A DNA stretch of 64,000 nucleotides from Chloroflexota bacterium (GTDB lineage Bacteria; Chloroflexota; UBA11872): the NCBI GenBank assembly GCA_022826485.1, contig JAJDUU010000043.1, forward strand, positions 1 through 64,000. The letters run 5' to 3'. The notes under the pieces were generated by a model. It saw nothing but the letters and a program-made list of their open reading frames with translations. It was not told where the DNA came from and searched no databases. Position numbers and translations under genes: made by a program. The number at the start of each line of letters is the position of its first letter. Positions within the stretch are counted from its first letter, which is position 1. This document shows, piece after piece, positions 1 through 64,000 of this stretch.

Positions 1-1232
1 TTCCCGTCCGAGCCTATCCTGGTCAGGAAGACCTTGTCGGAGCCCTGGTTGTCGCCCTTGCCGTATCGCAGTTCGAAGCCGCCTATTTCGACCGCCGCGG
101 CGCTGCGGAGACTGTTCAGGAAGCAGCTTCGGTCGACATCGCGACCGCAGCCCTCCAGCCCGGCTATTGCAAGGCGGCCCGCCAGATAACCCTCGAAGGA
201 CACAAAGCCCGGAACGGCATCGGGCGCGTACGTCGCCAGGGCCTCAAGGTACTGGGCCGTGATGGGAAGCGAGTCGTCTGTGGGGAAGGGGACTACCTGC
301 GTGACATACACGCCGGCTCCGTATGGCCCCAGTTCCTGGGCCAGAGCGTTGCTTCCCACGAACGAGACGGTCATGAAGATTGGGTCGAACCCGGTCTGCC
401 GGCCCCAGGCGATCATGGCGGCGACCGGCTGATACGCCCCGATGATGATCACAGCTTCGGGGTTGCCCTGGCGCAGATCGAGCAGCGCCCGTTTGACGGC
501 GGTGGTATTGCGCGTGTAGATGCCAAGCGCGGCCATATCCATGCCGCGGCGCTCCAGCGCCAACCGCACCCCGTTGAACCCGGCGAGGCCGTAGGAGTCG
601 TCCTGGTAGAGCACGGCGATGCGCGTCACCCCCAGGTCTGTGGTGAGGCGATTCACCATCTCCTCGGTTTCCTGGTAGTACGACGCGCGCATGTTGATCA
701 CGTTGTCCAGGGTGGTCGCGTCGCGCAGGAATTCGGCCCCGGTGAAGGGCCCGATATAGGGCACGCCGGCGGCCTTGGCCACGGGGGTCGCCGAGCGCGA
801 CGTGGGCGTGCCGACCGCGCCGATGAGCGCGAAGACCTCTTGATCGTTGATGAGATCGAGGGTGTTCGTGGCGGCGGCTTCGGGCTCGTAGGAATCGTCG
901 AGCCAGGTCAGATCGATCCGGCGGCCATGAACGCCGCCCTGCTCATTGATTTCCTGGAACGCGGCCAGAATGCCGAGCCGCATGTTCAGACCCAGCTCCT
1001 GCGCCGGCCCGCGAAACGCCGCCGATTGGCCAAAGAGAATGCGGTCGTCGTAGACGCCTGGTTCCCCAGCCGGTTCGACCACGGGCGTCTGCCCGGTGTC
1101 CGGGCCCACCGCCGCGCCTGTCGGAGTTTGCACGCCGTCCTCGGCGGCGTCCGGGTCGCAGCCCGCGACAACGGCGACGACCAGAAGCGCCGCGAGTCCC
1201 AGGCGAGCGATCCCGAGCGTCCAACCCCTCAC
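1..1232 (-). CDS. Branched-chain-type ABC substrate-binding lipoprotein, C-terminus beyond window
   Basis: The minus strand stays open from a GTG at 1232 to the window edge (about 410 codons, no stop). An AGGAGG-like site (GGAGG, 1244-1248) lies 11 nt upstream and decides this start. The N-terminus is a lipoprotein signal ending in VVAGC, with the lipidated Cys at residue 25. After an acidic linker the body reads as a Peripla_BP_6 (LivJ/Leu-Ile-Val receptor) fold: DRILFGQSAAF, then GVHGRRIDL, GAVGTPTSRSATP and a later QGNPEAVIIIGAY segment. Such proteins bind small ligands outside the membrane and deliver them to an ABC importer or act as receptors. No permease is visible in the window. The next genes upstream are a partner-switching module on the same strand, so a sensory role is possible (inference). 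Confidence 0.85.
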   Translation of the reverse strand, partial: MRGWTLGIARLGLAALLVVAVVAGCDPDAAEDGVQTPTGAAVGPDTGQTPVVEPAGEPGVYDDRILFGQSAAFRGPAQELGLNMRLGILAAFQEINEQGGVHGRRIDLTWLDDSYEPEAAATNTLDLINDQEVFALIGAVGTPTSRSATPVAKAAGVPYIGPFTGAEFLRDATTLDNVINMRASYYQETEEMVNRLTTDLGVTRIAVLYQDDSYGLAGFNGVRLALERRGMDMAALGIYTRNTTAVKRALLDLRQGNPEAVIIIGAYQPVAAMIAWGRQTGFDPIFMTVSFVGSNALAQELGPYGAGVYVTQVVPFPTDDSLPITAQYLEALATYAPDAVPGFVSFEGYLAGRLAIAGLEGCGRDVDRSCFLNSLRSAAAVEIGGFELRYGKGDNQGSDKVFLTRIGSDG

Positions 1233-1511
1233 CAAGCGTCAGCCCTCCGCTGGTTCCGGCGTCGGCCTGTGCCGTCCGGCCGCCGTCGAATGCCAGGCAA
1301 GGGTGGAGGTTCGAGCGATGGCCGGCGCCGTGCGGCTGTGCGCCGCAGCGTTCCTAACGAGACATTTCTGCATTGACGCCCAGCCGCCACGAAAAGGTAT
1401 GTCAGCAGTTCTCGCGGTCAACATCACGACCGTACAACACGCCGAATCGGATGAGTGAACCTGGCGATTCTATCGGCTGCGTCGAGCAGCCTTCCCGCGA
1501 GACAACCTCGT

Positions 1512-1925
1512 TCATCGCCGCGAGACGAGCGTCAGGTGGTTCTTGCCCTGCTCACGCTTGTAGTTCATCTCATCCATCATCTCGTGCACGAAATAGATCC
1601 CCAGTCCGCCGATTGGACGATCCTCGATCGCGGCGCCCACGTCGGGCTGCTTGGCGTCATGCCGCGGATCGAATGGCCGGCCATCGTCGACAATCTCGAT
1701 GGTCAGGGAATCGTTCTCCGAGACCAGCGTGATATCGAATTCGTGCAGCCCCTCGTCATGCCCGTGATTCATGATGTTCATGCCCAGCTCCTCGAGAACC
1801 AGGTTCACGCGAAACACGAGAGCGGGCGGCCAATCCTCCTGCGCCCCAAAGTCCTCAACCGCGGCGGTGATGCGCTCCAACTCCGAGGCCTCGGTTTTGA
1901 CCTTGAGGGACAGCGTGGCGCTCAC
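1512..1925 (-). CDS. RsbW-like anti-sigma kinase / HATPase_c_2 protein
   Basis: A 137-aa GHKL ATPase of the anti-sigma/serine-kinase type. The N box (VLEELGMN, E46 and N50), the G1 box (VDDGRPF, about 79-85) and the G2 box (GGLGIYFVHE, 106-115) are all present, so ATP binding looks intact. Family members phosphorylate STAS antagonists and sequester a partner. The start codon is GTG and overlaps the TGA of the preceding phosphatase gene by 4 bp (GTGA), so the two are translationally coupled. The STAS gene just upstream is the likely substrate. No sigma factor is encoded nearby, so the controlled partner is unknown. Confidence 0.88.
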   Translation of the reverse strand: MSATLSLKVKTEASELERITAAVEDFGAQEDWPPALVFRVNLVLEELGMNIMNHGHDEGLHEFDITLVSENDSLTIEIVDDGRPFDPRHDAKQPDVGAAIEDRPIGGLGIYFVHEMMDEMNYKREQGKNHLTLVSRR

Positions 1926-3091
1926 AGTGCAGCCTCGCGCGGGCGGAAGACCAGGCAGGTGACGTCGTCGGACTGCGGCGTATCGCCCGCGAACGCGTGC
2001 ACCGCCTCGAAGACCGTCCGGTTCGCCGTCTCGGAGCCCTGCGGCGGATTCGCGGCAAAGACCTCGCGCAGCCGATCGACCCCGAACTCCTCCCCGTCCG
2101 CGTTCATGGCCTCGGTAACGCCGTCGGTGTAGAGCACCACCGTGTCATCGGGGGCGAGGGTCACGATCGCCTGCTCGTAGGGCAACTCCGGCATCACGCC
2201 CAGGGCGACCCCGCCGGTCAGGGGCAGCTCGGTCGAGCTGCCGTCGCCGTGCACCACGAGCGGTGAGTTGTGGCCGCCGTTCGCATAGATGAAATCCCGG
2301 GTCGCGGGGTCATACACGCCGTAGAGGACCGTGACGAACATCGCGGACTCGTTGCTCTCGTTGAGCAGGTCATTGACCTCGCGCAGCACGTCGCCCGGGC
2401 CTTCGTGGCCAATGGCCGCGCCCTTCAGCAGCGTCCGCGTTGACATCATGAACAGCGCGGCCGGCACGCCCTTGTCGGAAACGTCGGCGACGGCAAGACC
2501 GATGCGGCCGTCATTCAGCTGCAGCAGGTCATAGAAATCCCCGCCAACGTTTCGCGCCGGCGCCATGTTGGCGAAGACCTCGTAGTCGTCGCGCTGGGGA
2601 AACTCTCGCGGGAGGATGGACTGCTGCATCTTGCTCGCGACATCGAGCTCGTTTTGCAGCGAGACCAGCTTGTCACGAGCCGCCAGGGCTGCGCGCCATT
2701 CCATGAGGTGGCGCATCGTCCGGTCAATCGTCACCTGCAAATCTGCAAAGTCGACCGGCTTGGTGACAAAGTCGAACGCACCGCGATTCATCGCCGTGCG
2801 AATGTTCTTCATGTCGCCGTAGGCGGAAATAATCACCGAGCGGATGTTGGGATTGACCTTGGGAATCTGCTCGAGCAGCGTCAGCCCGTCCATATGCGTC
2901 ATGTTGATGTCCGAGAGGACCATGTCGATTCCCTCGTCCTCGTTTAGCCGCTCGAGCGCCTCCACGCCGTTGTGGGCGAAGACGAACTCGTATTTCCCGC
3001 GCCGGATGCTGCGGCGCATGCGTTGCAGCACGAGTGGCTCGAGATCCGTCTCGTCGTCAACGACGAGGATTTTGCATGGCCGATCCGTCAT
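1922..3091 (-). CDS. Response regulator with C-terminal PP2C (SpoIIE/RsbU) phosphatase
   Basis: About 389 aa from the ATG at 3091; an in-frame TTG at 3097 is also possible, and neither has a clear ribosome site. A receiver domain (about 5-125) carries the acidic pair DD, phospho-acceptor D61 (VLSDINM) and the K111-P pair. A coiled linker with KMQQSILPREFP leads into a SpoIIE-type PP2C domain with metal-binding motifs GGDFYD (183-188), ADVSDKG (about 202-208), YTDGVTEA and SDDVT (374-378). This is the architecture of RsbU/HsbR-type phosphatases, which dephosphorylate a STAS antagonist when the receiver is activated. The cognate histidine kinase is not in the window. It forms an operon with the kinase downstream and the STAS protein upstream. 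Confidence 0.92.
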   Translation of the reverse strand: MTDRPCKILVVDDETDLEPLVLQRMRRSIRRGKYEFVFAHNGVEALERLNEDEGIDMVLSDINMTHMDGLTLLEQIPKVNPNIRSVIISAYGDMKNIRTAMNRGAFDFVTKPVDFADLQVTIDRTMRHLMEWRAALAARDKLVSLQNELDVASKMQQSILPREFPQRDDYEVFANMAPARNVGGDFYDLLQLNDGRIGLAVADVSDKGVPAALFMMSTRTLLKGAAIGHEGPGDVLREVNDLLNESNESAMFVTVLYGVYDPATRDFIYANGGHNSPLVVHGDGSSTELPLTGGVALGVMPELPYEQAIVTLAPDDTVVLYTDGVTEAMNADGEEFGVDRLREVFAANPPQGSETANRTVFEAVHAFAGDTPQSDDVTCLVFRPREAAL

Positions 3092-3168
3092 GCCCAAATG
3101 CCGTTCTGACTACGTTCCATTACCCATGTGGCCCTGGATGAACGCGCCCGGACAAGCGCGGGGATCAA

Positions 3169-3507
3169 TCAGGCGTTGACTGCGGCGATCGCCTCGGCCT
3201 GCGTCGAATGAACGGGGATGATCTGATCGAACCCACTGATCTTGAACACCTCGAGGATCGAACCCGCCAGCGAGCAAACGGCGAACTGCTTGCTCTGCTT
3301 GCGGAGCTCCTTCGCGGCCAGCAAGACCACCCGGAGACCGGCGCTGCTGATGTAGGAAAGCTGCTCGAAGTCGAGGATCACGGCACTTTCGCTGGCCTTG
3401 ATCACGGCTTCCAATGCTTCCTGAAACTCATGGGCATTGGCACCGTCGACGCGGCCGTCGACCGTGGCAACAATGGCGCCGTCATGCGATTCCCACTTCG
3501 TATTCAT
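3169..3507 (-). CDS. STAS-domain anti-anti-sigma factor (SpoIIAA/RsbV-like)
   Basis: A 112-aa single STAS domain. The diagnostic switch helix is YISSAGLRVV, where one of the two serines at 54-55 is the expected phosphorylation site. In the family the kinase phosphorylates this serine and the PP2C enzyme removes the phosphate; both partners are encoded immediately downstream. The ATG at 3507 begins the conserved strand (MNTKWESHDG). An in-frame upstream start at 3579 would add 24 residues without family resemblance, so the shorter form is preferred. The 70-bp gap to the phosphatase gene suggests co-transcription. Confidence 0.87.
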   Translation of the reverse strand: MNTKWESHDGAIVATVDGRVDGANAHEFQEALEAVIKASESAVILDFEQLSYISSAGLRVVLLAAKELRKQSKQFAVCSLAGSILEVFKISGFDQIIPVHSTQAEAIAAVNA

Positions 3508-3813
3508 TCCCTCTGATCCTATCCGGGTGGCCTGGAAGAGTGTCCGCCGCGACCCTTTCCACTGGGTGTCCGCGTCCATCGAGGTAGTCCCCTTCTCCCC
3601 AGACTTCCGTCAAGCATTCGCCGTGCCGAGCCCGACCATGGCCCCGCGATCGAGCGAAGTGCCCATCCGGTCAGTCTGGATCCGCTGGAGAACAATCGCC
3701 TGCGCTTCTCCAACCTCCGCAAGGACGCTGCCTTTCCAGCTTCCGCGGATGGTAGCACTTCGCACATTCGTTTCGAGCATCCTGCACCAGATCGCCCAGA
3801 CCACGAGAGCGGA
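3508..3813. other. Intergenic region upstream of the partner-switching genes
   Basis: About 306 bp between the STAS gene and the VOC gene. It must hold the promoter for the STAS-phosphatase-kinase unit, but no clear -35/-10 pair, repeat or RNA gene was recognised. The short open frames here lack family resemblance. Confidence 0.4.
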
Positions 3814-4257
3814 CTACGGCTGCTCCATGGCCGCGATGCGCCGCCTGACCTCGTCCATGTCGACGTCCTCGACGTGGCTGGCAATGGTCCAGTGGTTGCC
3901 GCAGGGATCGATTATCCGGGCGGCGCGGTCGCCGTAGAACTGGTCGGCAGGCTCGGCCACCGAAGTCGCCCCGGCACTCACGGCCTGGGCGTAGGCGCCG
4001 TCCACGTCCGCGACATAGAGGTGGAGCTTGGTGCTCGCGGCCGGGAAATCGGGCGGGGCGGCGTCGGACAACATGATGACCGCGCCGTCGATCTCCGCCT
4101 CGGCATGGCCGATCCCGCCACCTGGCATGTCCAGCCGCGTGCGCTCGACCGCACCGAACGCTTGGGCCAGGAAATCGAGCAGGTCACCGGCGTTCTCCAC
4201 AACCAGATATGGCGTGACGGCCGTGTAGCCGTCGGGGATCGGCTTGACGCCAGACAT
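3814..4257 (-). CDS. VOC-family (glyoxalase/PhnB-like) protein
   Basis: A 147-aa protein with the PhnB-type beginning VKPIPDGYTAVTPYLVVENA, the strand GHAEAEIDGAVIMLSD, a TKLHLYVADVDGAYAQAV segment and the closing DPCGNHWTIAS. These are the paired beta-alpha-beta-beta-beta modules of the vicinal oxygen chelate fold. Substrate cannot be predicted; relatives include DNA-binding YdcN/PhnB proteins and small-molecule dioxygenases or lyases. The ATG at 4257 is preferred over the adjacent GTG at 4260 because AAGGAG lies 5 nt upstream of the ATG. It probably forms its own transcription unit beside the tRNA-Ile gene. Confidence 0.82.
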   Translation of the reverse strand: MSGVKPIPDGYTAVTPYLVVENAGDLLDFLAQAFGAVERTRLDMPGGGIGHAEAEIDGAVIMLSDAAPPDFPAASTKLHLYVADVDGAYAQAVSAGATSVAEPADQFYGDRAARIIDPCGNHWTIASHVEDVDMDEVRRRIAAMEQP

Positions 4258-4280
4258 CACGGCTCCTTCTGGCTGGTGAT

Positions 4281-4357
4281 TGGTGGGCCCTCGTGGATTC
4301 GAACCACGGACCTCGCCCTTATCAGAGGCGCGCTCTAACCGACTGAGCTAAGAGCCC
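4281..4357 (-). tRNA. trnI: tRNA-Ile (anticodon GAU), CCA encoded
   Basis: A 77-nt cloverleaf on the minus strand. The 7-bp acceptor stem (GGGCTCT with AGGGCCC, one U-G pair), D arm TAGCTCAGTCGGTTAGAGC, anticodon loop CTGATAA, and T arm with GGTTCGAATCC are all clear. The 3' CCA is encoded at 4281-4283. Anticodon GAU reads isoleucine AUC/AUU codons. Confidence 0.97.
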
Positions 4358-4420
4358 AGAGCCCTCGGGGATGGTATCAAAGCCCCTCGCCCCCGCGGCC
4401 CTAACCTAGAATACGGCGAC

Positions 4421-4493
4421 GGGGATGTGGCTCAATTGGTAGAGCACTGCCTTTGCAAGGCAGGGGTTAGGGGTTCGAGTCCCCTCATCTCCA
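4421..4493 (+). tRNA. trnA: tRNA-Ala (anticodon UGC), CCA not encoded
   Basis: A 73-nt cloverleaf with acceptor GGGGATG/CATCTCC, D arm GGCTCAATTGGTAGAGC, anticodon stem CTGCC/GGCAG around TTTGCAA (anticodon TGC), and T arm with GGTTCGAGTCC. The bases after the discriminator A are CCT, so CCA must be added. It is divergent from the tRNA-Ile gene, 63 bp away, and no rRNA gene is adjacent. Confidence 0.97.
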
Positions 4494-4523
4494 CCTACGA
4501 CCGCCAGCGTCCGCCCATCGGGA

Positions 4524-5144
4524 TCAACACCGGCCGAAGCCCATCCAAGCTGGCAGGCAGCCTTCCGTCGCTACCGTCGACAGGATGGTGACCTCTTCCT
4601 CCGCAGCCTCGATCTTGTCCAACGTCGCCCAAGACACCGCATGGTTTTCCCTGACATGGCCGAAGATCGTGTATTCGTGCGGCGCCTCGGCGCTTCCGGC
4701 CAGATCGCCAAGGATGAAGAAGAAGCGCGATCCGTTGGAGTTCGGCGTCCCGTCGTTGGCCAGCGCAATCAGTCCGCGCGCGTACGGCCGCTGCGGCGGC
4801 TCGATTTCAAAGGTGTAGCCCGCGTTGCCGGTGCCCGTGCCCGTCGCGTCGCCCGATTCGGCGAGCAGGCCGGGAACAACCCGGTGAAACGCCATGCCGT
4901 CGTAGTAGCCCTCGTTGATCAGGAAGATGAAGCTGTTAACCGCCAGCAGTGCTTCCTGCGGCAACATCACGAATCGGATGCGTCCGACGCTGGTGGTGAA
5001 GGTGACGCTATAGCCCCGCTGATCTTCAACCTCCATCGGCGGGTAGGCGTCGTAGACCTGAGGCCCTTCCGGCTCCGACTCGCCGCACGCCGCCACGACG
5101 ATGAGCATGAGGGCAGCTAGCCCAAGGATTGTCACTCGCCGCAT
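4524..5144 (-). CDS. Cyclophilin-like lipoprotein, tandem copy 1
   Basis: 206 aa. A lipoprotein signal MRRVTILGLAALML ends in VVAAC with Cys20, followed by the conserved GESEPEGP spacer and a cyclophilin-type peptidyl-prolyl isomerase domain (about 45-190). The core FHRVVPG and DGTPNSNGSRFFFILGD are typical, but the usual catalytic Gln (family M-x-Q-G-G-D) is Glu in LAESGD. The position of the family's later active-site His (before VFG) is Tyr in HEYTIFG. Isomerase activity is therefore uncertain and a chaperone or binding role is possible. The C-terminus has the array's paired cysteines (EGCLP, then C at the last residue). This copy has a run of nine G just upstream of its start instead of the GGAGAAG site of its paralogs. 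Confidence 0.9.
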   Translation of the reverse strand: MRRVTILGLAALMLIVVAACGESEPEGPQVYDAYPPMEVEDQRGYSVTFTTSVGRIRFVMLPQEALLAVNSFIFLINEGYYDGMAFHRVVPGLLAESGDATGTGTGNAGYTFEIEPPQRPYARGLIALANDGTPNSNGSRFFFILGDLAGSAEAPHEYTIFGHVRENHAVSWATLDKIEAAEEEVTILSTVATEGCLPAWMGFGRC

Positions 5145-5148
5145 GGTG

Positions 5149-5157
5149 CCCCCCCCC
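5149..5157 (-). repeat. G9 homopolymer in the ribosome-site region of cyclophilin copy 1
   Basis: Nine consecutive G on the coding strand, ending 4 nt before the ATG. The other copies have a mixed GGGGAGAAG-type sequence here. Mononucleotide runs of this length are slippage-prone. Confidence 0.7.
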
Positions 5158-5179
5158 GTCGGCCCCTGGGTCCGCCTCA

Positions 5180-5191
5180 CATTCTGCCGCA
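5180..5191 (-). promoter_or_regulatory. Conserved promoter-like element upstream of cyclophilin copy 1
   Basis: TGCGGCAGAATG on the coding strand, ending 35 nt before the ATG. The identical 12-mer sits at the same distance in front of the other four tandem copies. CAGAAT may be a -10 hexamer; no consensus -35 is seen, but a GCGCTCGGTYTAGCCG block lies further upstream in several copies. Confidence 0.6.
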
Positions 5192-5245
5192 CCTACCCTG
5201 GAATCGGCTAGACCGAGCGCGCCCCCCAAGTGATTCCAAAACTCG

Positions 5246-5866
5246 TCATGAGCACTGGTAGGGACCGCCGCTCGGCAGGCAGCCCTCCGTCGCCTTGAGC
5301 GACAAGATGGTGACCTCTTCTTGCGCCGCCTCGATCTTGTCGAGCGTTGTAACCGACGGCGCATGATTCGCCTTCAGATGGCCAAAGACTGTGTACTCAT
5401 GCGGCGCCTCGGCGCTTCCCGCGAGGTCGCCCAGGATGAAGAAGAAGCGCGATCCGTTGGAGTTCGGCGTCCCGTCGTTGGCCAGCGCGATCATTCCGCG
5501 CGCGTACGGCCGCTGCGGCGGCTCCATCTCGAAGGTGTAGCCCGGGTTGCCGGTGCCCGTTCCGGTGGCGTCGCCGGTTTCAGCAAGCACGCCGGGGACC
5601 ACCCGATGAAACGCGACGCCGTCGTAGTAGCCCTCGTTGGCGAGGAAAATGAAGCTGTTGACCGCCAGCGGCGCCTCTTCCGGGAGCAGGGTGAAGGTGA
5701 GGCGCCCGACGCTGGTGGTGAAGGTGATGCTGTAGGACCGGAGCGGATCAATCTCCATCGCTGGATAGGCGTCAAAGACGGGAGGCCCTTCCGGCTCCGC
5801 CTCACCGCACGCCGCGACAACGAGGAAGATCAGGATCGCTAGCCCGACCACTACCGCTCGCCGCAT
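5246..5866 (-). CDS. Cyclophilin-like lipoprotein, tandem copy 2
   Basis: 206 aa from the ATG at 5866, chosen because a GGGGAGAAGGA site lies just upstream and because the lipobox Cys is then residue 20, as in all copies. Domain order is signal peptide (1-19), Cys20, acidic spacer GEAEPEGPP, cyclophilin core (about 45-190). R88 of FHRVV is kept; E96 replaces the catalytic Gln; Y158 replaces the family His before the VFG strand. C196 and C205 near the end could form a disulfide. The tail ends GGPYQCS, shared with copy 4, which places both in subgroup B. Lipid anchoring implies an extracytoplasmic location. Confidence 0.9.
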   Translation of the reverse strand: MRRAVVVGLAILIFLVVAACGEAEPEGPPVFDAYPAMEIDPLRSYSITFTTSVGRLTFTLLPEEAPLAVNSFIFLANEGYYDGVAFHRVVPGVLAETGDATGTGTGNPGYTFEMEPPQRPYARGMIALANDGTPNSNGSRFFFILGDLAGSAEAPHEYTVFGHLKANHAPSVTTLDKIEAAQEEVTILSLKATEGCLPSGGPYQCS

Positions 5867-5903
5867 GGCGTCCTTCTCCCCGTCAGGCCTTAGCTCCGCC
5901 GGA

Positions 5904-5915
5904 CATTCTGCCGCA
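5904..5915 (-). promoter_or_regulatory. Conserved promoter-like element upstream of cyclophilin copy 2
   Basis: TGCGGCAGAATG on the coding strand, ending 37 nt before the ATG; identical to the elements of the other tandem copies. Confidence 0.6.
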
Positions 5916-6074
5916 TGTGACATGGGACCTACTCGGCCGAGCGCAACCGCCGCCCGAGTCAGCAATCCATCATTCTCAGCCGCCCGGCCCATCGGCTCGA
6001 CTCGCCGGCGCCACGCGCCCATTCGGATGGCGCCTGCACCCATGAAGCGAGCTACGCGTTGGCCGAAGTCGGCC

Positions 6075-6695
6075 CTAGCATGCCCCGTAGTTGCCCCGGC
6101 TCGGCAGACATCCCTCGGTGACCTGCAGCGACCGGATGATGACCTCTTCCTGGGCGGCCTCGATCTTGTCGAGCGTCGCTACGGACGGCGGGTGATTCTG
6201 CTTCAAATGGCCGAAGATCGTGTTCTCGTGCGGCGCCTCGGCGCTTCCGGCGAGATCGCCGAGGATGAAGAAGAACCGTGAGCCGTTGGAGTTCGGCGTC
6301 CCGTCGTTGACGAGGGCAATGCCGCCGCGTTCATAGGGCCGCTGCGGCGGCTCCACCTCGAAGGTGTAGCCCGGGTTGCCGGTGCCCGTGCCCGTCGCGT
6401 CGCCCGTTTCGGCAAGCACTCCCGGAACGATGCGATGAAACGTCACGCCGTCGAAGTAGCCCTCCCTTGCCAAGAAAACGAAGCTGTTGACCGCCAGCGG
6501 CGCCTCTTCCGGAAGCAGCTGGAAGGTGAGGCGTCCGACGCTGGTGGTGAAGACGACGCTGTAGGACCGGAGCGGATCTATCCCCATCGGTGGGTAGGCG
6601 TCGTATACCGGAGGCCCTTCCGGCTCCGCCTCACCGCACGCCGCCACGACGAGGAGCATTAGGGCAGCTAGCCCAAGGATTGCCACTCGCCGCAT
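6075..6695 (-). CDS. Cyclophilin-like lipoprotein, tandem copy 3
   Basis: 206 aa from the ATG at 6695 (GGGGAGAAGAG upstream). The signal MRRVAILGLAALMLLVVAAC is nearly identical to copy 1, and the tail ends GNYGAC, placing it in subgroup A with copies 1 and 5. The cyclophilin core keeps FHRIVPG and NSNGSRFFFILGD. The catalytic Gln position is Glu (LAETGD), and the family His before the VFG strand is Asn in HENTIFG. The paired C-terminal cysteines are conserved. It probably has its own promoter, since a conserved element lies in the 103-bp gap upstream. Confidence 0.9.
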   Translation of the reverse strand: MRRVAILGLAALMLLVVAACGEAEPEGPPVYDAYPPMGIDPLRSYSVVFTTSVGRLTFQLLPEEAPLAVNSFVFLAREGYFDGVTFHRIVPGVLAETGDATGTGTGNPGYTFEVEPPQRPYERGGIALVNDGTPNSNGSRFFFILGDLAGSAEAPHENTIFGHLKQNHPPSVATLDKIEAAQEEVIIRSLQVTEGCLPSRGNYGAC

Positions 6696-6732
6696 GGCGC
6701 TCTTCTCCCCGGCAGGCCTTGGCTCCGCCAGA

Positions 6733-6744
6733 CATTCTGCCGCA
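6733..6744 (-). promoter_or_regulatory. Conserved promoter-like element upstream of cyclophilin copy 3
   Basis: TGCGGCAGAATG on the coding strand, ending 37 nt before the ATG; identical to the other copies' elements. Confidence 0.6.
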
Positions 6745-6798
6745 CTTACCCTGAGACCGGCTAGACCTTGCGCGACCTCCATGCGGGTCGAGGACCCG

Positions 6799-7419
6799 TC
6801 ATGAGCACTGGAAGGGACCGCCGCTCGGCAGGCAGCCCTCCGTCGCCTTCAGCGACTGAATGATGACCTCGTCCTGCGCCGCCTCGATCTTGTCGAGCGT
6901 GGCCTGCGACGGCGCATGGTCCGGCTTCAGATGGCCGAAGACGGTGTACTCATGCGGCGCCTCGGCGCTTCCCGCGAAGTCGCCCAGAATGAAGAAGAAG
7001 CGCGATCCGTTGGAGTTCGGCGTGCCGTCGTTGACCATGGCGATTCCGCCGCGTTCGTAGGGCCGCTGCGTCGGCTCCACCTCGAAGGTGTAGCCGGGAT
7101 TGCCGGTGCCCGTGCCGGTGGCGTCGCCCGATTCGGCGAGCACGCCGGGGACAACCCGATGAAACGCGACGCCGTCGTAGTAGCCCTCATTCGCCAGGAA
7201 AATGAAGCTGTTGACCGCCAGCGGCGCCTCTTGCGGAAGCAACTGGAAGGTGAGACGCCCGACGCTGGTGGTGAAGATGACGCTGTAGGACCGGCGCTGA
7301 TCGATCTCCATCGCCGGGTAGGCGTCGAAGACCGGCGGCCCTTCCGGCTCCGCCTCGCCGCACGCGGCAACAACGACGACGATCAACGAAGCTAGTCCGA
7401 CCAGTACCGCTTGCCGCAT
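6799..7419 (-). CDS. Cyclophilin-like lipoprotein, tandem copy 4
   Basis: 206 aa. The signal MRQAVLVGLASLIVVVVAAC has Cys20, followed by GEAEPEGPP and the cyclophilin core. FHRVVPG and NSNGSRFFFILGD are kept; Glu stands at the catalytic Gln position (LAESGD) and Tyr at the family His (HEYTVFG). The tail GGPFQCS matches copy 2 (subgroup B). The 207-bp spacer upstream is alignable with the 208-bp spacer upstream of copy 2, which indicates that the genes were duplicated together with their flanks. Confidence 0.9.
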   Translation of the reverse strand: MRQAVLVGLASLIVVVVAACGEAEPEGPPVFDAYPAMEIDQRRSYSVIFTTSVGRLTFQLLPQEAPLAVNSFIFLANEGYYDGVAFHRVVPGVLAESGDATGTGTGNPGYTFEVEPTQRPYERGGIAMVNDGTPNSNGSRFFFILGDFAGSAEAPHEYTVFGHLKPDHAPSQATLDKIEAAQDEVIIQSLKATEGCLPSGGPFQCS

Positions 7420-7456
7420 GGCGCTCTTCTCCCCGTCAGACCCCGGCCCCGCCCGT

Positions 7457-7468
7457 CATTCTGCCGCA
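7457..7468 (-). promoter_or_regulatory. Conserved promoter-like element upstream of cyclophilin copy 4
   Basis: TGCGGCAGAATG on the coding strand, ending 37 nt before the ATG; identical to the other copies' elements. Confidence 0.6.
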
Positions 7469-7626
7469 CGGGCCGTGGGACCGGCTAAACCGAGCGCGAC
7501 CCCAGGGCAAATCGAGGACTCGTTATCCGCGGCCGCCCAGCCAATCGGCGCGCATCACCGGCGCCACGAGCCAGTCAGGTGGTGCGTACGCCCATGCGGC
7601 GAGCTAACCGCTGGCCGACATCGGTC

Positions 7627-8247
7627 CTAGCAGGGACCGTAGCCACCCCAGCTCGGCAGGCAGCCTTCCGTGGCCTTCAGGGACAGGATCATGACTTCTT
7701 CCTGGGCGGCTTCGATCTTGTCGAGCGTGGCCAGGGACGGCGCATGGTCTTCCTTGTAGTGGCCGAAGACCGTGTACTCATGCGGCGCCTCGGTGCTTCC
7801 CTCAAGATCGCCCAGGATGAAGAAGAAGCGCGATCCATTGGAATTCGGCGTCCCGTCATTGGCCAGGGCAATGCCGCCGCGCACATAGGGCCGCTGCGGC
7901 GGCTCGACCTTGAAGGTGTAGCCCGGGTTGCCGGTGCCCGTGCCCGTGGCGTCGCCGGTTTCAGCCAGCACGCCCGGAACTACGCGATGAAACGCCACCC
8001 CGTCGTAGTAGCCGCTGTTGGCGAGGAATATGAAGCTGTTAACTGCCAGCGGCGCCTCTTCGGGATTTAGGACGAAGCTGATGCGTCCGACGCTGGTGGT
8101 GAAGGTGACGCTATAGGGTCGGAGCGGATCGATCTCCATCGCCGGGTAGGCGTCGTAGACCGGCGGGCCTTCCGGCTCCGACTCGCCGCACGCCGCCACC
8201 ACAATCAGCAACAGGCCAGCCAGCCCGACAAGTACCGCTCGCCGCAT
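7627..8247 (-). CDS. Cyclophilin-like lipoprotein, tandem copy 5 (first in transcription order)
   Basis: 206 aa from the ATG at 8247 (GGAGAAGATCGTG upstream). The frame stays open a further 92 codons upstream, but that part lacks homology and the lipobox position supports the shorter form. Signal ends IVVAAC (Cys20), then GESEPEGPP and the cyclophilin core with FHRVVPG, LAETGD (Glu for Gln) and NSNGSRFFFILGD. The tail WGGYGPC places it in subgroup A. The strand RISFVLNPEEAPLAVN differs from other copies in having Asn-Pro before the EEAP loop. Confidence 0.9.
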   Translation of the reverse strand: MRRAVLVGLAGLLLIVVAACGESEPEGPPVYDAYPAMEIDPLRPYSVTFTTSVGRISFVLNPEEAPLAVNSFIFLANSGYYDGVAFHRVVPGVLAETGDATGTGTGNPGYTFKVEPPQRPYVRGGIALANDGTPNSNGSRFFFILGDLEGSTEAPHEYTVFGHYKEDHAPSLATLDKIEAAQEEVMILSLKATEGCLPSWGGYGPC

Positions 8248-8597
8248 CACGATCTTCTCCACGGCTGCATCACGTTCTGCCGGCCATTCTGCCGCACCAG
8301 CGAGTGCGGCTGCCACCACCGACCTCGCCGCGGCATCCGGACCGGAAGCCGCGCCCACCTTGCTACGGCGCGTTCCGTGCGTCACACCGTCCGGGACGCC
8401 TCCTCCGGCGCACCACCGCGCGCAATAGCGCCGGTCGCCTGAAGCGGGCATCATCATCCCGCCATGCAACCGGCCCACTCGACACCTCTCGCCAAGCGCC
8501 AGCCACGGTCGTTCTTCCGTCATGCCCCTGTGGCACCTGCCCGTGCGAGAGGTCGCCGCGTGAGACGCGGCGGGTTCGCGCCCAGCCTGGAGCGACC
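8248..8597. other. Divergent intergenic region between cyclophilin copy 5 and a hydrolase gene
   Basis: 350 bp. The left end carries the minus-strand promoter-like element of copy 5. The remainder is GC-rich with no recognised repeat or RNA. The promoter of the plus-strand hydrolase must lie here but is not obvious. Confidence 0.4.
8285..8296 (-). promoter_or_regulatory. Conserved promoter-like element upstream of cyclophilin copy 5
   Basis: TGCGGCAGAATG on the coding strand, ending 37 nt before the ATG; identical to the other tandem copies' elements. Confidence 0.6.
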
Positions 8598-10223
8598 ATG
8601 AGCCAGCTCGACGCCACGCAACTGATCATCGGCGACGCCCCGCAGTACTTCTTCGACGACGGTCTGATCGAGGAGGTGCAGCACGTCACGCGCCGCCTGC
8701 ATCGACCCGTCAGCGTCGAGGACGGCCCCCTCATCGAACGCGACCGACCCTGGGAACACGTGACCTACTTCTCCAGTGTGGACTGGAGCCTGTGGCGAGA
8801 CCCGGAGACCGATCGTTTCCACTGCACCTACACCGATCTCTCCGTGAACCGCGAACGGCTGGCGCGTCACGGGGGCGCGTTCATCGACTGGGCCAACGGT
8901 CGCCTGCGCGTCTGCTATGCGTACTCGGACGACGGCTTCGAGTGGGTCAAGCCGCCACTCGGTTTCGTCCACGAGGACGGTCACGACACCAACATCATCC
9001 TGGGCAGCGAGACCTATGGGAGCGTCTGGGGCCTTTCGGTCTTCGACGACCCGCTGGAGCACGATCCCAGGCGGCGCTACAAGGGATTCCACGTCATGGT
9101 GCCGCCGGGATATGCCGTGGCCGCCGACGAACCCGGCGCGCATGTCCGCTTGGGCACCTCACCCGACGGCATTCGCTGGACCGTGACCGACGAGCGTCCA
9201 ACCGTGGGCCGCAGCGGCACTCGCATCGGCGATTCGGCCCAGCCCGCCTTCGACCCCGGCACCGGCACCTACTTGCTCTTCACGCGGCATCCCTGGATGA
9301 GCCTCCCGCCGCGCTCCCGCCCGCTTCACGCCACCGAGTTGGGCGGCCATCCCACCTGGGACGCATCCGCCGGCGCGGCAAATCGCCGCGGGCGGCGTCG
9401 GATCTACCTCTCCGAGAGCCGCGACTATCTGAACTGGAGCCAACCGCGGCTGATCCTGGCCCCGGACCCGGTGCTCGACAACATCGACGACTCGTTCTAC
9501 AGCATGAGCGCCATGTGGCTCGGGGGCCAGTGGATCGGGTTCGTGCAGGTGTTCCACATGGTCGAAAACACGCTCGACGTGCAGCTGGTGCACAGCCGGG
9601 ACGGGCGCAATTGGCAGCGACTCTTTCCCGGGCAGGCCTGGCTGCCATTGGGGCCGCCGGGCTCGTGGAACCAGTTCTACACCAGCCTGCCGCGTTTTCC
9701 CGACGTGGAGGGGCCGGAGTGGCTGGTGTTTCACGGCGGGTCCAAGTCCCATCACGACTGGTGGTTCCATGGCCAGCAGGAGGGTCTGGACGCCCCGGAA
9801 GCGTGGGACATGAGCCTGGTGGGCTTTGGTCTGGGCCTCGCGAAGCTGCGGAAGTTCGGCTTCGTCTCACTCGACGCCGATCGCATGCGCGAGGGCATGA
9901 TCCTGACCCAGCCGTGGGTTGCTCCCGGCGACCGGCTCGTCATCAACGCCGCCTGCGGCCCTGATGGTTATGTCAAGGTGGAGGCGCTGGACCTGCACGA
10001 CCGTGTCCTCGCCGGTTGCAGCCGCGACAACTGCGACGTCTTTACCGGCGACGCCATCGAGCACACGGTCACGTGGGGCGGCGACCCGAGTCTCCCCCTC
10101 GAGGTCCCCTCAGCGGGCGGCGAGGTCTACACCCACCGCCTGCCGCACCGGCGGCTGCGCTTCATCCTGCGCGACGCGCAGCTGTATTCGTTCCGCATCG
10201 AGGCGTCCGAAAGCACGGGCTAG
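8598..10223 (+). CDS. GH32/GH43-like beta-propeller glycosidase-related protein
   Basis: 541 aa from the ATG at 8598, preceded by GGAG. The N-terminal about 420 residues look like a five-bladed propeller of the GH32/GH43 kind: repeated strand units such as VTYFSSVDWSLWRDPETDRF, SDDGFEWVKPPLG, TSPDGIRWTVTDE and SRDGRNWQRLFPG. The C-terminal about 120 residues (from FGFVSLDADRMREGMILTQP to LYSFRIEA) form a jelly-roll-like module common behind such propellers. No signal peptide is visible, so the product is probably cytoplasmic or exported in another way. The substrate is unknown. Neighbouring sugar-acid genes and other propeller hydrolases suggest polysaccharide or glycoside breakdown (inference). 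Confidence 0.65.
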   Translation: MSQLDATQLIIGDAPQYFFDDGLIEEVQHVTRRLHRPVSVEDGPLIERDRPWEHVTYFSSVDWSLWRDPETDRFHCTYTDLSVNRERLARHGGAFIDWANGRLRVCYAYSDDGFEWVKPPLGFVHEDGHDTNIILGSETYGSVWGLSVFDDPLEHDPRRRYKGFHVMVPPGYAVAADEPGAHVRLGTSPDGIRWTVTDERPTVGRSGTRIGDSAQPAFDPGTGTYLLFTRHPWMSLPPRSRPLHATELGGHPTWDASAGAANRRGRRRIYLSESRDYLNWSQPRLILAPDPVLDNIDDSFYSMSAMWLGGQWIGFVQVFHMVENTLDVQLVHSRDGRNWQRLFPGQAWLPLGPPGSWNQFYTSLPRFPDVEGPEWLVFHGGSKSHHDWWFHGQQEGLDAPEAWDMSLVGFGLGLAKLRKFGFVSLDADRMREGMILTQPWVAPGDRLVINAACGPDGYVKVEALDLHDRVLAGCSRDNCDVFTGDAIEHTVTWGGDPSLPLEVPSAGGEVYTHRLPHRRLRFILRDAQLYSFRIEASESTG

Positions 10224-10270
10224 ACGCGGAGCGGAGGCGGAGGCGAAAGACCAACCGGCGCTATCGGACC

Positions 10271-10301
10271 GTGCCGCGCCGGCCAATGGCCGGCGCGGCA
10301 C
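10271..10301. terminator. Perfect hairpin between convergent genes
   Basis: A perfect 14-bp stem (GTGCCGCGCCGGCC and its complement) with a 3-nt AAT loop, between the stops of the plus-strand hydrolase and the minus-strand proX. The T-tract is weak (GCATTTCC). It probably acts as a bidirectional terminator. Confidence 0.75.
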
Positions 10302-10312
10302 GCATTTCCGGG

Positions 10313-11341
10313 TTACTCCGTCGGCCACCCGTCGGCGGTTTCGTCGGCGTCAAGGGCCGCCTGGATGGCTTCCTGGGCGTCGGCGGTCACCCACGCGCCC
10401 CAAACGCTGGCATTGCTCTTGAGCCACCACATGGCGGCATCGTTGGCGCCGGCGTCGGGATTGTCGAGCAGCCACTGGGCGATCGGCTTGTAGACGTCGA
10501 TGTTGAGATCCCAAGCCCGCAGCATCGTCACGACTTCCGGCGCGGTGGTGAGCAGGTCCGGATGCACCGCGATCAGGATGGTGGCGTCTTCGAAACCGCA
10601 CGCCTTGGTGGTCGCCCAGCACTCATCGGTGTAGGCAGGCTCGTCGAGACGAACCACGTCCAATACCAGGGCCGGCTCGTTGGTTCCCCACTGGTACCCA
10701 AGCCAGGGCTCGCCCTTCTCATAGGCGCCGTAAAGGTCGGCGTTCAGCGCGGACCCGTCACCGGGGTTGATGACCTCGACGTGATCGGTGAGACCGTAGG
10801 CTTCGATCTGGGCCGCGACGTTCTCTTCACACGCCCAGCCAATGACGCACGACACTAACCGTGCCCTGCCGCCGCTGGCCGCCGTCGCGAAGAGCTGTTT
10901 GAACTTCTCGTCCTTGAGGTCCTCGACGTTGTCGAGCTCGGGGTACTGCTCCTGCAGGTAGCGCGGGATCACGAATCCGGACTGCCAGTCGTTGCCCAGA
11001 CTCTTGCCAACCGAGACCACTTCACCGTTGGCGATGGCTTCGTTCCAGGCGTCGTTCTGGTTCGGCAGCCAGATTTCGAGCGTGATGTGACTGTCGCCCC
11101 GGATCAGGCCCTGGAATAGCGGCAGCGTGCTGCCGAACACCACGTCCGTGGGGTAGCCGTAGCCCTTTTCGACGATGTACTGGGCAATGCGGTTTTGGAT
11201 CTGGGCGCTGTCCCAGTTGAGGTCGCTAAAGACCAGCGTGGGCGGGGGTTCGGCTTCCGGCTCCGCTTCGCCGCAACCAGCCACGCCCAATACCGCTATC
11301 ACAGCGAGTAGGAGCACGAGCCGCATGTACCTCGTCATCAT
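10313..11341 (-). CDS. proX: Glycine betaine/proline ABC transporter substrate-binding lipoprotein
   Basis: 342 aa from the ATG at 11341, chosen because GGAGAGGG lies 6 nt upstream and Cys23 then completes a lipobox (VLGVAGC). The mature part is an OpuAC/ProX-type ligand-binding domain: FSDLNWDSAQIQNRIAQYIV, YGYPTDVVFGSTLPLFQGL, DSHITLEIWLPNQ and GEPWLGYQWGTNEPALVLD. This family binds quaternary amines such as betaine or choline through Trp/Tyr cages. The protein is rich in Trp, including WWLKSNASVWGAWV near the end. It lies downstream of proV-proW, separated by a 171-bp gap, so it may be made at a higher level from its own promoter. Confidence 0.92.
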   Translation of the reverse strand: MMTRYMRLVLLLAVIAVLGVAGCGEAEPEAEPPPTLVFSDLNWDSAQIQNRIAQYIVEKGYGYPTDVVFGSTLPLFQGLIRGDSHITLEIWLPNQNDAWNEAIANGEVVSVGKSLGNDWQSGFVIPRYLQEQYPELDNVEDLKDEKFKQLFATAASGGRARLVSCVIGWACEENVAAQIEAYGLTDHVEVINPGDGSALNADLYGAYEKGEPWLGYQWGTNEPALVLDVVRLDEPAYTDECWATTKACGFEDATILIAVHPDLLTTAPEVVTMLRAWDLNIDVYKPIAQWLLDNPDAGANDAAMWWLKSNASVWGAWVTADAQEAIQAALDADETADGWPTE

Positions 11342-11512
11342 CGAAACCCTCTCCATATGCTTTCGAATCGAATAAAGCCTCACAGGCACCATAGCTCGCC
11401 GCGCAACGGCGCGCGAACGGGCCGCAACAAGGGCCGACCCGAGGTTCCCGGCTGGTCCCCCGACGCGCCCGCGGATCACGCTGGGGGCGTGGAAAGGAGA
11501 CGAGGCCCGCGG

Positions 11513-12613
11513 TTACCCGGCGCGGCGCATCTCATGGCGGCTGCGAGACACGGCCTGGGTGAAGCGGTCGAAGATGATGGCGAGGAACACGATGGCGAGC
11601 CCGGCGATGGCCCCGTTGCCCGGCTGGTTCTTCTGGAGCGCCCGCAGCACGTTGTCACCCAGGCCGCCGGCGGCCACCATGCTGGCAATGGTGACCATGG
11701 CGAGGGCCATGAGCGTCGTCTGATTGACGCCGGCCATGATGGTGGGCATGGCCATCGGTATCTGCACCTTGGCCAGAATCTGCAACGGCGACGCGCCAAA
11801 TGAGCGCACCGCCTCAACGGTCTCGGGCGAGACCTGGCGGATGCCCAGGTTGGTGAGCCGGATCAATGGCGGCACGGCGTAGATGATGGTGGCGAAGATT
11901 CCGGCGGGCTTCCCCAAGCCGAAGAAGAGGATGCCGGGGAGCAGATAGACGAAGCTGGGCATCGTTTGCATGCCGTCCAGGATCGGGCGCATGAGGTTGT
12001 CGGCGATCCGGCTGCGGGAGGCCAGCACGCCGAGGGGAAGGCCGATGAGCACCGAGACGGCGACGGCGACGATCATGAGCGCGACGGTGTCGATGGTGTT
12101 GCTCCACAGGTCCATGAAGCCGACGAAAAGCAGGGCGAGGGAGGTGAAGGCAAGGAGACTCCAGCGCCCGATGGCGAAGGACAGCAAGGCCAGAGCGACG
12201 ATGACGGCAGGCCAGGGCAACCAGCGCAGCGCGTCCTCGATGCGCACGAGCGCAACGTCGATGACGGCGCTGAGGCTGTCGAAGAGCCAACTGGCCTCCC
12301 GAGTCAGCCAGTCGACGGCGTCGTCAATGGCTCCGCCGGTGACTTCCCGCACGGTGCGCTCCAGGGTCGTCACGCCGCCGCCCGAGGTCGCGACGTCGCT
12401 CTGGGCCACGGTGGTGGGGAATTCCATGTCCGCGCCCCAGACGCTCAAGCTGACCACGAGCACAATGACGACAACCATCAGGCCGGCGAGCCAGCGGCAG
12501 TAGCGCGGCAGCGCCTGCGCCCACTGCGCGATCTGCGTGGCAGTTGCGCGGGAAAGCCGCGGCGGTCGGGACTGGCCTTGAGTGTCGGTCGAAGCTCGGT
12601 CCGCCCGCGCCAC
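11513..12613 (-). CDS. proW: Glycine betaine/proline ABC transporter permease
   Basis: 366 aa from the GTG at 12613, preferred because AGGGGG lies about 6 nt upstream and it starts just after the proV stop; an in-frame ATG at 12631 would overlap proV. One N-terminal membrane segment (about 40-62) and a long amphipathic region precede about five further membrane spans. The EAA loop of ABC permeases is clear (ETVEAVRSFGASPLQILAKV), as is VAAGGLGDNVLRALQ near the end. It forms the membrane channel for the ProV ATPase, with ProX as receptor. The extended N-terminal region resembles E. coli ProW, which also has a long N-terminal tail. Confidence 0.92.
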   Translation of the reverse strand: MARADRASTDTQGQSRPPRLSRATATQIAQWAQALPRYCRWLAGLMVVVIVLVVSLSVWGADMEFPTTVAQSDVATSGGGVTTLERTVREVTGGAIDDAVDWLTREASWLFDSLSAVIDVALVRIEDALRWLPWPAVIVALALLSFAIGRWSLLAFTSLALLFVGFMDLWSNTIDTVALMIVAVAVSVLIGLPLGVLASRSRIADNLMRPILDGMQTMPSFVYLLPGILFFGLGKPAGIFATIIYAVPPLIRLTNLGIRQVSPETVEAVRSFGASPLQILAKVQIPMAMPTIMAGVNQTTLMALAMVTIASMVAAGGLGDNVLRALQKNQPGNGAIAGLAIVFLAIIFDRFTQAVSRSRHEMRRAG

Positions 12614-12614
12614 G

Positions 12615-13817
12615 CTAGGCCCCCTGGCCATCTTCGGCGACGGCGGCGAGCAGGGCGTCCCGGCCAATCTCCCCGACAAGGCTGCCGTTTTCCGCCAGGA
12701 CGGCGACCGGTCGCTCGGTTTGCGCGGCCATGGGGATGACGTCGGCGACGTAGGCGTCGGGCGTCGTGGTGACAGCGGAATCGATCGTCGCTCCCTCGAG
12801 TGAGCGAACGTTTTGCGCGGCCAACTCGGTCGCCTGCTGCTTGGTGAGGACGCCGCGCAACGTGAAGGAGCGGCTGATAAGGAAGACAGCGTCCAGCTTG
12901 TGCTGCCGCATGGCGTGCAACGCCGCACGGGGTCCCTGGCGCTCGTAGATGACGACGTCGGGCTCGCTCATGATGGCCTGAGCCTGCACGACCTTGGCCC
13001 GCGAGACGTCCTGCACGAAGTCGGTGACGTAATCGTCGGAGGGCAGGGTGACGATCTCCTCGGGCGAGCCCTGCTGCACGATTTGACCGTCGCGCATGAT
13101 GGCGACCCGGTCGCCGATCTTCAGCGCCTCGTCAAGGTCGTGGGTGATGAACACGATGGTCTTGTGCAACTCGGTCTGCAGGGACACGAGCTCGTCCTGC
13201 ATTTCGCGGCGAATCAGCGGGTCGAGTCCGCTGAACGGCTCGTCCATGAGCAGCACGTCGGGATCGACGGCCAGTGCCCTGGCAAGTCCCACCCGCTGCT
13301 GCATGCCGCCGCTCATTTCGTGCGGGCGGTAGTTCTCCCAACCCTTGAGGCCGACGGTTTCGATGGTCTCGGTTGCCATGCGGTAGCGCGTCGGCTTGTC
13401 GATCCCGCGAATTTCGAGACCGACGGCCACGTTGTCGAGGACGTTGCGGTGCGGGAGCAGGCCGTACTGTTGAAACACCATCGCCGTCTTCTGCCGACGG
13501 AACTCGATGAGCTGCGCTTGCGAGTAGCCGCAAATGTCCTCACCGTCGAAGAGGACCTGTCCCCGGGTGGCCTCGATGAGCCGGATGAGACAGCGCACAA
13601 GGGTGGACTTGCCGCTGCCCGACAGCCCCATGACCACGAAGACCATGCCCCTGTCCACGGCGAAGGACACGTCGCGCAATCCGGTGACCAGGCCAAGCTC
13701 GTCCTGAAGCTCTGCGCGGCTCTTGGCGGCATGCTCCGGCTGAAATACTTGGTCGGGCTTGGCGCCAAAGACCTTCCACAAGCCATTGACGACGATCTGC
13801 GACTCTTGCGCGGCCAT
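12615..13817 (-). CDS. proV: Glycine betaine/proline ABC transporter ATPase with CBS pair
   Basis: 400 aa. The ABC domain has Walker A GLSGSGKST (64-72), Q-loop FQQYGLLPH, signature MSGGMQQRVGLARAL (168-182), Walker B LLMDEP (189-194) and switch H226. The N-terminal insert before Walker A (PDQVFQPEHAAKSRAELQDE) is typical of ProV/OpuAA. Two CBS repeats (about 275-395) follow, which in this family sense ionic strength or c-di-AMP. A DarA c-di-AMP receptor is encoded elsewhere in the window, so c-di-AMP control of osmolyte uptake is plausible but unproven. The ATG at 13817 lacks a strong ribosome site. Confidence 0.93.
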   Translation of the reverse strand: MAAQESQIVVNGLWKVFGAKPDQVFQPEHAAKSRAELQDELGLVTGLRDVSFAVDRGMVFVVMGLSGSGKSTLVRCLIRLIEATRGQVLFDGEDICGYSQAQLIEFRRQKTAMVFQQYGLLPHRNVLDNVAVGLEIRGIDKPTRYRMATETIETVGLKGWENYRPHEMSGGMQQRVGLARALAVDPDVLLMDEPFSGLDPLIRREMQDELVSLQTELHKTIVFITHDLDEALKIGDRVAIMRDGQIVQQGSPEEIVTLPSDDYVTDFVQDVSRAKVVQAQAIMSEPDVVIYERQGPRAALHAMRQHKLDAVFLISRSFTLRGVLTKQQATELAAQNVRSLEGATIDSAVTTTPDAYVADVIPMAAQTERPVAVLAENGSLVGEIGRDALLAAVAEDGQGA

Positions 13818-14054
13818 AGGGGCGAGTGCCTTCAACCCTGCAGCGCTCGCTATCTTCGCATGCCCAGGCTTCCGGCGCGCCGCGCGGCAACGCCGGCGTT
13901 TCCGTTGCACCCAATCCGGGGAGGGGCGCAATCTGCGCCGGTCGGCACGAACGGCATCGGAAGTCGATGTGCGCCAATATCATGGTTCCGCCATATGCCC
14001 GCGCGACCGCAGGCTCGTGAAGCGGACCAGAGCGCTGCGCTTGAAACAGGCCCG

Positions 14055-15125
14055 ATGACCCCCGGCGATCCCTACCTGCACGCCGATGCGCCGATTGGCC
14101 TCCGGGACGCGCGCAAGCTCCTTGCGACCGACGAGCCGCACATTCATCACATGGCCAGCCTGGCGCGGTTGCCGGGCGGCCGGCTCGTGCTCAGCTTCAG
14201 CCGCATTCAAGGCACTCGCCGGCTCAACAACGGCGTGCTGGTGATCTCGCGCTCCGACGACGAGGGGACGACCTGGACGACGCCCGAGCCGCTCTATGCC
14301 CACGCCGGCTGGGACTGCCTCAATATGGGCGGGCTCATGCCCTTCGGGGACGAGCGACTGCTGCTGGCGCTGGGCCGGCTGCAGATCGACCCGTCCCTGC
14401 CGGGCGACGAGCCCTGCAGGGGCTGGCACATGGCGACGCGGGCATCGACTGACGGCGGCGAGACCTGGTCGACCGTCAGCCCTGAAATCCGCCTGTTTCC
14501 AGGATGGACGGAGCTCTATGGCGCCAGCAACCCGCACCGCCTGGCCGACGGCCGCCACATGCTCGCCGCCATCGGCACGACCGGGCGCGACAGTGGCTGG
14601 CGCGCCGGCGTCACCTTCACCAACGACCTGGGCGTCACGTTCTCCCGCCCGGTAATCGTCGCCGAGCACCCCACGCTCGGATTCGGCGACATGGACGTCG
14701 TCCGGCTCACGGACGGCCGGTTTCTCGCCGTGGCCCGAGTGTTCGGCGGCCATCCCAGCGTGCTCGCCCACTCGGACGACGAGGGTCGGACCTGGACTGA
14801 GCCGCGCGCAACCAACTTCGCCGGCGCCAACATCAAGCTGCACCGCCTCCGGTCCGGCGCGGTGCTCTGCGCCTATCGCGACGAGCGCGGCAATCGGTCG
14901 GGCGTGGCGTGCAGCGTCAGCGAGAACGCCGGCGAATCCTGGCAGCGTCTGGGATGGCTGGCCGCACCCGGCGGCGGGCCGCCGCCTGAAGCGGACGGCG
15001 TGCGCTGCGGCTATCCCGATATTGTCCCAATCGACAGCCGGAATCTTGCCTGCGTCCTGCATCCCGCGGCCGGCGCCTCCGGTTCCGTCGATCTGCGCTG
15101 GCTGCGCCTCGAGGACCGAACCTAA
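14055..15125 (+). CDS. Sialidase-like six-bladed propeller protein (Asp-box repeats)
   Basis: 356 aa. Four good Asp boxes (S-x-D-x-G-x-T-W): SDDEGTTW (67-74), STDGGETW (131-138), SDDEGRTW (240-247) and SENAGESW (289-296), with a weaker TNDLGVTF at 189. This spacing marks the sialidase/neuraminidase superfamily (BNR repeats). An FRIP motif is not evident, so true sialidase activity is doubtful; many environmental members act on other glycans or are uncharacterised. No signal peptide is visible. The gene converges with the TIM-barrel gene downstream, with only 6 bp between the stops. Confidence 0.8.
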   Translation: MTPGDPYLHADAPIGLRDARKLLATDEPHIHHMASLARLPGGRLVLSFSRIQGTRRLNNGVLVISRSDDEGTTWTTPEPLYAHAGWDCLNMGGLMPFGDERLLLALGRLQIDPSLPGDEPCRGWHMATRASTDGGETWSTVSPEIRLFPGWTELYGASNPHRLADGRHMLAAIGTTGRDSGWRAGVTFTNDLGVTFSRPVIVAEHPTLGFGDMDVVRLTDGRFLAVARVFGGHPSVLAHSDDEGRTWTEPRATNFAGANIKLHRLRSGAVLCAYRDERGNRSGVACSVSENAGESWQRLGWLAAPGGGPPPEADGVRCGYPDIVPIDSRNLACVLHPAAGASGSVDLRWLRLEDRT

Positions 15126-15131
15126 GGCGGC

Positions 15132-16916
15132 CTACCCGGGCGTTTGGTAGCTCAGGTCCCAGTCGCCCAGCAGATTCAACTTCTGCGTCGGCGTCACCAG
15201 CGCCGTCTCGCCGGACGCCCGCCAGGACGAAATTTCCTCGCGGTGCCCGAGCCGCCGCAGCGACGACCACATGTCCTGGTAGTTCGCGCGGCCCGCCGGG
15301 CCGGCACAGTCCCAGAAGAACAGGTGCGGCACTCCCTCGCGATAGAGGCCGTCGGCGCGTCGCCGAAACTCCTCGGGCGACAAATGGCGCGGCATGATGT
15401 TCGGCGCAACCGTGCAGGGCGTTCCCTCGGTCAGGTCCAGCAACCATCTGGCGGCCTCGGGATCGGTCCACGCCTCCAGCGAGCTGTCCATCCCCAACTC
15501 CGACGAGTAGGGAATCAGCGTGTCGACCAGGCCCTCGGCCACCCAGGCGCGCAGGTCCATCGCGATCTGCAGGTTCTCCTGCTCGGTGGCGCCGACCACG
15601 GCCGAGACCTGGATGCGGTCTGACCGGCCCTGCTTCCGCGCCTCGTCGTCCATCGCCTCCCGCACCTCGCGCATGAATTGCGTCAGCGTCTGCGCCCGGT
15701 ATTTCAGCCAGGTGGGATCGTCGGGCGGCAGCAGCCGGGGAAAACCCCCATGCGTCCGCGTGAATCCCTCGACGACGGGGCGCTCGTACTCAACCAGCGG
15801 CGGACGGCGGTTGTAGAGCAGGCATACGCCGTCAATCGGGTGCTGCGCCACCTCCCGCAGCAACTCCACGGCGTGGGCGCGCACCTCGGGGTAGCTGTAC
15901 GCCATGCGCGGCGTGCGCACGCCGTTCCGGTCCTCGCCGCGCCACTCGGGATGTCGCTTATAGATGCCGTCGCCGTGGTCGAAGTGGTCATGCGGCGGGG
16001 GAAAGTGGAACCCGGCCACCCGCCAACTGGCATGAAACTCCATGCCGATCTCGTGGCAATAGTCGAGCGCCACGCGAAACGGATCGATGCCCTGCGCCGC
16101 AAACGCCCGCCAGCTTTCCGCGTGCAGGCGGTCGCCGACCCGGTCGAAGTCGTCCAGCCCGTCGAACGTGGAGCGCCTCCCGACGTTGGTGAGGTTGTAC
16201 ATCAGGTCGCCCTGGCCGCATTCCCAATACATGCGCGAGAAGTCCGTGTCGCGGTAGGGCTCCAACTCGCGTCGAACCTCATCCGCCGTCGTCATCCGCC
16301 ACAGCCAGTGGGGTCCGTGCGCGTCCTGGTGCGCAAAGAGCGTCCGGTTCCCAGCGTCTGCCCGTTCGGCGCACGTCGCGTCGACCTCGGCCTCGGTGAG
16401 TGGGACGACCTTGATGTAGGCGATCCGCGCGTGCATGCAACGAACCGCGCCGATGCCGTCGCCCGGCGCCTCCTGCCAGGCGACCTGGCCGATGTGGAGA
16501 TCCTGACCCGTGAGGTCCGCCACCTTCCAGAACATTTCCACGATCGACTTGTCGTGAACGCCGTCGGCGGTCGCGCTGGAGCTGTTGAGCATCGTCTCGA
16601 CCGCGTCGTCGCTGAGGCGCACGAGCACCGCGTGGCCGTCGCTCTCGCCGGGACGGGACGGCATCACGCCGATCGACACCGCATGCCAGCCCTGCGCGTC
16701 CAGCGGATAGCGCACCGTGGGCGCCGCCGTATTCGGCCCGGCCAGCAGCATGGTGCCGGCAAGGTCGTCGGTGGCGTAGGCCATGGCGCGCCAGTGGCGA
16801 TGCCGCGGCTGCGCCCCCAGCGCCTCCGCCGGCGCACAGCGATCCATATCGGTGCAATAGATCGCCTGGTTGGTAAAGCCGCGATCGGCAAAGTAGTCAA
16901 CGGTTGTCTGCGCCAC
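15132..16916 (-). CDS. Putative glycoside-hydrolase-like TIM-barrel protein (GHL10-type)
   Basis: 594 aa from a GTG at 16916, chosen for the AAGGGA site 4 nt upstream; a TTG at 16973 is an alternative. The N-terminal about 190 residues look like a beta-sandwich (DLAGTMLLAGPNTAAPTVRY). The C-terminal half resembles GHL10/DUF4838-like barrels: LDYCHEIGMEFHASWRVAGF, HPEWRGEDRNGVRTPRMAYSYPEVRAH, then VDTLIPYSSELG and GVPHLFFWDC. No family catalytic pair could be assigned with confidence. It sits directly downstream of a GH32-like gene on the same strand, so the two may act on the same glycan. Confidence 0.6.
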   Translation of the reverse strand: MAQTTVDYFADRGFTNQAIYCTDMDRCAPAEALGAQPRHRHWRAMAYATDDLAGTMLLAGPNTAAPTVRYPLDAQGWHAVSIGVMPSRPGESDGHAVLVRLSDDAVETMLNSSSATADGVHDKSIVEMFWKVADLTGQDLHIGQVAWQEAPGDGIGAVRCMHARIAYIKVVPLTEAEVDATCAERADAGNRTLFAHQDAHGPHWLWRMTTADEVRRELEPYRDTDFSRMYWECGQGDLMYNLTNVGRRSTFDGLDDFDRVGDRLHAESWRAFAAQGIDPFRVALDYCHEIGMEFHASWRVAGFHFPPPHDHFDHGDGIYKRHPEWRGEDRNGVRTPRMAYSYPEVRAHAVELLREVAQHPIDGVCLLYNRRPPLVEYERPVVEGFTRTHGGFPRLLPPDDPTWLKYRAQTLTQFMREVREAMDDEARKQGRSDRIQVSAVVGATEQENLQIAMDLRAWVAEGLVDTLIPYSSELGMDSSLEAWTDPEAARWLLDLTEGTPCTVAPNIMPRHLSPEEFRRRADGLYREGVPHLFFWDCAGPAGRANYQDMWSSLRRLGHREEISSWRASGETALVTPTQKLNLLGDWDLSYQTPG

Positions 16917-17027
16917 TGGTCCCTTACCCTCTCCGGCCGTGCTGGTCGATGGACTCGCCGCCGTGGCCGGCAATGTACAGAACCACCCGCAAATCCGGCG
17001 CGAGCTCGGGAGCTAGGTCGCCGCCGC

Positions 17028-17963
17028 TCACGCGGCCCGGATGCCAGTCGCGGTTGCAACGACCGGTATGGGGTCGCAGATGCACCGCGTGCCGTCGACG
17101 GTGGCCGTGCCCAGCATGACCCATTGCCCCTGCCACTGGATGAGCCGGCTGGCATACGGCTGCACCGGTGCGTCCGGCGGCAGCACCTCGCCCGTGCCGT
17201 GGATGTGAAACGGCCCCAGCGGAGAGTCCCCAACCATCGAGAAGTCGGCGTTGCGAAAGGGGTGGCCGGGAAACCGACGCCGGAACCACGGGACGATCCG
17301 GTCGGCCGAGGTGCAAAACAGCAGGTAATACCGCCCGCCGATACGGTACACCTGCGGGACCTCGATCTCGGTGGCGATAGGGTCCGCGCGCAGCGGCGGC
17401 TCCACCTGCCACGTCCGCAGGTCCCCGCTGGTCGCCAGGCCAACCGCACCCCGTCGAGTGCGGTCCGGGTGCTTGCTCCGGGCGCACACGAGCTGACAGA
17501 CGCGGCCCTGAGCCTGAAAAAGAAACGGGTCGCGCCATTGGCCAAAGGCCTTGTGCACGGGACCGAGGCGCTCGTAGAGCCGCGGATCCCGCTCATTGAC
17601 CGGATTGTGCGCGTACTTGGTCCACGAATAGAGATCCTCGGAGACCGCCAACCCCACGCGATGGACCTTGCGCGTGGGCGGGTTTTCGCCTCGGCGCAGG
17701 GCGCTGTAGGCCATCCAGAAGCGCCCCTTCCAGGCCAGGACGGACCCGGTGGAGAGGGTTTGGCTGTCCCAGGATTCGCCGGCGCCTCGCTTCAGGGCGA
17801 AACCGAGGAACTCCCAATGCACCAGGTCCCGGCTGACCGCGTGGCCGACATCCCAATTCCAGGAAGGACGCGGCTCGGGCGAGGTGCAAAAGAAGCCGTG
17901 GGCCACGCCGTCGCTCTCGACGAACCAGGAGTCGCCGATGGTGAAGCCGGGGAGACGAAACAT
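17028..17963 (-). CDS. GH32/GH68-clan-like propeller hydrolase
   Basis: 311 aa, about a single five-bladed propeller. Clan GH-J style motifs are visible: an early Asp (FTIGDSWFV, D11), the SRDLVHWEFLG strand, the RDPFLF motif (144-149) and E201 in TEIEVPQVY, corresponding to the nucleophile, transition-state stabiliser and acid/base regions of beta-fructosidases. The C-terminal sandwich module of true invertases is absent. Substrate is therefore uncertain, and a GH43/GH130-like activity is also possible. No signal peptide. It is 111 bp upstream of the TIM-barrel gene and probably co-transcribed with it. Confidence 0.65.
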   Translation of the reverse strand: MFRLPGFTIGDSWFVESDGVAHGFFCTSPEPRPSWNWDVGHAVSRDLVHWEFLGFALKRGAGESWDSQTLSTGSVLAWKGRFWMAYSALRRGENPPTRKVHRVGLAVSEDLYSWTKYAHNPVNERDPRLYERLGPVHKAFGQWRDPFLFQAQGRVCQLVCARSKHPDRTRRGAVGLATSGDLRTWQVEPPLRADPIATEIEVPQVYRIGGRYYLLFCTSADRIVPWFRRRFPGHPFRNADFSMVGDSPLGPFHIHGTGEVLPPDAPVQPYASRLIQWQGQWVMLGTATVDGTRCICDPIPVVATATGIRAA

Positions 17964-18293
17964 GCGTTGGCAATCAGGTTAGCGCGGCCCGGTGGCGCTC
18001 TGAGGTCGGCGGTTCTCCCGATATGTGGGAGTTGCCGACGCCTCGCAAACTGCTCCGCCCAAGCTGTCGGGCGACTCGGACCCCGCCCGCGCCTGTGCGT
18101 CCCGGGGGGTGCGGTCCGCGGTGCACCTGCGCCCGTGCCGACGGGTCCCCGGACCGCATCCTGATCGCAACGGCGGCTCACTACCGATTGCTAGACTCCT
18201 AACTGCGCGCGGCAAAGCGGCCCGCGGCAACTTCCGTCCCGTTATCTGTCCACAGGATCAAGTGGGTGGTGGCACGGCCCAGAGGCGAGGTCG
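17964..18293. other. Divergent intergenic region, nothing recognised
   Basis: 330 bp between a minus-strand hydrolase and a plus-strand lipoprotein. It is GC-rich. A promoter for each gene is expected, but none is clear. No repeats or RNA folds were recognised. Confidence 0.35.
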
Positions 18294-19010
18294 ATGCGCA
18301 AACGGCTCTCCCGGCTGGCGCCAACAATCATCGTGGGCGTCGCGGCATTGCTGATTGGCGCATGCGGCGACGCTGAATCCGTGCCTGGGCCGGTTGCCGC
18401 AGCCACGCCAACGCCGCGAATCATCGTCATCACCGTCACGCCCACGCCGCCGCCCACACCGGCCCCAACGCCCGAGCTCCGTCAAACGCCAACCCGCCAA
18501 ACGCCCTCCACGTCGCTGCAGAACCGCAGCGCCACGCCGCTGCCCACGGCGCCTGTCACGCCAACGGCCGCGCCGCCGTCGACGCCCTCGCCGATCGCCA
18601 CGCCGGCGCCCACCGCGCCGCCCCCGGCCGCCAACAGAACTCCGACCGCCATCGTCCCCCCGGACGAAGCGCGAGCCTTCGTGGGCCGCCTGGCAACCGC
18701 TGAGAACGTGGACGGTCTCCAGCGACCCGTAGGTGAAACCAGCACCTTCGAGCCGATGCAGCGGGTCTACATCTCCGTTGAGTTCGTCGACGTGCGAGCC
18801 GGCGCCGAGCTTGGCTTCTCCTGGCAGGCCGAAGAAGGCTGCGCCGGCAGCTTCACCCTCGCTCCCCAGACGACGATGCGGCGCGGCTTCTTTGGGTTCT
18901 ACATCGACGAGACCGAGTGCCTCGGCCGCTACTTCGTCCAAATCCTGGTGGACGACGTGCCCCACGCCGGGATCACCTTCTCCATTGGACCCGCCCAGCC
19001 CAGCGGTTGA
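18294..19010 (+). CDS. Lipoprotein with long Pro/Thr linker and C-terminal beta domain
   Basis: 238 aa. The signal peptide ends LLIGAC (Cys24). Residues about 38-120 are almost entirely Pro, Thr, Ala and Ser (repeated TPTP/APTP units), a flexible surface linker. The C-terminal about 115 residues form a compact domain with RVYISVEFVDVRAGAELGFS and two cysteines (EGCAGSF and DETECLG) that could pair. Function is not recognised; the architecture suggests a binding domain held away from the membrane. A GAGG site precedes the ATG. Confidence 0.75.
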   Translation: MRKRLSRLAPTIIVGVAALLIGACGDAESVPGPVAAATPTPRIIVITVTPTPPPTPAPTPELRQTPTRQTPSTSLQNRSATPLPTAPVTPTAAPPSTPSPIATPAPTAPPPAANRTPTAIVPPDEARAFVGRLATAENVDGLQRPVGETSTFEPMQRVYISVEFVDVRAGAELGFSWQAEEGCAGSFTLAPQTTMRRGFFGFYIDETECLGRYFVQILVDDVPHAGITFSIGPAQPSG

Positions 19011-19072
19011 CCCGCAACGCCGCCGGTGGTTTGCTGCGTACATTCCGGCTCCACAGTTGCCCGAGGTGCCCC

Positions 19073-20179
19073 GTGAAGGTGACGCGCGTTTCCGCCGAGG
19101 TCTATGCCAAGCCGCATGACCCGCCGATCACCAACGGCAAATACACCTACACCCACTCCAAGAACGTCGTCGTCCGCATACAGACCGACGAAGGCATCGA
19201 GGGCGTCGGCATCTGCGGCGGGCTCGGCCTCCCGTCCGGGCGCGACGTGCTGGTCACCGTCATCGAGAATATGTCCGAGGCCGTGATCGGCGAGGACCCC
19301 TTCAACGTCGAGCGCATCTGGGACCGGCTCTATCAGCCCAAGATCTTCGGCCGCAAGGGCCTCACCACACGCGCGCTCTCGGCCATCGACATTGCGCTTT
19401 GGGACGTCGTGGCCCGCGCCGTCGGTCAACCGCTCTACCGGCTGCTGGGCGGCTACACCGACGAGGTGCGCGCCTACATCGCCGGCGGCTACTACGAAGC
19501 CGGCAAGGGCATCCCCGAGCTGCAGGAAGAGATGCTCGGCTATGTCGAGCAAGGCGCCACCGCCGTCAAGATGAAGATCGGCGCCGTCTCCCTGCGCGAA
19601 GATGAGCGCCGCGTGGCCGCCGTGCGTGACGCCATTGGGGAGGACGTGGACCTGCTGGTCGATGCCAACAATGCCTACGTCACCGCCGACGCCGTGCGCA
19701 TGGCGCGCATCCTCGAGTCCTACGACGCCTACTGGTTCGAGGAACCGGTCTCGCCCGACAACATGGCCGGCAGCGCCGCCGTCGCCAACTCCTCGAGCGT
19801 GCCCGTTGCCGCGGGCGAGAACGAGTACACCCGCTGGGGTTTTCGCGAGCTCTTCGAGTCCGACGCCGTGCGCATCGCCAACCCCGACGCGATGGTGCTG
19901 GGCGGCATCACCGAGTACCGCCGCATTGCGGCCCTGGCCTCGGCCTACGAGATTCCCATCGCCCCGCACGGCCTGCAGGAGATTCACATTCACCTGCTAG
20001 CCGCGTTCCCGTTCCCGCTGATCCTCGAGTACTACAACCCCAACGTCGCCGGTCTCAACGAGGTCATGTTCCACGAGAAGCTGGAGCTCACCGACCGCGG
20101 CACCGTGATGCTGCCGCAGGGACCCGGTCTCGGCGTTGAGTTCAACTGGGACGCGCTGCGGCAATACCGCGAGGAGTGA
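19073..20179 (+). CDS. Mandelate racemase/muconate lactonizing enzyme-family sugar-acid dehydratase
   Basis: 368 aa from a GTG at 19073 (GAGGTG upstream). An enolase-superfamily protein with an N-terminal capping domain (1-125) and a barrel carrying K166-M-K168, metal ligands D197 (DANNAY), E223/E224 (FEEPVSP) and E249 (AAGENE), and H299 (APHG). The K-x-K plus His arrangement is that of the mandelate racemase/galactonate-gluconate dehydratase groups, which abstract a proton alpha to a carboxylate. The next gene is an HpcH/HpaI aldolase, so dehydration of an aldonate or aldarate followed by aldol cleavage is the likely pathway. The exact sugar acid cannot be read from sequence alone. Confidence 0.9.
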   Translation: MKVTRVSAEVYAKPHDPPITNGKYTYTHSKNVVVRIQTDEGIEGVGICGGLGLPSGRDVLVTVIENMSEAVIGEDPFNVERIWDRLYQPKIFGRKGLTTRALSAIDIALWDVVARAVGQPLYRLLGGYTDEVRAYIAGGYYEAGKGIPELQEEMLGYVEQGATAVKMKIGAVSLREDERRVAAVRDAIGEDVDLLVDANNAYVTADAVRMARILESYDAYWFEEPVSPDNMAGSAAVANSSSVPVAAGENEYTRWGFRELFESDAVRIANPDAMVLGGITEYRRIAALASAYEIPIAPHGLQEIHIHLLAAFPFPLILEYYNPNVAGLNEVMFHEKLELTDRGTVMLPQGPGLGVEFNWDALRQYREE

Positions 20180-20275
20180 CGCCCGACCGGGCCGCATCCG
20201 CGTCCGGCAGGCGCGCGTTCGACCAGGTGCGGGCCGTATGGAACTATCGCGCGGTTCGACTCCTCCCTGAGTGCC

Positions 20276-21076
20276 ATGCGACCAAACACACTGCGTGAAC
20301 TGCTCGATTCCGGCCAGCCGTCGGTCGGCACCCACATCCTGGTCTCGTGGCCCGGCGTCGTGGAGCTTGTGGGCCAGACCGGCGTCATCGACTACGTCGA
20401 GTTCGTCGGCGAATACGCGCCCTATGACCTCTACGCGCTGGAGAACATCGGGCGCGCCATCGAGCTGTTCGACCACCTCAGCGGCATGATGAAAGTCGAG
20501 CAAGAGCCCCGCACCCACCTCGCGATTCGCTCGATCGGGTCTGGCATCCAGAACATCCTCTTCGCCGACGTGCACTCGGCCGAAGAGGCGGCGGAATGCG
20601 TGGCCGCGGTGCGCGCCGAGACGCCGTCCACCGGGGGACACCACGGAGCAGGCTCCCGCCGCGACGTCGGCTACGGCTGGGAGAACGCCGGCGGGGGCAA
20701 GGCCTTCGTCCAGGCGCTCGAAGACTCCGTGGTGGCGCTGATGATCGAGAAGGACGGCGCCGTCAAGGACATCGAGAACATCCTGGCGCTCAAGGGCGTC
20801 GACATGATCCAGTTCGGCCCGGCCGACTACGCCATGAGCATCGATCTCCCTGGCGAATACTGGCATCCCCGCTGCCGCGAGGCGGAAGAGCACATCATCA
20901 AAACCGCGCTCGCCATGGGCAAGCATCCGCGCGCCGAGATCAGCTCGCCCGACCAGGCCAAGTACTACCTGGACCAGGGCGTGCGCCACTTCTCGATCGG
21001 CACCGACGTCCAGATTCTGCGCGACTGGTGGGCGCAGAACGCGGAGGGCGTGCGGGACGCCATCGCCGGGCACTAG
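20276..21076 (+). CDS. HpcH/HpaI-family aldolase (2-keto-3-deoxy sugar-acid type)
   Basis: 266 aa. The class II aldolase/citrate-lyase-beta fold is shown by MRPNTLRELLDSGQPSVGTH, DYVEFVGEYAPYD, ALMIEKDGAVKDIENIL (metal-binding Glu region) and VDMIQFGPADYAMSI. These enzymes cleave 2-keto-3-deoxy acids to pyruvate plus an aldehyde, using a divalent metal. Located 96 bp after the enolase-superfamily dehydratase, it probably completes the same catabolic route. Residues about 118-135 (PSTGGHHGAGSRRDVGYGW) are a His/Gly-rich loop typical of this subgroup. Confidence 0.88.
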   Translation: MRPNTLRELLDSGQPSVGTHILVSWPGVVELVGQTGVIDYVEFVGEYAPYDLYALENIGRAIELFDHLSGMMKVEQEPRTHLAIRSIGSGIQNILFADVHSAEEAAECVAAVRAETPSTGGHHGAGSRRDVGYGWENAGGGKAFVQALEDSVVALMIEKDGAVKDIENILALKGVDMIQFGPADYAMSIDLPGEYWHPRCREAEEHIIKTALAMGKHPRAEISSPDQAKYYLDQGVRHFSIGTDVQILRDWWAQNAEGVRDAIAGH

Positions 21077-21092
21077 GCCCGAGGCAGTCCCG

Positions 21093-21740
21093 GTGCACGC
21101 CGTCGTAGCGCTCGGCGGTGAGGCCGACCCAACCCACGTTCGGCAGGTGCTCGGGCGCGCGCAGTTGGTCATTGCGGCCGACGGCGGCGCGGCCCACATC
21201 GAGGCCGCTGGCGGCGTCTTCGACGTGATCGTTGGGGATCAGGATTCGGTTGCCGCCGCGACGCTCGATCGGGCACGTGCGGCCGGTGCGGAAGTCCTCG
21301 ACTTTCCCACCGCCAAGGACGCCACGGACGGCGAGCTGGCGCTCCGCGAGGCGGTAAGGCGCGGCGCAACGTCCATCACCATCGTGGGCGCGCTCGGCGG
21401 ACCGCGGATCGATCACCTGCTGGCCAATGTCGCACTGCTGGCGCACCCGGACCTGCCCGGCGTTGACACCGTGATCGAAGACGCCGCATATCGAATCTGG
21501 CTCGTCAGCGAAGCGTCGTCCTGGCGCGGCGAGGCCGGGGACATCGTCACGCTGCTGGCGGTCGGCGGAAACGCGGGCGGCGTCACCACCCAGGGCCTTC
21601 GCTATGCCTTGCGCGACGGCGCGCTGGTCCACGGCTCCAGCCTGGGCGTGAGCAACGAGATGATCGAGCCGCACGCCGAAGTCTCCGTTGACCGCGGTTT
21701 GGTGCTCGTGATTCACGAGCATCGCCAAGCCACCGCCTGA
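21093..21740 (+). CDS. thiN: Thiamine pyrophosphokinase
   Basis: 215 aa from a GTG with GAGGCA upstream. The thiamin pyrophosphokinase family motifs are present in order: AADGGAAHI, VGDQDS, KDATDGELALREAV, GGPRIDHLLANV and a C-terminal SNEM segment. The enzyme makes thiamine diphosphate from thiamine and ATP. No other thiamine gene lies close by, which suggests salvage or scattered genes. It follows the aldolase by only 16 bp, so read-through transcription is likely. Confidence 0.93.
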   Translation: MHAVVALGGEADPTHVRQVLGRAQLVIAADGGAAHIEAAGGVFDVIVGDQDSVAAATLDRARAAGAEVLDFPTAKDATDGELALREAVRRGATSITIVGALGGPRIDHLLANVALLAHPDLPGVDTVIEDAAYRIWLVSEASSWRGEAGDIVTLLAVGGNAGGVTTQGLRYALRDGALVHGSSLGVSNEMIEPHAEVSVDRGLVLVIHEHRQATA

Positions 21741-22110
21741 AGCACCGATCCGGTGGCCCGCGCCGTGTGCGGCGTGGAAAGTCGCCACACCTCGCGTGGC
21801 CTGACTTCCCCAGGCGAAGTTCCAAACGCCGAGAGAAGCGAAGCACGCTGCGATTTTTCCCTGCCCCTTAGATTTCTCGCTCCGCTCGAAATGACATGGG
21901 TGGGAGCTCGAAAACGACTTCGGTGGGGGCTCGAAATGACATCGGTGGAGGCTCGGCGGCCCACGCTGCGCGCCGCGTGGAATCGGCCGCCACGTTTCTA
22001 CGATCCAGGCACACCCGCGCCCACGGCAAATATCCAAGTTCGCACAGCGCGAGGTAGTATTGGGAGCCGGCGGGCAATGGCGCCCGCCCAGGTGAATCTG
22101 GAGGCCGAAT
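21741..22110. other. Intergenic region with short palindromic/direct repeats
   Basis: 370 bp. It contains a C-family repeat (CTTAGATTTCTCGC plus GCTCGAAATGAC), two further partial copies of the GCTCGAAATGACATSGGTGG unit between 21880 and 21950, and a B-family half palindrome near 21960-21980. The right end carries the ribosome site of the next small gene. Confidence 0.6.
21867..21895 (+). repeat. Intergenic repeat family C copy
   Basis: CTTAGATTTCTCGC followed by TCCGCTCGAAATGAC. The same unit, with changes, occurs at 38127, 48050 and 49648 and in degraded form near 47618. Confidence 0.7.
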
Positions 22111-22440
22111 ATGGGATCCAGGAAACAGGTCCTGATCGGGATCGCAGTGCTCACCGCCGCCGTCGTCGGGACGCTCCTAGGAATATGGCTATGGCTGTTA
22201 GCGTCGCCTATTCCGCCATCCACCGAGACCGTGGCGATTCCCGACGGCGCCGTGACGGTCCATCACTCGGGCGTGACCGCAAGCGGCTTCGCCGCTGGGG
22301 TTGCGGCCATGCTGGTGGGCGTGATCTACGTCAGCGCGGTCGCGGCGATCCTCTGGTTCCTGCTCGCATTGGCCTGGCGAGCCTTCGTCCACCTCGGGCA
22401 TCGGGATAGGGAGTACGAGCGGCGGCATACGGGCGCCTGA
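22111..22440 (+). CDS. Small two-span membrane protein, unknown function
   Basis: 109 aa. Two hydrophobic spans (about 7-31 and 58-88) flank an extracytoplasmic loop with TVAIPDGAVTVHHSGV; the C-terminus is Arg-rich (HRDREYERRHTGA) and probably cytoplasmic. GGAGG lies 6 nt before the ATG, which supports real translation. No family was recognised. Confidence 0.7.
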   Translation: MGSRKQVLIGIAVLTAAVVGTLLGIWLWLLASPIPPSTETVAIPDGAVTVHHSGVTASGFAAGVAAMLVGVIYVSAVAAILWFLLALAWRAFVHLGHRDREYERRHTGA

Positions 22441-22484
22441 CGCGGGTCTAGGCCCGAGCAGCTAGTACGATTCCGGCGGCGGAC

Positions 22485-22856
22485 TCAGCCCGAGTCCGCC
22501 GCCGACAGCTCCGCCACCATGGTCTCGACGAGTTTGGGCCTCTCCGGCGGCATATCCTCGTCGTAAAGGCCGAGCCCTTCCCGATAGTCCCGCGACGTCC
22601 GCGACAGCCAGGCCAGCCGCGCGCGCCAGTGGCCGCCTCCGCCCCCATTCTTGAGCAGCCGCAGCACCTCCAGCCGGGCCTCGGCGCGCGCGCGCCGGAA
22701 GGCCCACGCGAACTCTTCGTCGGCATGCGACCAATTCCGCAGCGTTTGGCGGGTCACGCCCACCAGCGACGCGCAGTCCTGCAGCGTCAAGCCGTCGGCA
22801 GCCGCCGCCAACACTCGGCGGCGCACGGTCGGTGTGAGTTTTGTGGGTCTTGCCAT
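22485..22856 (-). CDS. Small helix-turn-helix protein, phage terminase-small-subunit-like
   Basis: 123 aa. The N-terminus MARPTKLTPTVRRRVLAAAA and the helix-turn-helix DGLTLQDCASLVGVTRQTLRNW resemble the DNA-recognition part of phage terminase small subunits and some transposase-like HTH proteins. A charged helix with Glu/Arg repeats follows. No other phage gene is adjacent, so it is either a relic or a domesticated DNA-binding protein. A promoter-like TTGACG lies 90-100 bp upstream inside a dispersed repeat. Confidence 0.6.
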   Translation of the reverse strand: MARPTKLTPTVRRRVLAAAADGLTLQDCASLVGVTRQTLRNWSHADEEFAWAFRRARAEARLEVLRLLKNGGGGGHWRARLAWLSRTSRDYREGLGLYDEDMPPERPKLVETMVAELSAADSG

Positions 22857-22927
22857 TTCGTTACTATTGTAAGCAGACGATTACCCTCGGCCCAAAGGCA
22901 ATTTCGGGCCAGGAAGATATTTCGTAG

Positions 22928-22961
22928 TCGAAGATAAACCCCGAACACGTCAAAAAACTCA
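22928..22961 (-). repeat. Dispersed 34-bp repeat, copy 1
   Basis: Differs from the copy at 47901-47934 at 3 of 34 positions. It contains CGAACACGTCAA (minus strand TTGACGTGTTCG), which includes a -35-like TTGACG upstream of the HTH gene. Confidence 0.6.
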
Positions 22962-23068
22962 CCTCCCATCCGAGGCTTCCGTGCGGCGCGGCAGGCGGAG
23001 GCATAGAATAAGGCGAGTGACCGTGCCGCGATCGCCGTGATCGCCACGCGCAGCGAGTAGCTCCACAA

Positions 23069-23950
<882 letters not shown>

Positions 23951-23962
23951 ACCGCCGCGCGC

Positions 23963-24541
23963 GTGACCCCCGTCATCGGTGTGCTGGCCCTCCAGGGCGA
24001 CTTCGCCGAGCACGCCGCCATGCTGCGCCGGCTTGGAGTCGAATCGCGCGAGGTGCGCGTGCCCCGTGATCTCGAGGGGCTGGACGGACTGGTGATCCCG
24101 GGCGGGGAGAGCACCACGATCGGCAAACTGCTGGAGACCTATGCGCTGCTGGAGCCGGTCCGCGATCTCGGGGCGTCCGGGTTTCCCATCTGGGGAACCT
24201 GCGCGGGACTCATCCTGCTCGCCACGGACGTGGGCACGCCGCAGCCCCTGCTCGGCTTGATGGACATGACGGTCGAGCGCAATGCGTTCGGTCGCCAGAC
24301 CGACAGTTTCGAAACCGATCTCGACATTGACGGCCTGCCGGGCGGCGCGTTCCACGCCGTGTTCATCCGCGCGCCGATCGTCAGCGGCATCGGCGACGAC
24401 GTGGAGGTGCTCGCCAAGCTCGACGACGGCCGCATCGTCGCGGTGCGGCAAGGCAACCTGCTGGGCACGGCGTTCCATCCCGAGCTGACGGCCGACGCGC
24501 GCCTGCACGGGCTCTTCGTGGAAATGACGCGAGTCGCATGA
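23963..24541 (+). CDS. pdxT: Pyridoxal 5'-phosphate synthase, PdxT glutaminase subunit
   Basis: 192 aa from a GTG start. A class I glutamine amidotransferase with [16 protein letters not shown], nucleophile C80 (WGTCAGLIL), and H172 and E174 of AFHPELT. It releases ammonia that is channelled to PdxS. Its TGA overlaps the ATG of the next gene by 4 bp (ATGA), coupling the GNAT-like gene to this operon. Confidence 0.97.
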
Positions 24542-25530
24542 CCGTCACCAGCTCGAAGCTCGGCCCTTGGCACGTGCCGACCATCGTTGGGACGTTCGTG
24601 CTGGCGAATCTGCCGCGCGTGGACGTAGTGGCCTACCAGGGTCGTCACGTGCCCGCGCTGATGGCCGCCGGCGCGGCGCTGCCCACCGTGGCGCCCGACC
24701 TGCAAGCGGTCGGGGCCTGGACCGGCGCGCGCCTGCGAGGCTTCGGCCTGCTGCGCTGCGCCCCGGCGGCGCGGCGCGCCAGCGTCGAGGCCCTCACTCT
24801 GCTTGCGCCGCAGGCGTCCAACACGGTCGGCCCGCTGCAATTGGATACCGCCGAGGCCATGCTGCAGCGACTGGCCGGATGCGCCGCCGTCCAGGGACGC
24901 CCGATTCTGGTGGCTCGACTCCGCGAGGACAGCCCCTACGCCCCGGCGTTCGCCGCCAACGGCTTCTCGACGGCGGCCATCGAATACGAGTACGTGCGAT
25001 CGCCCGGACCGGTGAGCGAGGCGCCGGACATCGACGGCTTGCGACCGCAGGAAGCCCCCGATGCCTGGGACGTGATGCAGCTCTACCGCGCCACCACGCC
25101 GGCTGCGGTGCAACGCGCCGAAGCCCGCACCATGGAGGAGATGGAGCAGGCGCCGCCGCGAACCGCGAGCCTCTGGCCGTGGCTGAGCGACGTGGCCGTC
25201 GAACGCCACGTGGTCGCCGACGAGCACGGACTGGCCGCCTGGCTAGAGCTGCGGGTCGATGCGGGGGAGAGCCACCGGCTGACGCTGATGCTCCACCCGC
25301 GCGGACACCACATGGCCCGGGCCCTGCTGCAGTGGGCGCTGTGGCGATTGGGCGCCGCGGCGCCGCGTCCGATGCGCATCCGCGTGCGCGAGCCCCACTC
25401 GCCCATCGGCTCGGCCCTCGAAGCCTTGGGTTTCACACCCGCCAACAGCCATGCGCTCATGGTCAAGGACGTGGCGGTGCGCGCGGCGGCGCAGGTGCGC
25501 GGGGTGGTGCTGGACGGAGCGCCCGGGTAG
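24538..25530 (+). CDS. Hypothetical protein with GNAT-like C-terminal domain
   Basis: 330 aa. The C-terminal half has acetyltransferase-like features ([20 protein letters not shown], then [20 protein letters not shown]), while the N-terminal half ([18 protein letters not shown]) is compatible with a second degenerate GNAT copy. The usual R/Q-x-x-G-x-G acetyl-CoA loop is not convincing (HPRGHHMA). Translationally coupled to pdxT and 3 bp before the R3H ATPase gene, so it belongs to the same operon. Function unknown. Confidence 0.55.
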
Positions 25531-25533
25531 CCC

Positions 25534-26997
25534 ATGGAATCACCCGCCACCGCCAACGGACCCGTGCCGCACCCGGCGGCGTCGGACGGCGAAGAGCTTG
25601 AACGACTCCTGGCCGCCCTGCCGTCCGAGATACGGGATGCCCTCCAGGCGCTGCCCGACTGGGACACGCTGGTCGAGATCGTGCTCGATATCGGGCGCTT
25701 CCCGGAGGCCCGGCTCGACGGGCGGTCGGCGGCGCTGCTGGAACGCGAGGTCACGGCAGACGACCTGGACCAGGTAGTCGCGGCCGTCGGCGCCTTCACC
25801 GCCGACAATCGCGCGGGCATCGCTCGCACGCTGCATCGGTTTTCCGCGCTTCGCAATCGCTCGGGACGCATCGTCGGGCTGACCATCCGGCGGGGACGCG
25901 CGCTGCACGGCACCACGCACGTCGTGGCGGACATCGTCACGTCGCGGCGCAATCTCCTGCTACTTGGGCCGCCGGGCGTGGGCAAAACGACGATGCTGCG
26001 CGAGATTGCCCGCGTGCTTGCGAATGAGGAGGATCGCCGCGTCGTCGTGGTGGATACGTCCAACGAGATCGCGGGCGACGGCGACATTCCGCACGCCGGC
26101 ATCGGACGGGCGCGCCGCATGCAGGTGGCGCAGCCGGACCTGCAGCACCGCGTCATGATCGAGGCGGTCGAGAACCACATGCCGGAAGTCGTGGTGGTCG
26201 ACGAGATCGGCACCGAGGCCGAGGCGCGCGCCGCCCGCACCATTGCCGAGCGCGGCGTGCAGCTGGTGGCCACGGCCCACGGCCAGACACTCGAAAACGT
26301 GGTGCTCAATCCCCTGCTGGCCGACCTGGTCGGCGGCGTCGAGGCCGTGACCCTGGGGGACGAGGAAGCGCGTCGCCGCGGCACGCAGAAGACCGTCCTA
26401 GAGCGACGCGCGCCGCCGAGCTTCCACACGCTCATCGAGCTGCACAGCCGCGACTCGTTCGTGATCTATACCAACGTGGCCGAGACGGTTGACGTGGTGC
26501 TGCGCGGACTGCCGGCCCAAGGCGAGCGCCGCGTGCGCCTGGCCGACGGGCGCACCGAGCGGGAGGCGTTCAACGAGCCGCTCCCCGACCCCGAACGTCC
26601 TTCCGCCCTGCGAGGGACCGCCGCGCCGCGGAGCCGCGCGTCGTCGGGCAGCCTGCAAATCCTGCCGTTCGGCGTCGGCCGCAATCGGCTGGAGCAGGCC
26701 ATCATCAACACCGGAATCGATGCGCGCCTGGTGCGCGACCTTGGCGGCGCCGATATCGTCATGACCTTGCGCAGCTTCTACCGCCGTCGCCCGCGCCTGC
26801 TGCGCGACGCCGAGGCGCGCGGGACGCCGGTCTACGTGCTGCGCAGCAACACCGTCTTGCAGATGGAGTCGTGCCTGATGGAGATCGACGACGCCGGCGC
26901 GGCGAACCACGGCGACGCACCGTCTGGACCCGGCGCCTCCGGTTCCGGCGGGCCGGTGCAGCGCTTGCGCCTGGCGCTGACCAAGCCCCGCACGTGA
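25534..26997 (+). CDS. Ycf45/SpoIIIAA-like AAA ATPase with C-terminal R3H-type domain
   Basis: 487 aa. A RecA-like ATPase with Walker A GPPGVGKTT (145-153), VVVVDTSNEIAGDGDIPH, and Walker B VVVVDEIGTEAEARA. The C-terminal region (ILPFGVGRNRLEQAIINTG ... MTLRSFYRRRP) matches the nucleic-acid-binding tail of Ycf45-like proteins found in cyanobacteria, plastids and Chloroflexota. The role of the family is not established; single-stranded nucleic acid binding is assumed. The stop overlaps the GTG of tmk (GTGA). Confidence 0.82.
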   Translation: MESPATANGPVPHPAASDGEELERLLAALPSEIRDALQALPDWDTLVEIVLDIGRFPEARLDGRSAALLEREVTADDLDQVVAAVGAFTADNRAGIARTLHRFSALRNRSGRIVGLTIRRGRALHGTTHVVADIVTSRRNLLLLGPPGVGKTTMLREIARVLANEEDRRVVVVDTSNEIAGDGDIPHAGIGRARRMQVAQPDLQHRVMIEAVENHMPEVVVVDEIGTEAEARAARTIAERGVQLVATAHGQTLENVVLNPLLADLVGGVEAVTLGDEEARRRGTQKTVLERRAPPSFHTLIELHSRDSFVIYTNVAETVDVVLRGLPAQGERRVRLADGRTEREAFNEPLPDPERPSALRGTAAPRSRASSGSLQILPFGVGRNRLEQAIINTGIDARLVRDLGGADIVMTLRSFYRRRPRLLRDAEARGTPVYVLRSNTVLQMESCLMEIDDAGAANHGDAPSGPGASGSGGPVQRLRLALTKPRT

Positions 26998-27740
26998 GCG
27001 TCGACGGCAAGCGGCGCGGGCTGTTCATCGCCTTCGAAGGGCCCGAGGGCAGCGGCAAGTCCACCCAGGCGCAGCTGCTGGCCGAGCGGTTGCAGCAGGC
27101 GGGCCTCGACGTGCTGCCAACCCGCGAGCCCGGCGGCACCGAGCTCGGCGAACGCCTGCGGGACGTGATGTTCCGCGAGCGCTCCCTGCCGGATTTGGAG
27201 CCTCGGGTGCAGGCGCTGCTCATGCTTGCGGCGCGCGCCCAGCACGCCGCCGAGCGTCTGCGCCCCTGGCTGAACGGCGGCGGCGTCGTCGTGTGCGACC
27301 GATACGCCGGATCGACGTTGGCCTACCAGGGCGCCGGATTCGGCCTGGATATTCCGACGCTGGATGCGATGAATGCGTTTGCCACGGCCGGGATCCTGCC
27401 GGACGTGACGCTGCTGCTGGACCTGGAGGTGCAGATCGGCCTGCTGCGCAGCCTCGGGCAACGCGGCAGCGACTGGGAAAAGGCCGGCGGCATGAACGCG
27501 CAGCAGGTGGAGTTTCACGCCCGCGTGCGGCGCGGCTACCTGGAGCAGGCCGACGCCGATGGATGGACGGTGCTCGATGCCACGCAGCGGCCGGATCAGC
27601 TGAGCGAGGAGATTTGGCGGCGCATGGAACCCGAAATCAGCATGCGCGACCTGCGGGCGGCCGAGGCTGTCCAGCCGCCGCTGCCGCTGACGGCCGGCGC
27701 CCCCCAACAGCCGCCCACCGACGGAGCCGGTCGCTCGTGA
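26994..27740 (+). CDS. tmk: Thymidylate kinase
   Basis: 248 aa from a GTG that overlaps the preceding TGA. P-loop FEGPEGSGKST (14-24), REPGGTELGERLR, and the CDRYAGSTLAYQGAG motif show dTMP kinase. It phosphorylates dTMP to dTDP for DNA synthesis. The C-terminus is extended by about 35 Pro/Ala-rich residues beyond the usual end. The TGA overlaps the GTG of darA. Confidence 0.96.
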   Translation: MSVDGKRRGLFIAFEGPEGSGKSTQAQLLAERLQQAGLDVLPTREPGGTELGERLRDVMFRERSLPDLEPRVQALLMLAARAQHAAERLRPWLNGGGVVVCDRYAGSTLAYQGAGFGLDIPTLDAMNAFATAGILPDVTLLLDLEVQIGLLRSLGQRGSDWEKAGGMNAQQVEFHARVRRGYLEQADADGWTVLDATQRPDQLSEEIWRRMEPEISMRDLRAAEAVQPPLPLTAGAPQQPPTDGAGRS

Positions 27741-28066
27741 AGCTCTTCATCGTGATCGTGCAACAGCAGGACGCGGACGGGCTGGCGGGTCTGATGCGAG
27801 ACGCCGACATTCGCTTCACCCGCATCGATTCGGCAGGCGGCTTCCTGCAGCAAGGCAACGTGACGTTCCTGACCGGCGTCGACGACGAGCGCATCGGCGA
27901 GCTGATGGCCCTGATCAAGCGCGGGGCCACCACCCGCGTGCAGATGGTGAGCCCCATCCCCGCCATGCTGGAACCCGGCGAGCTGGCGGTGCCCTATCCG
28001 GCCGAGGTCCAGGTGGGCGGGGCGACGATCTTCGGCTTCGACGTGGAGCGGTTCGAACCGCTCTAA
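27737..28066 (+). CDS. darA: Cyclic-di-AMP receptor, DarA/PstA family
   Basis: 109 aa from a GTG overlapping the tmk stop (GTGA). A PII-like fold: MKLFIVIVQQQDADGL, TRIDSAGGFLQQGNVTFLTG, and a C-terminal VGGATIFGFDVERFEPL. This matches DUF970/DarA, whose members bind c-di-AMP as trimers. The tmk-darA order is the same as in Firmicutes. The downstream target is unknown; the CBS-containing ProV in this window is another protein type known to sense c-di-AMP. Confidence 0.93.
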   Translation: MKLFIVIVQQQDADGLAGLMRDADIRFTRIDSAGGFLQQGNVTFLTGVDDERIGELMALIKRGATTRVQMVSPIPAMLEPGELAVPYPAEVQVGGATIFGFDVERFEPL

Positions 28067-28166
28067 GGGCGCTCTGAACAACTCCTCGCGATCGCGGCGC
28101 CCGCAGCCGTCCGCGCGACGGGGCGAATGGCTCCCCCTGCGACGCCCGGATTGACCCCCATCCTAA

Positions 28167-28189
28167 CCTTCCCCCTTCCAGGGGGAAGG
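28167..28189. terminator. Perfect hairpin between convergent darA and aminotransferase genes
   Basis: A 10-bp perfect stem (CCTTCCCCCT/AGGGGGAAGG) with a TCC loop. It also matches the D-family intergenic repeat (CC-rich arm, GG-rich arm). Placed between convergent stops, it likely terminates in both directions. Confidence 0.6.
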
Positions 28190-28228
28190 AATCGGAAGGG
28201 ACTCGACCACAGGCTTCCTAGCCGCGGT

Positions 28229-29419
28229 TCAGGCGCGGGCGCCGGCCAGCCAATCGGCCATGCGCTTGACGCCCTCACGCAGGTTCTCCCGCGAGTTGGC
28301 GTAGGAAAGACGCAGAGAGTCACGCCCAACGTCGCCGAAGGCGCTGCCGGCGAGCACGGCCACCCCGGCTTCGTCCAGCAGTCGCGCGGCGATCTCGTCG
28401 GCGTCGCGATCGAAGCCTTCGAGTTGCGGGAACACATAGAACGCCCCCGCCGGCCGCTGACACGACACGCCAGGGATGGCGTTGAGGCCGTCCACGACCT
28501 GGTCGCGGCGCGCCTTGAACTCGGCGACCATTTCCTCGGCGGCGTCCTGCGGTCCCTGCAAGGCCTCGATGCCGGCGATCTGAATGAAGCTGGCGGTGCA
28601 GCTGGTGATGTTGGTCTGCAATTGCGAGAACGCGGAGGCAAGATCGGCCGGCATGACGCCGTAGCCCATGCGCCAGCCGGTCATGGCATAGGTCTTGGAG
28701 AAGCCGTCGAGGATGATCGTGCGATCGCGCAGGCCCGGCTCGGCGGCGATCGACGCGTGCTCGATCTCGCCGTACATGATGCGGCAGTAGATTTCATCGG
28801 AAAGCACGTAGGCGTCATGGTCGGCGAGCAGCTCGCCGATGGCCCGGATGTCGGCGGGCTCGAGGACGCCGCCGGTCGGGTTCTGCGGCGAGTTGAGGAT
28901 CAACAGCTTGGTGCGCGGCGAGAGCTTGTCGCGCAGCTCGTCGAGGTCGAGCCTAAATTCGCGCTCCGGACGCAGCGCCAGCGGCACCGGCGTCGCGCCG
29001 ACGAAATCGACGACCGACTGGTAGATCGGAAAGCCCGGATCCGGATAGAGCACCTCGTCGCCGGGGCCGCACAGCGCCGTGATGGCGAAATACATGATCG
29101 GCTTGGCGCCAGGGGTAATGACGACTTCGTCGGGATCGATGACGATGCCCCGACTCTCGCCGACGTGCGACGCAACGGCGGCGCGAAGCTCCGGCAGACC
29201 GGCCGAGGGGCCGTAGTGCGTGAATCCGTCGTCGAGCGCGCGCTTGGCGGCTTCGATAATGTTGGGAGGCGTGTCGAAGTCCGGCTCACCGATTTCGAGG
29301 TGAATGACGTCGCGTCCTTGCGCTTCGAGCTGTCGGGCGCGGGCGAGCACGGCGAAGGCCGTCTCGGTGCCCAGCCGCCCCATGGCGGGCGCCAGATCGG
29401 GATGCGTGAGCAACGCCAC
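28229..29419 (-). CDS. Class I/II PLP-dependent aminotransferase (aspartate aminotransferase-like)
   Basis: 396 aa from the GTG at 29419; AGGAGG lies 5 nt upstream, inside a longer frame that begins at 29434. Fold-type I motifs are complete: LEIGEPDFDTP, THYGPSAGLPELR, NSPQNPTGG (N180 region), SDEIYCR (D208), the PLP lysine K242 in DGFSKTYAMTGWRMGY, and a C-terminal Arg in LRLSYANS. This is the Iγ-like group of aspartate/aromatic aminotransferases. The exact amino donor is not predictable. It is divergent from an acetyltransferase gene. Confidence 0.93.
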   Translation of the reverse strand: MALLTHPDLAPAMGRLGTETAFAVLARARQLEAQGRDVIHLEIGEPDFDTPPNIIEAAKRALDDGFTHYGPSAGLPELRAAVASHVGESRGIVIDPDEVVITPGAKPIMYFAITALCGPGDEVLYPDPGFPIYQSVVDFVGATPVPLALRPEREFRLDLDELRDKLSPRTKLLILNSPQNPTGGVLEPADIRAIGELLADHDAYVLSDEIYCRIMYGEIEHASIAAEPGLRDRTIILDGFSKTYAMTGWRMGYGVMPADLASAFSQLQTNITSCTASFIQIAGIEALQGPQDAAEEMVAEFKARRDQVVDGLNAIPGVSCQRPAGAFYVFPQLEGFDRDADEIAARLLDEAGVAVLAGSAFGDVGRDSLRLSYANSRENLREGVKRMADWLAGARA

Positions 29420-29487
29420 ACTTGCCTCCTGCACGGATGAACCAGACGGGCGGCCGCCGTGGCCGCGACAACGGGCGCGATTCTAGC

Positions 29488-30492
29488 GTGCCGAACTCCG
29501 CGGACACGGACCCTGGGGCGAGCGCGCCGGCGGTGCGGCGCATGCGGCCGGATGACGCGGACGCGGTGGCGCAGGTGCTCACGCGGGCGTTCGCGCCGCC
29601 GCCCGGCGCGAAGCCGGCGGGCCTGCGCGTCCTCATCTCGAACCGCATGGCCGCCCGCTGGCAGGCGCAATGCGCCGGGGCCTGGGTGGTCGACGCGCCC
29701 GAATTTGGACCCGTGGGAGCGGCGTTCGCTGTGGTTGAGCCGGATGTCGGCTGGATCGGTGGGCTGGGGGTACACCCGGCGTATCGCGGTCTGGGGGTGG
29801 GACGCGCGCTGACGACGGCGGCGCTCGAGTTCCTGGACCACGCGGGTTGTGCGGTCGTTGGACTGGAAGCGTCACCGAGCGACGGCGCGGCGCTTGGCGC
29901 CTATGCCCGGCGCGGGCTGCGGCCGGTGGACGTCACGCTGCGACTGCGGGCGGACGCCGCCGCGTTGACGGCCTCGGGGATGGCTGCGGAGCTTGAGGTT
30001 CGGCCGGTGCACGAGCCAGGCGTGCTGAGAGGCCCATGGCCGGTCAGCCAGGGCGGTTCGCGAACTGCCCCTGCATCCGATCCGGACGCGAGCGAAGTGA
30101 CGCGTCAGGAGTCTCGCGAAGGGCGGGTGGCGCTGCTGGCGCTGGCCGTGCCGCTGTCGGATGCGGCATTCATGGCCGTGGGTCCAGGGGCATGCCTCGT
30201 CTGCGACCCGGAGGCGGTTCCCGTCGGTGAGGTCCTGGAGGTGCGACTTGGATTCATTGGCCGCGAAGGCCACCCAATCGCACCAGCCTGCCGCGCATTG
30301 GGACGCATGGCCGTGAGCAGGAAGTTGCGTTATGTCGAGTTGGATCTTCCGGTGGGTTCGGGCGCGGCACTGCCCACGATGTCCCAACTCGGGTTTCAAA
30401 CGGTTATCAGCACAGTCCGGCTGGCGCGGCCCGCGACCGCTTACGGCCGGCGCACGGCGAACGGTGTGGAGGTGGGGCGCTGGTCGCTCTAG
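29488..30492 (+). CDS. GNAT acetyltransferase with C-terminal second domain
   Basis: About 334 aa if it starts at the GTG at 29488; an ATG at 29437 is also possible and neither has a good ribosome site. The first domain has the acetyl-CoA loop in GLGVHPAYRGLGVGRALT followed by FLDHAGCAVVGLEASPSDGAALGAYARRG, a standard GNAT pattern. The second half (LALAVPLSDAAFMAVGPGAC ... YVELDLPVG ... LGFQTVISTVRLAR) looks like a degenerate second GNAT copy without an intact loop. Substrate is unknown. Confidence 0.78.
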   Translation: MPNSADTDPGASAPAVRRMRPDDADAVAQVLTRAFAPPPGAKPAGLRVLISNRMAARWQAQCAGAWVVDAPEFGPVGAAFAVVEPDVGWIGGLGVHPAYRGLGVGRALTTAALEFLDHAGCAVVGLEASPSDGAALGAYARRGLRPVDVTLRLRADAAALTASGMAAELEVRPVHEPGVLRGPWPVSQGGSRTAPASDPDASEVTRQESREGRVALLALAVPLSDAAFMAVGPGACLVCDPEAVPVGEVLEVRLGFIGREGHPIAPACRALGRMAVSRKLRYVELDLPVGSGAALPTMSQLGFQTVISTVRLARPATAYGRRTANGVEVGRWSL

Positions 30493-30504
30493 CGCCGGCC
30501 GCCG

Positions 30505-31278
30505 CTAGGTCTTGGTCGCGACGACGATGAGGCGGTCGCCCTCGCCGTCGTAGGGGTCGAGCGTCCAGCTGCCGTAAGTCTCGATCCGCTCGAATCCGGC
30601 GCAGCGTAGGGCCAGCTCCAACTCGAACCGGTGCACGTACCGCAGCGGCATGCGCGCGACGCGGCGCGTCACCCGTCCGTCGGCGCCAAGCACGTCGTAG
30701 ACATGCAGCGCGTCGATCCGCTGCGTGCCGGGATCGACATCCCACGAGACGAAGTGCGTCACCGCGGCTCCGCCGGCGTCCCGAAAGCTCCCCTGGGTCC
30801 GCAGCACGCCGTCCCAGGCCGCCAGGCGGTCGAGCGTGGGATCGAAGACGTCCACGACCAGAATGCCTCCGGTCCTGAGCGTGCCGCGCGCTCCGGCAAG
30901 TGTTTGGAGTTGATCGTGCGTGGACGCCAGGTGCAGAAACGAATCCAGGGCGCAAATCACCGCCCCGAATTGGATGCGCGGCGATAGCGCGCGCATGTCG
31001 CCCTGCTCGAGCGCGAGTTCGAGGCCGCGCTCATCCGCGCGTCGCCGCGCGATGGCAAGCAGCGCCGGCGACGCGTCGAGGCCGTGGACCTCGAATCCGG
31101 CCGCGGCCAGAGCCGTGCCGACACGCGCGGTGCCGCACGCCAGGTCCATGATCGGCCCGCCGGCGCGCTCGGCCAGGTGGGCATACAGCGGGAGATCGTC
31201 GTCCCATTCGTCGTGCTCGGCGGCGTAGAGCTCGGCAATGGCCGCATAGGGATCGGCGTGGGGGTCGGACGTGCTCAC
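30505..31278 (-). CDS. SAM-dependent methyltransferase (class I)
   Basis: 257 aa from a GTG. The Rossmann motif I IMDLACGTARVGTALA, motif post-I HGLDASPALLAIAR and motif II FGAVICALDSFLHL are typical of class I methyltransferases. The N-terminus (DPYAAIAELYAAEHDEWDDDLPLY) resembles small-molecule or protein methyltransferases. The start overlaps the TGA of the membrane-protein gene by 4 bp, so it is the last gene of the SbcD/SbcC-like operon. Its place in a DNA-repair-like operon makes a nucleic-acid or partner-protein substrate conceivable, but this is not shown by sequence. Confidence 0.85.
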   Translation of the reverse strand: MSTSDPHADPYAAIAELYAAEHDEWDDDLPLYAHLAERAGGPIMDLACGTARVGTALAAAGFEVHGLDASPALLAIARRRADERGLELALEQGDMRALSPRIQFGAVICALDSFLHLASTHDQLQTLAGARGTLRTGGILVVDVFDPTLDRLAAWDGVLRTQGSFRDAGGAAVTHFVSWDVDPGTQRIDALHVYDVLGADGRVTRRVARMPLRYVHRFELELALRCAGFERIETYGSWTLDPYDGEGDRLIVVATKT

Positions 31279-31973
31279 CGGCCGAGGGGCATGCGCCGAA
31301 TGAGCAACTCGGCGCTGATGATCACCAGCACGATCAGGATTGCTGCCGCAGGACTGGCGACCCCGTTGACGGCCGCCGTCGCCAACGCCACGGCCCCGGC
31401 GGCAATGAAGACCGCCTGGCGGGTGACGATCACGGCCGGTACACGCGGCCCCGAGGCGTCATCGCTGGTTCGGAGCCACGCGCCGATGGCCCAGGCGAAG
31501 AAAAACGCGCCGAACCCCGCCAAGCCCACGAAGGCCAAGACGTTCTCCGTCCGGTCCGGCGAGGTGAAGACGAGCACATAGCCCAGCAATGCCAGCGTGA
31601 CCAGCCCACCCAACCACATGAGGTTGCCCGTGGCGCGGGTGAAATCACGCGCGGCGCGCGGGCGCGCGGCACGTGGGCGATAGCCGCGCGGGGCCGGCGC
31701 CTCGAGATCCAGCGTGGGGGTCGAATCGTCGGCGCCCTTTGCGTCGGGTGACTTTTCGGCGTCTTTGGTAGCCGGCGGCGCGGTGCCGGGCTTAGTCGCC
31801 GGCGGCGCGGTGCTGGGCTTGGGGGCCGGCGCCGGTTTGTCGCGCTTCGCGATTGGCGCCGCCGTCCGGCGCCTGATGACCAGCGAGTCGTCAGCCAACG
31901 GCCCTGAGCCAGTGCGCGGGCGCCGCCTGGGCGGGAGATGGCTCCGACGTTCCCTCGACGATGTTTGCGACAT
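31275..31973 (-). CDS. Four-span membrane protein with basic/Pro-rich cytoplasmic N-terminus
   Basis: 232 aa. Residues 1-115 are disordered and rich in Arg, Lys, Pro and Ala (repeated APPATKPGT units). Four hydrophobic spans follow (about 118-138, 144-165, 183-203, 207-226). The ATG at 31973 overlaps the end of the SbcC-like gene by 83 bp; a TTG at 31898 would give an 8-bp overlap and is a realistic alternative. No family was recognised. It may serve as a membrane platform for the coiled-coil protein encoded just upstream, which itself has two membrane spans. Confidence 0.65.
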   Translation of the reverse strand: MSQTSSRERRSHLPPRRRPRTGSGPLADDSLVIRRRTAAPIAKRDKPAPAPKPSTAPPATKPGTAPPATKDAEKSPDAKGADDSTPTLDLEAPAPRGYRPRAARPRAARDFTRATGNLMWLGGLVTLALLGYVLVFTSPDRTENVLAFVGLAGFGAFFFAWAIGAWLRTSDDASGPRVPAVIVTRQAVFIAAGAVALATAAVNGVASPAAAILIVLVIISAELLIRRMPLGR

Positions 31974-34908
31974 GATCGAATCCGGCGTGCGTCAAGCCTC
32001 CTGGAGCGGCGGTGGCGATGACCTGGGGAAAGTGCCGCTGAACGTCGGCTTGCGCCAGTCCATCGAGCACGGCTGCGATCGCCCCAGCGTCAACGTCCTC
32101 GCCGGCCGCGTCGAGCCACAGGAATGCGGGGGCATGGGGAGCGTCGTGCGGGCGGACGGCGCTGAGAAAGGCTATGCCGACCGCAAGCATCACCCGACCG
32201 CGCGCGTCGGCGGCGACGTCCCGGAGGGGCGCCCAGGCCTGGCCGTCCTCGTCCCACAGGTTAACGGTCTGGTCCGACGCGATGCGCACGTCCCAATACC
32301 GGCCGCCGGTGATGGGACCCACGACCTGCCGCAGGGCGGCCTCGGCGGTCGGACGCACCCCGCTGGCCAGGGCATCGAGCGCCTGGCCCATGAGGCGCGC
32401 CGCGGCGGCGCGGACGCGGCGCCGGTCGACGATGTCGTCGAGCGCCGCGCGCGACGCTTCGAGGTCGACCTCGTTTCGCACGGCTCCCGTACGGAGCTCC
32501 AATTCGCGAATCTGCGCGTCGAATTCGCGCCGTTCGGCCCGGGCGCGCTGCATCCGGCGGCGGGCGCCGCCGGCATCCTCCAGGCGGTCGTCGTCCAGGT
32601 CGGGAAAGATGGCCCGAACCTCCGAGACGGTGGGAGCGGCGTCGACGTGGGCGCCGGTCGCCCGCACGGCGCCGGCCAACTCCGCCGCGGACCGGGCCAC
32701 ACCGTCGTGCGCGGCGCGGGCCGTCGCACTCGTCCGGTTTACCTGGTCCGCCGCCCGCGATTCACCGACGGCGGCAATCACATCCGCCAGGGCCGCGAGT
32801 CCTTCGAGGCGTCCAATGGCCGCGGCGGCCGGCTGGCCGCGCGGCAGCCCGGGTTCAGTTTCCACGAGCGCCTCGATGGCCTGCCTGATGCCCGGCAGCG
32901 CGCTCTCGGCCGCGTGGAGCTTCCATTGCTCGCGCTGGTGCGACGCCTCGAGATCGGATTGACGGTCCACACGGTCCTGCAGGGCGTTCAGGTCACGCTG
33001 TAGGGCGCTGCGAGCTTCGGTCAATGTCCGCTGGTCGTCGGACAGACCGAGGGATCCGGCCAGCTCTGACGCGTGGCCGTGCGCGCGTCCACTCGCCTCG
33101 ATCTGGTTGCGCAGCTCGGCTTCGGCGGCGGCCGCGAGATCCTCGGCTCCCGAGTCCTCGAGCTCGCGCATTCGCGCCTGGAGTCGCTGCACTTCGCGGT
33201 CGGCGTGGGCAAGCTGCCGCTCCGTGCGCGCGCACTCGGCTTCCAGGTCGTCGGTCGAGACGGCGCCGTCGCCGTCGGCAAGACGGCGCAGCCTGGCGGT
33301 GGCGCTGTCGCGGAGAGTGCGCGCGCGCTCCGCGGTTGCGGGGATTTCAAGTCCGCGGCGCTCGAGCTCGTGCTCGATCTTGCTCTGTTGTCTTCGATTG
33401 ACGGCCAGACGGGCGGCGCGCTGCTCGCTTGTCTGAAGGTCGTGATCGAGCTCGGCCAACTGGTCGAGCAGCTCTTCCTCCCGGGCCTGATCCGTGCGCT
33501 GGCTCCACAGCGACCAGGCGCCCGCGGCCGTTCCGGCAACGACGGTCGCCATGCCCAACACCGCCAGCGGCGCGGCGCCGGTGAAGCCGATCGTGGCCAG
33601 GACGATGCCAAGGGCGACGCCAATGGCCGACACGACCAGCCGGCTCTTGCGGCGCTGCGCCTCGATGGCCAGCGACCGCAGCTGTTGCTTGATACGCGTG
33701 GTCTCGAGCGAGCGAGCTGAGGCGTCGACCTCGTCGTGGTCATGGTCCGACGCGGCGTCGAGGATGTCGCCGAGCCGGCCCCAGAGCCGGTGCGCGACGG
33801 GGAGGTGTTCGTCTTCGTGCGCGCGTTTGCGCAGGGTCCGCGCCCGCTCGGCGGCAGCCCGCGCCTTGGACTGCACGACCTGGGCCTCGACCAGGTCGGA
33901 GCGAGCCCGCCGGAACTCATGCGCCGCCTGCTGATGTTGGTCGCGCTTCGCCCTGGCGCGGTCGGCCGCCTGCGACGCCGTGAGGCCTGTCGCGACGGCC
34001 TCGCAGGCTCGGTCAAGAGCCGCCAGCCGCTCGGCGTCCAATCGCGCACGCTGCGCCAGGGACGCGAGTTCGCCCAGCCGCGCATCCAGGCTCTCGACCC
34101 GTTCCCTCGCGCGCGCGGCTTCGCTGGCGTGATGCGCGTGATCCGCCCACAGCACGGCAAACTCGCGATAGGCAGCCAGGCGATCGCGTTCGTCGAGGAA
34201 TTGTCCGCGCAGCACGCGGTAGCTGCGCTCGGTCGCATCGACCTCCGCCGCGCGCTCCGACGCCGCGGCGAGGGCCTGCAATGCCTGGCGCACGCGCCAG
34301 CGCTGCAGCGAGCGTTCGAGCCGGTCGATTTCGTCCTTGGTTGCGGCCGCCCGCATCACCGCCTCAGCCAGCTCGACGCGGGCTCTGGCCGCCGTTTCTT
34401 CTTCCCGGTGCGCGGGGCTGTCGGCGAACTCGGCTTCCATCTCCTGGATTCGTCGCTCGCCCAGCAGGCGGCGCAGCAGCGCTCGAACCTCGGCGGCCGG
34501 GGGCAATTCGGCGCGAGGCCGCGGCAGCACCAGCGCTTCCAGGGTCTCTTGATCGAGTCCCACCATCGCGTCGAGCGCCGCACCCACCTGCGCGCCGCCG
34601 CGGATGGGCGTTGATCGCGGACCGCGGTTCACGATCAGCTCCGACTCATCGCCGCCGGTGGCCCGCAGCGTGCGCCGCACGGTGACGGGCCGCCCACCGG
34701 CCGCGAGCACGCATTCCACCATCGCGCCGTCAGACCTGGCGCGCAGGCCGTCGGCCGGGCCGAACAGACACGTCATCAGCGCCTCGCGCACGACCTGCGC
34801 CTGACTATCCGCGACGGTGATCAGGTGATGGCCCTGCGGCTGGAATTCCAACTCAACTCGATGCAAGGCCCCGAGTTCACGGATTACGAGCCGCTCCAGG
34901 AGAATCAT
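31891..34908 (-). CDS. SbcC/YhaN-like coiled-coil protein with lost ATPase motifs and two membrane spans
   Basis: 1005 aa. The layout is that of YhaN-type SMC-like ATPases: an N-terminal strand set (MILLERLVIRELGALHRVEL), long coiled coils (about 150-420 and 460-700), a central pair of hydrophobic spans (about 425-470: RLVVSAIGVALGIVL and AVLGMATVVAGTAAG), and a C-terminal lobe. The place of Walker A (family GPNEAGKST before the LFG turn) reads VADSQAQVV. The C-terminal signature region reads VAADARGRVML instead of LSGG. Walker B reads PAFLWLDAAGED without the catalytic acid pair. The frame is intact over 3 kb, so this is a pseudoenzyme rather than a decayed gene. ATGA overlap with the SbcD-like gene implies a stable complex. 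Confidence 0.8.
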   Translation of the reverse strand: MILLERLVIRELGALHRVELEFQPQGHHLITVADSQAQVVREALMTCLFGPADGLRARSDGAMVECVLAAGGRPVTVRRTLRATGGDESELIVNRGPRSTPIRGGAQVGAALDAMVGLDQETLEALVLPRPRAELPPAAEVRALLRRLLGERRIQEMEAEFADSPAHREEETAARARVELAEAVMRAAATKDEIDRLERSLQRWRVRQALQALAAASERAAEVDATERSYRVLRGQFLDERDRLAAYREFAVLWADHAHHASEAARARERVESLDARLGELASLAQRARLDAERLAALDRACEAVATGLTASQAADRARAKRDQHQQAAHEFRRARSDLVEAQVVQSKARAAAERARTLRKRAHEDEHLPVAHRLWGRLGDILDAASDHDHDEVDASARSLETTRIKQQLRSLAIEAQRRKSRLVVSAIGVALGIVLATIGFTGAAPLAVLGMATVVAGTAAGAWSLWSQRTDQAREEELLDQLAELDHDLQTSEQRAARLAVNRRQQSKIEHELERRGLEIPATAERARTLRDSATARLRRLADGDGAVSTDDLEAECARTERQLAHADREVQRLQARMRELEDSGAEDLAAAAEAELRNQIEASGRAHGHASELAGSLGLSDDQRTLTEARSALQRDLNALQDRVDRQSDLEASHQREQWKLHAAESALPGIRQAIEALVETEPGLPRGQPAAAAIGRLEGLAALADVIAAVGESRAADQVNRTSATARAAHDGVARSAAELAGAVRATGAHVDAAPTVSEVRAIFPDLDDDRLEDAGGARRRMQRARAERREFDAQIRELELRTGAVRNEVDLEASRAALDDIVDRRRVRAAAARLMGQALDALASGVRPTAEAALRQVVGPITGGRYWDVRIASDQTVNLWDEDGQAWAPLRDVAADARGRVMLAVGIAFLSAVRPHDAPHAPAFLWLDAAGEDVDAGAIAAVLDGLAQADVQRHFPQVIATAAPGGLTHAGFDHVANIVEGTSEPSPAQAAPAHWLRAVG

Positions 34909-36020
34909 GCGGCGTGGCTCCCGGCGCGTCGTCGAAATCCATCGACCACCGCCCGGCGCGCGCGCGCGATCGTCTCAGAGTCGCTGTCGGCGTCCGGCGC
35001 GGCGTTCATCTGGTCGGCCGCGCGTCGCACTTCCACCACGAACGAGCGGGTCGGCTGCGCGTCGGCCGGGCCCGCTAAGACGCGAAGCTGCGCCAGGTCG
35101 ACATGCACCAGCGTTCCCGCGGCGGAGGCGCGGCGGCTGAGGTCGCCAATCCGGCAGCGATGCCACAGCTCGCGGGAAAACTCCCCCACAAGCTCAAGCG
35201 TGACAAGCGGCGCCTCGCCGATCAGCGTCGCCAGGCGCTCACGGATGGCCGCGGCGGGATCGCGGTCGACGAGATCCGCCGCGCTGAAGCTGACGACCAC
35301 CGGCGCGACGCCCGCAAGCTCCCGAAACTCGGCGCCGATCACGCCCTCGTGGTCGAGATCGATGATGGCGAATCCCGCCTCGGCACGCCGCTCGGTCACC
35401 GAAGGCGCGGTCCAACCGGGGCAGACCAGGAACGCGTCGCCGAGTCGCCGTTGGCCGGGATCGGGCCGGTTGCCGAGGACGATGACGTCCGCCGCCGTCT
35501 CCAGAGTCTCCAGCTCATCGGTGTCGACGGCCAGCGCGATGCGTAGGAGGCCGCGATCGGCGGCAGGCTCGACGTGGTCAAGCGCCGAGGCCGCGCCAAT
35601 CTCCAACGTCAATCCCGCGATCTGGACGGTTCGCGTGCGCATGGGACCCGCCGGGCGCACAGCGGCCAGGAGACCCAGCTCTTCGAGAAAGGCAATGCCG
35701 GCGCCATCGGTCGCTGGCTCATTCGCCTCGTCGAGGGCGATCACGACGATGCCGGCGTCGCGCGCGCGCCTCAGGCACTGGGACGCAAAGCGGATGTCTT
35801 CGAGCCCTGGTTCCGATCGCGCGAATAGGCCGCCCGCGATGAGAAGGAGATCAGCGTCGTCGGCAAGCGCCTGATCGACGACGGCGGCGAAACTTCGCCG
35901 TGTGTGAGCCTGGAAGATCACGAGCTGCTCGGGGTTGAGCGACGATGGCGCATCCCCGATACGACTGCCCGCGGTGAGCACGGCACGGATTGATTCGGCC
36001 GATCCCCGCAGGAACCGCAT
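34905..36020 (-). CDS. SbcD/YhaO-like metallophosphoesterase-fold protein lacking metal ligands
   Basis: 371 aa. The fold can be followed along the Mre11/YhaO pattern, yet every metal ligand is replaced: the D-x-H near the N-terminus is SAES; the GDLFD motif is GGLFA (LLLIAGGLFARSEP); GNHD is DEANEP; the H-G-S strand is AVDTDE; and the final GH-x-H is LGNRPD. The later CPGWTAPSVTERRAEAGFAIIDLD still matches the family's YPGS...GV-LVEID segment. It cannot be an Mn-dependent nuclease by the known mechanism. It is coupled by ATGA to the SbcC-like gene and starts 6 bp after the DUF4130-like gene. Confidence 0.75.
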   Translation of the reverse strand: MRFLRGSAESIRAVLTAGSRIGDAPSSLNPEQLVIFQAHTRRSFAAVVDQALADDADLLLIAGGLFARSEPGLEDIRFASQCLRRARDAGIVVIALDEANEPATDGAGIAFLEELGLLAAVRPAGPMRTRTVQIAGLTLEIGAASALDHVEPAADRGLLRIALAVDTDELETLETAADVIVLGNRPDPGQRRLGDAFLVCPGWTAPSVTERRAEAGFAIIDLDHEGVIGAEFRELAGVAPVVVSFSAADLVDRDPAAAIRERLATLIGEAPLVTLELVGEFSRELWHRCRIGDLSRRASAAGTLVHVDLAQLRVLAGPADAQPTRSFVVEVRRAADQMNAAPDADSDSETIARARRAVVDGFRRRAGSHAA

Positions 36021-36026
36021 GCGCAG

Positions 36027-36632
36027 CTACGCCATCCCCTGCCTCCCAGGTGCGGCGACGAAATGTGCCTGACTTGCAAGAATATCACCGCCCGATGGCG
36101 CCGACCAGATTGATCGACCCGCCCGCTCGCGGCCGGGCGCCAGCTTCAGGCTGATGCCGCATCCATCCTGCACGTAGGTGCGCTGACCGTCCCGAATCAT
36201 GAGCGTGTGGCCGCGCCACCGGCGTCGAAAATGCCGCAGCACCAGGTCGACAACCGGGAATTGGAAGTGCCATTCGGCCACGAGTTGGCGCGGACCCGGC
36301 CCGCGGATGAAGCGCAGATCGCGGCGCGCGACGTGGACCTCGCGATAGACCTGATGCCCCCAACTCAAGGCCAACTGCGCTTCACGCGAACTGCGCCCGA
36401 GCACGTAGGCGGCTCCGTGCTCCAGCACCTGTCCAGCCACCTCGCCGAGCACGCGATCGCGGTCCGGCGCGGGATGGCGCAGCGCGTAGCCGTAGAGCCG
36501 CTCCAGCCGGGCCATGCGCCGGCGGTCTCGCCGCACTGCCGCCAGGCAGGACCGCACCACGTCCGGCCCGCCGCCCCGATCCAGGGCAACCTGCTCCAGG
36601 AGGGAGCTGAATGTGTCTGGCAATCGGTTCAT
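36027..36632 (-). CDS. DUF4130-like protein (putative DNA metabolism family)
   Basis: 201 aa from the ATG at 36632, fixed by AGGAGG 6 nt upstream. The middle and end resemble DUF4130/TIGR03915: WGHQVYREVHVARRDLRFI aligns with the family's larrV-rEahr...vRF segment, and FPVVDLVLRHFRRRWRGHTL followed by MIRDGQRTYVQDG aligns with the HF-x-R-F...W-I-D-x-R-gyalyydg segment. That family usually partners a radical-SAM protein in a putative DNA repair or modification role; no radical-SAM gene is present here. It is the first gene of the operon with the SbcD/SbcC-like pair. Assignment is by pattern only. Confidence 0.6.
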   Translation of the reverse strand: MNRLPDTFSSLLEQVALDRGGGPDVVRSCLAAVRRDRRRMARLERLYGYALRHPAPDRDRVLGEVAGQVLEHGAAYVLGRSSREAQLALSWGHQVYREVHVARRDLRFIRGPGPRQLVAEWHFQFPVVDLVLRHFRRRWRGHTLMIRDGQRTYVQDGCGISLKLAPGRERAGRSIWSAPSGGDILASQAHFVAAPGRQGMA

Positions 36633-36735
36633 TTTCGCCTCCTCTCGAAGCCGTAGTGGATAGCCGGCAACGCGTTCACCGCCGGTACGGCAACCAAACA
36701 ATTAGTCAAGCCATGCGGGAACCTCGATCGCCCGT

Positions 36736-37977
36736 TCATCCGAGCACCGCGTCGCGCCAGGCGTAGCGACTCGAACTCATTCGGGCTTCGCTGGCGAGCA
36801 GTGCGGCGGGCGCCAACACGGCGTCCCCAAATCGCCGGCGAATCTGATCCTGCGCCTCATCGAGCCGCCGTCGCTCGCGCGACTCAGGCGGCCGCAACGG
36901 CAGCTGGCAGTAGTCGAAGCTCTCGAGCGCCGAGGCGTGGACTCCAACGAGGCGGTAGATGTCGCCGGCACGCGCCACACGCGTGAACAGATCGCGGGCC
37001 AGGGCGAAGATGGCCGCGCCGATATCGACGGACGCCGAGACCGTCGTCTGGCGCGTGATGGTGCGAAAGTCGGCGTAGCGCACCTTGACGCTGATGGTGC
37101 GGGCGCGAAGCTGCTTGGCGCGCAGCCGCTGGCCCACGTGTTCCGCCAGCTGCTGCAGGTAGTCCACCACGATCGCCCCGTCGTCCACGTCGCGATCGAA
37201 GGTGACCTCGTTGCCCACCGAACGGCGCGCCCGCGTGGGAGTGACGGCGCGGGGATCAACGCCACGCGACCGCACGGCGGCCTGGGCCGCGGCGCCGCCG
37301 AATCCCGCGTGGACCCGCTCCGGGGCGATGCGAGCCAGGTCGCCGACGGTGGTCACGCCATGCCGCCCGAGCTTGGCCGCGGTCTTGGGACCGATTCCCC
37401 AGACCATGCGTACGGGAAGGGGGTCGAGAAACGCCGTCTCGGCGCCGGGAGCAATGACGCGGGAGCCGTCGGGCTTGGCGACCTGGGAGGCGATTTTGGC
37501 GACGGACTTGGAGGTCGCCACGCCGACGGAGATGGGGAGGTCCTCCCGCTCGCGAACGGCCGCGCGTAGATGCGCCGCTATTTCGGACGGCGCGCCATAG
37601 CGACGCTCGCAGCCCGTAACGTCGAGAAACGCCTCGTCCAGCGACAACGGCTCGACGAGCGGCGTGTAGGCGCGAAACAGATCCATGACGCGGCTCGACA
37701 CGTCGGAATAGAGCGACATGCGCCCGGGAAGAAACTCGGCCTGCGGGCAGAGGCGTGCGGCTTGACGCGAGGGCATGGCCGAGCGCACGCCGAACGCCCG
37801 AGCCTCATATGAAGCAGCGGTGACGACGCCGCGCCCATCGCGCGACCCGCCGACGACTACCGGCTTGCCGCGCAGCTCAGGCCGCTCACGCTGCTCGACG
37901 GCGGCATAGAAGGCGTCCATGTCGGCGTGCATGACCACCCGGTGACCAGCCCAGGCGGCCGAGCCGAGATGTTGCAT
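36736..37977 (-). CDS. dinB: DNA polymerase IV (Y-family)
   Basis: 413 aa from the ATG at 37977; longer in-frame starts exist but run through an intergenic repeat region. Y-family hallmarks are the first catalytic Asp in HADMDAFYAAVEQRE, SYEARAFGVRSAMPSRQA, and the acidic pair SLDEAFLDVT; the helix-hairpin-helix VWGIGPKTAAKLGRHGV and the little-finger domain (SVGNEVTFDRDV onward) follow. It carries out translesion synthesis and is usually under LexA control. lexA lies upstream on the same strand. Confidence 0.95.
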   Translation of the reverse strand: MQHLGSAAWAGHRVVMHADMDAFYAAVEQRERPELRGKPVVVGGSRDGRGVVTAASYEARAFGVRSAMPSRQAARLCPQAEFLPGRMSLYSDVSSRVMDLFRAYTPLVEPLSLDEAFLDVTGCERRYGAPSEIAAHLRAAVREREDLPISVGVATSKSVAKIASQVAKPDGSRVIAPGAETAFLDPLPVRMVWGIGPKTAAKLGRHGVTTVGDLARIAPERVHAGFGGAAAQAAVRSRGVDPRAVTPTRARRSVGNEVTFDRDVDDGAIVVDYLQQLAEHVGQRLRAKQLRARTISVKVRYADFRTITRQTTVSASVDIGAAIFALARDLFTRVARAGDIYRLVGVHASALESFDYCQLPLRPPESRERRRLDEAQDQIRRRFGDAVLAPAALLASEARMSSSRYAWRDAVLG

Positions 37978-38126
37978 GTGCGGGGCAGGTGCGGTCGATG
38001 TGAGGCCACGATACCAAACAAATACCGAACGAACAAGAAACGAACGACCGGCTCGTTGATTTGCGCTGGGGCTCCGCCGACCGGCGCGCGGAGGGCGGGG
38101 CATCCGGGCGGCCGTGCCTGGACGTC

Positions 38127-38155
38127 TGAGATCCCTCGCATCCGCTCGGGATGAC
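38127..38155 (+). repeat. Intergenic repeat family C copy
   Basis: TGAGATCCCTCGC followed by ATCCGCTCGGGATGAC; variant of the C-family unit. Confidence 0.65.
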
Positions 38156-38252
38156 AATCATGGCGAGCTGTAGGGTGCGCCGCCACCCGGATGGGAACGG
38201 CGCGGGGCCTGGATTTCGGAGCGAATTAGTCTCGGAGATTGATGTGTCGGAT

Positions 38253-38280
38253 CCCACGCTGCACGCAGCGCGGGCCACCG
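38253..38280 (+). repeat. Intergenic palindrome family B copy
   Basis: CCCACGCTGC, ACG, then the inverted arm GCAGCGCGGG and the constant tail CCACCG. One arm base differs from the consensus. Confidence 0.75.
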
Positions 38281-38283
38281 GAC

Positions 38284-38310
38284 CTGGATTCCGGCTTTCG
38301 CCGGAATGAC
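38284..38310 (+). repeat. Intergenic palindrome family A copy
   Basis: CTGGATTCCGGC, TTTC, GCCGGAATGAC: arms TTCCGGC/GCCGGAA. It lies 3 bp after a B-family copy. Confidence 0.8.
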
Positions 38311-38346
38311 GCTGGGGGAACGGCGTCGATTGACGGTTGCGGGAAG

Positions 38347-38383
38347 CCCCTCACCCCGGCCCTCTCCCGGTGCGAGAGGGAGC
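38347..38383 (+). repeat. Intergenic inverted repeat family D copy
   Basis: CCCCTCACCC lead followed by CCCTCTCCC and GAGAGGG arms. Related copies are at 28167 and 49388. Confidence 0.65.
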
Positions 38384-38447
38384 GGACTTAGCGGACGACC
38401 GAGAGTGGCACGCGATTTCGGGCGCCCCCCACCGGATTTCGCCCGGT

Positions 38448-39047
38448 CTAGAGGCTGCGCAGGATGGCGACGGCGTGGCCGCGTACGCGCACGTCGCGGG
38501 CGTAGATGGGCTCGAAGTCGGCGTTGGCGGGCTGCAGGCGCACCTGCCCGTTTTCGCGGAAAAGGCGCTTGAGCGTGGCGCTGCCGTCGTCCAGCATCGC
38601 CACGGCAATCTGCCCGTCCCGCACGGTTTCCGTGGGCGCGACGATGACCAGGTCACCGTCGCAGATGTGGTCGTCGATCATGCTGTCGCCGCGCACCCGC
38701 AGCGCATAGGTGTCGCCGGAGGGCACCAGACCGGAAGCGACCGGCACGGTGTCGATGCGCTCTTCGTAGGCGTCGATCGGCAGGCCGGCGGCAATCTCCC
38801 CGACGATCGGCACGTGGACCACGCCGGCGTCGGCGCCGTTATCGAGAATCTCGATGCCGTGCGACTGGCCGGTGCGCCGGATGTAGCCCTTGCGCTCCAA
38901 GGCGTCCAGGTGCTGCTGTACGGTGGCCGGCGCCAGCCCGACGATGCCGCCGACCTCGCGGACACTTGGCGTGTAGCCCTCGTCGCGCACAAAGTGCTCG
39001 ATGGTGACCAGCACGCGATGCTGGCGTTGGGTGAGCGGGCCGCCCAT
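38448..39047 (-). CDS. lexA: LexA SOS repressor
   Basis: 199 aa from the ATG at 39047; GGAGG lies 9 nt upstream and the family's LTQRQHRVLVTIEHFV follows. The winged helix has YTPSVREVGGIVGLAPATVQQHL. The peptidase domain has the cleavage site A87-G88 (IAAGLP), nucleophile S122 (GDSMIDD) and K160 (SATLKRLF). After RecA-stimulated self-cleavage it derepresses repair genes; dinB and the SbcD/SbcC-like operon lie downstream on the same strand. No classical Gram-positive or E. coli LexA box was recognised, so its operator is unknown here. Confidence 0.96.
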   Translation of the reverse strand: MGGPLTQRQHRVLVTIEHFVRDEGYTPSVREVGGIVGLAPATVQQHLDALERKGYIRRTGQSHGIEILDNGADAGVVHVPIVGEIAAGLPIDAYEERIDTVPVASGLVPSGDTYALRVRGDSMIDDHICDGDLVIVAPTETVRDGQIAVAMLDDGSATLKRLFRENGQVRLQPANADFEPIYARDVRVRGHAVAILRSL

Positions 39048-39118
39048 GGGCGACATCCTCCACGACGCGCGACGCAGCATGACCAACAGTCACGCGCCTG
39101 ATGATTCCACGCACGACC

Positions 39119-39148
39119 AAGCTACCAGACAGAATGCGAACGCGTCAA
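39119..39148 (-). promoter_or_regulatory. Candidate lexA promoter
   Basis: TTGACG (39143-39148) and TAGCTT (39119-39124) on the minus strand with an 18-bp spacer, about 70 nt upstream of the lexA start. The -35 lies within CGAACGCGTCAA (39137-39148), which resembles the core of the dispersed repeats at 22928 and 47901. Confidence 0.45.
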
Positions 39149-39181
39149 CACTGCTTCAAGAAGTCGGACGCGCCGCCCGCG

Positions 39182-39577
39182 TTACGCGTGTAGCTCGTCC
39201 AGCGCCTCGATGGTGAGCGTGGCGCCCGAGTGAACCTGGCGCAGGGCCGGCGCGTCGGGATTCTCGATCTGTCCGACCGGGGCGATCGGGCTTGCGGCGC
39301 GCGGCTCGGAACCGCGGCTGACCGGGGTGGGACCGAAGAAAATGCAGAGCGCACGCCCCGGCGGCCAGATGGCCAGGTCGCCCACCGCGGCGACATCCGT
39401 CGCGCCCGGCGGCAGGCTCACGTCGAGGCCGACGTCGCCGTAGATTTCGTCGCCCCAGGTGCTCACGGACACGCGCAACGGCAGGGCCTGCCAGACCGCG
39501 TCCGCCGCCGGGGTGTCGAGCAGCCGCGCGTCGGCGATGTGGTCGTCAATTCGCAGCCGCGCCCGGCGATCGGGCAC
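39182..39577 (-). CDS. Cyclophilin-like fold protein (TM1367/DUF369 type)
   Basis: 131 aa from a GTG that follows the GH15 stop after 3 bp. STWGDEIYGDVGLDVSLPPG, VGDLAIWPPGRALCIFFGPTP and the SPIAPVGQIENPDALR-like end are diagnostic of this family, which has a cyclophilin fold without known isomerase activity. Function is unknown. It is unrelated in sequence to the tandem cyclophilin lipoproteins. Co-transcribed with the glucoamylase-like gene. Confidence 0.8.
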   Translation of the reverse strand: MPDRRARLRIDDHIADARLLDTPAADAVWQALPLRVSVSTWGDEIYGDVGLDVSLPPGATDVAAVGDLAIWPPGRALCIFFGPTPVSRGSEPRAASPIAPVGQIENPDAPALRQVHSGATLTIEALDELHA

Positions 39578-39580
39578 GCG

Positions 39581-41560
39581 TCACCCGCCCTGCTTGCGGA
39601 TCTCGGCTGCGCGGGCCACGAAGGTCTGCACGGTGGCGGCGAACTCGGCATGGCTCCAGGTGAGGGGGCTCACGCTGAGGGGCTGCCCAGTGAGGGGATG
39701 CACCTGCTCCGCCAGGGTGCCGCTGGGCAGGGCGCGATTGACGACCCATCGCATCAACTCGTGCGCCCGTTCCAGGTCGGCCATCGACTGCGCCACCGCC
39801 GCTTCCCACTGCGCCAGCCAGAGCGTGCAGATGAACCACGGATTGCCCGGAATGCGCGCGATGTCGTCCGAGACGCGGTGGTAGTAGTCGTTCTCGTAAC
39901 GAGCCACGCCGCCGATATCGGTCTTGACCCAGAGTCGATCGCGGAGCGAGTGCATGGTGGCGACGCAGCGCTCGTCCGTGGGGTCGCAGAGCCCGAACCG
40001 CCAGATGCCGCTGACGCTGGCGTCGATGGTCAGGTCGGGGATGAGCTGTCCGTCGTCAGTGACTTCCAGGCGGCGGATGAAGCGCTGCTGGCCCTCGTCG
40101 TAGAGGTGCTCGAACGCCGCCTCGCGGATCTCGGCGGCGGCGGTGGAGTACTCGTCGGCCGCGGCCTCTTCGCCAAACCCACGGGCGAACGCGGCAGCCG
40201 CCCGCAGCCCGCCGAACACGCTCGCCACGGTGAACGTATGGATGCCGTACCGCTCCTCCCACAGATCCCAGGAGGGCGCGGGCAGCCCGGTTTCCGGATG
40301 CCGAAATCGAACCATGAAATCGGCGGCGCGCTTGATGAGCGGCGCATACAACGGCTTGATGACTTCCGCGTCCTTGAACCGCTCGTCGTAAGCGCCGAGG
40401 GCCCAGAGCACCAGGGCGGTTTCGTCTTCCTGGATCGGCAGGATGCGGTTGCCGTCCTTGTCCGCCCACGGATGCCAACTGCTGCCCGGCGTCCCGTCGG
40501 GGTTGTACTTGTGCAGCATGAACCCGCCCGGCTGAATCGTGCGGAGGCAGAAGTCGAAGAAGCGCCGCGCCAGCTCGCGGTGGTCGCCCTGAATCAGGAC
40601 GTGGACCACCAGGGCGCCGTCCCGCGGCCACATGTAGGTATAGGTATCGCGGCCGAACTGCAGGATGTCGCTGTCGTTGGCCGCGATGATGGCGCCCTCG
40701 TCATCGGTCTGAGTGCGGACGATGAGCATGCTGCGGCGGTAGAGATCGCAGACGGACGGATCGAGTCCGGTGAAGTCCAGGGATTCGCGGGTGACCCAAT
40801 GCCGCCAGTAGTGGTTGGTGCGTTCGATCAGGGTGTCGGGGCCGCGCTGCACGACCATGTCGTTGTCGTCCTTGACGCTGAAAAACTCGTCGCCGACCGC
40901 CAGCCAGTAGTGCGCGACGGCTTCGCCGCCCGCGGGCACGCGCACCTCCACACCGCCGGTGCTGTCGACGAGGCCCTGGGCGATGGCGTTGCCGGAAAGG
41001 TTGCCGTCCTCGGCATCGCGCCACGTTCCTTCCAGTCCGTGCAAATGCTTGGTGCCGGTGCTGACCGCGTCGAAGCCGGGCTGCTCGCCCGCCCACGCGT
41101 TCGCCATGAACAGCACGTCCCGCTTGTGATGCACGATGCCGCGCGTGAGGGGGTCGAAATAGGTCGTGTCGCCCACGCCGTCGCGGAACAGGTAGAAGTC
41201 GTGGTGGAAGAAGAGCCTGACGTGCCGCGGGCCGTCTCGCAGGTTGCGGACGACGATGCGTCGGAGATAGATCGGCCGGTGAAAATCGACGGTGTCGGCG
41301 CAGACCAGCTCCAGCCCATGCTCGTCGTTAATCAGGCGAACGTCGCTGACCAGGGTGTCGGGTCGGTAGCGCAGCGTGCCATTCCAACTGGGCGCGGTGA
41401 TCCAGGAAAACGCACCGTCGACCCAGACGCCGAATCGAAACGGATCATGCCCGGCGTGGTTCCATAGCCCCACATGCGGAAAGTAGATGTCGCGAACCTG
41501 ATAGTCGCCGTCGAAGGCGACCAACAGGCGTCCGTTGCCAATGGCCAGGTCGCGCGGCAT
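39581..41560 (-). CDS. GH15 family glucoamylase-like glycosidase
   Basis: 659 aa. An N-terminal supersandwich domain (about 1-260: PRDLAIGNGRLLVAFDGDYQ, FYLFRDGVGDTTYFDP) is joined to an (alpha/alpha)6 barrel with GRDTYTYMWPRDGALVV, SWDLWEERYGIHTFT (catalytic Glu candidate), RYENDYYH and LAEQVHPLTGQPLS (second catalytic Glu candidate). This is the bacterial GH15 type acting on alpha-glucosides such as maltooligosaccharides, trehalose or dextran. No signal peptide is visible, so it is probably cytoplasmic. GGAGG precedes the ATG by about 9 nt. Confidence 0.92.
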   Translation of the reverse strand: MPRDLAIGNGRLLVAFDGDYQVRDIYFPHVGLWNHAGHDPFRFGVWVDGAFSWITAPSWNGTLRYRPDTLVSDVRLINDEHGLELVCADTVDFHRPIYLRRIVVRNLRDGPRHVRLFFHHDFYLFRDGVGDTTYFDPLTRGIVHHKRDVLFMANAWAGEQPGFDAVSTGTKHLHGLEGTWRDAEDGNLSGNAIAQGLVDSTGGVEVRVPAGGEAVAHYWLAVGDEFFSVKDDNDMVVQRGPDTLIERTNHYWRHWVTRESLDFTGLDPSVCDLYRRSMLIVRTQTDDEGAIIAANDSDILQFGRDTYTYMWPRDGALVVHVLIQGDHRELARRFFDFCLRTIQPGGFMLHKYNPDGTPGSSWHPWADKDGNRILPIQEDETALVLWALGAYDERFKDAEVIKPLYAPLIKRAADFMVRFRHPETGLPAPSWDLWEERYGIHTFTVASVFGGLRAAAAFARGFGEEAAADEYSTAAAEIREAAFEHLYDEGQQRFIRRLEVTDDGQLIPDLTIDASVSGIWRFGLCDPTDERCVATMHSLRDRLWVKTDIGGVARYENDYYHRVSDDIARIPGNPWFICTLWLAQWEAAVAQSMADLERAHELMRWVVNRALPSGTLAEQVHPLTGQPLSVSPLTWSHAEFAATVQTFVARAAEIRKQGG

Positions 41561-41752
41561 CGCGTGCCCCCTCCGCGCCGGAGCGAATCGCCAGCGGCCG
41601 CATTATGGCAGCGTGACCGCGGGAGCCGAACCGCATCGCGCCCTCGCGAATTGGCAGCGAATCGGATTGCGCGAGATTGGGCGACGCGTTCAGTCGCGCC
41701 GCCGGCGCAGTGGCCCGCGCGGCGAGCGGCGTGGGATTCTTGAGAAGACTCT

Positions 41753-41780
41753 CATGCTGCACGCAGCATGGGCCACCGGA
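41753..41780 (+). repeat. Intergenic palindrome family B copy
   Basis: CATGCTGC, ACG-centred, GCAGCATG arms followed by the constant GGCCACCGGA tail. Both arms carry the same compensating change relative to the consensus, so the palindrome is kept. Confidence 0.75.
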
Positions 41781-41803
41781 ATCGGAAGCGAGAGGACAGG
41801 CCG

Positions 41804-42778
41804 ATGCCAGCCAGCATTCCCGTCGTCATTGATACGGATCCGGGCGTGGACGACGCACTGGCCCTGGCGCTGGCCCTGGCCTCGCCCGAGCTTTCGGTAC
41901 GCGCCGTCACCACCGTGGCGGGCAATGTGGACTTGGCCACGGGAACGGCCAACGCCGGCTATCTGCTCCGCATCCTGGCGCCGGGTCGCGGGATTCGGCT
42001 GGGCCAGGGCTGCGCCAAGCCGTTGGCGCGGGACCTGGTGACGGCGGAGGAGGTGCACGGCTCCGACGGCCTGGCCGGCATCACCGGTCACGAAGGCTGG
42101 CGGCGGCGGTCCGCTGATTCGACGGACATCGCGGCTGACGCCGTGGACGTGATCATCGAGGAGGTCGCTCAATCGCCGGAACCGGTCACGGTGATCGCCC
42201 TGGGTCCGCTGACGAATGTCGCTGCCGCGCTCCAGCGCGACCCGGCGGCGATGCGGCGAGCGGCGGGCATCGTGGTCATGGGCGGCTCGCTGCACGCGGG
42301 CGGCAACGTGACGCCGCGCGCGGAGTTCAACTTCTACGTGGACCCCGAGGCGGCCGACGCAGTGATGGCCTCCGGGTTGCCGGTGGTGGTGACGCCGCTG
42401 GACGTGACGCACCAGCTGGCCGTGAGCGACGAGACGGTCGAGTCGCGCCTGCTCTCGCGCCCCGAGCCCCGGTCGGCCTTCCTGGGTGAGCTCATCCGGC
42501 GCGCCCGCGCCGAGCAGTTCACCGGACGCGGCGGCAAGCTGCTGCTGCACGACCCGGCGGCCGTGGCCACGCTGCTGTGGCCGGAGCTCTTCACCATGCA
42601 GTCGCACGCGCTGACGGTCGGCGGCGGCGACGGCGACCAACGAGGCGCGATGCGGCCCACCACGGACAACGACGCCGGACCGGAGCGAACGCCGTCACAG
42701 GTGGCCGTCGACGTGGCGGCGGATTCGGCGGTGAAGCGGATCGTGGAGCGGCTTGTCGCCGTGGGCGATCCTGGCTGA
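41804..42778 (+). CDS. Nucleoside hydrolase (IunH family)
   Basis: 324 aa from the ATG at 41804, with GAGAGGA 7 nt upstream. The calcium-binding N-terminus VVIDTDPGVDDALAL (D10, D12, D16, D17), the VIALGPLTNVAAAL strand, VVMGGSLHAGGNVTPRAEFN and the C-terminal LLHDPAAVATLL show an inosine-uridine-preferring nucleosidase-type enzyme. It cleaves N-glycosidic bonds of nucleosides to base and ribose. Specificity is not readable from sequence. Confidence 0.93.
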   Translation: MPASIPVVIDTDPGVDDALALALALASPELSVRAVTTVAGNVDLATGTANAGYLLRILAPGRGIRLGQGCAKPLARDLVTAEEVHGSDGLAGITGHEGWRRRSADSTDIAADAVDVIIEEVAQSPEPVTVIALGPLTNVAAALQRDPAAMRRAAGIVVMGGSLHAGGNVTPRAEFNFYVDPEAADAVMASGLPVVVTPLDVTHQLAVSDETVESRLLSRPEPRSAFLGELIRRARAEQFTGRGGKLLLHDPAAVATLLWPELFTMQSHALTVGGGDGDQRGAMRPTTDNDAGPERTPSQVAVDVAADSAVKRIVERLVAVGDPG

Positions 42779-42806
42779 CGCCCGCCGTGGCAATCGGGCA
42801 GCGGGC

Positions 42807-42818
42807 GCGGCAAAATAG
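42807..42818 (+). promoter_or_regulatory. Promoter-like element upstream of cyclophilin copy 6
   Basis: GCGGCAAAATAG ends 36 nt before the ATG, matching the GCGGCAGAATG element of the five tandem copies in sequence and in distance. Confidence 0.55.
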
Positions 42819-42854
42819 GGCGTGGGCTGGTGACGACGCATGGGGGACAAGATG

Positions 42855-43478
42855 ATGCGGCGAATGATCGTCGTTGCACTGGCGCTGGCGCTCGCGATGG
42901 TGGTAGTCGCCTGCGGCGAATCTGAGCCCGAAGGGCCACCAACGTTCGCGGCCTATCCGGAGATGGGCATCGACCCCAAGCGGCCCTATAGCGTCATCGT
43001 CACCACCGATGTCGGGCGCATGACGTTCATCCTGCTGCCGGCGGAGGCGCCGCTGGCGGTCAACAGCTTCACGTTCCTCATCAACGAGGGCTTCTACACT
43101 GGCATGGAGTTTTATCGCGTGCTTCCGGGCGTGCTCGCCGAAACTGGCGATCCGACCGGCGGCGGCACGGGCGGGCCCGGCTACACCTACGAGCTCGAGC
43201 CGCCCCAGCGACCCTACGCGCGCGGCCACCTGGTGATGGCGCCCAACGGGGCCGATAACTCCAACGGCTCGCGGTTCTACATTCTCCTGGGCGACCTGGA
43301 CGCGAGCGACGCGGTGTCGGGCGACCACACGATCTTTGGCCACCTCAAGGAGGACCACGCACCTTCGCAGACCACGCTGACGAAGATCGAGAACTCGCAG
43401 AAGCCGGTCTCGATCAGAGAATTCAAGGCCATCGAGGGGTGTCTGCCGAACGTGAGCATGTGGACGCAGGGCTGCTAA
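42855..43478 (+). CDS. Cyclophilin-like lipoprotein, sixth dispersed copy
   Basis: 207 aa from the ATG at 42855. GGGGGA lies 6 nt upstream, and the lipobox Cys is then residue 20 as in the tandem copies; an ATG at 42840 is less likely. Signal MRRMIVVALALALAMVVVAC, spacer GESEPEGPP, and the cyclophilin core with EFYRVLPG and NSNGSRFYILLGD. Glu replaces the catalytic Gln (LAETGD), but unlike the tandem copies the His before the VFG strand is kept (GDHTIFG). The C-terminal EGCLP...C pair is conserved. It is the most divergent copy and may be the ancestral form. Confidence 0.9.
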   Translation: MRRMIVVALALALAMVVVACGESEPEGPPTFAAYPEMGIDPKRPYSVIVTTDVGRMTFILLPAEAPLAVNSFTFLINEGFYTGMEFYRVLPGVLAETGDPTGGGTGGPGYTYELEPPQRPYARGHLVMAPNGADNSNGSRFYILLGDLDASDAVSGDHTIFGHLKEDHAPSQTTLTKIENSQKPVSIREFKAIEGCLPNVSMWTQGC

Positions 43479-43573
43479 GGGGCCGACCGACCGCCCCGGC
43501 GCCAGCGACCAGGAATTCTTGAGCGGACGGGAACGCCTGTAGGGATACGTCCGCGGAAGCAGAGGAGACCAAA

Positions 43574-44149
43574 GTGGGGGAATCGGACGGCGCGGCGCGT
43601 CACGCGACCATCGATGAGCTGGAGGCCGGACTGGACCACATTCGAGAGTCGCCGGCGGACAGCGGCCCTCTGCGCATGATCGTGCGGCGACCCGAGGTCG
43701 ATGCGCGCGAGGTGATCGCGGAGGGAAGGCTCGACACTGAGATCGGCCTGGTCGGGGACAGCTGGAAGGATCGCGGCAGCACGGTCACTCCCACCGGAGG
43801 GCCCAATCCTGCCGCCCAGATCACGATCATCAACTCTCGCCTGCTCGACCTGCTCGCGCTGTCCGAAGATCGCTGGCCGCTGGCGGGCGATCAGCTGGTG
43901 ATCGACATCGACATGAGCGAGGACAACCTGCCGCCGGGGTCGCGACTCGCCATCGGGTCGGCGGTGATCCAAATCTCCAAGGAGCCGCACACGGGTTGCC
44001 GAAAGTTCGCGGCGCGGTTCGGACACGACGCACTGCGATTCATCAGCACGCCAACGGGCCGCCAGATGCGAATGCGCGGCATCAACACGCGCGTGGTCCA
44101 GTCAGGGGCGATTCGGGTCGGGGACGTGGCGAGGAAGGTTGGAACCTAG
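43574..44149 (+). CDS. MOSC-domain protein
   Basis: 191 aa from a GTG (AGAGGAGA upstream). MOSC-type features are the early VRRPEVDAREV, GSTVTPTGGPNPAAQITIIN, LVIDIDMSEDNLPPGSRLAIG, and the conserved Cys C142 in EPHTGCRKFAARFG. MOSC domains in molybdenum-cofactor sulfurases and YiiM-like proteins bind or transfer sulfur; free-standing ones may reduce N-hydroxylated compounds. The specific role is open. Confidence 0.88.
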   Translation: MGESDGAARHATIDELEAGLDHIRESPADSGPLRMIVRRPEVDAREVIAEGRLDTEIGLVGDSWKDRGSTVTPTGGPNPAAQITIINSRLLDLLALSEDRWPLAGDQLVIDIDMSEDNLPPGSRLAIGSAVIQISKEPHTGCRKFAARFGHDALRFISTPTGRQMRMRGINTRVVQSGAIRVGDVARKVGT

Positions 44150-44150
44150 T

Positions 44151-44195
44151 CCGGCCCTACCCAAGCCGCAGCACCGGTAAGGCGGCGAGGGCCGG
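44151..44195. terminator. Two-part hairpin between convergent MOSC and GNAT genes
   Basis: An outer perfect 8-bp stem (CCGGCCCT/AGGGCCGG) encloses an inner 5-bp stem (GCCGC/GCGGC). It lies just after the MOSC stop and before the convergent GNAT stop, consistent with a bidirectional terminator without a strong T-tract. Confidence 0.6.
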
Positions 44196-44262
44196 AATTG
44201 CCGCCGTTTCCAATTGCTCCGAAGAGCCTGATCGGTCGGTTGGAGACATCGTCGGGTGATGC

Positions 44263-44784
44263 TCACCGCCGGTAGGTCCAGACTTCTTCAGCGTCGTTGG
44301 TCCGTTCGCCGCTGCGACGCATGCCGATGTTCGCCGCGACTCGCTGGGATGCGGTGTTGCCGGGGTGGATCGTCGCTCGGACTTCTCCCAGGCTGAAAGA
44401 CTCGAGCAGCCAGGCGGCAATACACCGCCCCGCCTCGGTCGCATAGCCCTGATTCCGAAAGCGTCGCCCGATCACCCAGGCCATGTCGGCCCAAGCCTCG
44501 GTCACCGTGGCTTGCATGCGCCCGACCGCGGTCTGGTCGTGCTTCAGCCGAAGCGTCCAGTTCAACCAGATTTCGGCGCCGTCGGGCGACCGCCGGCGCT
44601 CCCAGCGGCGAATTCGCGCTTGGAGATCCTCGAGACTCGGCGGGATGCTGTCCTGGATCGACGATTCCGCGTCGCGTCGCTCAAACAGCTCGTGTAGCTC
44701 GGCTGTGTCGCTCACGGTCATCGGCAGGAGCGCCAGGCGCCTGCTCTCGAGAGTCCACTCCTGGTCGTTGGGGACGTTGAGCAC
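44263..44784 (-). CDS. GNAT acetyltransferase (RimJ/RimL-like)
   Basis: 173 aa from the GTG at 44784 (AGGAAGG about 7 nt upstream); a TTG at 44802 is the alternative. ESRRLALLPMTVSDTAEL, the acetyl-CoA loop in RRFRNQGYATEAGRCIAAWL, and the TIHPGNTASQRVAANIGMRR segment are typical of the ribosomal-protein/small-molecule N-acetyltransferase group. Substrate unknown. Confidence 0.88.
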   Translation of the reverse strand: MLNVPNDQEWTLESRRLALLPMTVSDTAELHELFERRDAESSIQDSIPPSLEDLQARIRRWERRRSPDGAEIWLNWTLRLKHDQTAVGRMQATVTEAWADMAWVIGRRFRNQGYATEAGRCIAAWLLESFSLGEVRATIHPGNTASQRVAANIGMRRSGERTNDAEEVWTYRR

Positions 44785-44960
44785 CTCTTGGCCTTCCTGC
44801 AATTGGGCTCGCGATTAGGGGCAACGGCATCGCTGGGACGCATCCGCACCCGAGGAGTCGCGTACACCCGGAGCCTCGCACTCTACGCGCGCCGGCGTTG
44901 ACACTGGGAAAGCGCCGTCTCTAAAGTCGCGGTGCTTGCGAACCGCGCGCGTGGGGCGAC

Positions 44961-45965
44961 ATGGCTGAGGAAACCGCCGGCCACAAGATTCTGATCACGG
45001 ACATCGCCTGGCCCAGCACGGCGCCGGAACGCGAGGTGCTGGCGGAACTCGACGCCGAGGTGATCGAGTCGGACAGCCCCGACGAGGACCGGCTGGTCGA
45101 GCTGGCGCAGGACGTGACCGGCATCCTGACCTGCTTCGCCAAGGTCACCGAGCGCGTGATCGCCGCCTCGCCCCGCCTGGGGGTGGTGGGACGTACCGGC
45201 GTGGGCACGGACAACATCGACGTGGACGCCTGCACCGCGCGCGGCATTCCCGTGACCTACGTGCCCGACTACGCCATCGAGGAGGTGGCCGACCACGCGA
45301 TGGCGCTGCTGATGGCGCTGTCACGCAAGATCGTGGCGCTGGACCGGCTCACCAAGTCGGGCCGATGGGAGACCAAGCCCGCGCGTCCCATCCACCGAAT
45401 GCGGGGGCGCACGCTGGGCATCCTGGGCTACGGCCGCATCGGCCACGCGCTGGCGCTGCGCGCGATTCCGCACGGGCTCAAGATTCTGGTGTTCGATCCC
45501 TACATCACGGCCGACCGCGTGGCCGACATCGGAGCCGAGCTGGTAAGCAAGGAGCGGCTGCTGGCCGAGTCGGACGCGATCTCGGTCCACGCCCCGCTGA
45601 CGCCGGAAACCCACCACGTGATCGGCGAGGCCGAGCTGCAAGCCATGAAGCCGGAGGCGTTCCTGATCAATACGGCACGCGGACCGCTGATCGACGAATA
45701 CGCCCTCGCCCGGGCGCTGTCCGAGGGCTGGATCGCGGGCGCCGGCATCGACGTGCTGGAGGCCGAGCCGCCGCCGGACGGCCACCCGCTACTCGCGGAG
45801 CCCAACGCCATCGTCACGCCGCACGCGGCGTTCATGTCCGAGGAATCGGTCCTAGAGTTAGAGCGCCGCGCGGCCCTGGCGGTCGTGCGCGTCCTCCAAG
45901 GCCGCATGCCGGAGTTCATCTGGAACCGCGAGGTGTTGGAGCAGGTGAGGCTGGTGGAGGAGTAG
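44961..45965 (+). CDS. D-isomer-specific 2-hydroxyacid dehydrogenase
   Basis: 334 aa. NAD-binding GYGRIG (156-161), and the catalytic triad R240 (INTARGPLIDE), E269 (DVLEAEPP) and H288 (VTPHAAF). It lacks the C-terminal ACT/regulatory domain of many SerA proteins, so it is closer to phosphoglycerate-dehydrogenase-like or C-terminal-binding-type enzymes that reduce 2-keto acids. Substrate is undefined; the sugar-acid genes in the window make a hydroxy-acid of that origin plausible. Confidence 0.93.
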   Translation: MAEETAGHKILITDIAWPSTAPEREVLAELDAEVIESDSPDEDRLVELAQDVTGILTCFAKVTERVIAASPRLGVVGRTGVGTDNIDVDACTARGIPVTYVPDYAIEEVADHAMALLMALSRKIVALDRLTKSGRWETKPARPIHRMRGRTLGILGYGRIGHALALRAIPHGLKILVFDPYITADRVADIGAELVSKERLLAESDAISVHAPLTPETHHVIGEAELQAMKPEAFLINTARGPLIDEYALARALSEGWIAGAGIDVLEAEPPPDGHPLLAEPNAIVTPHAAFMSEESVLELERRAALAVVRVLQGRMPEFIWNREVLEQVRLVEE

Positions 45966-46068
45966 GCGGGGGCACCACGTTTTGCGCCGACTCGTTGGCG
46001 ACGTTCTGACGCAAGGCAGCACTCGGCCGATCTGTCCGAGTAGGAGCTTGCACCTCCGCTGACACCAA

Positions 46069-46086
46069 ACTAGTCTTAAGTCTAGT
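46069..46086. promoter_or_regulatory. Palindromic operator candidate upstream of the Phd/VapC module
   Basis: ACTAGTCTTAAGTCTAGT: an 18-bp sequence palindromic except at positions 6 and 13, 26 nt before the antitoxin ATG. Antitoxins of this class usually autorepress by binding such sites. Confidence 0.6.
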
Positions 46087-46111
46087 CAGAATAAACGTCG
46101 TCGGAGGACTC

Positions 46112-46372
46112 ATGGGGAAGGTTTGGCAAGTCCAGGACGCGAAGGCGAGGTTCAGCGAACTCCTCGCCACCAGCCTCGCCGAAGGGCCGCAGATCGTGAC
46201 CAAGCGAGGCGTTGAAACGGCCGTGCTTGTGCCCATCGAGCAGTGGCGACGACTGGAGCAACGAACCAGACCGGACCTCAAGCAGCTACTTCTTGCTCCC
46301 GAAGCGCGAACCGAGGCGCTGACGCCACCGCGAGCACCGCATCGCCAGCGGAGCCCCGAAGTAATCGAGTAG
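46112..46372 (+). CDS. Phd/YefM-family antitoxin
   Basis: 86 aa. The N-terminal WQVQDAKARFSELLATSLAEGPQIVTKRGVETAVLVPIEQW is split across the typical Phd fold (DNA-binding, strand-helix), with a C-terminal tail that would thread into the toxin. GGAGG precedes the ATG. It neutralises the PIN toxin encoded 4 bp downstream and probably represses the promoter. Confidence 0.9.
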   Translation: MGKVWQVQDAKARFSELLATSLAEGPQIVTKRGVETAVLVPIEQWRRLEQRTRPDLKQLLLAPEARTEALTPPRAPHRQRSPEVIE

Positions 46373-46376
46373 GTCG

Positions 46377-46784
46377 GTGTATCTCCTAGACACGAATGTC
46401 GTCTCGGAACTGCGGCGGACACATCCCAATCGAGCCGTCCTGCGATGGGTCGCCGACGTACCGGGAGAGCAACTCTTTCTGTCGGCGGTCACCATCGGCG
46501 AAATCCAGGCCGGTATCGAGATCACTCGCGAGCAAGACGCGGCGAAAGCAGCCGAGTTGGAAGACTGGCTCGAAAGCGTGCTCGGCTCCTACGGGATCCT
46601 GCCGATGGATGCAGCAGCATTCCGCGAGTGGGCGCAGCTCAAGCACCGGCGGTCGGACTCGCTCATCGAGGACGCCATGATCGCCGCCACCGCCATCATT
46701 CACCGGCTCACCGTGGTCACGCGAAACGTGCGGGACTTCCGGCAACTCGGCATGGCGGTCGTGAACCCTTGGGAGATGGCCTAA
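46377..46784 (+). CDS. VapC/FitB-like PIN-domain toxin
   Basis: 135 aa from a GTG. PIN-domain acids: D5 (YLLDTNVVSE), E42 (GEIQAGIE), D99 (SLIEDAMIAATA) and D120 (TRNVRDF). These ligate Mg/Mn in an RNase that cleaves tRNA or rRNA in known members. Follows its antitoxin after 4 bp. Confidence 0.92.
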   Translation: MYLLDTNVVSELRRTHPNRAVLRWVADVPGEQLFLSAVTIGEIQAGIEITREQDAAKAAELEDWLESVLGSYGILPMDAAAFREWAQLKHRRSDSLIEDAMIAATAIIHRLTVVTRNVRDFRQLGMAVVNPWEMA

Positions 46785-46934
46785 ACCCTCCCCCGGCTCC
46801 TGAATGGCTAGGTCCGAGCACTACCGAAACGACTTGAGTGGGGCAGCACTGGTGGGCGCCCGCAGATTGCCGCCGGATGAGACGGGCAGCCAGTCGGCCT
46901 GCCTCCGCACGAACGAGTTGAACCGAGAACGGCG

Positions 46935-47273
46935 CTAGGCGCAGCCGGTGGCGATGGCTAGGGCGCGGCAGACCTGGCGCATTTTGGTGGGGCTGAGGGA
47001 GCCGACGTAGCGGTGTAGTTGGCGTTGCTCGACGGTTTGGACGTGGTCGAGGTTGATGGCGGAGTCGTGCCGCAGGCCTTCAGCCGGGCCGACGACGACT
47101 TCGCTTGGCAGGCCGCGGATGGTTGAGGTGATCGGCGCGACTGTCGCCGTATGCAGCAGCGGGAGCACCTCCTGGCGCGTGAGGATGACCACCGGACGCC
47201 GCTTGTCGGGCCGCTTGAATCCGTAGTGCCAGATTTCGCCGCGGCGCGGTCCGGCGTCTAGTCCTCCGGCCAT
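46935..47273 (-). CDS. MazF/PemK-family toxin
   Basis: 112 aa from the ATG at 47273. GEIWHYGFKRPDKRRPVVIL, TATVAPITSTIRGLPSEVVV and the SAINLDHVQTVEQRQL strand are typical of MazF-like endoribonucleases. The start lies 16 bp inside the antitoxin gene, so the two are translationally coupled. Confidence 0.92.
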   Translation of the reverse strand: MAGGLDAGPRRGEIWHYGFKRPDKRRPVVILTRQEVLPLLHTATVAPITSTIRGLPSEVVVGPAEGLRHDSAINLDHVQTVEQRQLHRYVGSLSPTKMRQVCRALAIATGCA

Positions 47274-47491
47274 GCGCCCTCGCCGGCCCAACCCTCGAGC
47301 TCGGCATCGACCCCGGCGGCATCGCCGTAGCCCGCGCGGTAGCGGTGGGCGATGTCCTCGGCGTCCTTGCGGGCGAGATAGGCGACCGCCGCCTCGCGCA
47401 GGACGGCCGAGCGGCCCTGGGCTTTGACCGTGGGGTGGGCGTCAAGCCGCTCGAGCAGGGCTTCGTCGAAGGTGATCTGTATAGCTTTCAT
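47258..47491 (-). CDS. Ribbon-helix-helix antitoxin of a MazF-type module
   Basis: 77 aa from the ATG at 47491 (a longer frame begins at 47521). MKAIQITFDEALLERLDAHP and GRSAVLREAAVAYLARKDAE form a ribbon-helix-helix DNA-binding domain; the acidic tail (VDAELEGWAGEGAWPED) is the likely toxin-neutralising segment. Confidence 0.9.
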   Translation of the reverse strand: MKAIQITFDEALLERLDAHPTVKAQGRSAVLREAAVAYLARKDAEDIAHRYRAGYGDAAGVDAELEGWAGEGAWPED

Positions 47492-47493
47492 GT

Positions 47494-47510
47494 ATATGAG
47501 AATACCATAT
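47494..47510. promoter_or_regulatory. Inverted repeat at the RHH antitoxin start, operator candidate
   Basis: ATATG and CATAT arms separated by 7 bp, starting 3 bp upstream of the antitoxin ATG, in an AT-rich stretch that stands out from its GC-rich surroundings. A likely autoregulatory site overlapping the promoter. Confidence 0.5.
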
Positions 47511-47788
47511 GCCCCATACACAGAGCCACTCGGTGGTGGATCGGCTGTTGGAGTAACGGAGGCGATGCTTTCGGCGCCGGGCGATGGCTCTGGCGGCCGT
47601 ACTTCCGTCCCTGCCGCCTAAATTCCTCGCCTGCGGCTCGGAGTATCTGTGTTGCAAGTCACGGGTGTTCAAGCCGCTGCGACGGGCCATTCGATCCAGG
47701 ACGATCCCTCGTCACCCCGGCGAAGAGCCGGCCCCGTACGCGATACGGGGCCGGGGTCCAGGTCCGCCCGACGCGCCGGTGACCCGGA

Positions 47789-47815
47789 CTGGATTCCGGC
47801 CTCCGCCGGAATGAC
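47789..47815 (+). repeat. Intergenic palindrome family A copy
   Basis: CTGGATTCCGGC, CTCC, GCCGGAATGAC; loop variant of the family. Confidence 0.75.
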
Positions 47816-47900
47816 GGACGGCCGGCAGGCGCTTCATCGGAATGACAGGGGGGCGGCTCAAAGTGACTGGGTGGGCGGTCGCGCGCAATTTGCTTCTATA

Positions 47901-47934
47901 TCGAAGCTAAACGCCGAACACGTCAAATAACTCA
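47901..47934 (-). repeat. Dispersed 34-bp repeat, copy 2
   Basis: Matches 22928-22961 at 31 of 34 positions and keeps the CGAACACGTCAA core (47915-47926). Confidence 0.6.
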
Positions 47935-48049
47935 GGACCTCCAGGTTTGGGGGCCGTTGTGTCAATTCCTCCGTGTGCCCATATCCGCAATCGTTCCGAC
48001 CTTGAGCCGGAATCCAGACCTCCTGACGCGTCGTGCTTTCTCGTCACCA

Positions 48050-48080
48050 CTTAGATTCCTCGCCTGCGGCTCGGAATGAC
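48050..48080 (+). repeat. Intergenic repeat family C copy
   Basis: CTTAGATTCCTCGCC followed by TGCGGCTCGGAATGAC; two further GCTCGGAATGAC-like units follow within 40 bp. Confidence 0.7.
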
Positions 48081-48138
48081 TGGGTGGGCGGCTCGGAATG
48101 ACGCGTTGGGGAGCGACTCGGCATGACGGAGCAGGGCG

Positions 48139-49356
48139 TCAGGCTTGGGCTCGGGCCTCGATGGCGGATTGGTAGACGGCAAGGGTGGCGGCGGCGGAGC
48201 GCTCCCAGGTGAAGGTGGTCGCGGCTCGGGCACGGGCGTTCTCGCTCCAGGCGGCCAGGCGGTCGCGGTCTTCCAGGGCGTGGCTGAGGCCCCAGGCGAT
48301 GTCGTTGGGGTCGGCGCCGTTGACGTGAAGGCCGGTCTGCTTCGGGCCGCCCGCGATCACCTGCTCGCGGAAGCCCACCACCCCTTGCGCGCCGACCACC
48401 GCCGGCTTGCCGCAGGCCATGGCCTCGGCGGCCACCAGTCCGAACGGCTCGTAGGTCGAGGGCAGCACGACGACGTCGCTGGCGGCGTAGTGCGCGATGC
48501 GCTCGGGCTCGTCGACGAACTCGGTGCGCATGACGACGCGGTCGGATCCGTCGGCGTGAGCGAACGTGTCGCGCAGTTCGTGCTCCAGCTCGCCGGACCC
48601 GAGCACGACGAGCCACGCCCCAGGGCGCTGCGCCGCCACCGCCGCCCAGGCCGCCGCCAACTGCCGCACGCCCTTCACCTCCGTGAGACGGCCGATGAAC
48701 AGCGCCACCGGCGCCGCCGCCGGGATGTTGTAGCGGGCGCGAACGTCGGATCCGCCCGGCGCTTGCGGGTGGTAGCGGCGCGTATCGACACCGTTCCAGA
48801 CCGCGTGGACCCGGTCGTCCGGCCAGCCGTGCGCGACTAGGTCCTCGCGCATCGCCTTGCTGACGGTGACGACGGCCGCCGCCGTGTGGCCCAGGGTGTA
48901 TTCCCACGACCCGACGATGGGCGACGGCGCCACGCCCTGGCGGCCGCGCTCGGTGCTGTGCACGTGGAAGACCAGCGGCGCGTCCACCAACGGCGCCAAC
49001 ACCAGGCCCGCCGGCGCCGCGAGCCAGTCGTGGATCGCCACCACGTCGAAGGGCTGCAGGCCGTGGCGCTCGCGCACGCGGTCGGCCCAGATCACGTTCG
49101 TCGCCGCCAGCTCGCCGAGGAGGGGGCCCCAGGCCTGGGCTTCGCCGTTCAAAAGCGAGGAGTACAGCGGGGTGAGCTCGAGCGGCCGCGCCCAATGCGT
49201 GCCGTCCGCCGGGGCCGAGTCGGCCGCGCGCAGCGCGGCGAAGACTTCGACGTCATGCCCGGCGGCGCGCAGGGCCTCCACCATGGCGCCGGCGTAGGTC
49301 CCCAGTCCGCCGACGACGTGGGGCGGGTATTCCCAGGTGACGATGGCGATGCGCAT
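48139..49356 (-). CDS. GT4 glycosyltransferase (glycogen synthase-like)
   Basis: 405 aa. The N-terminal lobe starts MRIAIVTWEYPPHVVGGLGTY, typical of ADP-glucose-using glycogen/starch synthase relatives; AIHDWLAAPAGLVL follows. The C-terminal lobe has FIGRLTEVKGV, and the EX7E-type motif YEPFGLVAAEAMACGKPAV. It adds sugars from a nucleotide donor to an acceptor glycan. Its neighbours upstream, a GH57 enzyme and a second GT4, suggest alpha-glucan or methylated-polysaccharide metabolism. Confidence 0.92.
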   Translation of the reverse strand: MRIAIVTWEYPPHVVGGLGTYAGAMVEALRAAGHDVEVFAALRAADSAPADGTHWARPLELTPLYSSLLNGEAQAWGPLLGELAATNVIWADRVRERHGLQPFDVVAIHDWLAAPAGLVLAPLVDAPLVFHVHSTERGRQGVAPSPIVGSWEYTLGHTAAAVVTVSKAMREDLVAHGWPDDRVHAVWNGVDTRRYHPQAPGGSDVRARYNIPAAAPVALFIGRLTEVKGVRQLAAAWAAVAAQRPGAWLVVLGSGELEHELRDTFAHADGSDRVVMRTEFVDEPERIAHYAASDVVVLPSTYEPFGLVAAEAMACGKPAVVGAQGVVGFREQVIAGGPKQTGLHVNGADPNDIAWGLSHALEDRDRLAAWSENARARAATTFTWERSAAATLAVYQSAIEARAQA

Positions 49357-49387
49357 GGGACCTTAGGTCCTGCCGGAGGTCCGGAGG

Positions 49388-49420
49388 GCCCTCACCCTAT
49401 CCCTCTCCCTGAGGGAGAGG
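49388..49420 (+). repeat. Intergenic inverted repeat family D copy
   Basis: CCCTCACCC lead, then CCTCTCCCT and AGGGAGAGG arms with a single G between them. Confidence 0.75.
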
Positions 49421-49462
49421 GGACCGGACCCGAGCCTTTGCCAGAGGGGTTGCGCGCGATGT

Positions 49463-49489
49463 CTGGATTCCGGCTTTCGCCGGAATGAC
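49463..49489 (+). repeat. Intergenic palindrome family A copy
   Basis: CTGGATTCCGGC, TTTC, GCCGGAATGAC; identical to the 38284 and 52382 copies. Confidence 0.8.
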
Positions 49490-49542
49490 GAAGTGGACGG
49501 TCGGAATTCCGAGAAGCTGCGTGGGATTGATGAGTGGCCGAT

Positions 49543-49571
49543 CCCAAACTGCGTGCAGCGTGGGCCACCGG
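49543..49571 (+). repeat. Intergenic palindrome family B copy
   Basis: CCCAAACTGC, GT-centred, GCAGCGTGGG and the constant CCACCGG tail; one arm carries mismatches. Confidence 0.65.
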
Positions 49572-49647
49572 AGGCGCGAGGCGCGTCTCCGGGCGGTACT
49601 TCCGAATGGCGCGAGGTGCCCAAGGCCGCCCGGACTCATTCCCCGCT

Positions 49648-49677
49648 CCTTAGATCCCTCGCGTTGCTCGGGATGAC
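49648..49677 (+). repeat. Intergenic repeat family C copy
   Basis: CCTTAGATCCCTCGC followed by GTTGCTCGGGATGAC. Confidence 0.65.
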
Positions 49678-49711
49678 AACATGGTCTATCCGAGTGATCA
49701 CAGAGGCCGAT

Positions 49712-49740
49712 CCCACGCTGCACGCAGCGTGGGCCACCGG
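49712..49740 (+). repeat. Intergenic palindrome family B copy
   Basis: CCCACGCTGC/GCAGCGTGGG perfect arms followed by CCACCGG. Confidence 0.8.
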
Positions 49741-49771
49741 AGACTCGGCGTGGGCCGGTGCTGAAGGCCGG

Positions 49772-50962
49772 CTAGGCAATGGCGTCCAGGAAATTGACGT
49801 AGACGCGTTGGTGCTCCCATAGGAGGCGCTCGGTGCCCATCCACATCCACTCCTGCGGGGTGAAATAGGCGGAGACGTCGGCTTCGGCGCCGACGCGGCC
49901 GACCCATTGCAGCCAGTGCAGGTTGTCGGATTGCATGAGCCAGTGGGCGATCTCGATCAGTTCCGCGTCGCCGGTCATGCGGGCCGCGCCGTAGGCCACG
50001 CTCATCAGGCGGTAGATGGCCTGCTGGGCGTGATTGCCGAGAAAGAACTCGAGGCCGCCGCGCTCGCCGGCCCAGGTGGCCGGGAAAGGTGTGAGCGGCA
50101 GGTCGTGCACGTCCTGGTCGGGCGCTTGCAGGACCTCGCCGGGCGTGACGCAGGTGACGCCGTTTGCCGCGAGCGCGTCGGGCAGGGCCTCGAGGAACTC
50201 GAAGATGCCGGTGTCGCGATTGTGGTGCTCGCCGAAGGTCTCGAAGTCCCAGGCGAGCAGCACGAATTCGCCCGGCGCGTCGCGGACCCACTGGGCGTAG
50301 GTGTCGGCCATGAGCGGCCAGCGATCCCAACTCTGGTTCGAGAAGCGGTAGCCCACGTCGTCACTGAGGGGAAAGTGCCGGGGCAGGATTTTGAGCGAGC
50401 CGCCGTCGAAGGAGTAGCGGTGGGTGGACTCGCGCCATTGCATGACCCAGCCGCGGCCGTCAATGAAGGTCCCTCGATAGCCGGCGGCCTCAAGCGCGCG
50501 ATAGATGTCGGCGGACATGAGCATCTCGGTGGTATCCGCCACGACCGGCTCGACGCCGAAGCGCTTGGCCGCGCCCGCCCGGGCAAGCTCCATTTGCGTC
50601 ACGAACGTCGGCAGGTCGACGAGCATAGTCATGGCGTGAAACGGCTCCACGGCCACAAGCTCGGCCCGGGGATGGGCCACGAGGCCCTGCATCTCCTCCA
50701 GCAGGTCCGGCGCCCAGGTCTCGAACTGCTTGACCGTGGAGAGCGGCACGCCCAGCGCGAGCGTCAGGCCCTCGTCCAGCAGCCGACGCCAGAGCGGCAG
50801 CGCGGGGCGGTAGCACCAGCGCGCGACCTTCTGGAAGTAGTGCCGGTTGAGGTCGTGGTCGAACATGAGGCGCGCCAACTCGGCGGCGGGCGCGCCCCAC
50901 GGCAGGGCCACCGCTGGCAAGCGCACGCGGCGCGGCTGATGAAGGACCGTGTAGATGACCAG
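49772..50962 (-). CDS. GH57 family alpha-amylase-like enzyme, probable CTG start
   Basis: About 396 aa. The first ATG/GTG/TTG in frame is the GTG at 50926, but the conserved GH57 region 1 (VLHQPRR) is encoded upstream of it. The frame is open back to a TGA at 50981-50983, where only CTG codons (50962, 50974) could start. Other regions: ADTTEMLMS, and the acid/base Asp region LLAWDFETFGEHHNRDTGIF, which is typical of alpha-amylase-type GH57 enzymes. C-terminal MGTERLLWEHQRVY is also family-like. It acts on alpha-1,4-glucans and sits between two GT4 genes. Confidence 0.85.
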   Translation of the reverse strand: MVIYTVLHQPRRVRLPAVALPWGAPAAELARLMFDHDLNRHYFQKVARWCYRPALPLWRRLLDEGLTLALGVPLSTVKQFETWAPDLLEEMQGLVAHPRAELVAVEPFHAMTMLVDLPTFVTQMELARAGAAKRFGVEPVVADTTEMLMSADIYRALEAAGYRGTFIDGRGWVMQWRESTHRYSFDGGSLKILPRHFPLSDDVGYRFSNQSWDRWPLMADTYAQWVRDAPGEFVLLAWDFETFGEHHNRDTGIFEFLEALPDALAANGVTCVTPGEVLQAPDQDVHDLPLTPFPATWAGERGGLEFFLGNHAQQAIYRLMSVAYGAARMTGDAELIEIAHWLMQSDNLHWLQWVGRVGAEADVSAYFTPQEWMWMGTERLLWEHQRVYVNFLDAIA

Positions 50963-51019
50963 TTGCTCGGCCAGAGGTCGTCAACTCCCGGGCCGACGTC
51001 GCATCCGGCCCGTGTGATG

Positions 51020-52318
51020 CTACAGCCCGTGCAGCCCCTGCCGCCGACCGGCGAGCTGCAACTTGCTCAGCAGCAAGGGCAGCAGCGCGTCCCAGGTGTG
51101 CAGATGGGCCGTCTCCCGCGCGCAGGCGCGGATGCGCTCGGCCAGCTCGGGATTCTCGGTCAGCAGCCGCGCCACCTGCACGATCTCGTCGGGACTGCCG
51201 ACATCATCCAAGACGACGCTGTTGCGCATGGGAATGGCGTAGTCCTCGCCGGTTGACCCGACGTAGGCGACGCCTCCGGCGGCCATGGCTTCGAGGCCGA
51301 CCAGGCCAAACGGCTCGTAGCCGCTGTTGGCGAGCACGCCGTCGGCGGCGGCATAGAGCACCGGCAGCAGGTCGTCGGGCAGGAAGAACTCGACGTTGAG
51401 CACGGCCGCCTCCGGATCGGCGTCACCGAGGGCCTGCGCGATGCCGGCGACCGAGCGATCGTCGGTGTGCACGCCGACCGCCTGGAGCCCGCGCCAGGCC
51501 ATGTGGCCGTACACCTCGGCGCCGTGGTCTTCCAATTGCCCGGCCTTCATGACCAGGCGGGCCGGCACGCCGCTTTCCCGCAAGCGATGCACGGCCTCGA
51601 CGGCGGCCAGCCAGCCCTTGTCGGGATCCATGCGCCCGAGCTTGAAGAACCAGGGACCGGGACCGACGGCCTCGCGAACGGCGTCGATCGCCTCGGCGTC
51701 GACGGGCTCGAGCAGCTCCGACGGGATGCCGTTGGGAATCACCAGCGGGTTGACGCCGTGCGACCACATCTGGGCTTTCACGTAGCGCGATACTGCCGTG
51801 AACTGCGCCACGTATCCCAGGCGATTCCAGTTGATGCGGTTGAACGACATGTCGTTGTTGGCGTTCCACAGCAGGACGGCCGCCTCGCGGATGCCCAGGA
51901 AGTGCAGCGAGTCGCTCAGGCGGGACAGGGCGTCGGCGGTGTGCCACTCCTCGGCGATGACCGCCACGCGGCGCCCGGCGGCGAAGGCCGGCTCCACGAT
52001 GGCTTGCGTGACAAAGGCCGGAACCGAATCCTGGTAGTCATGAACCTTGGCGATCTCGTCGGCGTAGGCGCCTTCCGGGTGCGAGGCGCTGATCCATTGG
52101 CACCAGCGGTGCAGGTGGAGGCGGCCGTCCTCGCGCGTTTCCGCGCCGGGGAGCGCGGGGTCGCCCACGAATATCAGGTGGGTCTGGAAGCCATGCCTGG
52201 CGAGCGCGCGGGTGAGATGGGTGACGCGGACGCCGAGCCCGCCGGCCTGGGCGTAGGGTTGATCGGGTCCTTCGAAGGACAGGAAGACGAACTCGAGGTC
52301 GTCCGGGGTGAATGACAT
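51020..52318 (-). CDS. GT4-family glycosyltransferase, glycogen-synthase-like
   Basis: 432 aa from the ATG at 52318; longer in-frame extensions run through repeat elements and are unlikely. The N-terminal AGGLGVRVTHLTRALARHG is the donor-site loop of starch/glycogen-synthase-like enzymes, followed by EEWHTADALSRL and FTAVSRYVKAQM. The C-terminal lobe has FKLGRMDPDKGWLAAVEAV and the YEPFGLVGLEAMAAGG motif. Probably co-transcribed with the GH57 and GT4 genes downstream. Confidence 0.88.
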   Translation of the reverse strand: MSFTPDDLEFVFLSFEGPDQPYAQAGGLGVRVTHLTRALARHGFQTHLIFVGDPALPGAETREDGRLHLHRWCQWISASHPEGAYADEIAKVHDYQDSVPAFVTQAIVEPAFAAGRRVAVIAEEWHTADALSRLSDSLHFLGIREAAVLLWNANNDMSFNRINWNRLGYVAQFTAVSRYVKAQMWSHGVNPLVIPNGIPSELLEPVDAEAIDAVREAVGPGPWFFKLGRMDPDKGWLAAVEAVHRLRESGVPARLVMKAGQLEDHGAEVYGHMAWRGLQAVGVHTDDRSVAGIAQALGDADPEAAVLNVEFFLPDDLLPVLYAAADGVLANSGYEPFGLVGLEAMAAGGVAYVGSTGEDYAIPMRNSVVLDDVGSPDEIVQVARLLTENPELAERIRACARETAHLHTWDALLPLLLSKLQLAGRRQGLHGL

Positions 52319-52381
52319 GCGGCGGGCGGAGGCCTTGCATCGTGCTGGGGGTAGTGGCGCCATAGTAGCGGTGGATGGGGG

Positions 52382-52408
52382 CTGGATTCCGGCTTTCGCC
52401 GGAATGAC
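52382..52408 (+). repeat. Intergenic palindrome family A copy
   Basis: CTGGATTCCGGC, TTTC, GCCGGAATGAC. Confidence 0.8.
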
Positions 52409-52439
52409 GAGGGGTTGCATTTCGAGGTTGGTGGAAGGG

Positions 52440-52465
52440 TGGATTCCCGCCTTCGCGGGAATGAC
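52440..52465 (+). repeat. Intergenic palindrome family A variant
   Basis: TGGATTCCCGCC, TTC, GCGGGAATGAC: both arms changed together, so pairing is preserved. Confidence 0.8.
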
Positions 52466-52500
52466 GGAGGTTGGCTCGGCGAGATTGACGGGTGAGGGCT

Positions 52501-52551
52501 CCCACGCTGCAAGCAGCGTGGGCTGCCAGATTCGCAGCGTGGGCCACCGAA
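52501..52551 (+). repeat. Intergenic palindrome family B copy plus half copy
   Basis: CCCACGCTGC/GCAGCGTGGG perfect arms, then a second right arm GCAGCGTGGGCCACCG beginning at 52534. Confidence 0.75.
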
Positions 52552-52552
52552 A

Positions 52553-52579
52553 CTGGATTCCGGCTTTCGCCGGAATGAC
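52553..52579 (+). repeat. Intergenic palindrome family A copy
   Basis: CTGGATTCCGGC, TTTC, GCCGGAATGAC, ending close to the murJ start region. Confidence 0.8.
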
Positions 52580-52621
52580 GGAGGGGTGTCGCGCGAAGGT
52601 GCCGGCGGCGTTTGTGTCGCC

Positions 52622-54250
52622 GTGATTGACTCGAGGGACTCGGACGCCGAGGCTGGGGGCGAGGCGCTGGGCGCGGGCGTGGGGCGTGCGGCGGCGATTG
52701 TGGTTGCCTCGATCCTGGTCAGCCGGGTGCTGGGGTTCGTGCGCCAGGCGGCGATCAACGCCGAGTTCGGCGTGGGACCGGAAGCCGACGCGTGGTTCGC
52801 GGCCTTCCGCATTCCCGACACGATTTTCATGCTGCTGGCCGGCGGCGCGCTGCTTTCGGCGGTGATTCCCGTGTATGCCGAGGTGAAGGCGCGGGGCGAC
52901 CGCCAGGCGCTGGCGCAATTCGTGGGACGCATCGGCGGCCTGGTGGCCGGCGCCACCGCGGTGGCCGCGGGCGTCGGCGCGCTGCTGGCCGAGCCGTTGA
53001 TGCGAGTGATTGCGCCGGGATTCCCGGAAGCCACGGTGGTGCTGGCGACCGACGCGGCGCGCTGGCTAATGATCTCGCCGGTGGTGCTGGCCCTCAGCGC
53101 CGTGGCCAAGTCGGCGCTCCAGGCCGAGCGCGCCTTCGCCCTGCCGGCGCTGAGCCCGCTGCTCTACAACCTGGGAATCATTGCCGGCGCGCTGGGACTG
53201 GCGCGGGTATTCGGCCTCACCGGCCTGGTGTGGGGCACGTTGATCGGCACGGGCCTGCACCTACTGGTGCAGGTTCCCGGGCTGCCGTCCATCCTCCGTG
53301 GGAGCGACGGCAGGGCGCGGCGGCTTGCGTTCACGGCCTGGCATCCGGGCGCGGCGCTGGCGGACCCGGACGTGCGCAAGGTCATCCGCCTGATGGTGCC
53401 GCGCATGCTCGGAGTGGCGGTGCTGCAGGCCAGCCTGATCTACATCAACATCCTGGCGTCGTTGCAAGGACCGTCGGCGGTGGCGGTGCTCAACAACGCG
53501 TTTCTGCTCATGCTGCTGCCGCTGGGCGTGTTCGGCATGGCGCTGGGCGAAGCGGCGTTGCCGGACCTGGCCCATCGGTGGATCGGCGGCGAACGTGCGG
53601 CCTTCGCTCGCCGCGTGCGCGGCGTGGGCCGGCTGGTCCTGTTTCTGAGCATTCCGGCGGCCGTGGTGCTGGCCGTATTGGCGGAGCCCATCGTGACCGT
53701 GGCGTTCGAGCGGCATGCCTTCGACGCCCGCGCCACCGAGCTGACGGCCAGCGCGCTGCGGCTCTACGCCGTGGGGCTGGCTGGTCACGCGGCGGTGGAA
53801 GTGCTGGTGCGTGGGTTCTTCGCCATGCACGACACGCGCACACCGGTGGCCGTGGGCGCCGCCTCGCTGGCGCTGCACATGGTGCTGTCATGGGCCTTCT
53901 CACTGGTCATGGGGAATCCGGGCATCGCCCTGGGGCTGTCGCTCGGCGTCCTGGTGGAGGCGGTGATCCTGGCCGCCATCCTGCGCCGACGCGGCGGGGT
54001 GCTGGTTCGCGGCGACGACGCGCGCTGGCTGCTGAATATCGCGCTGGCGACGGCGCTGATGGGGGCGGCCGTTGGCGGATTGCGCCTTGCCACGTGGCCC
54101 GAGGTAGACGGCTGGGCGGCCGCCGGCTGGCTGGCGGCCTACCTGACGACGGCGCTGGTGGTGTATGTAGGCGCCGCGCGCGTCATGCGCATCCCGGAAC
54201 TCAATGAGCTCGTCGGGCGAATCGCCGGCAAACTGCGGCGCGCTGAATAG
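52622..54250 (+). CDS. murJ: Lipid II flippase MurJ
   Basis: About 542 aa from the GTG at 52622; a GTG at 52586 lies close to the repeat end and is possible. MVF-family polytopic protein with about 14 spans: AAAIVVASILVSRVLGFVRQ at the start, DAWFAAFRIPDTIFMLLAGGAL, ISPVVLALSAVAKSALQAER, MVPRMLGVAVLQASLIYINI and GFFAMHDTRTPVAVGA. It moves lipid II across the cytoplasmic membrane for cell-wall synthesis, implying that this organism makes peptidoglycan. lepA follows 8 bp downstream. Confidence 0.93.
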   Translation: MIDSRDSDAEAGGEALGAGVGRAAAIVVASILVSRVLGFVRQAAINAEFGVGPEADAWFAAFRIPDTIFMLLAGGALLSAVIPVYAEVKARGDRQALAQFVGRIGGLVAGATAVAAGVGALLAEPLMRVIAPGFPEATVVLATDAARWLMISPVVLALSAVAKSALQAERAFALPALSPLLYNLGIIAGALGLARVFGLTGLVWGTLIGTGLHLLVQVPGLPSILRGSDGRARRLAFTAWHPGAALADPDVRKVIRLMVPRMLGVAVLQASLIYINILASLQGPSAVAVLNNAFLLMLLPLGVFGMALGEAALPDLAHRWIGGERAAFARRVRGVGRLVLFLSIPAAVVLAVLAEPIVTVAFERHAFDARATELTASALRLYAVGLAGHAAVEVLVRGFFAMHDTRTPVAVGAASLALHMVLSWAFSLVMGNPGIALGLSLGVLVEAVILAAILRRRGGVLVRGDDARWLLNIALATALMGAAVGGLRLATWPEVDGWAAAGWLAAYLTTALVVYVGAARVMRIPELNELVGRIAGKLRRAE

Positions 54251-54258
54251 AATCACGC

Positions 54259-56100
54259 ATGAGCACCGACGGCAGCGTTGACCAGGCGCGCACGCGCAAC
54301 TTCTGCATCATCGCGCACATCGACCACGGCAAATCCACGCTGGCCGACCGCATGCTGGAGCGCACGGCCACGCTGTCGGCCCGCCAGATGCGCGATCAGG
54401 TGCTGGATTCGATGGACCTGGAGCGCGAGCGCGGCATCACCATCAAGGCGCACCCGGTGCGCATGGCGCTGGACCTGGACGGGACCGCCTACACGCTGAA
54501 TCTCATCGACACGCCGGGCCACGTCGACTTCAGCTATGAGGTGTCTCGCTCGCTGGCCGCCTGCGAGGGCGCGGTGCTGCTGGTGGACGCCACGCAAGGC
54601 ATCGAAGCGCAGACCCTGGCCAACGCGTACGTGGCGGTCGAGCACGATCTGGCCGTGATTCCCGTGGTCAACAAAATCGATCTGCCGACCGCCCGGGCGG
54701 ATGTCGTGGCCCAGGAGTTGGCGGACTTTCTGGGTGCGAGCGCCGCCGACGTGCTGCAAGTCTCGGCAAAGTCCGGCGAGGGCGTCGACGAGCTGCTGCG
54801 CCGGATCGTGGCGGCCGTCCCGCCGCCGGCGGGCGATCCCGCCGCGCCGCTGCGGGCGCTGGTGATCGATTCGAGCTACGACCAGCACCGCGGCGTGGTG
54901 GCGAGCGTGCGGGTGTTCGATGGATCGCTGCACCGGCAGGACCGGCTGCGGCTGATGCAGGCCGGCACACGCGCCGAGGCGGTCGAAACCGGCGTGTTCA
55001 CGCCGGCGGTCAGCGCCCGGGAGGCGCTGACGACCGGCCACGTGGGCTACGTGGCCACGGGGCTCAAAGAGGTTCGCGAGTGGCCGGTGGGCGACACCGT
55101 CACCCACGAGCACGCGCCGGCCATGCAGCCGCTGCCGGGCTACCTCACACCCAAGCCGTTGGTGTTCGCCAGCCTGTATTCCACGGATCCGGAGGGATTC
55201 ACCGCCCTGCGCGACGCGCTGGACCGCCTGCGGCTCAGCGACCCCGCGATCGTCAGCCAGCCGGAGCAGTCGGCGGCGCTCGGGTTCGGGTTTCGGTGCG
55301 GCTTCCTCGGGGTGCTGCACATGGACATCGTGCGCGAGCGCCTGGAGCGCGAGTACGAGCTGGAGCTGGTGCTCACGACGCCGCAGGTCGAATACGAGGT
55401 CGCGACGCGGGACGGGGAAGTGTTGCGGGTGGACAGCCCGGCGGAGCTGCCCGAACCGTCGAAGATCGCCGAGGTGCGCGAGCCGTGGATGGTGGTGACC
55501 GTGGTGACGCCCGAGGCCCACCTGGGAGCAGTGATCGAGCTGCTGCAATCCCGGCGCGGCGAGCACCGTCGACTCGAGTATCTGGAGCCGACGCGCGTGC
55601 TGCTGGAATATGGCCTGCCGCTCGGGGAAATGCTGACGGAGTTCTTTGACGCGCTCAAATCCTCGACGCGGGGCTATGGCTCGCTCGATTACACGTTCGG
55701 GGAGTATCGGGCGGGGGATTTCGTGCGGCTCGACATGCGGCTCAACGGGCAGATGGTCGATGCACTGTCGACGATCGTGCCCCGGGCCCGCGCCGCGGAG
55801 ATCGGGCGCGACCTGGCGTTGCGACTCAAGCGCGAGATTCCGCGGCAGCAGTTCGAGGTGAGCGTGCAGGCGGCCGTGGGCTCGCGGATCGTGGCGCGGG
55901 AAACCGTGCGGCCGGTGCGGAAGGACGTGCTGGCCAAGTGCTACGGCCGCGATGTGAGCCGCAAGCGCAAGCTGCTGGAGGCCCAGAAGGCGGGGAAGCA
56001 GCGGCTCAAGCGAGTAGGCCAGATCGACGTGCCGCAGGAAGCGTTCACCGCCGTGCTGCGTTCGGGCGGCTCCAGCGGGGCGCGTCGGAAACGAGCGTAG
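54259..56100 (+). CDS. lepA: Elongation factor 4 (LepA)
   Basis: 613 aa. GTPase motifs AHIDHGKST (19-27), the switch RGITIKAHPVRM, DTPGHVDF and NKIDLP, with domains II-III and the EF4-specific C-terminal domain (KDVLAKCYGRDVSRKRKLLE near the end). It back-translocates or remodels ribosomes under stress. Full length for the family. Confidence 0.98.
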   Translation: MSTDGSVDQARTRNFCIIAHIDHGKSTLADRMLERTATLSARQMRDQVLDSMDLERERGITIKAHPVRMALDLDGTAYTLNLIDTPGHVDFSYEVSRSLAACEGAVLLVDATQGIEAQTLANAYVAVEHDLAVIPVVNKIDLPTARADVVAQELADFLGASAADVLQVSAKSGEGVDELLRRIVAAVPPPAGDPAAPLRALVIDSSYDQHRGVVASVRVFDGSLHRQDRLRLMQAGTRAEAVETGVFTPAVSAREALTTGHVGYVATGLKEVREWPVGDTVTHEHAPAMQPLPGYLTPKPLVFASLYSTDPEGFTALRDALDRLRLSDPAIVSQPEQSAALGFGFRCGFLGVLHMDIVRERLEREYELELVLTTPQVEYEVATRDGEVLRVDSPAELPEPSKIAEVREPWMVVTVVTPEAHLGAVIELLQSRRGEHRRLEYLEPTRVLLEYGLPLGEMLTEFFDALKSSTRGYGSLDYTFGEYRAGDFVRLDMRLNGQMVDALSTIVPRARAAEIGRDLALRLKREIPRQQFEVSVQAAVGSRIVARETVRPVRKDVLAKCYGRDVSRKRKLLEAQKAGKQRLKRVGQIDVPQEAFTAVLRSGGSSGARRKRA

Positions 56101-56223
56101 ACGCGCCGCGATATTTTGTAGGAGCAAAAGCGGTATCGGCAGGGTCTGGCGTGATTTTGACGCAGCAAAACGCTGGTGTGCGACGGTATCAATTCGATCG
56201 GCCTCGCGGCGCACATTGCCCGG

Positions 56224-56232
56224 TGATATACT
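56224..56232 (+). promoter_or_regulatory. Extended -10 promoter candidate for the nusA operon
   Basis: TGATATACT: an extended -10 (TG, 1 nt, TATACT) about 95 nt upstream of the nusA ATG, in an otherwise GC-rich stretch. No good -35 is needed for this class and none is seen. Confidence 0.5.
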
Positions 56233-56234
56233 TT

Positions 56235-56284
56235 GCGGGAGCGGCCTAGCGGCGACATTTGGCGGACGCGGCCCGCTTTTCTTT
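56235..56284 (+). terminator. Terminator-like hairpin in the nusA leader
   Basis: GCGGG and CCCGC arms enclose a GC-rich region and are followed by TTTTCTTT. It lies downstream of the promoter candidate, so it would act as an attenuator. The stem is short (5 bp) and the loop long, which makes the call tentative. Confidence 0.3.
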
Positions 56285-56327
56285 GTCTCTGGGGAGGGAC
56301 TAGAACAAAAGCCCGAAGGAGGCAGCG

Positions 56328-57518
56328 ATGCGCAGCGAGTTCATTCTCGCCCTGCAGCAGCTTGCCGACGAGAAGGGCATCCAGGTCGATGCCGTCCTCG
56401 ACTCCCTCCGCACGGCGGTCGCGTCGGCGTACCTCGACTCCAACCACGAGTACGACGACATTGACGTCGAGATTTCACCGGACACGGGCGAGGCCACCAT
56501 CTACGCCAACAAGACCGTGGTCGACGAGGTGACCGATCCGTTGCGGGAGATTTCGCTCGGCGACGCCCGGTCCTATGACGAGACGGTGCCCCTGGGCGAG
56601 ATCTTCCAGATTGACGTGACGCCGCCGAACTTTGGGCGCATCGCGACCCAGCGCGCGCGGCAGGCCATGCAACAGGCGCTGCGCGACGCCGAGCAGATGG
56701 AGGTCTATACCCAATTCATCGAGCACCAGGGCGAGATCCTCGTGGGGCGAGTGACGCGGGTGGAGTCTCGCGGGGTGTTCGTGGAGCTGGGGCGGGCCGA
56801 GGCCATCATGCCGGTCGCCGAGCAGATTCCCGGCGAGTTCTATCGCGTGGGCCAGCGATTGCGCGTGCTCTTGCTCGAAGTCGCCGAGGGCGGGCGCGGG
56901 ACGCAGCTGCGCGTCTCACGCGGACACGCGGATTTCGTGCGGCGCCTGTTCGAGCGCGAGGTACCGGAAATCCAGAACGGCCTGGTGGAGATCACCGGCA
57001 TCGCGCGGGACGCGGGAGTGCGCTCGAAGGTGGCCGTGCGCTCCCAGCAGGACGGGCTGGATCCCGTGGGCGCCTGCGTGGGCATGCGCGGCACGCGCAT
57101 TCAGAACATCCTGCGCGAGCTTGGGCAGGAGAAGGCCGAGATCATCGAGTGGGCGGCGGAGCCGCGCGCGTTCGTGGCCAACTCACTGAGTCCGGCCCGG
57201 GTCCAGACGGTGCACATCAGCCCAACCGAACGCACCGCCGATGTCTTCGTGCATCCGGACATGGTGTCGCTGGCCATCGGTCGCGAAGGGCAGAACTCGC
57301 GACTTGCCGCGCGGCTCACCGGATTTCGCATCAATATTCGCGACGCGTCGGCGCCCGCCGAAACCCGCGGCGTGGCGGCGCCCGATGAGGAGCCCGCCGG
57401 CGCGGACGCTTCCGAGAGCAATGGATCGGGTGAACCGGCCGAGGACGACGGCGATATCGATGCGGACGTGGCCGGGGCCACCGCCGAGCGACCGGCGGCC
57501 GGATCCGCGGAGACATAG
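56328..57518 (+). CDS. nusA: Transcription termination/antitermination factor NusA
   Basis: 396 aa with GAAGGAGG ideally placed before the ATG. N-terminal domain (1-130: RSEFILALQQLADEKGIQVD), S1 domain (about 135-200: GEILVGRVTRVESRGVFVELG), and two KH domains (VGMRGTRIQNILRELGQEKA and SLAIGREGQNSRLAARLTG). The acidic C-terminal tail of about 50 residues lacks folded AR repeats. It binds RNA polymerase and nascent RNA. rimP, which usually precedes nusA, is absent here. Confidence 0.97.
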   Translation: MRSEFILALQQLADEKGIQVDAVLDSLRTAVASAYLDSNHEYDDIDVEISPDTGEATIYANKTVVDEVTDPLREISLGDARSYDETVPLGEIFQIDVTPPNFGRIATQRARQAMQQALRDAEQMEVYTQFIEHQGEILVGRVTRVESRGVFVELGRAEAIMPVAEQIPGEFYRVGQRLRVLLLEVAEGGRGTQLRVSRGHADFVRRLFEREVPEIQNGLVEITGIARDAGVRSKVAVRSQQDGLDPVGACVGMRGTRIQNILRELGQEKAEIIEWAAEPRAFVANSLSPARVQTVHISPTERTADVFVHPDMVSLAIGREGQNSRLAARLTGFRINIRDASAPAETRGVAAPDEEPAGADASESNGSGEPAEDDGDIDADVAGATAERPAAGSAET

Positions 57519-57520
57519 CT

Positions 57521-57814
57521 CTGCGTCACCAGCCTCAGCGCACCTGCATCGCCTGCCGCACCAAGCGCTCCAAGCGCGAGTTGGTTCGCATCGTGCGGAC
57601 TCCCACGGGAGCGATCGAGCTCGATGCCGGCGGGCGGGCGCCCGGTCGCGGCGCCTACATTTGCACCGATGCGGCATGTTGGACCACGGCAATCAAGCGC
57701 GGCGCGCTGGCGACGCAGCTACGCGTAAGCGTTCCAAGCGCGACCATCGAGGAGCTCGGCAACCAAATGGCAGCAACGCGTGAGCAGCACCTTGCACCCG
57801 CGATGAGCGACTAG
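57521..57814 (+). CDS. ylxR: YlxR-family RNA-binding protein (RnpM-like), CTG start
   Basis: 97 aa. YlxR motifs are RTCIACRTKRSKRELVRIV and RAPGRGAYICTDAACW. No ATG, GTG or TTG occurs in frame before the conserved CxxC. A CTG at 57521 gives (M)RHQPQRTC, which matches the usual MRHxPQRTC beginning, and GGAG lies 8 nt upstream. In Bacillus the family binds RNase P RNA and modulates its activity. It starts 3 nt after the nusA stop. Confidence 0.88.
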   Translation: MRHQPQRTCIACRTKRSKRELVRIVRTPTGAIELDAGGRAPGRGAYICTDAACWTTAIKRGALATQLRVSVPSATIEELGNQMAATREQHLAPAMSD

Positions 57815-57815
57815 C

Positions 57816-59690
57816 GTGGCTCGCGGTCGCCGCCCGGCGCGGCGCGCACCCCATCGACCCGGCGGCCGCCGCAAGGCGCCGCCGCAGCCGCCGCCGTCAC
57901 CCACTCCGGCGCCCGCGGCGCCGGAAGCCGTGCCGATGCGCACGGTCCCCTTGCCCGAGACCGCCACCATCGCGCAGATCGCCCAGCGCGCCGAGGTCGA
58001 AAGCACCGACATCATCGTCGAGCTGCTCTCGCGCAACGTGCTGGCGACCATCAACGCCGCCATCGACCGGGACACCGCCCGGGCGGTGTTGGCCAAGTTC
58101 GGCATCGACGTCACGGAGGAAGCGGCCGCAGCCCCGACGCCGGCCGCAACCGACGGCGACCAGGCCGCCGCGGCGGACGACGAGCCCGCGTCGGGCGAGC
58201 CGCGCCCGCCCGTGGTGACGGTGATGGGTCACGTGGACCATGGCAAGACTACGTTGCTGGACGCCATCCGGCAGACGCAGATCGCCGCGGGCGAACATGG
58301 CGGGATCACGCAGAGCATCGGCGCCTACCAGGTGTCGACCGACGAGGGCGCAATCACGTTCATCGACACACCGGGTCACGAGGCGTTCACGGCCATGCGG
58401 GCGCGCGGCGCCGGGGTGACGGACATCGTGATCGTGGTGGTGGCCGCCGATGACGGCGTGATGCCGCAGACGGTGGAGGCGATTGGACACGCCCGAGCCG
58501 CCCGCGTGCCGATGATCATGGCGGTCAACAAGACCGACCTGCCAACGGCCAACCCGGAACGCGCCTACCAGCAGCTGACCGAGCACCAGGTGGTGGTGGA
58601 AGCCTACGGCGGCGACGTGGTGGCCGTGCCGCTTTCCGCCGAGCAAGGCGACGGCATCGACGAGCTGCTGGAGTACATCAATCTGACGGCGCAGCTCGAG
58701 GAGCTGCGCGCACCCGTCGACGGACCGGCCGTCGCGACGGTGATCGAGACGCGGCTCGACCGCAGTCAGGGTCCCATCGCGAGCGCGATCGTCACGAGCG
58801 GCACGCTCGGCGTCGGCGACCACGTGCGGGTGGGCAACGTCGAGGGTCGCGTGCGCGCGCTCTACGACCACAACGGCGAGCGGCTGAAGCAGGCCGGGCC
58901 GTCCACGCCGGTGCAGGTGGTCGGCCTGGAGTCGACGCCCACTGCCGGCGACGAGCTGCGTGTGGCGAAGCGAAGCAAGCGCCGACGGCGCGCCGAACGG
59001 TCGGCATCGCAGCGCGGCGGCGGCGAGCAGGCGATCCGGCTGAGCCTGGAGCAGTTGGCGGCGCAGATGACCGCCGGCCAGCTCCACCAGCTGAGCGTGG
59101 TGGTGAAGGCCAGCACGGACGGCGCGGCAGCCGCGGTGGTGAAGTCGCTGGGCGACGTCGGCGAGGCTCGCACGCGGGCCGTGGTGATCTACGAGGGCGT
59201 GGGCACGATCACGGAATCGGACGTGAACCTGGCCGCTGCCGCCGAGGGCATCGTGGTGGGATTCGACGTGCGAATCGACCCGGCCGCTCGCGCCGAGGCC
59301 GACCGCCAGGGCGTGGACGTGCGGGTCTACTTCACGATCTACGAGCTCATCGACGAGGTCGACGCCGCCCTGCGCGGACTCCTGGAGCCCGAGGAGTTCG
59401 AGGTGGTGGACGGACGGCTCGAGATTCGGGGCGAGTTCCGCAGCGAACGGACGCTGCAGATCGTCGGCGGCATGGTGCTGACCGGTCGCATCTATCGAGG
59501 CGCCGACGTGCGCATCCTTCGTCGCGGCGAGGAGATTGGCCAGGGCCGGATCAGCACCCTGCGGCGGTTTGCCGACGCGGTGGAGGAAGTGCGGGAAGGA
59601 TTCGACTGCGGGCTGGGCGTTCAGACGACGACGAACATCGAGCTGGCGGACATCATCGAGGTCTACCACACCGAGACCCGTCAGCCCTGA
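57816..59690 (+). CDS. infB: Translation initiation factor IF-2
   Basis: 624 aa from a GTG. The N-terminus is short and Pro/Ala/Arg-rich, followed by an IF2_N domain (about 48-100: [23 protein letters not shown]) and GTPase motifs GHVDHGKTT (138-146), DTPGHEAF and NKTDLP. C1/C2 domains follow to [11 protein letters not shown]. It places fMet-tRNA in the 30S P site. It follows the ylxR stop directly. Confidence 0.98.
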
Positions 59691-59707
59691 TCGTCGGAGC
59701 CGCCCGC

Positions 59708-60091
59708 ATGCCCACGCGCCGTCCCGAGCGCATTGCCGCGCAGATCGCCCGCGAAGCGGGAGAAATCGTCCGGTTCACTCTTGGCGACCCCAAAATCCGA
59801 CTCGCCACGGTCAATCGCGCGCACGTGACCCCCGACCTGCGCCGCGCCACCGTCTTTGTGACCGTGCTTGGCGATGCGGAGCAGTGCGAAGAAGCGCTCG
59901 CGGCGCTGGAGCGAGCGGCGGGCGTGGTTCGCCGCGAATTGAGCGCGCGATTGCGGTTGCGCTTCACGCCCGAAATCAGGTTTCAACTCGACCCGGGGAT
60001 GGTGACGGAAGAGCGCCTGCGGCAGGTACTGGATGAGCGCGGCGAAGACTCGAACCCAGGCGCACGCCTCCCGGCCGATCGGTCTGAGTGA
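59708..60091 (+). CDS. rbfA: Ribosome-binding factor A
   Basis: 127 aa with the single KH-like fold: RRPERIAAQIAREAGEIVRF, TVNRAHVTPDLRRATVFVTV and FTPEIRFQLDPGM, the last being the family's conserved L-P-x-I-x-F region. It matures the 16S rRNA 5' end. Located between infB and truB. Confidence 0.94.
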   Translation: MPTRRPERIAAQIAREAGEIVRFTLGDPKIRLATVNRAHVTPDLRRATVFVTVLGDAEQCEEALAALERAAGVVRRELSARLRLRFTPEIRFQLDPGMVTEERLRQVLDERGEDSNPGARLPADRSE

Positions 60092-60132
60092 GCGCCGCAC
60101 CGCCGCGCACGACTCACCCCTGGGACTGACGC

Positions 60133-61092
60133 GTGGTGACCTCGGCAGCTGACGTTCCGAGCGGATTCCTGGTGGCGGCCAAGCCGGTCGGCGCGCGCTC
60201 GACGGCCGTGGTACATGCGGCGCGCCGTTGCCTGGGCGGGCGACGGGTGGGCCACTGCGGCACACTCGATCCCCTGGCCGCCGGCGTGCTGCCGCTGGCG
60301 ATCGGACGCGCGACGCGCCTGAGCGAGCACGTGCTGCGGGCGCCCAAGACGTACCTGGCGGCCCTGCTCTTCGGTGTGCAAACCACCACGGACGACCTGG
60401 AAGGGGACGTCGTCGCGTCGCCGCGGCCGTCGCCGGACGTGGCGGAGGTCTTGCGCCTGCTGCCGCGATTCGTCGGCGAGATTCGGCAGCGCCCACCGGC
60501 AGCGTCGGCGGTGCGGGTCGACGGCCGGCGCGCCTATGCCCGGGCGCGCGCGGGCGAGGATTTCAGGCTCCCCGAGCGGGAGGTCGCAGTGCACGCGATC
60601 ACGCCCGTGGCGCAGGCCTCGGTCACGCTGGCGGTTCACGAGGATCGCCTGCTGCTGGAGGGCGTCGAGATCGGCCAACCGGCGCTGGTCATGGCCCTCG
60701 AAGTTCGGTGCGGCCGCGGAACCTTCATCCGCAGCCTGGCCCGCGATATCGGCGAAGCGCTTGGCTGCGGCGCCACCCTGCTGGCGCTGGTGCGCACCGC
60801 CGTGGGCCCGTTTACGCTGGCGGACGCCATGGGCCTCGAAGCCTTGCGCCGGGCGTCGCCGGCGGAGCTCGCCAAATACGTGCATGCATCGGACGTGGCC
60901 CTGGACCACCTGCCCTCCTGCGTCGTGGCCGCGACCGATAGAGACGACTTCGTGCACGGCCGCTACCTGCGCCCGGCGCCCGGCGAACCGGGACTGCACC
61001 GCTTCTATGATGACGCCGGGGTTTTCCTGGGCGTGGCGGAGCGCGCGGACGGCGCATGGCAAAAGCGTCGCGTGATGCTGGCGGCGGCATGA
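60133..61092 (+). CDS. truB: tRNA pseudouridine(55) synthase
   Basis: 319 aa from a GTG (a second GTG is adjacent). GFLVAAKPVGARSTAVV replaces the usual DKPxGxTS start, and the catalytic Asp is D46 in GHCGTLDPLAAGVLPLAIG. RQRPPAASAVRVDGRRAYARAR and RCGRGTFIRSLARDIG are also typical. It modifies U55 in the T arm of tRNAs. Its TGA overlaps the ribF ATG (ATGA). Confidence 0.96.
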   Translation: MVTSAADVPSGFLVAAKPVGARSTAVVHAARRCLGGRRVGHCGTLDPLAAGVLPLAIGRATRLSEHVLRAPKTYLAALLFGVQTTTDDLEGDVVASPRPSPDVAEVLRLLPRFVGEIRQRPPAASAVRVDGRRAYARARAGEDFRLPEREVAVHAITPVAQASVTLAVHEDRLLLEGVEIGQPALVMALEVRCGRGTFIRSLARDIGEALGCGATLLALVRTAVGPFTLADAMGLEALRRASPAELAKYVHASDVALDHLPSCVVAATDRDDFVHGRYLRPAPGEPGLHRFYDDAGVFLGVAERADGAWQKRRVMLAAA

Positions 61093-62099
61093 ATCTGCCA
61101 GCGCAGATCGCCGGATGCCCGGTGCACACCGACCTTGGCGCCCTGGGCGCGCACGAGCCGACGGCGCTGACGCTCGGTCGCTTCGACGGCGTGCACGAGG
61201 GTCACCGCGCCCTGCTGCGCGCCACGGTCGACGCGGCGCAAGCAACGCCCGGAACCCGCGCCGTCGCGGTCACCCTGTGGCCGCCGCCCGAGTGGATCCT
61301 GCGTCCGGCGCAGCCCCGCGCGTTGCTGACGACGCTGCACGACCGCCTGGTGCTCATGGCGGCCTCCGGCGTGGATGCGATCGTCGTGCTCACCTTCGAT
61401 CACGACTTCGCTCAGCAAGAACCGCGAGAGTTCCTGAGCCGGTTGCGGGACGAGGCTGGCATGCGTGACATGGTGTCGGGGCCCAACGCCCGCATCGGCA
61501 AGGGCGGCGCCGGCACTCCGCCGGTGCTGCGGGCGCTCAGCCGCGAGTTGGGCTTTCGCTACCGCGAAATCGCGTGGCACGGTCCGGCCGGTACCAACCG
61601 CAGCTCGACGATTCGCGCCGCGCTGGCGGACGGCGACATCGACGCCGTCAACCGCGGATTGGGCCGGACCTACAGCCTGGAGGGCGTCGTGGCGCGCGGC
61701 GCGGGCGAGGGTCGCAAGCTGGGCTTTGCCACGGCCAACGTCTCCCACCCCGAATGGCTATGCGTGCCCGGGGACGGGGTGTATGCGGGCCTGAGCGTGG
61801 TTGACGGGTCCGAGCCGCTGCGGACCGCCATCAGCATCGGGACGCGGCCCACCTACGGCGAGCACCCGCGAGTCGTGGAGGCTCATGTGCTGGACGCCGC
61901 GGGCGACTTCTACGACCGTCCGATGCGTCTGTTCTTCGTCTCGCGGCTGCGTGGGCAGCGCACGTTCGCCGACACCGAGCAATTGGCGGAGGCGATTTCC
62001 GAGGACATTGCGGCCGTCCGCGCCGCTCCGCTGCTACCGGCGCAGACACTCGCACCGTTCGTCCGCGACGCGCCCGCGGCCGGCGGGAGTGTGCGATAA
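61089..62099 (+). CDS. ribF: Bifunctional riboflavin kinase/FAD synthetase
   Basis: 336 aa from the ATG overlapping the truB stop. The N-terminal nucleotidyltransferase domain has LGRFDGVHEGHRALL, FDHDFAQQEPREFLSRL and RYREIAWHGPAGTNRSSTIR. The C-terminal riboflavin kinase domain has GEGRKLGFATANV and AISIGTRPTYGEHPRVVEAH. It makes FMN and FAD. truB-ribF order is common to many bacteria. Confidence 0.97.
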   Translation: MNLPAQIAGCPVHTDLGALGAHEPTALTLGRFDGVHEGHRALLRATVDAAQATPGTRAVAVTLWPPPEWILRPAQPRALLTTLHDRLVLMAASGVDAIVVLTFDHDFAQQEPREFLSRLRDEAGMRDMVSGPNARIGKGGAGTPPVLRALSRELGFRYREIAWHGPAGTNRSSTIRAALADGDIDAVNRGLGRTYSLEGVVARGAGEGRKLGFATANVSHPEWLCVPGDGVYAGLSVVDGSEPLRTAISIGTRPTYGEHPRVVEAHVLDAAGDFYDRPMRLFFVSRLRGQRTFADTEQLAEAISEDIAAVRAAPLLPAQTLAPFVRDAPAAGGSVR

Positions 62100-62147
62100 C
62101 TTACAGTCGCCAAGGGGTCGCGCAAACATAGAGGCTAGCGGAGCGTG

Positions 62148-64000
62148 ATGACCGAGCGTTCTGTCCCTCCGCCCCGATGCCCAATCTGCGGATTGGCGAC
62201 CGAGCATCGTGTCGCCGAAAGCGGCAAGGCCGCAGGCCGCTCTTTCTGGGTATGCACTGATTGGCCGAACTGCAAGGGATTCATCAACATCGATGAGCCC
62301 AACGACGCCCCGAAACTCCGCGTCTCGTGGACAGACGCGACCGTGCAGCGGCGTCGCGGGTGGGTATGCCGCTATTTGAACGTTGGCGGCTCGCTGCGCT
62401 CAATTCACTCGCACCAGCCGGCGCTGGAACAGTGCTGGATCGCCCGTCCCGAAGTCACCCAGGGTCCATCCGAAGGCGCCAAGCGCCTGGCTGCGGTGAT
62501 GTGGAAAGTGCTGCAGCGCGGGAGCGCTCCGCCGCTTGATCCCGAAGCCGAGCGCGCGCTGCTGCAACGGGCGGGACTGGGCGACCGGATCGAGCCTTTG
62601 TCGTCGTCTGGCGACCTCGGTCCCCGACTTAGAAAGCCCCCAAAGCTGCCGGCACTCGATCCACGTGTGGTCGGGCAGGACGGTCCACCTGACCCCGACC
62701 CGACGTTGGAGTTTGGCTCGGACGAAGAGGAAATCTTCTTTACGAAATGGCTGGTAGAAGCCGCGCCGTGGGCAGTGCGATGGACGACGCCACAGGCTCC
62801 GCTAGACACAGTCACAGGCATCGCGAACACGACGTTGCGACGCGTCGACTTTCTCATCCACCCGCTGCATGGTCAGCCATTCGTAGTGGAGATCGACGGT
62901 GAGCAACACACCGACGCGAAAGATCAAGACAAAGAACGTGACGACGCACTAGAAGCGTCCGGCATCAACGTTATGCGGGTTCCCGTCGCCGAGGTGCGTG
63001 ACCGTGGTGGCCCCAATCTCAATGAGGTCTTGAACCGGCTGCAGTCGTTCGCCGCGCCGCCATCCGCCATCGGCAATAGATGGGAGTTGGCATACGGGCC
63101 AGTCGAGTTGCACCGCGTCGTCGCCGCAGTCACCGAGGCGGTGAGTGCAGGGCTGCTTTCCGGCACCCGCTGGCAAATCGAGCTCCGGGGCTGCTCAAGG
63201 TGGTCGGTTGAGTCTCTGCCGCGCTATCTGAACCTCATGCTGGCCCTGGATGTGATTGCAAGCGGCGGTGCCTGCCCGGACCGCATTCAACTGAGAACCG
63301 GCGAATTTGTGCTCGACCTCCAGCGAACTTCGCAGGGCTACGTGAACGACAGCAAGCAAGCGAGCGAGGAATTCTCGGACGTGGAGACTGCACATCTTGT
63401 CATCCGCCTTGAGCCCCATCGCGCGCCCGCCGAAGTGCTTCCAGTGTCCGGCAAGTCGCCGCAACTGGTGATTCGCGGTGCCTTCTTGCCCGTGGACCTT
63501 GCCTGGGAAAACCTGCCCTTCGAGCCACCGTCGCCGCCCGAGTCGGCAGAGCTGCAATGGGCGCTGCGTTGGGTGCTGCGGTCCCTGTTCGCCAAGGCGG
63601 ACTTCCGCGAAGGCCAGCTAGAAGCGATATCGGAAATCCTGCAAGGGCGCGATTGCGCAGTACTGCTGCCTACCGGTGCTGGAAAGAGTCTGATCTACCA
63701 GCTTGCGGGCCTGTGTCTGCCTGGACGCACGCTGGTAATCGATCCACTGATCGCCCTCATGGAAGATCAAGTGAAGGGATTGCGCACGTATGGAATCGAA
63801 CGCGTGGCGCAATTCTCCTCCTATCAGACAAAGCTCGGAAAACTAGAGCCGTTGCTGGCAGCAGTAGGGGCCGGCGAGGCGCTGTTCGTCTTCTGCGCGC
63901 CGGAGCGCCTACAACAGCAGGCGTTCCAGGAGCAGTTGGCTGGAATGGTGTTCGCCGGCGGTCGAATCAACCTTGCCGTGGTAGACGAGGCTCATTGCGT
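62148..64000 (+). CDS. Zinc-ribbon / PD-(D/E)XK-like nuclease / RecQ-type helicase fusion, C-terminus beyond window
   Basis: 617 codons to the window edge, still open, from an ATG with GGAG upstream. A topoisomerase-type zinc ribbon (C11, C14, C36, C42: CPICG, VCTDWPNCKG) comes first. A nuclease-like fold at about 190-285 shows D234 (RRVDFLIHP), E248-I-D250 (FVVEIDGEQH) and LEASGINVMRVPVAEV, as in DUF559/VSR-like enzymes. A RecQ-like DEAD/DEAH helicase follows, with Q-motif FREGQLEAISEIL, Walker A PTGAGKS (508-514), VIDPLIALMEDQV and VVDEAHC at the very end. The long middle region (about 290-460) is unassigned. Such fusions are frequent in phage defence or DNA-modification-linked loci, but this locus is cut before its partners can be seen. 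Confidence 0.8.
   Translation, partial: MTERSVPPPRCPICGLATEHRVAESGKAAGRSFWVCTDWPNCKGFINIDEPNDAPKLRVSWTDATVQRRRGWVCRYLNVGGSLRSIHSHQPALEQCWIARPEVTQGPSEGAKRLAAVMWKVLQRGSAPPLDPEAERALLQRAGLGDRIEPLSSSGDLGPRLRKPPKLPALDPRVVGQDGPPDPDPTLEFGSDEEEIFFTKWLVEAAPWAVRWTTPQAPLDTVTGIANTTLRRVDFLIHPLHGQPFVVEIDGEQHTDAKDQDKERDDALEASGINVMRVPVAEVRDRGGPNLNEVLNRLQSFAAPPSAIGNRWELAYGPVELHRVVAAVTEAVSAGLLSGTRWQIELRGCSRWSVESLPRYLNLMLALDVIASGGACPDRIQLRTGEFVLDLQRTSQGYVNDSKQASEEFSDVETAHLVIRLEPHRAPAEVLPVSGKSPQLVIRGAFLPVDLAWENLPFEPPSPPESAELQWALRWVLRSLFAKADFREGQLEAISEILQGRDCAVLLPTGAGKSLIYQLAGLCLPGRTLVIDPLIALMEDQVKGLRTYGIERVAQFSSYQTKLGKLEPLLAAVGAGEALFVFCAPERLQQQAFQEQLAGMVFAGGRINLAVVDEAHC

Follow-up and report, generated by a model that had tools for sequence, protein, structure and literature searches.

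What remains of an Mre11-Rad50-type complex when its catalytic centres have been lost? Mre11–Rad50 complexes serve in DNA-break repair. Work on them deals with ATP-driven nucleases, and splitting their structural roles from their catalytic ones normally takes engineered mutants. In the locus described here, both activities have apparently been removed by evolution, and selection on the proteins persists. The window, that is, the whole stretch of 64,000 nucleotides analysed (contig JAJDUU010000043.1 of a Chloroflexota bacterium, positions 1 to 64,000), carries two adjacent genes, here called D and C. Their coordinates, former motifs and neighbours are listed in Table 1.

Table 1. Features of the D–C locus, with positions in the window and residue numbers of the proteins
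Feature	Position	Strand	Basis or remark
D, Mre11-type protein of 371 aa that lacks nuclease ligands	34905..36020	-	ORF, profiles, Foldseek, alignment
D residues 16-22, with G-S-R at 18-20 where motif I (DxH) used to be	35955..35975	-	alignment to L049
D residues 62-67, AGGLFA where L049 has AGDTFD (former GD motif)	35820..35837	-	alignment
D residues 97-102, former GNHD, now DEANEP	35715..35732	-	alignment
D residues 182-187, former GHxH, now LGNRPD	35460..35477	-	alignment
D residues 322-366, conserved C-terminal segment at the place of the Rad50-binding region	34923..35057	-	conservation; binding role putative
C, Rad50-type coiled-coil protein of 1005 aa that lacks ATPase motifs	31891..34908	-	ORF, profile, model, alignment
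C residues 32-39, VADSQA-QV where L049 has GNNEAGKST (former Walker A)	34792..34815	-	alignment
C residues 361-380 (containing EDEHLPVAHRLW), conserved break in the coiled coil near the apex, arm 1	33769..33828	-	conservation, model
C residues 424-467, predicted transmembrane hairpin at coiled-coil apex	33508..33639	-	hydropathy, model
C residues 521-540 (EIPATAERARTLRDSATARL), conserved break in the coiled coil near the apex, arm 2	33289..33348	-	conservation, model
C residues 898-905, VAADARGR where L049 has FSGGTQDQ (former ABC signature)	32194..32217	-	alignment
C residues 930-940, LWLDAAGEDVD where L049 has LFLDEPLSSFD (former Walker B and D-loop)	32089..32121	-	alignment
TM4, small membrane protein downstream of C	31275..31898	-	conserved in the window's family and two sister-family loci; start codon uncertain
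MT, SAM-dependent methyltransferase, last gene of apparent operon	30505..31278	-	synteny
DUF4130 protein, 6 bases upstream of D	36027..36650	-	Pfam, synteny; start uncertain
DinB-type (Y-family) DNA polymerase	36736..38157	-	syntenic in the window's family; listed start probably too far upstream
LexA repressor	38448..39086	-	syntenic in the window's family

The stop codon of D and the start codon of C are joined by an ATGA overlap, and both frames are open throughout. D matched the NCBIfam model Mre11_Halo (E = 1e-12), and the profile of its family matched Mre11 in the PDB at 2e-14. In addition, the best 38 Foldseek matches of the D model, an AlphaFold model of low confidence (mean pLDDT 50), were Mre11/SbcD throughout. 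C alone gave no convincing match in Pfam, NCBIfam or the PDB. A C profile including rows of the sister family matched PDB Rad50 at 2e-12, and this match leans on those rows, which still have the P-loop. Meanwhile, the structure matches of the C model (pLDDT 70, pTM 0.30) were Rad50 and SMC proteins. Both models are of single chains, from alignments without rows of the sister family (f2) or of f3, another family of the class. D thus shows the Mre11-type fold of the small subunit of Mre11-Rad50/SbcCD (profiles, Foldseek), and C the split Rad50-type head and long coiled coil of the large one (profile with sister-family rows, model). These results confirm two claims of a sequence-only reading of the window, that the genes are a coupled open pair and that the pair is of Mre11/Rad50 type.

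The catalytic positions were read from an alignment with intact relatives, for which L049 served as the intact comparison sequence. We found that D of the window keeps 0 of 9 nuclease positions and that D of the other family members keeps 0 or 1, so the two-metal nuclease ligands (DxH, GD, GNHD, H, GHxH) are missing from D. Furthermore, the segment bearing the THxxxEG histidine, ahead of the former GHxH, is deleted, a loss absent from the sequence-only reading. In C, the Walker A lysine, the ABC signature and the catalytic glutamate of Walker B are all gone, and no GK[S/T] was found by regular expression anywhere in C of the window's genus. It had been claimed that all catalytic positions were changed, and this stands for GD, GNHD, GHxH, Walker A and the signature. 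However, Walker B keeps its first acid in the window's genus (D933; the sister genus has E or Q there), and the former motif I is not SAES, as first read, but G18-S-R20. The former P-loop and GNHD segments vary even inside the window's genus. At the level of sequence, these results show that D and C are a Mre11-type and Rad50-type pair whose catalytic centres were lost.

To judge the age of this loss, the other members of the family are informative. Both genes, without the catalytic motifs, were present in all 19 sampled genomes of the window's GTDB family (f1), which comprise 6 genomes of the window's genus and 13 of a sister genus; in one of them (G013), the D matches are split over two contigs. 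The identity to D of the window was 71-87% in its own genus and about 30% in the sister genus, and the overlap of D stop and C start was seen in all 13 loci inspected as well as in the window. The pairwise dN/dS (Nei-Gojobori) was 0.24 for D and for C. For comparison, the intact paralogues of the same genus gave 0.21 (YhaO), 0.20 (YhaN), 0.18 (SbcD) and 0.26 (SbcC), and the neighbouring genes gave 0.05-0.36. The earlier claim that selection still acts on the proteins was therefore borne out, with values on par with those of the intact paralogues. In addition, six intact relatives were used to define invariant sites. Of these, the family has preserved 31 of 101 non-catalytic ones, including residues of the D C-terminus, versus 0 of 9 catalytic ones (Fisher p = 0.04; 30% versus 3% when counted by cells). 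The motif loss is not a matter of chance, because it is shared by all 19 genomes while the non-catalytic invariants partly survive. A close relative with the metal ligands or the P-loop was looked for in the alignment of relatives, and none was found. A recent pseudogene or an assembly artefact is ruled out by the conservation and the dN/dS. Thus, purifying selection has kept the dead pair across a bacterial family, and this suggests that the proteins now have a structural role, probably anchored in the membrane.

The pair had first been traced to YhaO and YhaN. This descent was not borne out by the tree and the profile comparisons, which rule it out and point to another source; neither D nor C grouped with the YhaO-like or YhaN-like proteins of the same genomes. 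In the D tree, the window's family, the sister family of the same order, and f3 and f5, other families of the same class, were grouped with support of 100/98, apart from YhaO-like and SbcD-like proteins. The profile of D of the window's family matched this third lineage at E = 4e-21, YhaO at 2e-7 and SbcD at 1e-6, and that of C gave 8e-24 for the third lineage, 0.018 for YhaN and 6e-4 for SbcC. The third lineage, which consists of f3, f5 and further genomes of the phylum, is an intact Mre11-Rad50-type lineage present in 32 of the 251 sampled Chloroflexota genomes. Vertical inheritance of the D–C pair from it is supported by the tree, with its long branches, by the profiles and by synteny; the pair lacks the intact motifs of its source.

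The stages of the loss can be followed along the taxonomy. In the f3 and f5 copies read, the nuclease motifs are intact and, where C was read, so are Walker A, the SGGTQDQ signature and LFLDEP; in four further members of the third lineage, most nuclease motifs were found by a simple motif search. In the sister family, D keeps 1-3 of 9 nuclease positions, and C keeps the P-loop and the Walker B aspartate and has lost the signature. In the window's family, nothing but that aspartate survives. Motif loss therefore looks stepwise in the aligned sequences, from intact (f3/f5) through partial (f2) to complete (f1). In most C proteins of the sister family (L041-L044), an Asp replaces the catalytic Glu, an intermediate stage. 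In the D tree, f1, f2 and f3/f5 form a fork with long branches and without a resolved branching order, which would fit one loss of the nuclease in the order or two. From the taxonomy and the shared order D–C–TM4–MT, we infer a single event.

The anatomy of C points to the membrane. The coiled-coil apex of Rad50 carries a zinc hook. C has no CxxC there and instead has a cysteine-free hydrophobic hairpin, called by hydropathy, with many members showing one segment above threshold rather than two. A hydrophobic stretch near this place was found in all 19 C proteins of the family and also in one genus of the sister family, and the possible membrane tether suggested by the sequence-only reading thus gained a predicted membrane segment in every family member. 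In YhaO-YhaN, the large subunit has a membrane segment within its coiled coil, and C is predicted to share this character. However, none was found in the intact third-lineage C proteins scanned, so the segment of C was probably gained separately from the YhaN-like one. Furthermore, the best-conserved segments of C flank the hairpin on both arms, away from the ATPase head. The conservation between genera was 0.55 at residues 361-380 and peaked at 0.67 at residues 521-540, versus 0.31 overall. Both segments lie at predicted helix breaks, about 75 residues to either side of the hairpin centre, and would therefore be opposite each other on the two arms. In D, the C-terminal segment still has residues shared with intact relatives.

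Downstream of dinB and lexA lie DUF4130, D, C, TM4 and MT, closely spaced on the same strand, and this arrangement is conserved in most of the window's family (in G006, the upstream neighbours had no matches in the stretch read). Two loci of the sister family have the order D-C-TM4-MT and a nearby aminotransferase gene in common with the window's family. TM4, for which no confident Pfam or NCBIfam match was found, may start at a TTG overlapping the C stop; it is conserved beside C in both families and is a candidate partner of C. The DUF4130 protein is weakly related to TIGR03915, and the radical-SAM partner of such proteins (TIGR03916) was not found in the genome. A search for the SOS box GAAC-N4-GTTC gave no signal above chance, and adjacency to lexA and dinB is by itself no demonstration of SOS control. 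In two f3 genomes (L047:5325-6272 and L158:467-1384), a methyltransferase weakly similar to MT of the window (E about 1e-14) follows the intact C, possibly an old synteny. As for the host, the named relatives are Chloroflexota MAGs and probably sponge symbionts, judging by what their isolates are called and by published work on sponge Chloroflexi (PMC6306507).

Based on the above results, we propose that D and C form a membrane-anchored, non-catalytic scaffold encoded in a lexA–dinB-linked operon, and we give this reading a probability of about 0.5. D and C would most likely still bind each other, with the retained C-terminal segment of D contacting the base of the coiled coil of C. The hairpin is predicted to anchor C in the cytoplasmic membrane at the place where Rad50 has its zinc hook, and D would occupy the far end of a long coiled-coil rod. 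The complex would then act as an ATP-independent scaffold or adaptor instead of an enzyme. The conserved joint of the two arms near the membrane and the neighbouring TM4 suggest a membrane partner, and the lexA-dinB neighbourhood suggests a DNA-damage context. Because the D model has a mean pLDDT of 50 and the C model a pTM of 0.30, the heads, the complex and the geometry of the rod are putative.

The pair could also tether DNA ends or the nucleoid, binding DNA without catalysis and tying it to the membrane, for instance when DNA is damaged. To clamp DNA, Rad50 as a rule needs ATP-engaged heads, which C can hardly form, and we regard such a tether as unlikely. It would nevertheless fit the Mre11-type fold retained in D and the lexA-dinB neighbourhood, and the eukaryotic MRN complex has nuclease-independent roles (PMC3642328).

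The genome of the window also encodes an intact SbcD/SbcC-like pair (L117) and an intact YhaO/YhaN-like pair (L118), both present across the genus. The cell therefore retains these activities, and the pair of the window is not the YhaO/YhaN pair. A genome-wide loss of all such enzymes is ruled out by these two pairs. Pseudoenzymes often regulate active paralogues, and the dead pair might assemble with, titrate or restrain one of the intact pairs. However, it is no recent duplicate of either of them, and mixed head-to-head dimers are not favoured because the C profile matches YhaN and SbcC only weakly. We consider regulation of this kind rather improbable.

Slow decay, in which the locus is a relic persisting by chance, would agree with the stepwise motif loss along the taxonomy and with the high divergence between genera (about 30% identity). 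It is very hard to reconcile with a dN/dS of 0.24, with frames that stay open over 1.1 and 3 kb, with the coupled starts and with the conserved synteny. Least probable is a new catalytic activity carried by different residues in or around the former sites. Although the polar residues D178, D221, D223, R283 and H287 of D are invariant in the aligned family rows, there is no conserved metal-ligand cluster at the former centre of D, the former P-loop and GNHD segments are variable within the genus, and some of the invariant acids look structural because intact relatives share them as invariants.

The proposed scaffold can be compared with several known systems. Like Mre11-Rad50 and SbcD-SbcC, the pair has overlapping adjacent genes, an Mre11 fold in D and a head–coiled coil–head layout in C; unlike them, it has no nuclease ligands, P-loop, signature or catalytic Glu, and a membrane hairpin is predicted at the apex, where no CxxC was noted. 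It shares with YhaO-YhaN (SbcEF) the two-gene layout and a hydrophobic segment in the middle of the coiled coil, which the genome's own intact YhaN-like protein also has. However, it belongs to another lineage by tree and profile, and the YhaO/YhaN-like proteins here retain their motifs. Outside the order, the best profile matches of both D and C are in the third Chloroflexota lineage, with which D also groups in the tree, but the C proteins of that lineage are mostly 1130-1300 aa long and lack a membrane segment in those scanned, and the f3/f5 motifs are intact. Finally, the catalytically inactive B-subunits of eukaryotic replicative DNA polymerases keep the phosphoesterase fold as non-catalytic subunits (PMC4996933). 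They resemble D in retaining a calcineurin/Mre11-type fold without catalysis. However, their partner is a polymerase and not a Rad50-type coiled-coil protein, and nothing suggests a shared history of inactivation.

Judged by its sequence, the D–C pair is a real and unusual variant of the Mre11-Rad50 type, with a function that we infer. Among the papers searched, which cover the literature in part, none was found to describe such a pair with both members dead. A broader proposal, for which we would give somewhat less than even odds, is that a Mre11-Rad50-type complex lost its nuclease as well as its ATPase and turned into an ATP-independent scaffold anchored in the membrane, with living intermediates in the sister family. 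In function, this would be a new class of SMC/Rad50-type assembly. The survival of intact, intermediate and dead stages in one bacterial class provides a natural series on the non-catalytic function of such a complex.

In addition, the intact SbcC-like protein of the same genome (L117:1442-4930) has a CPFFDSEC-type spacing (C-X6-C) in the middle of its coiled coil, rather than the CxxC of a zinc hook. This spacing is conserved across the genus (relatives L120 and L164-L167), and a similar one is seen in the sister genus.
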